Shown here one piece after another: positions 1 through 16,334 of a stretch of DNA of 16,334 nt (the first letter of the stretch is position 1; each line of letters starts with the position of its first letter). This DNA comes from Actinomycetes bacterium. GTDB taxonomy: Bacteria; Actinomycetota; CALGFH01. The translations under genes were made by a program, and so were the position numbers. The DNA lies in contig JASLIH010000323.1 in the NCBI GenBank assembly GCA_030152105.1, positions 1-16,334 of the forward strand, given 5' to 3'. The notes beneath the pieces were generated by a model. That model was not told where the DNA came from. It saw only the letters and a list, made by a program, of their open reading frames with translations, and did not search any database.

Positions 1-1
1 C

Positions 2-67
2 GCCGCCGACCACGCCCCCTTCGACCCCCGGGTCCTGACCCAGGCCGCCTTCGAGGTCGCCGGATGA
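2..67 (+). CDS. 3' end of an unidentified gene (partial)
   Basis: An open frame runs from the window edge to a TGA at 65-67. It gives about 21 residues ending in FDPRVLTQAAFEVAG. The stop overlaps the ATG of the next gene (ATGA, 64-67), the same coupling seen at several other junctions here, which is the main reason to believe the frame is real. The tail is too short to assign a family. It was probably cotranscribed with the CPBP protease gene that follows. Confidence 0.45.
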   Translation, partial: AADHAPFDPRVLTQAAFEVAG

Positions 68-693
68 CGACCAACACCCAACGGTGGGGGAGCGTCGCCC
101 GTCGCCGCGGGTGGGTCGCCCGGTTGTCCACAGTCCCCGGGCCCGCCCCGGCGGCTGACCCGGGGGCTTGGTTGGCGGTGGCCGGTGGGCTCCTGTTCCT
201 GCTGGCCCGCCCGGCCCTGGGCGGGGCGGCGTTCGCCGTGCCGCTGCTCGCCGTCGGGTACCTGGTGCTGCTGGTGGGGGCGCTGGCGGTGCGCCGGGAC
301 CAGGTCAGCCCGCCAGCCCGGGCGCCCCTCGGGTGGACGGCACCTCTGCTGCTCGGGTTGGTCGGGGTGGCGGGGGCCGCGGTCGTGGGCGGGCCGGTGG
401 CGGATCGGCGGGCGGGGGGTGTGGCGGTCGGGCTGGCGTTGGGGGCGGCGGTGGCCGAGGAGGCGTTGTTCCGGCGGGTGCTGTACGAACGGCTGCTCCG
501 GTTCGGGGTTGTGGCTGCGGTGGTGGGGAGTGCCGGGGTGTTCGCGTTGGTCCATCTGCCGGCGTACGGGGTGGCGGCCATGCCGGTCGACCTTGGGGCC
601 GCGCTGTTGCTGTCGTGGCAGCGGTACGCTTCCGGCCGCTGGACGGTTCCGGCCGTCACCCATGCCGTTGCCAACCTCCTGGCGGTGACCTGA
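64..693 (+). CDS. CPBP-family intramembrane metalloprotease (CAAX protease / Abi family)
   Basis: This is a 209-residue membrane protein of the CPBP (type II CAAX prenyl endopeptidase-like) family. These are intramembrane proteases; bacterial members have roles such as processing or immunity to secreted peptides. All three family motifs are visible: EExxxR at E132-E133-R137, FxxxH at F160-H164 and HxxxN at H200-N204. Hydrophobic segments lie at about 35-75, 92-110, 118-131, 145-165 and 172-185. The N-terminal 30 residues are basic and proline-rich, probably cytoplasmic. The ATG at 64 has a GAGG about 8 bases upstream and overlaps the preceding stop. The gene ends 4 bases before the lipoprotein gene, so the two are likely cotranscribed. 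The family assignment is firm; the substrate is unknown. Confidence 0.85.
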   Translation: MTTNTQRWGSVARRRGWVARLSTVPGPAPAADPGAWLAVAGGLLFLLARPALGGAAFAVPLLAVGYLVLLVGALAVRRDQVSPPARAPLGWTAPLLLGLVGVAGAAVVGGPVADRRAGGVAVGLALGAAVAEEALFRRVLYERLLRFGVVAAVVGSAGVFALVHLPAYGVAAMPVDLGAALLLSWQRYASGRWTVPAVTHAVANLLAVT

Positions 694-697
694 GACC

Positions 698-1945
698 ATG
701 CGCCACCTGCGTGCAGTTGTCCTGCTCCTCGCCCTTCTGCTGGTCGCCTCCTGCACCAGCGACCCCCCCGACCCGGTGCGGGTCGGGGCCATCTACCCGT
801 TGAGTGGCACGCAGGGGATGGGCGGGATCGACGAGTACCACGGGGTCCGGGTCGCGGCCGAGCTGATCAACGCCGAGGGGGGCATCGGCGGGCGGCCGGT
901 GGTGCTCGACCAGGTGGACGTGCCCGAGGCGGACGCCGCCCCTGGGGCGATCAGGGCGCTGGCCGACCGGGGGGTCGACCTGGTCGTGGGCAGCTACGGC
1001 AGCACGATCTCGAGCCCGGCGGCCACGGCCGCGGCCGGGCGGGGGTCGCTGTTCTGGGAGACCGGGGCGGTGGGCAAGCTGGCCGGGCCGGGCGGGGGCG
1101 ACCTGGTGTTCCGGGTCGCCCCGACCGGGGGGCTGCTGGGCCGGGGGGCCATCCGCTTCGTCGCCGACCAGCTGGCCCCCAAGCTGGGCCGGCCGGCCTC
1201 GTCCCTGCGCTTCGCCATCGCCGCCGTCGACGACGTGTACGGCGCGGCGGTGGCCGACGGCGCCCGGGCCGAGCTGGGCGACCGAGGCCTGAAGGCGGTG
1301 GCCGACGTCGCCTACGACCCGCGCCGCTACGACCCGGCCAAGGTGGTGGCCAGGATCGCCGCCGCCCGGCCCGACGTGCTGTTCGTGGTCGCCTACCTCC
1401 AGGACGGGGTGGCGCTGCGTCAGGAGCAGGTCCGCCAGCACCTGCCCCTGCTGGCCAGCATCGGCACCTCCTCCAGCTACTGCATGCCGGAGTTCGGGGC
1501 GCTGCTCGGCGACGACGCGGTCGGCCTGTTCGCCTCCGACAAGCCCGACACCCATGGGATCAACCCGGCCGGCCTCGCCCCCGGGGCCCGTGCGCTGCTG
1601 GATCGGGCCGACGCCGCCTACCGAAAGGCCAACGGCCACTCGATGAGCGCCGCCGCCCTGGCCGGCTTCTCCGGGGCCTGGGCGCTGTTCCGCCACGTGC
1701 TGCCGGACGCGAGCTCGATGCGGCCGGCCGACGTGGCCGCCGCGGCCCGCAAGGTCAGGGTGCCGGCGGGAGGCCTGCCCAACGGCAGCGGCATCGAGTT
1801 CGCCCCCGCGGGTAGCGCCGACGCCGGGGCCAACCTCCGCGCGGCCAGTGTCATCTGGGAGTGGACGGAGGTGAACCGGCGCGAGGTGACCTGGCCACCC
1901 CAGTTCGCCACCGCGGACATCGCGGCCATCCGCCCGTCCCGATGA
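698..1945 (+). CDS. ABC-transporter substrate-binding lipoprotein, branched-chain amino acid (HAAT/LivJ-like) type
   Basis: The 415-residue product is a type I periplasmic-binding-fold protein of the Leu/Ile/Val-binding (Peripla_BP_6) group. Residues 1-18 form a lipoprotein signal peptide ending in the lipobox VASC, with Cys19 as the lipidated residue, so the protein should be anchored outside the membrane. The mature part opens with VRVGAIYPLSGTQG, followed by AAELINAEGGIGGRPV and a DLVVGSYGSTIS segment, all typical of the first lobe of this family. Its length is normal. No permease or ATPase gene lies nearby, so it may serve a distant transporter or act as an extracellular sensor or ligand-binding subunit. 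The TGA overlaps the next gene's ATG (1942-1945), tying it to the membrane-protein operon. The ligand cannot be read from sequence. Confidence 0.88.
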   Translation: MRHLRAVVLLLALLLVASCTSDPPDPVRVGAIYPLSGTQGMGGIDEYHGVRVAAELINAEGGIGGRPVVLDQVDVPEADAAPGAIRALADRGVDLVVGSYGSTISSPAATAAAGRGSLFWETGAVGKLAGPGGGDLVFRVAPTGGLLGRGAIRFVADQLAPKLGRPASSLRFAIAAVDDVYGAAVADGARAELGDRGLKAVADVAYDPRRYDPAKVVARIAAARPDVLFVVAYLQDGVALRQEQVRQHLPLLASIGTSSSYCMPEFGALLGDDAVGLFASDKPDTHGINPAGLAPGARALLDRADAAYRKANGHSMSAAALAGFSGAWALFRHVLPDASSMRPADVAAAARKVRVPAGGLPNGSGIEFAPAGSADAGANLRAASVIWEWTEVNRREVTWPPQFATADIAAIRPSR

Positions 1946-2781
1946 GCACTCCCGGCCATCGCCAGCTACGGCCTCCGGACGGGCGGGCGTCCCGGTCCCG
2001 GACCCGGTCCGGCCTTGCGCTCCTGGCCGGGGTCGGGATCGTGGCCCTGTACCTGGCCGGGGCGGCCGTCAGCGGCCGGGCCAGCATCCTGGCCAGGCGT
2101 CCCCTGCTGGACGGGCTGGCCCCGCCAACCCCCTACCGCTGGGTGAACCCGCCCCCCGACCTGGCCGCCGGCAACAAGCCGCCGGCCTCGACCCGCTTCA
2201 CCCTCGCGCTCGCCCTCGAGGGGTCCCAGCTCGGCGCCTTCTCGACCGGCGACGGGCAGGTCAACCTGGTCCTGAGCCAGGGCGCCGTGCCACCCCGGTC
2301 GGGCCAGACAGGGGTCGAGGTGACGGTCGACCCGGCCGACCCGGCGACCCTCGGGCCGGTCCCCTCCGGGCTGGTCGGCGCCGGCAACGCCTACCGCATC
2401 CAGGCCAGCTACCAGCCGTCGGGCGCCAAAGTGGAGGCCCTCGGCGGTCAGTCCAGCGTCGGCCTCGTCTACCCCCTGCTGACCACCGCGGTCGCCGACA
2501 CGGGCGGCCACCAGGTGCTGTCGTCGGCCGACGGCCGGGCCTGGGAGGTGCTGCCGAGCACCGACACCCCCGCCAGCCATCAGGTGAGCGCCCGCCTGAC
2601 CAGGACCGGCTACGTCATGGTCGGGGTGCCGCCGTCGGCCGGCGGGTCCCAGAGCAGCTCCCGCACCCGGATCCTGCTGCTCGGCACCGGGGTCGCGGTC
2701 GTGATCGTGGCCGCCGCCCTGGCGCTGCGCCTGCGCGAGCGGTCGCGGCCCGCCCCACCAGGGCGCGGGCGGAAGCGATGA
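1942..2781 (+). CDS. uncharacterised bitopic membrane protein with a large extracytoplasmic domain
   Basis: I do not recognise a named family for this 279-residue protein. It has a short basic N-terminus, a transmembrane segment at about 27-46 (LALLAGVGIVALYLAGAAV), an extracytoplasmic region of about 190 residues rich in Pro, Gly and Ser and predicted mainly beta, a second transmembrane helix at about 238-262, and a basic tail ending GRGRKR. The topology suggests a domain held outside between two helices. The ATG at 1942 overlaps the lipoprotein stop; an in-frame ATG at 1861 is rejected because it would lie inside the lipoprotein gene. The 3' end overlaps the next gene by ATGA. With CtaG two genes downstream, a role in envelope or oxidase biogenesis is possible, but this is context only. 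Confidence 0.75.
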   Translation: MSTPGHRQLRPPDGRASRSRTRSGLALLAGVGIVALYLAGAAVSGRASILARRPLLDGLAPPTPYRWVNPPPDLAAGNKPPASTRFTLALALEGSQLGAFSTGDGQVNLVLSQGAVPPRSGQTGVEVTVDPADPATLGPVPSGLVGAGNAYRIQASYQPSGAKVEALGGQSSVGLVYPLLTTAVADTGGHQVLSSADGRAWEVLPSTDTPASHQVSARLTRTGYVMVGVPPSAGGSQSSSRTRILLLGTGVAVVIVAAALALRLRERSRPAPPGRGRKR

Positions 2782-3824
2782 GCATCGGCCGCCGGGCACG
2801 GGGGGCTGGAGTGGTCGCCGGGCTGGCCCTGCTGCTCGGCGTGACCTCGGCGGGGCCGGCGGCCGCGCACGCGCTCGGCGCCGGGACCGAGGCGAGCAAC
2901 TACCGGACAGGGATCCGCGGCATCGAGCAGGGCGCGCCCGGCATCTCGGTGCGGACGGTGCCCGGCGAGCAGCTGGAGCTGACCAACCGGTCCGACCAGG
3001 AGGTGGTGGTGCTCGGCTACCGGCTGGAGCCATATCTCCGGATCGGCCCCGGCGGCGTGTACGAGAACCAGCGGTCGCCCAGCACCTACACCAACCGCTT
3101 CCGCACCGCCCCGGCGGACATCCCGTCCGAGTTCGACCCCAAGGCCGCTCCCGACTGGCGCCGGGTCGGCGACGGGCCGTCGGCGGCCTGGCACGACCAT
3201 CGGTCCCACTGGACCGGCCCCGACCCGCCGGCCGTGAAAGCCAGCCCTGGGACGCCCCACGTGATCGTGCCCGACTGGCGGGTCCCGCTGCGCCAGGGCG
3301 ACCGGACCATGGTGGTCAGGGGCGACATCACCTGGGTGCCGGGGCCGTCGCCCTGGCCGTGGGTGCTGATCGCGGTGGGCCTGTTCGCCGCCGCCCTGGC
3401 CGCCGCCGGCGGCTACCGCCGGCCCAGGGTCCTGGCCGTCGTGGCCCTGGTGGCGGTGGCCGCCGACATGGTCCACACCGCCGGGGCGCTGCTCGCCTCG
3501 ACGGCTCCGCTGGCCACCGAGCTGTACGGGGTCGTCACCTCGGCCGCCGGCTGGGCCACGGCCGGGGTGGCCGCCTGGCGGCTGCTGCGCGGCCAGGCCG
3601 ACACCGGCCTGCTCTACCTGCTGCTCGGCGGGGTGTTCCTGACCCTGGCCGGGGCCCTGCCCGACCTGTCGGCTCTCGGCCGCTCCCAGCTAACCTCCAG
3701 CTTCGGCCCGGTCGTCACCCGGGCCGCCATCACCTTCACCCTCGGCCTGGGCGCGGCCATGGTGGTGGCCGGACTGGCCGGGTTTCGCTCGCCGCGCCGG
3801 GCCGAACCCGCCGGCGTAAGCTGA
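2778..3824 (+). CDS. secreted-domain plus multi-pass membrane protein with a WHDHRSHW motif, linked to CtaG
   Basis: This 348-residue protein has a signal peptide (about 1-31, ending GPAAAHA) and a roughly 160-residue extracytoplasmic domain. About five hydrophobic helices follow at roughly 192-215, 218-240, 250-270, 276-296 and 312-340. The extracytoplasmic part carries LELTNRS, a VLGY-xxEPYL segment and the histidine cluster W138-H139-D140-H141-R142-S143-H144-W145. I recall similar proteins of unknown function in other actinobacteria, with the same WHDHRxHW signature. The histidines and the N-terminal mature HALG, reminiscent of CopC-like proteins, would fit metal binding, and the neighbour downstream is a CtaG-type copper/oxidase factor. 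Metal handling is therefore my inference, not shown. Start ATG overlaps the previous stop (2778-2781). Confidence 0.78.
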   Translation: MSIGRRARGAGVVAGLALLLGVTSAGPAAAHALGAGTEASNYRTGIRGIEQGAPGISVRTVPGEQLELTNRSDQEVVVLGYRLEPYLRIGPGGVYENQRSPSTYTNRFRTAPADIPSEFDPKAAPDWRRVGDGPSAAWHDHRSHWTGPDPPAVKASPGTPHVIVPDWRVPLRQGDRTMVVRGDITWVPGPSPWPWVLIAVGLFAAALAAAGGYRRPRVLAVVALVAVAADMVHTAGALLASTAPLATELYGVVTSAAGWATAGVAAWRLLRGQADTGLLYLLLGGVFLTLAGALPDLSALGRSQLTSSFGPVVTRAAITFTLGLGAAMVVAGLAGFRSPRRAEPAGVS

Positions 3825-3828
3825 GCCC

Positions 3829-4848
3829 GTGGTCCAGAAGTGGTCTCGCAGGGCCGGGCGCCGGGTGATTGCCGCCGGTGTCCTCGCGCTGACCTGGCTG
3901 GCCGCCGGCGCCGGGACCGCCCTGGCGGGGCCCGCGCCCGGGTCGACGGTGCCGGCCCCGACCCCGGCCCGGCTGCTGCTCTCCTGGTCGTTCAACCCGC
4001 TGGTCACCGTGGGGCTGCTGGCCCTGGCGATCGCCTACCTCCAGGCCAGGCGGCGCCTGGTCGCCAGTGGGGTGGAGTGGCCGGCCCGGCGGACCGCCTA
4101 CTTCCTGAGCGGGGTCGCGGCCATCGCCGTCGCCCTGCTGTCGCCGGTCGAGGCCTACGACACGGCGCTGTTCTCGGTCCACGTGGCCCAGCACATGCTG
4201 CTCACCATGATCGCGGCCCCCCTGCTGGCCCTCGGAGCGCCGATCACCCTGGCCCTGCGAGTGGCCAAGGGCCGAACCCGCCGCCGCATGATCCGGGTGC
4301 TGCACAGCCCGCCCATGCGGGTGATCGGCAACCCGCTGGTCGCCTGGGTGCTGTTCACCCTCACCCTGTACGGGCTCTACTTCTCGCCGCTGTTCGACCT
4401 GACCCTGCGCCAGCCGCTGGTCCACGACCTGGTCCACGTGCACTTCCTGACCGTCGGGCTGCTGTTCTGGTGGCCGCTGGTCGGCCTCGACCCGTCCCGC
4501 TGGCGCCTGCCCCACCCTGCCAGGCTGCTGTTCGTGTTCCTGATGGTCCCGTTCCACGCCTTCCTCGGGGTCGCGATCATGAACAGCGGGCGGGTGCTGG
4601 CCCCGACCTTGGAGACCTTCCAGCGCTCCTGGGGCCCGACGCCGCTGGCCGACCAGCAGGTCGGCGGGGCCATCCTGTGGGGGGCCGGCGACCTGATCGC
4701 GCTCTGCGCCGTGCTCGGCATCCTGATCTCCTGGGCCAGCTACGAGGAGAAGGTGGTCAATGTCCGCGAGGACCGCCGCCTGGCCCGCGAGCGCGCCGCC
4801 GGCCGGGTCGTCCGGCCCGTGACCAACACCCGCCCTCCCGTGCCGTGA
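3829..4848 (+). CDS. ctaG: cytochrome c oxidase assembly protein, CtaG (caa3-type) family
   Basis: The 339-residue multi-pass membrane protein belongs to the Caa3_CtaG family, which helps assemble the copper-containing centre of aa3/caa3-type cytochrome c oxidase. An N-terminal hydrophobic segment (about 13-33, possibly a signal peptide ending TALAG) is followed by about seven membrane helices. Family histidines are present in H118-VAQ-H122-M, in H199-DLV-H203-V-H205 and in PF-H243-AFLG; these are plausible copper ligands. The GTG start lies 4 bases after the upstream stop with no strong ribosome-binding site, suggesting translational coupling. The 3' end overlaps the methyltransferase by GTGA. 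The gene sits away from visible oxidase subunits, so the partner oxidase must be encoded elsewhere. The assignment is good; the exact copper role is from the family. Confidence 0.88.
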   Translation: MVQKWSRRAGRRVIAAGVLALTWLAAGAGTALAGPAPGSTVPAPTPARLLLSWSFNPLVTVGLLALAIAYLQARRRLVASGVEWPARRTAYFLSGVAAIAVALLSPVEAYDTALFSVHVAQHMLLTMIAAPLLALGAPITLALRVAKGRTRRRMIRVLHSPPMRVIGNPLVAWVLFTLTLYGLYFSPLFDLTLRQPLVHDLVHVHFLTVGLLFWWPLVGLDPSRWRLPHPARLLFVFLMVPFHAFLGVAIMNSGRVLAPTLETFQRSWGPTPLADQQVGGAILWGAGDLIALCAVLGILISWASYEEKVVNVREDRRLARERAAGRVVRPVTNTRPPVP

Positions 4849-5597
4849 GCGACCCGGGCGACCTGACCGGCAAGGTCCGCGCGTGGTGGGACGCGGACGC
4901 GGCCACCTACGACCACTCCTCCGACCACGGCTGGGCCGTGGCCTCGCCGGCCGTGCGGGCCACCTGGAACGCCGCCCTGCACCGGTTCCTGCCCGGCCAG
5001 GGGTGCCGGGTGCTGGACGTCGGCGCCGGGACGGGGTTCCTGTCGCTGGCCGCGGCCCGGCTCGGCCATCGGGTGACCGCCCTCGACCTGTCCGGCGGGA
5101 TGCTGGAGCGTCTGCGCGAGCACGCCGACCGCGACGGCCTCGAGGTCGAGGTGGTCCAGGGGGGCGCCGAGGAGCCGCCGCCCGGGCCGTTCGACGTCGT
5201 GATCGAGCGGCACCTGCTGTGGACGCTGCCCGACCCCGGTGCCGCGCTCGCCGCCTGGCGCGGGGTCGCCCCTGAGGGGCGGCTGGTGCTGTTCGAGGGC
5301 CTGTGGGGCGGGGGCGACCCGGTTGAGGCCCTGCGCTCCCGGGCCAGGGATGGGCTGCGCAAGCTCCGCGGGGAGCCCGACCACCACCACGACCACTACG
5401 ACCCGTCGGTGACCGAAGAGCTGCCGCTGGCCGGGGGGACCCACCCCGACCAGGTGGTCGAGCTGGTCGAGGCGGCCGGCTGGGGCCCGGCCCGGCTGGA
5501 GCGGCTGGGCGACATCGAGTGGGCCGAGCTGCTCCAGCAGCCGCCGGCCGCCCGGCTCCTCGGGGTCACCCCGCGGTTCGCGGTGGTCGCGGGCTGA
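4845..5597 (+). CDS. class I SAM-dependent methyltransferase
   Basis: The 250-residue protein has the Rossmann-fold methyltransferase pattern: an N-terminal VRAWWDADAATYD helix, motif I VLDVGAGTG at about 56-64, an acidic loop TALDLS after beta-2, and an FDVVIERHLLWTL segment at the motif IV position. It resembles the UbiE/Methyltransf_11/25 group that acts on small molecules, but the substrate is not predictable. The GTG at 4845 overlaps the ctaG stop in a GTGA, and the reading starts SDPGDLTGK. Residues 175-190 carry a His/Asp-rich stretch (DHHHDHYDP), which is unusual for the fold and might bind a metal. It is the last gene of the envelope operon. Whether it acts with CtaG or merely shares a transcript is unknown. 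Confidence 0.85.
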   Translation: MSDPGDLTGKVRAWWDADAATYDHSSDHGWAVASPAVRATWNAALHRFLPGQGCRVLDVGAGTGFLSLAAARLGHRVTALDLSGGMLERLREHADRDGLEVEVVQGGAEEPPPGPFDVVIERHLLWTLPDPGAALAAWRGVAPEGRLVLFEGLWGGGDPVEALRSRARDGLRKLRGEPDHHHDHYDPSVTEELPLAGGTHPDQVVELVEAAGWGPARLERLGDIEWAELLQQPPAARLLGVTPRFAVVAG

Positions 5598-5600
5598 ACC

Positions 5601-5627
5601 TAGACTCGACGACTCGACGCGAGGAGG
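5601..5627 (+). promoter_or_regulatory. possible promoter and strong ribosome-binding site of the zinc-ribbon gene
   Basis: In the 39-base gap after the methyltransferase, TAGACT (5601-5606) fits a -10 element. A TTCGCG 18 bases upstream is a poor -35. The octamer GACTCGAC then occurs twice in tandem (5603-5618), followed by GAGGAGG at 5621-5627, a near-perfect ribosome-binding site 9 bases before the TTG start at 5637. The site is what decides the unusual TTG start; the promoter is tentative. Confidence 0.4.
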
Positions 5628-5636
5628 CGATCCAAG

Positions 5637-5945
5637 TTGGCAACCGACCTGATCTGTCCCAAGTGCCAGGGGCTCATGCGGACCTACGAGCGCAGCGGCG
5701 TCACCGTCGACCAGTGCGCCGACTGCCGCGGCATCTTCCTCGACCGGGGCGAGCTCGAGCGCCTGGTCGACGCCGAGCAGGGCTGGCAGGGCGGCAACCC
5801 GGCCCCCAGCGAGCGCGACGACGAGCGTGGCCGGCAGCAGAGCATCCCCAACCCGTTCAAGGACCGCGACGACGACGACCGCCGCTACAGCGAGGGCTCG
5901 AAGAAGCGCCGCAAGAAGAGCTTCTTCGACGAGCTGTTCGACTAG
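5637..5945 (+). CDS. small zf-TFIIB-type zinc-ribbon protein
   Basis: The 102-residue product carries a zf-TFIIB (PF13453-type) zinc ribbon at its N-terminus: C7-P-K-C10 and C27-A-D-C30, followed by GIFLDRGELERL, the usual family signature. The middle is polar and low in hydrophobics. The C-terminus is charged (DRDDDD, then KKRRKK) and ends in SFFDELFD, a short helical tail also found in other bacterial members. Despite the Pfam name, bacterial proteins of this group are not shown to be transcription factors; their function is unknown. The TTG start is chosen because of the GAGGAGG 9 bases upstream and because the protein then starts right before the zinc ribbon. The TAG stop shares CTAG with the convergent hydrolase gene. 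Confidence 0.85.
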   Translation: MATDLICPKCQGLMRTYERSGVTVDQCADCRGIFLDRGELERLVDAEQGWQGGNPAPSERDDERGRQQSIPNPFKDRDDDDRRYSEGSKKRRKKSFFDELFD

Positions 5946-6745
5946 CCGGCGAGCTCGGCCTCGGGGTCGGGCTGGAGGTCGAGGGCGGCGGCGTCGAGGG
6001 CCTCGCGGACGGCCCGGCCGTAGACGGTGCCGAGGAAGGCGTAGCCGGCGCTGGAGGGGTGGAACCTGTCGGCGCTGAACATCTCCCGCTTACCGTGGAA
6101 GGCCGACTTGGTGAGCTTGGCGATGTCGAACACCGAGATGCCGTGAGGAGCCAGCTCGGCCCGGTAGAGGCGGGTGAACAGCAGCGCCCTGAGCCCGAGC
6201 AGGTCGCGCAGGGGACGGTGGAAGGCGGTCGCCGTCTCGGCCGGGGGCAGGCCCGACACGATCACCCTGGCCTCGGGCGCGACCTCGGCCAGGCCGGCGA
6301 CCAGCAGCCGCAGCTGGCGCCGGGCCTCACGGAGGGTGGTGCCGTGGGTGACGTCGTTGGTGCCGACGCAGACCAGCACGATGTCGGCGCCCAGGCCCTC
6401 CAGCTGCGGGAGCTGGCGGTCGACAACGTCGCAGAGCCGGGAGCCGGAGACGCCAAGGGCGTGCAGGCTGACCCGGTACTGGTCGCTCAGCGCCTTGGCC
6501 ACCCCGTAGGTGAGGGTGTCCTCGGCGGCGTCGGCGCCGACCCCGGCGACCGAGCTGTCACCGAGAACGACCAGCGTAAGTGGGTCGCCGTCCTCCGGGC
6601 CGATCGTGCCGCTGATCTCCAGCGGCGGCTCAGCGGGAACAAACCGGTGGCGCCGGGCCGCCATGACCTCGGCGGCCAGCGTGGTGGCCAGAGCACCCGC
6701 ACCGAGCAGGGTCGCCCGACCGATATGCCGGACAGCGATGCCCAA
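5942..6745 (-). CDS. SGNH/GDSL-family hydrolase, membrane-anchored or exported
   Basis: The 267-residue protein has the four blocks of SGNH hydrolases (esterases, lipases, deacetylases): block I GDSS with nucleophile Ser64, block II around Gly98 in LGVSGS, block III GTND at 128-131, and block V DRFHPS with Asp226 and His229. The catalytic triad is thus complete. A hydrophobic helix at about 7-30 without a clear cleavage site suggests an N-terminal anchor, placing the enzyme outside. The start is a TTG at 6745 preceded by GAGGAGG with a 5-base gap; the nearest alternatives lack such a site. The gene stands alone on the minus strand with a recognisable promoter. Likely substrates are acyl esters of lipids or cell-wall glycans, but this is not determined by the sequence. 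Confidence 0.88.
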   Translation of the reverse strand: MGIAVRHIGRATLLGAGALATTLAAEVMAARRHRFVPAEPPLEISGTIGPEDGDPLTLVVLGDSSVAGVGADAAEDTLTYGVAKALSDQYRVSLHALGVSGSRLCDVVDRQLPQLEGLGADIVLVCVGTNDVTHGTTLREARRQLRLLVAGLAEVAPEARVIVSGLPPAETATAFHRPLRDLLGLRALLFTRLYRAELAPHGISVFDIAKLTKSAFHGKREMFSADRFHPSSAGYAFLGTVYGRAVREALDAAALDLQPDPEAELAG

Positions 6746-6750
6746 CAGCG

Positions 6751-6797
6751 CCTCCTCGTACGAGGATCAGCGTACGGCCTGCTGACCGGTTTGTGAA
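6751..6797 (-). promoter_or_regulatory. promoter, ribosome-binding site and possible operator of the SGNH hydrolase gene
   Basis: Read on the minus strand, TTCACA (plus-strand 6792-6797) and TACGCT (6769-6774) are separated by 17 bases and make a good housekeeping-type promoter. GAGGAGG (6751-6757) lies 5 bases before the TTG start, so the leader would be only about 15-20 bases. A perfect 14-base palindrome (6753-6766, TCCTCGTACGAGGA) spans the expected transcription start and ribosome-binding site. CGTACG occurs at 6757-6762 and again at 6771-6776, overlapping the -10, with a third copy at 6810-6815. This arrangement would suit a repressor. Confidence 0.45.
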
Positions 6798-6835
6798 GCC
6801 TGCAACCACCGTACGCAACGCTATGTCGCTGACTG

Positions 6836-7300
6836 TCACCTCACGATCTGAGCGGGATCGCGCTGGTAGTGGTCCACCAGCTGGGCCGTGCAGGCGTCGA
6901 TCCGCTCGTGCAGCGCCCGCCGGTAGGCCGACAGCTTGACCTCGGCCTCGACCAGCCCTCGCTCCAGCCGGTGCAGGGCCGGCGGGTCGTCCCAGGCGAT
7001 CGGCGCGTCCCAGAGCCCCTCCAGGCCGGCCAGGGGGCTGACGAGCCCCTCCAGGGCCAGGCTGGTGGCCGCCGGCGAGCGCCGCCTGGCCCCGTCCCGC
7101 GGCCGGGCCGCGGCAAGGCTGGCCAGGTCGTCGGCGCTCGGATGGCCCCCCTCGAGCGCGGTGCGGACGAGGTCGAGCCGGCCCTGGACGAGCTGCCGCC
7201 AGTAGCTGACCCGCTGCTCCTCCTCCCGCAACGACTCGCGAAGTGTGCGAAGGTCGTCGAGCGGCGCCCGCCACTCGTCCCTGACGTCGTTTCCGGTCAC
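6836..7300 (-). CDS. rsiG: RsiG-like c-di-GMP-binding anti-sigma factor (two-motif type)
   Basis: The 154-residue protein is mostly helical. Helix 1 contains E28-x3-S32-x2-R35-x3-Q39-x3-D43, an exact match to the c-di-GMP signature E(X)3S(X)2R(X)3Q(X)3D of Streptomyces RsiG. Helix 2 repeats it with one change: E120-x3-S124-x2-R127-x3-H131-x3-D135. In Streptomyces, RsiG holds the sporulation sigma factor WhiG inactive when c-di-GMP is bound across its two-helix coiled coil. The two helices here are joined by an Arg/Pro-rich linker (about 66-76) and an acidic Trp-containing stretch (94-105). I chose the GTG at 7300 because GGGGAGGG lies 4 bases upstream and a promoter-like element covers the longer GTG start at 7342. 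No sigma factor is encoded in the window. The motif spacing makes the family call strong; c-di-GMP binding is inferred. Confidence 0.78.
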   Translation of the reverse strand: MTGNDVRDEWRAPLDDLRTLRESLREEEQRVSYWRQLVQGRLDLVRTALEGGHPSADDLASLAAARPRDGARRRSPAATSLALEGLVSPLAGLEGLWDAPIAWDDPPALHRLERGLVEAEVKLSAYRRALHERIDACTAQLVDHYQRDPAQIVR

Positions 7301-7332
7301 GGCACCCTCCCCAAGCGCGCGGTCCCCAACCT

Positions 7333-7360
7333 TTCTCGGCACGTTTGGCCCCGGACTTCA
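7333..7360 (-). promoter_or_regulatory. candidate sigma-WhiG/FliA-type promoter of the rsiG-like gene
   Basis: On the minus strand TGAA (plus-strand 7357-7360) is followed after 16 bases by GCCGAGAA (7333-7340). The known sigma-WhiG/FliA consensus is TAAA, a 15-16 base gap, then GCCGATAA, so this is 3 of 4 and 7 of 8 matches. Transcription would start near 7326, leaving a leader of about 26 bases that includes the ribosome-binding site for the GTG at 7300. A chance match in a gap this size is not excluded. Confidence 0.35.
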
Positions 7361-7384
7361 GTGGCCGATCCGGAGACAGGCCTT

Positions 7385-7390
7385 TACCAT
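7385..7390 (+). promoter_or_regulatory. possible -10 element for leaderless nth transcription
   Basis: TACCAT ends 6 bases before the nth ATG at 7397, the spacing typical of leaderless actinobacterial genes. No ribosome-binding site precedes the ATG, which supports this reading. No convincing -35 is visible. Confidence 0.35.
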
Positions 7391-7396
7391 CCCGCC

Positions 7397-8146
7397 ATGC
7401 CCGCCTCCTCGAGTGCCGCGGTGCCCCGGCGCCGCCGGGAATCCAAGGCCGCCAGGCTGGCCAGGGTGGCCGAGATCCGGGAGCGGATGGCCGCCCGCTA
7501 CCCGGTCGTCACCACCGCGCTCGACCACCGTTCGGCCTGGGAGCTGCTGGTGGCGACCATCCTGTCGGCCCAGTCGACCGACGTGGTCGTCAACCAGGTC
7601 ACGCCCGAGCTGTTCCGCCGCTACCCGACCCCGGCCGACCTGGCCGCCGCCGACCGGGCCGAGGTCGAGGCGGCCATCCACGCCACCGGGTTCTTCCGCA
7701 ACAAGGCCAGGTCGATCCAGGGGGCGGCCGCCTACCTGCTCGAGCACCACGGCGGTGAGGTCCCCGAGACCATCGACGAGCTGGTCGAGCTGCCCGGGGT
7801 CGGCCGCAAGACGGCCAACGTGGTCCTTGGCACCTTCTTCTCCCGCAACGAGGGCGTGGTGGTCGACACCCACGTGGGGCGGCTCTCGCGGCGACTCGGG
7901 CTGACCAGCAACCACGACCCGGTCAAGGTCGAGCGCGACCTGATGGCGCTGCTGCCGATGGAGGAGTGGACGATCTTCTCCCACCGCCTGATCTGGTTCG
8001 GGCGCGAGGTCTGCACGGCCAAGGACCCCCGCTGCGACCGCTGCGAGCTGGCCGACCTCTGCCCCTCGGCGTTCAAGGTCGGCCGGTTCGTCAAGGCGGC
8101 CCAACCCCGGAGGGGTCCGGGGAACCCCAAGGGGGTGCCCCGGTGA
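7397..8146 (+). CDS. nth: endonuclease III (DNA glycosylase/AP lyase)
   Basis: The 249-residue enzyme removes oxidised pyrimidines from DNA and cuts at the abasic site in base-excision repair. The helix-hairpin-helix ELPGVGRKTANVV carries the catalytic Lys138, and VDTHVGR carries the catalytic Asp157. The C-terminal [4Fe-4S] cluster is complete: C206-x6-C213-x2-C216-x5-C222. The protein extends about 25 residues past the cluster with a basic tail. ATG 7397 was chosen because it gives a normal length with a short basic N-terminal extension and sits just after a -10-like TACCAT; longer in-frame extension would run into the divergent rsiG-like gene. AcuB begins 6 bases after the stop, so nth heads a three-gene unit. 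Function is certain by family. Confidence 0.95.
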   Translation: MPASSSAAVPRRRRESKAARLARVAEIRERMAARYPVVTTALDHRSAWELLVATILSAQSTDVVVNQVTPELFRRYPTPADLAAADRAEVEAAIHATGFFRNKARSIQGAAAYLLEHHGGEVPETIDELVELPGVGRKTANVVLGTFFSRNEGVVVDTHVGRLSRRLGLTSNHDPVKVERDLMALLPMEEWTIFSHRLIWFGREVCTAKDPRCDRCELADLCPSAFKVGRFVKAAQPRRGPGNPKGVPR

Positions 8147-8152
8147 GTCGGG

Positions 8153-8791
8153 ATGCTCGTCGCTGACGCGATGACCGGGGGGCCGGTGACGGTGTCGCCG
8201 CGGGCCACCGTGGCCGCCGCCATGTCGGCCATGCGCCGGGGACGGTTCCGGCACCTGCCGGTCGTGGCCGGGGCCGAGCTGGTCGGGGTGGTCTCCGAGC
8301 GCGACCTGGAGACCTGGCCGGGGGCGGGGGTGGAGGTGGCCGAGTCGCTCGCCGACCGCCCGGTGGCCGAGGTCATGACCAGCCAGCCGGTCACCGTCTG
8401 GCCCGACGAGCCCGTCGAGGTGGCGGCCCGGCTGCTGGTCGACAACGCCATCGGCTGCCTGCCGGTGGTGGCCGAGGAGGGGCTGGTCGGCATCCTCACC
8501 GTGTCCGACCTGTTCTCGGTGCTGCTGCAGCTGCTGGGAGGCGGCGAGCCGTCGAGCCGGATCACCCTGGTCCTGCCCGATGTGCCCGGCGCCCTCGGGC
8601 GGGCCATGACGGTGGTCGGCGAGCTTGGGGTCAACCTGCTCACCGTGGTCACCGAGCCCGGCCCGGAGCCGGGCACCCGCGGGGTCGTCCTGCGGGCCGG
8701 GACGATCAACGCCGCCCCGGTGGTGGCCGCCCTGGTGGCCGCGGGCTTCCCGGCCACCGGCCCCGGCCGGCCCGAGCCGGACGAGCGGTGA
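8153..8791 (+). CDS. acuB: AcuB-like protein: two CBS domains plus ACT domain
   Basis: The 212-residue protein has a CBS pair, repeat 1 at about 1-58 (DAMTGGPVTV to VGVVSERDL) and repeat 2 at about 70-125 (VAEVMTSQPVTV to VGILTVSDL), followed by an ACT domain at about 133-200 (LVLPDVPGALGRAMTVVGEL). This is the architecture of Bacillus AcuB, encoded with the AcuA acetyltransferase and AcuC deacetylase; its role there is not firmly known. CBS domains bind adenosine nucleotides and ACT domains bind small ligands, so it probably senses energy state or a metabolite. The stop overlaps the start of the AcuC-AcuA gene (GTGA, 8788-8791), strong evidence of coupled translation and shared function. No strong ribosome-binding site precedes ATG 8153, which lies 6 bases after nth. 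Confidence 0.85.
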   Translation: MLVADAMTGGPVTVSPRATVAAAMSAMRRGRFRHLPVVAGAELVGVVSERDLETWPGAGVEVAESLADRPVAEVMTSQPVTVWPDEPVEVAARLLVDNAIGCLPVVAEEGLVGILTVSDLFSVLLQLLGGGEPSSRITLVLPDVPGALGRAMTVVGELGVNLLTVVTEPGPEPGTRGVVLRAGTINAAPVVAALVAAGFPATGPGRPEPDER

Positions 8792-10626
8792 GCGGCGCCG
8801 CCGCGGTCGCCGCCGACGGGCGGCTGGCCGCCTACGACTTCGGGCCCGACCGCCCGTTCCAGGCCGGCCGGCTGGACGCCGGCCTGTCGCTGCTGCGGGC
8901 GGCCAAGGTCCTTGACGACGACGACCTGCTGACCTTCGCCCCGGCGGCCGACGCCGACCTGGAGCTGATCCACGACCGGGACTACCTGGAGGCCCTGGCC
9001 CGCTTCTCGGCCCCGGGTCCGGCGCCGGCCGACCCGGCCGAGGCGACCCGCTTCGGGCTGGTCGGGGACAACCGGCCGTTCCCGGGAATGGACGAGGCGG
9101 CCCGGCTGGTCGCGGGGGCGACCATGGCCGCGGTGGACGCGGTCGCCGCCGGCGACCTGGCCCACGTGTTCGCGCCCGTGGCCGGGCTGCACCATGCCCA
9201 GCGGCGCCGGGCTGTCGGGTTCTGCCTGGTCAACGACGTCGCCGTGGCCATCGCCCGCTGCACCAGGGCCTGGCCCTTGCGGGTGCTGTACGTCGACCTC
9301 GACGCCCACCACGGCGACGGCGTCCAGGCAGCCTTCTACGACGACCCGCGGGTGTGCACGGTCAGCCTGCACGAGACCGGCCGCTACCTGTTCCCCGGGT
9401 CGGGCGAGGTCCATGAGCTGGGCCGCCCGCCAGGGAGGGGGCGCAGCGTGAACGTGCCCCTCGAGCCGAGCACCGGGGACGACGGCTTCCTGGCCGCATT
9501 CGACGCCGTCGTCGAGCCGCTGGCCGCCGCGTTCCGGCCCGACCTGCTGGTCACCCAGAACGGCTGCGACGGCCATGCCACCGACCCGCTCAGCGACCTC
9601 ACCCTGAGCCTGCGGGGCTTCCGGGAGCTGGCCAGGCGGCTGCACCGGCTCGCCCACCGCCACTGCCAGGGGCGCTGGGTGGCCACCGGGGGCGGCGGCT
9701 ACGACCTCGACCAGGTGGTCCCGCGGGCCTGGGCGCTGCTCTGGTCAGAGCTCAGCGGCCGCCGGCTGCCGGCCCGGGTCCCGTCGGCCTGGCTGGCCGC
9801 GCGCCCAGCGCGCAAGCGTGCCGAGTGGTCGGGCTGGCTGGAGCCTCGGCGGCGACGGGGGAGTGGCGGGCCCGGGGTTCGGTCGTTGGGGGAGCGCAAC
9901 CAGCGGACGGTCAGGGCGGCGCGGCGGCTGGCCCTGCCGCCGTCGGTGCGCGTGGTCTATCCGCTGGCCCGGCGGGCCGGCGGGGCCGGGCGCCTGCCGG
10001 GGTGGGAGCCGCGGGCGGGCGAGCACCATGCTCCGGGCGGGCCGCTGGTGCTGCGCGACCGCTGCCCGGCCTCGCTGCTGCGCCGGCTCGAGGTCGACCC
10101 GGGGATCCACGCGTTCGTCCGCGACCCCGGCCAGGAGCGGGAGGTGCTGTCCCGGATCGCCGAGGAGCCGACCGGCGAGGTGGTGGTCGCCCACACCCCC
10201 GAGGGGGTGGTGGTGGGGTACGTGGCCGTGCTCGATCCCGAGCCAGGGACCCGCTTCGGCAGCCTGCCGGGCCTGCTGGAGGTGGGGGCGATCGAGGTGG
10301 CCAGCGGCTGGCGGCGGGGCGGGGTGGCCAGCGCCCTGCTCCGCTTCGCCGTCGAGCCAGACCCGTTCGAGGACCTCATCCTGATCGCCTCCGGCCTGGC
10401 CTGGCATTGGGACCTTGAGCAGAGCGGCCTGTCGGCCGTCGCCTACCGGCGGGTCCTGGGCCGCGTGTTCGGGGCCGCCGGGTTCGAGTCGCTCCGCACC
10501 GACGAGCCCGAGATCGCCTATGACCCGGCCAACCTGTTCGTGGCCCGGGTCGGCAGCCGGGTCCCGCCCGTCCGCCGGGCCGCCTTCACCAGCCGCCTGG
10601 TCCGCGGCCACCACGCCGTGCCCTGA
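8788..10626 (+). CDS. AcuC-AcuA fusion: class I HDAC-type deacetylase joined to a GNAT acetyltransferase
   Basis: This 612-residue protein joins two enzymes that act in opposition. Residues 1 to about 320 are an AcuC-type, zinc-dependent deacetylase: paired H135-H136 in GLHHA, zinc ligands D172 and H174 in DLDAHHGDG and D266 in TDPLSD, and the active-site Tyr305 in GGGGY. An Arg-rich linker (about 330-410) follows. Residues about 418-612 match AcuA-type GNAT acetyltransferases: GAIEV at 500-504, the acetyl-CoA loop R509-x2-G512-x-A514, WHWDL at 539-543, and TDEPEI followed by PAN and VARVG from residue 571. In Bacillus, AcuA acetylates and inactivates acetyl-CoA synthetase and AcuC reverses it. 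Coupling to AcuB by GTGA supports the same role. The frame is open throughout, without sign of a frameshift. The one deviation is DRP at residues 20-22 where class I HDACs usually have a His-Pro. Confidence 0.9.
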   Translation: MSGAAAVAADGRLAAYDFGPDRPFQAGRLDAGLSLLRAAKVLDDDDLLTFAPAADADLELIHDRDYLEALARFSAPGPAPADPAEATRFGLVGDNRPFPGMDEAARLVAGATMAAVDAVAAGDLAHVFAPVAGLHHAQRRRAVGFCLVNDVAVAIARCTRAWPLRVLYVDLDAHHGDGVQAAFYDDPRVCTVSLHETGRYLFPGSGEVHELGRPPGRGRSVNVPLEPSTGDDGFLAAFDAVVEPLAAAFRPDLLVTQNGCDGHATDPLSDLTLSLRGFRELARRLHRLAHRHCQGRWVATGGGGYDLDQVVPRAWALLWSELSGRRLPARVPSAWLAARPARKRAEWSGWLEPRRRRGSGGPGVRSLGERNQRTVRAARRLALPPSVRVVYPLARRAGGAGRLPGWEPRAGEHHAPGGPLVLRDRCPASLLRRLEVDPGIHAFVRDPGQEREVLSRIAEEPTGEVVVAHTPEGVVVGYVAVLDPEPGTRFGSLPGLLEVGAIEVASGWRRGGVASALLRFAVEPDPFEDLILIASGLAWHWDLEQSGLSAVAYRRVLGRVFGAAGFESLRTDEPEIAYDPANLFVARVGSRVPPVRRAAFTSRLVRGHHAVP

Positions 10627-10634
10627 GGCCAAGG

Positions 10635-10690
10635 GTGACGTACGTGACGGTTGACCGGTAGTTGAGGCAATCCCCTCGAACCTGTTTCAT
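10635..10690 (+). promoter_or_regulatory. possible promoter region of the NIT-domain kinase gene
   Basis: The 73-base gap holds GTGACG twice at a 9-base interval (10635-10640 and 10644-10649), enclosing the palindrome ACGTACGT (10638-10645), then TTGAGG (10662-10667) and TTTCAT (10685-10690) 17 bases apart as a moderate promoter. Transcription would begin near 10697, next to the GTG at 10700. The direct repeat could be an activator site. Confidence 0.35.
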
Positions 10691-10699
10691 AGCCGGTCT

Positions 10700-13048
10700 G
10701 TGAAGCGGACCGGGGAGAAGATGGGGCAGCCCGCCCAGAGCGCCACGCGCCGGTCGGCGGGGGTGGTCGCGCTCGCCGTGGCGCTGCTGGCCGTCCTGGT
10801 CCTGGCCGGGCTCGGCGCGGCCGACAGCCTCAGGGCAGGCACCCGGGCCGAGCGGGTCCGCGGGCTGGCGCCGTACACCGGCGCCCTGACCACCCTGGTG
10901 CGGGAGCTCCAGCGGGAACGGAGCCTGTCCGCGGAGCCCTCCGCGGGGCCGGCCCTCGAAGGGGCCCGTCGGACGGTCGACACGGCCGCCGCCGACTACC
11001 GTGACGCCGCCGTCCGGGTCGAGATCTCCGACCGGGACCGTCGGCTCCACCAGCGCCTCGACACCGGCCTGGCCCAGCTGGCCGGCCTGACCGCCCTGCG
11101 GGCCTCGGTCGACGCCCCGGCCGGGTCGGGCCAGGCGGCCGCGGCGGCCACCGTGTTCCGCCGCTACACCGAGATCGTGGGCGGGCTTCTGGCCGTCGGC
11201 GGCGAGATCGGCCTGTCCGAGGCCGGCCAGGACGCCGAGCTGGTTCGGGCCGTGTCCGCGGCCACCGCCTTCTCGCGGGCCAAGGAGCTGGCCGACCGCG
11301 AGCGGGAGGGGGCCGCCCAGGCGGCGGCCGGCCGCCGGCTCGACCAGGCGGAGCGCACCCGGCTGGCCTTCCTCGCCGGCCGCCAGGACGCGCTCCTCGA
11401 CCAGTTCGCCGCCCTGGCCAGCCCGGCGCAGATGGCCCACTACGCCAGGGCCTTCGCCACCGGGGAGGTCGAGCGGGCCGCCCGACTGCGCAAGGCCGCC
11501 CTCGAGGCCCCCCCGGGCCAGCGCGCCGGTCCCGACCTGGCCGGCTGGTCGGACACGGCCGCGACCAGGGTCGAGCGGATGCGCGAGATCGAGCCCGGCC
11601 TGACCGCCGAGGTGACCCGCCTGGCCGGCCTGACCGACCGGTCCGCCGACCGACGGGTCCTGGCCTATGCCGCCGCCTTCCTCCTCGCCGCCAGCGCCCT
11701 GGTCGTCCTCCTGGTCCTGGCCCCCGGCCGCGCCCGCCGCACCCGCGGTTCCGCCCAGACCCAGCGGTCCCCGGCCCCCTCCGCCCCAGGCGCGGGGGGC
11801 CGAGGCGCGGGGGGCCGAGGCGCGGGAGGCCGAGGCGCGCTGGCCCCAGGCACGGGGGGCCGAGGCGCAGTGGCCCCAGGCGCCCAGGCCCCAGGCGCCG
11901 AGGCCCCAGGCGCGGGGGTCCTGGACACGCTGGACCCCTGGCTCCCGGTGCGGAGCCCCCCGGAGGGGGAGCGTAGTCCAACGGGCAAGGGCGGGCGTCC
12001 GGTTGTCCACGCCCCCCCGGCCGCCGCACAGCGCGACCCGCCGCAGTCCCGGGCCGCGTCGCTGCCCGATGCCGGGCCGGGGCTGGCCGACCTGGCCAGG
12101 CGCAGCCAGGACCTGGTCGACCAGCAGCTTGAGCTGCTGGACCAGGTCAGCCGCGACCAGGGCGACCCCAAGCTGGCAGGGCGGCTGCTCCAGGTCGACC
12201 GTCTGGCGGTCAGGGCGCGGCGCAACGCCCACAACCTGATCGTGCTGGCCGGGGGCGAACCCGCCCGCCACTGGGACGGCCCAGCCCCGCTGGGCGAGGT
12301 GGCCGCCCTTGCGGTCAGCGACAACCCCGACGCCGCCCGGGTCGACCTGGACGTCGCCGGCGACCTGCTGGTGCCGGGCCCGGCCGCCGAGGACCTGGCC
12401 AACCTGCTGGCCGAGCTGGTGGACAATGCCACCGCCTTCTCGGCCCCCGAGACCCGTGTCCGGGTCGGGGGGCAGGAGGTCGGGTCCGGCTACGTCCTGG
12501 AGGTCGAGGACCGTGGCCTCGGCATGACCGACGGGGAGCTGGAGACGGTCAACCGGCGCCTGGCCGGCGACCCGGCGGCCGGCGACGACCTGGAGCAGGG
12601 GCTCGGTGCCTGGGTGGCCGGGCGACTGGCCCGCCGTCACGACGTCAGGGTGCAGCTGCGCCGCTCGCCCTACGGTGGGGTGACGGCGCTCGTGTTCCTC
12701 CCCGAGCTGCTGGTCTCGGGGGCCGAGCCGGCCCCCTCGGAGGGCTCGGGCGAACCGCCGCCGGACGTGGGCGACGGCGAGGACGCCGCCGCCCTGGCCA
12801 GCCTGCCCCTGCGCAGGTACGTGACCCAGATCCCCGAGGCCGACCCGCCCCTGCCCAAGCGGGCGCCCCACGCCAGCCTGGCCCCGGACCTGGCGGCCCC
12901 TGGCAACCCGGCCTCCCGGCCCGCCGCCCGTTCGCCAGAGCAGGTCAGGAGCATGCTGTCCCGGTACCGTTCCGGCCTGGAGCGAGGCCGGGCGGCCGCC
13001 GCCCGCGACCTCCCCGACGACCCGGACGACGACCCGCCCACCCCCTGA
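10700..13048 (+). CDS. NIT-domain sensor histidine-kinase-like membrane protein (CvnA-type)
   Basis: The 782-residue protein has a transmembrane helix at about 18-42, an extracytoplasmic helical NIT (nitrate/nitrite-sensing-type) domain at about 45-315 with the characteristic LVRELQRERSLS, and a second transmembrane helix at about 318-342. A low-complexity Gly/Ala/Pro/Arg linker (about 350-410) precedes an HATPase domain (about 545-675). The ATPase boxes are present: N-box E572-LVD-N576, G1 D604-RGLGM and a final SPYGGVTALVFLP. This is the layout of actinobacterial NIT kinases and CvnA. The acceptor region normally reads LDHLATRxRRNAENL; here it is VDRLAVRARRNAHNL, with Arg501 at the usual His and a His at 511. 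Start: GTG 10700 gives the longest form; ATG 10721 after GGGGAG is an equal alternative. No response regulator or roadblock partner lies nearby. Confidence 0.85.
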   Translation: MKRTGEKMGQPAQSATRRSAGVVALAVALLAVLVLAGLGAADSLRAGTRAERVRGLAPYTGALTTLVRELQRERSLSAEPSAGPALEGARRTVDTAAADYRDAAVRVEISDRDRRLHQRLDTGLAQLAGLTALRASVDAPAGSGQAAAAATVFRRYTEIVGGLLAVGGEIGLSEAGQDAELVRAVSAATAFSRAKELADREREGAAQAAAGRRLDQAERTRLAFLAGRQDALLDQFAALASPAQMAHYARAFATGEVERAARLRKAALEAPPGQRAGPDLAGWSDTAATRVERMREIEPGLTAEVTRLAGLTDRSADRRVLAYAAAFLLAASALVVLLVLAPGRARRTRGSAQTQRSPAPSAPGAGGRGAGGRGAGGRGALAPGTGGRGAVAPGAQAPGAEAPGAGVLDTLDPWLPVRSPPEGERSPTGKGGRPVVHAPPAAAQRDPPQSRAASLPDAGPGLADLARRSQDLVDQQLELLDQVSRDQGDPKLAGRLLQVDRLAVRARRNAHNLIVLAGGEPARHWDGPAPLGEVAALAVSDNPDAARVDLDVAGDLLVPGPAAEDLANLLAELVDNATAFSAPETRVRVGGQEVGSGYVLEVEDRGLGMTDGELETVNRRLAGDPAAGDDLEQGLGAWVAGRLARRHDVRVQLRRSPYGGVTALVFLPELLVSGAEPAPSEGSGEPPPDVGDGEDAAALASLPLRRYVTQIPEADPPLPKRAPHASLAPDLAAPGNPASRPAARSPEQVRSMLSRYRSGLERGRAAAARDLPDDPDDDPPTP
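11787..11919 (+). repeat. tandem GC-rich repeats encoding the flexible linker of the kinase
   Basis: Units of about 15 bases built on GGCGCGGGGGGCCGA are repeated three times (about 11789-11835), then alternate with GGCCCCAGGCGC-type units up to about 11919. They encode GAGGR repeats followed by APGA/APGT repeats at about residues 363-405. The units are multiples of three, so copy changes keep the frame. Copies differ by single bases. The region lies between the second membrane helix and the acceptor region. Confidence 0.85.
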
Positions 13049-13075
13049 CCTACCCCGTCAGGCCGGTCGCGGGCG

Positions 13076-13096
13076 CCGACCCGCGAACCGGGTCGG
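13076..13096 (+). terminator. hairpin after the kinase gene, possible terminator
   Basis: CCGACCCG (13076-13083) pairs with CGGGTCGG (13089-13096) around a 5-base loop, giving an 8-bp GC stem 28 bases after the kinase stop. There is no T-run after it, as is common in high-GC actinobacteria. It separates the kinase gene from the paa operon promoter. Confidence 0.4.
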
Positions 13097-13124
13097 GATG
13101 GATCAACGGCCTGTGCTCGTTTCG

Positions 13125-13177
13125 TTGCCGGGGTGTGGCTGCCCCTGCTATCGTTTCCTAACAACTGTTCGTTAGGA
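13125..13177 (+). promoter_or_regulatory. promoter and inverted-repeat operator of the tetR-paaABCD operon
   Basis: TTGCCG (13125-13130) and an extended -10, TGC-TATCGT (TATCGT at 13149-13154), are 18 bases apart. Directly after the -10 lies a 22-base inverted repeat, 13156-13177, with perfect 7-bp arms TCCTAAC and GTTAGGA. It covers the expected transcription start and ends in the AGGAG ribosome-binding site of the regulator gene. This is a classic position for autorepression by a TetR-family protein. It loosely recalls the CNAAC/GTTNG half-sites reported for PaaR operators, though the spacing differs. Confidence 0.6.
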
Positions 13178-13185
13178 GACCGGAC

Positions 13186-13818
13186 GTGCAGACCAGGCGA
13201 CGCCAGATCGAGGATGTGGCCAGCGCCCTGTTCAGCTCCCGTGGCTACGCGGCGACCAGCATGCGCGACATCGCCCGGGCCCTCGACCTCCAGGGCGGCA
13301 GCCTCTACTCCCACATCCCCTCCAAGGAGGCGGTGCTGGCGGCGATCGTCGAGGAGGCGGCCGAGAACTTCCACGCCGCCGTGCGGCCGGTGGCCGAACG
13401 GCCGGGCCCGGCGGCCGAGCGCCTGCGGGAGATGGTCGCGGCCCACGTCCGGGTGGTCACCGGGGGCCGCGAGCGGGCCAAGGTGTTCCTGTTCGAGTGG
13501 AGCTTCCTCGGCGAGGAGCGGCGGGCCGCCATCGGCCGGTCCCGGTCCGCCTACCAGGGCTACTTCGAGCGGGTGGTGGCCGAGGGGGTGGCCTCGGGCG
13601 AGCTGGCCGCGCCCGACCCCAAGCTGGCCGCTGTCTTCATCCTCTCGGCCATGAACGCGATCGCCCACTGGTACCGGCCGGACGGGCCGCTCGGCCCCGA
13701 CGCCCTGGCCGAGCACTACGCCGAGCTCTTCCTGGAAGGGCTCGAGGCACAGCACGAGGGGAGATCGATGCGGGCGGGCGCAACCAAGCAGGCAGATGGC
13801 AAAGGGGAGCGCCAGTGA
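13186..13818 (+). CDS. TetR-family transcriptional regulator, likely repressor of the paa operon (PaaR-like)
   Basis: The 210-residue protein has a TetR DNA-binding domain at residues 1 to about 50, with helix-turn-helix TSMRDIARALDLQGGSLYSH and SKEAVLAAIV after it. The rest is a helical ligand-binding and dimerisation domain with a tail of about 20 polar residues. In known systems of this kind the repressor releases DNA when it binds phenylacetyl-CoA. The GTG start at 13186 has AGGAG 7 bases upstream and keeps a short N-terminus before the first helix. It is the first gene after the inverted-repeat operator, and its TGA overlaps the paaA start (GTGA, 13815-13818), so regulator and enzymes share one transcript. 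The TetR call is firm; the PaaR role is inferred from context. Confidence 0.88.
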   Translation: MQTRRRQIEDVASALFSSRGYAATSMRDIARALDLQGGSLYSHIPSKEAVLAAIVEEAAENFHAAVRPVAERPGPAAERLREMVAAHVRVVTGGRERAKVFLFEWSFLGEERRAAIGRSRSAYQGYFERVVAEGVASGELAAPDPKLAAVFILSAMNAIAHWYRPDGPLGPDALAEHYAELFLEGLEAQHEGRSMRAGATKQADGKGERQ

Positions 13819-14726
13819 GCGAATCGGTGCGGGTCCAGGAGTTCAACCGGCATGTCGCCTCGGGTGGCAAGGTGGAGGCGACCGACTGGATGCCCGAGGA
13901 GTACCGCCGGGCCGTCTGCCGGTTCGTCGAGATGCACGCCAACTCCGAGCTGATGGGCGTCCTGCCCGAGCGGGAGTGGATCCTGCGGGCCCCGACCCTC
14001 AAGCGCAAGCTCGCCCTGTCGGCCAAGGTCCAGGACGAGGTCGGGCACGCCCAGCTCCTGTACCGGGTGGCCGAGGACCTGGGCAAGCCCCGCGAGGACA
14101 TGCTCGCCGACCTGCTGGCCGGCAAGACCAAGTTCCACAACGTCTTCCACTACCCGACCAGGAGCTGGGCCGACGTCGGGATCATCGCCTGGCTGGTCGA
14201 CGCGGCCGCGATCGTCGCCCAGCAGGCGCTGCGCGAGTCCAGCTACGCGCCGTACGGGCGGACGATGAAGAAGATCTGCTGGGAGGAGTCGGTCCACATC
14301 CTCCACGGCCGCGACGTGGTCCTGACCATGATGAACGGCACCGGTTCCCAGCGGGCACTGGTCCAGGACGCGCTGGAGCGCTGGTGGGGGCCGCTGATGC
14401 AGATGCACGGGCCGCGGACCGACCCGGCCAAGGACCGCGACCTGGCCTGGCGGATCAAGAACAAGGACAACGAGACCCTGCGCCAGGAGTTCCTGACCGT
14501 GTACGTGCCCCGGATCCGCGAGATCGGCCTGGAGCCGCCCGACCCCGAGCTGGGCCAGGACGACACCGGGCGCTGGCACTACACCGAGCCCGACTGGAAG
14601 GAGCTGTACGCCGTGGTCACCGGCCACGGCCCCCGGTCGGCCGAGCGGCTGGAGCTGCGGCGGCGGCACTACGCCGAGACCCAGTGGGTGCGCGACACCG
14701 TCATGGCCGCGCCGCGGGCCGCCTGA
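13815..14726 (+). CDS. paaA: phenylacetyl-CoA 1,2-epoxidase subunit PaaA (catalytic)
   Basis: The 303-residue ferritin-like protein is the catalytic subunit of the PaaABC(D)E monooxygenase, which converts phenylacetyl-CoA to ring-1,2-epoxyphenylacetyl-CoA in the cytoplasm. Diiron-site motifs are visible: E45 in HANSELMG, E75 and H78 in QDEVGHAQ, E141 in ALRESSY, and E158 and H161 in EESVHILHG. The length is normal for the family. The GTG start overlaps the regulator stop and follows GGGGAG by 5 bases. The protein then begins SESVRVQEFNRHV; longer in-frame extension would overlap the whole regulator gene. paaB begins 2 bases after the stop. Very confident by family similarity and by the paaB, paaC and paaD neighbours. 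Confidence 0.96.
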   Translation: MSESVRVQEFNRHVASGGKVEATDWMPEEYRRAVCRFVEMHANSELMGVLPEREWILRAPTLKRKLALSAKVQDEVGHAQLLYRVAEDLGKPREDMLADLLAGKTKFHNVFHYPTRSWADVGIIAWLVDAAAIVAQQALRESSYAPYGRTMKKICWEESVHILHGRDVVLTMMNGTGSQRALVQDALERWWGPLMQMHGPRTDPAKDRDLAWRIKNKDNETLRQEFLTVYVPRIREIGLEPPDPELGQDDTGRWHYTEPDWKELYAVVTGHGPRSAERLELRRRHYAETQWVRDTVMAAPRAA

Positions 14727-14728
14727 CC

Positions 14729-15046
14729 ATGAGCGGCCAGCCGATGCAGGTCTACGAGGTCTTCCGCCGGGAGCGCGAGGGCGGGCCCATGCAGCACGCC
14801 GGCAACCTGCTCGCCCCCGACGCGGAGCTGGCCCGCCACTACGCCCGCGAGTTCTACGGCCGCCGCCAGGAGTCGGTGCGGCTCTGGATCGTGCCCCGGT
14901 CGGCCATCCTCGACCTCGACGACCCCGACCTGCTCCAGCCGCCGTTCGACCGCTCGTTCAAGAAGCCGGCCGGCTACTCGACCGAGATCAAGGCCAAGCT
15001 GGCCGCGGCCCGGTCCCGCGCCGGCACCCGGAAGGGCGACGAATGA
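14729..15046 (+). CDS. paaB: phenylacetyl-CoA epoxidase subunit PaaB
   Basis: The 105-residue protein is the small structural subunit that bridges the PaaA-PaaC heterodimers of the epoxidase. Recognisable family features are the start MQVYEVFRRE, the segment HAGNLLAPDAELARHYAREFYGRRQ, and VRLWIVPRSAI. The length is typical. ATG 14729 lies 2 bases after the paaA stop and has no strong ribosome-binding site of its own, so translation probably depends on paaA. Its stop overlaps the paaC ATG (15043-15046). Confidence 0.93.
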   Translation: MSGQPMQVYEVFRREREGGPMQHAGNLLAPDAELARHYAREFYGRRQESVRLWIVPRSAILDLDDPDLLQPPFDRSFKKPAGYSTEIKAKLAAARSRAGTRKGDE

Positions 15047-15816
15047 GCGCCCTGGTGCTCGAGACCCCGGTCCGGACCGCGCTGGCCGGCCTGCTCCTGG
15101 CCATGGCCGACGACGAGTTCGTCCTCGGCTTCTGGGACAGCGAGTGGACCGGGATCGCGCCCGTGCTGGAGGAGGACGTGGCCTTCGCGTCGCTCGCGCA
15201 GGACGAGATCGGCCACGCCCAGGCGCTCTACCAGCTGCTGGCCGACCTGGAAGGGGGCGACCCGGACGAGCTGGCCTTTGGGCGGCCGCCGGAGGGCTAC
15301 CGGCACGCCCGGCTGCTCGACCATCCCCGCACCGACTGGGCGTTCTCGGTGGCCCGCCGGTTCCTGTACGACACCGCCGACGCGGCCCGCCTGGACGCGC
15401 TGGCCGCCTCGGCCTACGAGCCCCTGGCCGGGGTGGTGGCCAAGATGCGCCGCGAGGAGACCTACCACCTGCTGCACATGCACGCCTGGGTGGAGCGGCT
15501 GGCCACCGGCGGCGAGGAGCCGAGGGCGCGGCTGGCCGCGGCCATGGAGCGGCTGTGGCCCGACGCCCTGTGCGTGCTCGACGGGATCGAGGCCGACGAC
15601 CTGCTGGCCGAGGCCGGCGTGCTGGCCGAGCCGATGGCCGCCGTCCGGCGGCGCTGGCTGGCCGGCCTGGCCCCGGAGCTGGCCCGCCTCGGCCTGCCGG
15701 CCCCGCCGGCCGCCCAGACGGGGGCCTGCCGCGGGCCCGGCCGCTCCGACGACTTCCGCTGGCTGTGGGAGCAGTTCACCATGGTCCGCCGCTCCGACCC
15801 GGAGGCCGTCTGGTGA
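15043..15816 (+). CDS. paaC: phenylacetyl-CoA epoxidase subunit PaaC
   Basis: The 257-residue ferritin-like protein forms the heterodimer with PaaA and supports the catalytic subunit. Visible motifs are LAQDEIGHAQALYQLL (E55, H58) and RREETYHLLHMHAW (E139, H142), showing that the ferritin-like fold signature is retained. Length is normal. The ATG overlaps the paaB stop. The TGA stop at 15814-15816 lies in a GTGAG that begins an 11-base tandem repeat leading into paaD. Confidence 0.94.
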   Translation: MSALVLETPVRTALAGLLLAMADDEFVLGFWDSEWTGIAPVLEEDVAFASLAQDEIGHAQALYQLLADLEGGDPDELAFGRPPEGYRHARLLDHPRTDWAFSVARRFLYDTADAARLDALAASAYEPLAGVVAKMRREETYHLLHMHAWVERLATGGEEPRARLAAAMERLWPDALCVLDGIEADDLLAEAGVLAEPMAAVRRRWLAGLAPELARLGLPAPPAAQTGACRGPGRSDDFRWLWEQFTMVRRSDPEAVW

Positions 15817-15839
15817 GAACCAGGTGAGAACCAGGTGAG
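15813..15839 (+). repeat. 11-base tandem duplication between paaC and paaD
   Basis: GTGAGAACCAG occurs twice in tandem (15813-15823 and 15824-15834), and a third partial copy, GTGAG, starts at 15835. Each copy offers a GTG in a different frame (15813, 15824, 15835); only 15835 opens paaD. The first GTGA still contains the paaC stop. The repeat also supplies GGTGA sequences complementary to the 16S rRNA tail upstream of the used GTG. Confidence 0.8.
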
Positions 15840-16334
15840 GACCCTGACCCGCGAGGCCGTCTGGGAGGCCCTGGCCGAGGTGCCGGACCCGGAGATCCCG
15901 GTCGTCTCGGTGGTCGACCTCGGCCTGGTCCACAGGGTCGAGCTCGACGGCGAGCGGCTCCGGGTCGAGCTGCTGCCCACCTTCGTCGGCTGCCCGGCCC
16001 TGGAGCTGATCCGCCGGTCGGTGGCCGACCGCCTGGCCGGGATGGCCCCCAGGGTCGAGGTCGAGATGACCTTCGCCGTCCCCTGGACCTCGGACCGGAT
16101 CACCCCCGACGGCCGCCGCAAGCTCCGCCAGAGCGGCTTCGCCCCCCCGGGCCCGGCCGCCGTCGTGGGCGACGCCAGGCCCCTGTTCGCGACCATTGCG
16201 ATGCGCCCGACGGCCACCTGCCCGTGGTGCGGGTCGGCCGACACCGCCCTTGAGAACCTGTTCGGCCCGACCCTTTGCCGCACGGTGTTCTGGTGCAACC
16301 ACTGCCGCCAGCCGTTCGAGCAGTTCAAGGCCGT
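15835..16334 (+). CDS. paaD: PaaD-like protein of phenylacetyl-CoA epoxidase (3' end outside window)
   Basis: At least 166 residues are present and the frame is open at the window end. The N-terminal part is a MIP18/DUF59-type domain with VPDPEIPVVSVVDLGLV and a conserved Cys53 in FVGCPAL. The C-terminal part has a zinc-ribbon-like set, C129-P-W-C132 and C148, C154 and C157, followed by PFEQFKA, as usual in PaaD. PaaD is needed for epoxidase activity and is thought to help mature iron-sulfur or diiron centres, with PaaE as the reductase. The GTG at 15835 is used because the two other GTGs in the tandem repeat are out of frame. Only the last few residues seem to be missing. paaE should follow. 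Confidence 0.93.
   Translation, partial: MRTLTREAVWEALAEVPDPEIPVVSVVDLGLVHRVELDGERLRVELLPTFVGCPALELIRRSVADRLAGMAPRVEVEMTFAVPWTSDRITPDGRRKLRQSGFAPPGPAAVVGDARPLFATIAMRPTATCPWCGSADTALENLFGPTLCRTVFWCNHCRQPFEQFKA

Follow-up and report, generated by a model that had tools for sequence, protein, structure and literature searches.

A 16,334-nt stretch of DNA from an actinomycete of the lineage CALGFH01 (hereafter, the window) carries a gene, acuCA, in which an AcuC-type deacetylase and an AcuA-type acetyltransferase are joined in one polypeptide directly behind acuB. A model of how this protein might work is as follows, and we consider it quite probable: the fusion would be a bifunctional writer-eraser that controls the acetylation of acetyl-CoA synthetase (Acs) at its catalytic lysine, in a direction that depends on AcuB and acetyl-CoA. 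We infer both enzyme activities, Acs as their substrate, the control by AcuB and the rule that governs direction. With acetyl-CoA as donor, the AcuA half would acetylate Acs at the catalytic lysine of its PKTRSGK loop and thereby switch it off, and the AcuC half, as a zinc deacetylase, would strip the acetyl group and switch Acs on again. AcuB, presumably coupled translationally to the fusion, would bind adenine nucleotides with its two CBS domains, and at low energy, in the AMP- or Ap4A-bound form, its ACT domain would inhibit the AcuC half. In consequence, the fusion would behave as a writer at high acetyl-CoA with AcuB engaged, and as an eraser once AcuB is released. Joining the two enzymes would also fix their ratio at 1:1 and gather the two catalytic centres and the AcuB dimer in one particle. 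With AcuA in last place, nothing would follow its C-terminal tail, which could then reach into the CoA site of Acs.

The acuCA gene (8788-10626, forward strand) is a single open frame of 612 aa with a GTG start and no internal stop. The original prediction of a complete deacetylase followed by a complete acetyltransferase in one protein is thus borne out, and no in-frame stop lies between residues 320 and 420, where an interruption would separate the two enzymes. The first part of the intervening region (residues 322-415; 9751-10032), which comprises the AcuC C-terminal tail and a short linker, aligns with the end of AcuC proteins that occur unfused, and the predicted model of the fusion falls below pLDDT 50 at residues 395-401. 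The pTM of this model (0.86) hints at a defined domain arrangement. Its fold matches in the PDB were filled by HDACs and are therefore uninformative on the GNAT half, and a repeat search around acuCA gave nothing bearing on the gene. As read directly from the sequence, the stop of acuB and the start of acuCA share the GTGA at 8788-8791, the 4-base overlap that had been claimed; since acuB and acuC of B. subtilis are also reported to overlap by 4 nt (PMC13039410), this arrangement is an ordinary one.

The deacetylase domain (residues 23-321; 8854-9750) matches Pfam Hist_deacetyl with an E value of 1.6e-84, in agreement with its predicted AcuC type. H135, H136, D170, D172, H174, D177, D261, D266 and Y305 are invariant in the 33 aligned fused proteins, the double histidine H135-H136 of the active site being encoded at 9190-9195. 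The single Asp and His residues were assigned by alignment to HDLP, and we take their catalytic roles to be as in that enzyme. The AcuC family features present in the fusion are the HDAC domain, the double His, the Asp-His-Asp zinc site and the GGGY tyrosine, motifs whose meaning has been described for AcuC as a class I-like bacterial deacetylase of cluster 2 (PMC11532494). The same source gives XGGLHH as the foot-pocket motif of AcuC; the fusion reads VAGLHH, with Ala in place of the first Gly.

The acetyltransferase domain spans residues 416-612 (10033-10623). When residues 372-612 were compared with PDB sequences, 2q04, the AcuA of Exiguobacterium sibiricum (PMC11255334), was matched with an E value of 3.7e-30 and B. 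subtilis AcuA (9g7f_C, over its residues 33-193) with one of 5.2e-25; the general GNAT models of Pfam reached at best 0.002, below the cut-off, with the whole fusion protein. These sequence matches uphold the proposed AcuA type and rule out a GNAT unrelated to AcuA; the AcuA trees described below do not test this homology because only AcuA relatives were included in them. All four motifs named in the original prediction (GAIEV, WHWDL, TDEPEI and PAN) are present and align to AcuA. E503 (10294-10296), R509 and W539-H540-W541 (10402-10410) correspond to the general base E102, to R108 and to the WHW motif W138-H139-W140 of B. subtilis AcuA, whose roles have been reported (PMC11255334), and are invariant in 33 out of 33 fused proteins. 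An alignment (A1) of 38 sequences with 37-92% identity to the window protein likewise retains the catalytic residues that were checked in the two halves. In contrast to B. subtilis AcuA, which has E135, the fusion carries Gly at this position (G536; 10393-10395), as does every one of the 38 fused sequences in the main clade. In the alignment, the free C-terminal tail SRLVRGHHAVP (10591-10623) corresponds by position to the tail that AcuA inserts into the CoA site of AcsA; past a conserved Phe the fusion has 12 residues and B. subtilis AcuA 11, with RL retained, the remaining sequence diverged and low pLDDT at residues 608-612.

The acuB gene (8153-8791, forward strand) encodes a 212-aa protein with two CBS domains (Pfam, E 6.7e-31) and an ACT domain, for which the Pfam models stayed below the cut-off (E 2.4e-05 and 4.4e-04). 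Its best PDB match is AcuB of Geobacillus stearothermophilus (9s4w, E 6.9e-32), followed at E 2e-24 by B. subtilis AcuB (9qs7), and the alignment to AcuB structures is nearly full length, with the ACT part included. AcuB is reported to inhibit AcuC (PMC13039410; PMC13121692). With positions mapped through G. stearothermophilus AcuB, the nucleotide site of the window protein keeps R33 and H34, has R50 at the R51 site and D119 for D122, and carries V117 at position 120. Among the positions for which contacts with AcuC or Ap4A have been reported, D89 is replaced by Glu, M188 by Ile and W206 by Gly, together with the Val at 120. Position 33 is His instead of Arg in 23 of the 30 AcuB proteins from fused loci, all from Chloroflexota, and one further protein of the 30 reads HNLP.

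In 30 of 32 fused loci, the gene immediately before the fusion, in the same orientation, is acuB. When 19 genes of the window were searched for in 31 Chloroflexota fused loci, only the acu genes were found. Because acuB recurs and the other window genes do not, we regard acuB-acuCA as a two-gene cassette. Some flanking gene families are common to related Chloroflexota genomes, and the flanks differ among four distant lineages; this comparison used a simple ORF caller that often chose antisense frames in GC-rich loci.

How common is the fusion? WHWD follows the deacetylase-matching part in 118 of 120 relatives, among the matches listed, and GGGGY and WHWD occur together, 220-270 residues apart, in 119 of the sequences P0001-P0121. 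The fused frame was found in 27 of 400 Chloroflexota genomes and in 1 of 396 Actinomycetota genomes, a close relative of the window. Thus, the fusion does exist in Actinomycetota, where a survey had been proposed, but it is rare there and is mainly a Chloroflexota architecture. In the closest relative, G435, the fusion is 88% identical over its whole length. The expectation that a separate acuA would be absent alongside the fusion holds in G435 but not in general, since 8 of the 27 fused Chloroflexota genomes also have stand-alone AcuA in closed frames of 218-255 aa. Because these genomes keep stand-alone AcuA and G435 holds a stand-alone AcuC, the fusion need not be the sole switch. Weak matches (E above 1e-10), found in four genomes of each survey, were not counted as AcuA, and six seemingly fused Chloroflexota genomes (G034, G314, G187, G195, G265 and G123) were dropped when the AcuA match proved absent on re-search. 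G220 probably carries a split fusion; its AcuA frame runs off one contig edge and its acuB-acuC frame off another, and it was therefore left out of the stand-alone count. Of 24 Actinomycetota that carry stand-alone AcuA, 22 also gave a match to the HDAC family, a candidate AcuC, with mostly 33-39% identity for the best match.

Separate acuB, acuC and acuA genes are neighbours in 6 of the 23 Bacillota loci examined (L238, L244, L247, L251, L253 and L255), in the gene order of the cassette but with acuC and acuA in separate frames, and clusters of this kind offer an easy path to a fused gene. One Bacillota genome has a second fusion, which arose independently; a single origin of all fusions was rejected for G851 with both AcuA (p-AU 6.7e-25) and AcuC (p-AU 2.7e-5), and one of the three genomes of its family is fused. 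In the first AcuA tree, one clade of fused rows was rejected (p-AU 0.011) because three stand-alone Chloroflexota AcuA fall inside, which we read as later separation or duplication. One fused clade was compatible with the first AcuC tree (p-AU 0.289) and was recovered with weak support (61/49) in the second. The second pair of trees was thinned, with 12 fused rows omitted from both and 12 stand-alone AcuC rows from the AcuC tree. Deep placements are unsure, since the trees drew warnings of long branches and of differing sequence composition.

These data bear on two alternatives to a bifunctional enzyme. That the fusion is accidental, either an artefact of sequencing, assembly or frame or the neutral drift of two adjacent genes, might be suggested by the interrupted fusion frames of two Chloroflexota genomes (G336 and G354) and by the family of G851 with its single fused member. 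However, the WHWD architecture shared by the listed relatives makes an artefact very unlikely for the window, and with fused frames in 27 Chloroflexota genomes and active sites conserved in both halves we give this explanation hardly any weight. It is also improbable, if somewhat less so, that only one half has an activity of physiological relevance, its partner being a module for binding or regulation. In tandem GNATs of bacteria, one of the two domains may act chiefly in support of its neighbour (PMC8556138), and AcuA is reported to inhibit AcsA also by binding alone (PMC11910552), but the checked catalytic residues of both halves are invariant across the fused proteins and are kept in A1. 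The bifunctional AcuC-AcuA reading first proposed for this gene agrees with the homology, the catalytic residues, the linkage to acuB and the wide conservation.

Which protein would the switch act on? In AcsA, K549 is acetylated by AcuA and deacetylated by AcuC (PMC11255334). Acs was found above NCBI's cut-off in 15 of 17 fusion genomes searched, the exceptions being G435 and G252; the motif PKTRS[GA]KIMRR is present in 25 of the 30 Acs-family loci retrieved, as well as in an Acs fragment of G435 (locus L215). The window has no Acs gene, and a search of the 17 fusion genomes, many of which are fragmented, gave no Acs above the cut-off that shares a contig with the cassette at a distance of 100 kb or less. 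The fusion might instead modify mainly other AMP-forming acyl- or aryl-CoA ligases, such as phenylacetate-CoA ligase. Each of the 17 genomes has 10-61 matches to the Acs model, for the most part weaker hits to related ligases; PMC11532494 suggests that AcuC activity may be confined to the ANL ligase family; and TetR-PaaA-PaaB-PaaC-PaaD genes lie 2.5 kb downstream of the cassette in the window. A NIT histidine kinase gene stands between the cassette and these genes, however, and the AcuA match is to an enzyme whose known substrate is AcsA. The TetR/Paa genes were not found in the 31 Chloroflexota loci or in the 20 kb of G435 (L177), where Nth, AcuB and the NIT histidine kinase are retained, which makes a ligase substrate slightly less likely still; we hold it to be unlikely, though the strongest of the alternatives.

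AceK, the isocitrate dehydrogenase kinase/phosphatase, also places opposing modifying activities in one polypeptide at the acetate branch point. AceK deals in phosphorylation and has a single active site, whereas the fusion has two unrelated domains that would handle acetyl-lysine. Opposing lysine acetylation activities in one polypeptide would be a bacterial counterpart of the bifunctional kinase/phosphatases. With the acuABC operon of Bacillus and Geobacillus, the cassette shares the three protein families, the catalytic residues and the short acuB-acuC overlap (PMC13039410); it differs in having AcuC and AcuA as one polypeptide, in the order B-CA instead of A-B-C and in lacking the adjacent acsA that stands divergently beside the operon. 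Like the Type III bacterial GNATs, the fusion has a lysine acetyltransferase domain with a partner attached in cis, but the partner there senses a ligand (PMC8556138; PMC6434083) and here it is the opposing enzyme.

A bolder version of the preferred acetylation switch, which we offer tentatively, is that AcuB2-(AcuCA)2 forms one particle in which AcuB silences the eraser and the tethered writer holds Acs acetylated, so that one nucleotide signal flips the direction. In this particle, the Gly at AcuA position 135 might also promote the side reaction dependent on acetyl phosphate that B. subtilis AcsA-AcuA complexes mutated at E135 are reported to show, and so connect the switch with acetyl phosphate too. 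Because one gene encodes both writer and eraser, the control of acetate use may fit in a single two-gene unit, and with the nucleotide sensor included two proteins would suffice to study how a futile acetylation cycle on acetyl-CoA synthetase is avoided. The fusion further strengthens the idea of AcuC and AcuA as functional partners. Our literature searches found no description of an AcuC-AcuA fusion, and annotation easily overlooks it. Among the 120 relatives listed, a Pfam GNAT label is attached to 1 and a compound deacetylase/acetyltransferase name to 12.

The gene acuCA lies at 8788-10626 (+) of the window and is open in one frame over 612 codons, as the original prediction held; its GTG start overlaps the stop codon of the gene before it (GTGA), which confirms the proposed 4-base overlap with the AcuB-like gene acuB (8153-8791, +). 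Both halves proved to be what had been proposed: residues 23-321 match the histone-deacetylase domain of Pfam (E 1.6e-84), and residues 372-612 match, in a search of solved structures, AcuA 2q04 (E 3.7e-30) and B. subtilis AcuA 9g7f_C (E 5.2e-25). The general GNAT models of Pfam reached E 0.002 at best with the whole protein, under their cut-offs, and NCBIfam gave no match to the 612-aa protein. The upstream gene encodes a CBS-CBS-ACT protein whose best PDB match is Geobacillus AcuB (E 6.9e-32). A protein search with the fusion found 2079 relatives among the candidates scored, drawn from jgi, ena, ncbi and other sources; WHWD was present in 118 of the best 120 of these 2079, and GGGGY and WHWD occurred together, 220-270 residues apart, in 119 of the compared sequences P0001-P0121. 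The closest relative genome, G435, carries the entire fused gene (88% identity) with the same flanks on both sides (Nth, AcuB, NIT histidine kinase). No description of an AcuC-AcuA fusion was found in literature titles and abstract openings, a coverage that excludes most subscription papers and preprints, nor is it mentioned in passages of PMC11532494, PMC13121692, PMC13039410, PMC11255334, PMC11910552, PMC11254643 and PMC8556138. The fusion is already visible in compound database names such as 'AcuC-like enzyme/GNAT superfamily N-acetyltransferase'.

In an alignment of 33 fused proteins (the window and 32 loci, some nearly identical), deacetylase residues H135, H136, D170, D172, H174, D177, D261, D266 and Y305 are invariant, and so are AcuA residues E97, E102, R108, W138, H139, W140 and D141 (B. 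subtilis numbering), among them the general base E102 and W140, which aids acetyl-CoA binding (PMC11255334). Three further residues in contact with the target lysine (PMC11255334) differ in the window, where D82 is replaced by Glu, E85 by Thr and E135 by Gly. All 38 main-clade fused rows have Gly at position 135, as do 15 of 16 stand-alone AcuA of Actinomycetota; 19 of 20 stand-alone AcuA of Bacillota have Glu, and so does the fused protein of G851, a Bacillota genome. The residue is therefore a trait of lineage and not of fusion. Several AcuA with Gly or Ala at 135 have been reported, and E135A/Q is reported to increase both the acetylation of AcsA and its phosphotransacetylase activity with acetyl phosphate (PMC11255334). 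The AcuA tail, which enters the CoA site of AcsA (PMC11910552), is a free C-terminus in the fusion, similar in length and mostly diverged in sequence.

How widespread is the fusion? We searched genomes with the GNAT half, taking E below 1e-10 as AcuA; the counts are lower bounds because a limited number of candidates was scored per genome. The survey of Actinomycetota found AcuA in at least 26 of 396 genomes, of which one, G435, is fused. G435 was sampled within Actinomycetota, the phylum to which an Actinocorallia genome belongs, and its class has three genomes in the set; the other two, G420 and G449, have AcuC-type matches and no fusion. In the remaining 25 AcuA genomes the frames, at 205-440 aa, are not long enough for a fusion, and no AcuC part lies beside AcuA in the 16 of them fetched. 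Near the stand-alone genes of L217-L227 and L229-L231, no AcuC match was found in the fetched 7.7-16 kb; a CBS-only AcuB-like gene (144-177 aa, ACT part unmatched) lies 0.3-1.5 kb away on the opposite strand in 14 of 16 loci. In Geobacillus it is the ACT part that binds AcuC (PMC13039410); this part is missing where AcuC is not adjacent.

Chloroflexota have AcuA in at least 33 of 400 genomes, with a fused frame in 27 (30 loci, 633-721 aa stop to stop; that of G067 runs past a contig end). Among the others, G336 (L209) and G354 (L208) have fused genes with interrupted AcuA frames, G218 and G296 have only a stand-alone AcuA gene and G287 a fragment. In G220, counted in none of these groups, the AcuA frame runs off one contig edge (L236 and L266 being its two loci) and acuB with a cut acuC off another, so that the assembly has probably divided one fusion between two contigs. 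In Bacillota at least 65 of 398 genomes have AcuA, one of them fused (G851, 602 aa), the rest being judged by frame length. As to whether a separate acuA is missing alongside the fusion, G435 has no second AcuA (and has a stand-alone AcuC), and 8 of the 27 fused Chloroflexota genomes do carry a stand-alone AcuA, as closed frames of 218-255 aa. From 346 relatives, 80 genome-contig loci were kept: 2 with the fusion, 4 with acuC and a separate acuA (in 3 of these acuB stands between them) and 74 in which the fetched stretch shows acuC and no acuA.

In the AcuA tree the Actinomycetota and Chloroflexota fused proteins form one group (support 100/99), and a single fused clade is not rejected in the AcuC tree (p-AU 0.289). 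Three stand-alone Chloroflexota AcuA (L213, L214, L146) are nested in the fused clade, which suggests that they arose by duplication or that their AcuC half was lost. Of 23 further loci (20 Bacillota, 3 Chloroflexota), 6 from Bacillota have acuB-acuC-acuA adjacent but separate, 8 the order acuA-acuB-acuC and one, L233 of G851, a second fusion at 5467-7272. G851 groups with unfused G890 in both the AcuA and AcuC trees (100/99, 100/100), a genome in which acuC and acuA are overlapping open frames. A clade shared by G851 and the other fusions is rejected (p-AU 6.7e-25 for AcuA, 2.7e-5 for AcuC). Since G851 is the sole fused genome among three of its family, its fused frame may come from a sequencing indel. 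A Shine-Dalgarno-like AAGGAGG is still present at its junction.

In 30 of 32 fused loci acuB is the gene immediately upstream of the fusion and shares its strand; L180 stops at a contig edge, and L200 lacks acuB at this place. An overlap of 4 nt between acuB and acuC is also found in B. subtilis (PMC13039410), so the coupling itself is not new. The window AcuB retains R33, H34, D122 and E92 (numbers mapped through G. stearothermophilus AcuB) and differs at D89 (Glu), M188 (Ile), W206 (Gly) and position 120 (Val); positions 33-36 read HHLP in 23, RHLP in 6 and HNLP in 1 of 30 AcuB from fused loci. AcuA acetylates and AcuC deacetylates K549 of AcsA (PMC11255334), and AcuB, an inhibitor of AcuC, responds to AMP (PMC13121692) or Ap4A (PMC13039410). 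With AcuB bound, the eraser of the fusion would be silent and the tethered writer still active; because only the eraser is silenced in that state, low energy or high acetyl-CoA would drive Acs towards the acetylated form, and release of AcuB would reverse this.

Acs scored above NCBI's cut-off in 15 of the 17 fusion genomes searched; G252 had none above it and G435 has only pieces, on two contigs. Of the 30 Acs-family loci fetched (L147-L176, three from fusion-free G420 and G449), 25 contain PKTRS[GA]KIMRR, as does the G435 Acs fragment L215. In these 17 genomes no contig carries an Acs above the cut-off less than 100 kb from the cassette. In the window, acuCA is followed by an NIT histidine kinase gene (10700-13048) and, at 13186-16332, by a TetR regulator and the phenylacetyl-CoA epoxidase genes PaaA, PaaC and PaaD, a neighbourhood that makes other acyl-CoA ligases possible substrates of the fusion; however, TetR and Paa genes were not found in G435 locus L177, which keeps CtaG, a methyltransferase, a zinc-ribbon gene, a GDSL lipase-like gene, Nth and the NIT kinase. 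When the 19 window genes were searched in the 32 fused loci (4-20 kb), the 31 from Chloroflexota yielded only AcuB, AcuC and AcuA; some flanking families are common to related Chloroflexota. Within the NIT kinase gene lies a 15-nt tandem repeat (11768-11937), and a small frame between PaaA and PaaC occupies the place of PaaB.
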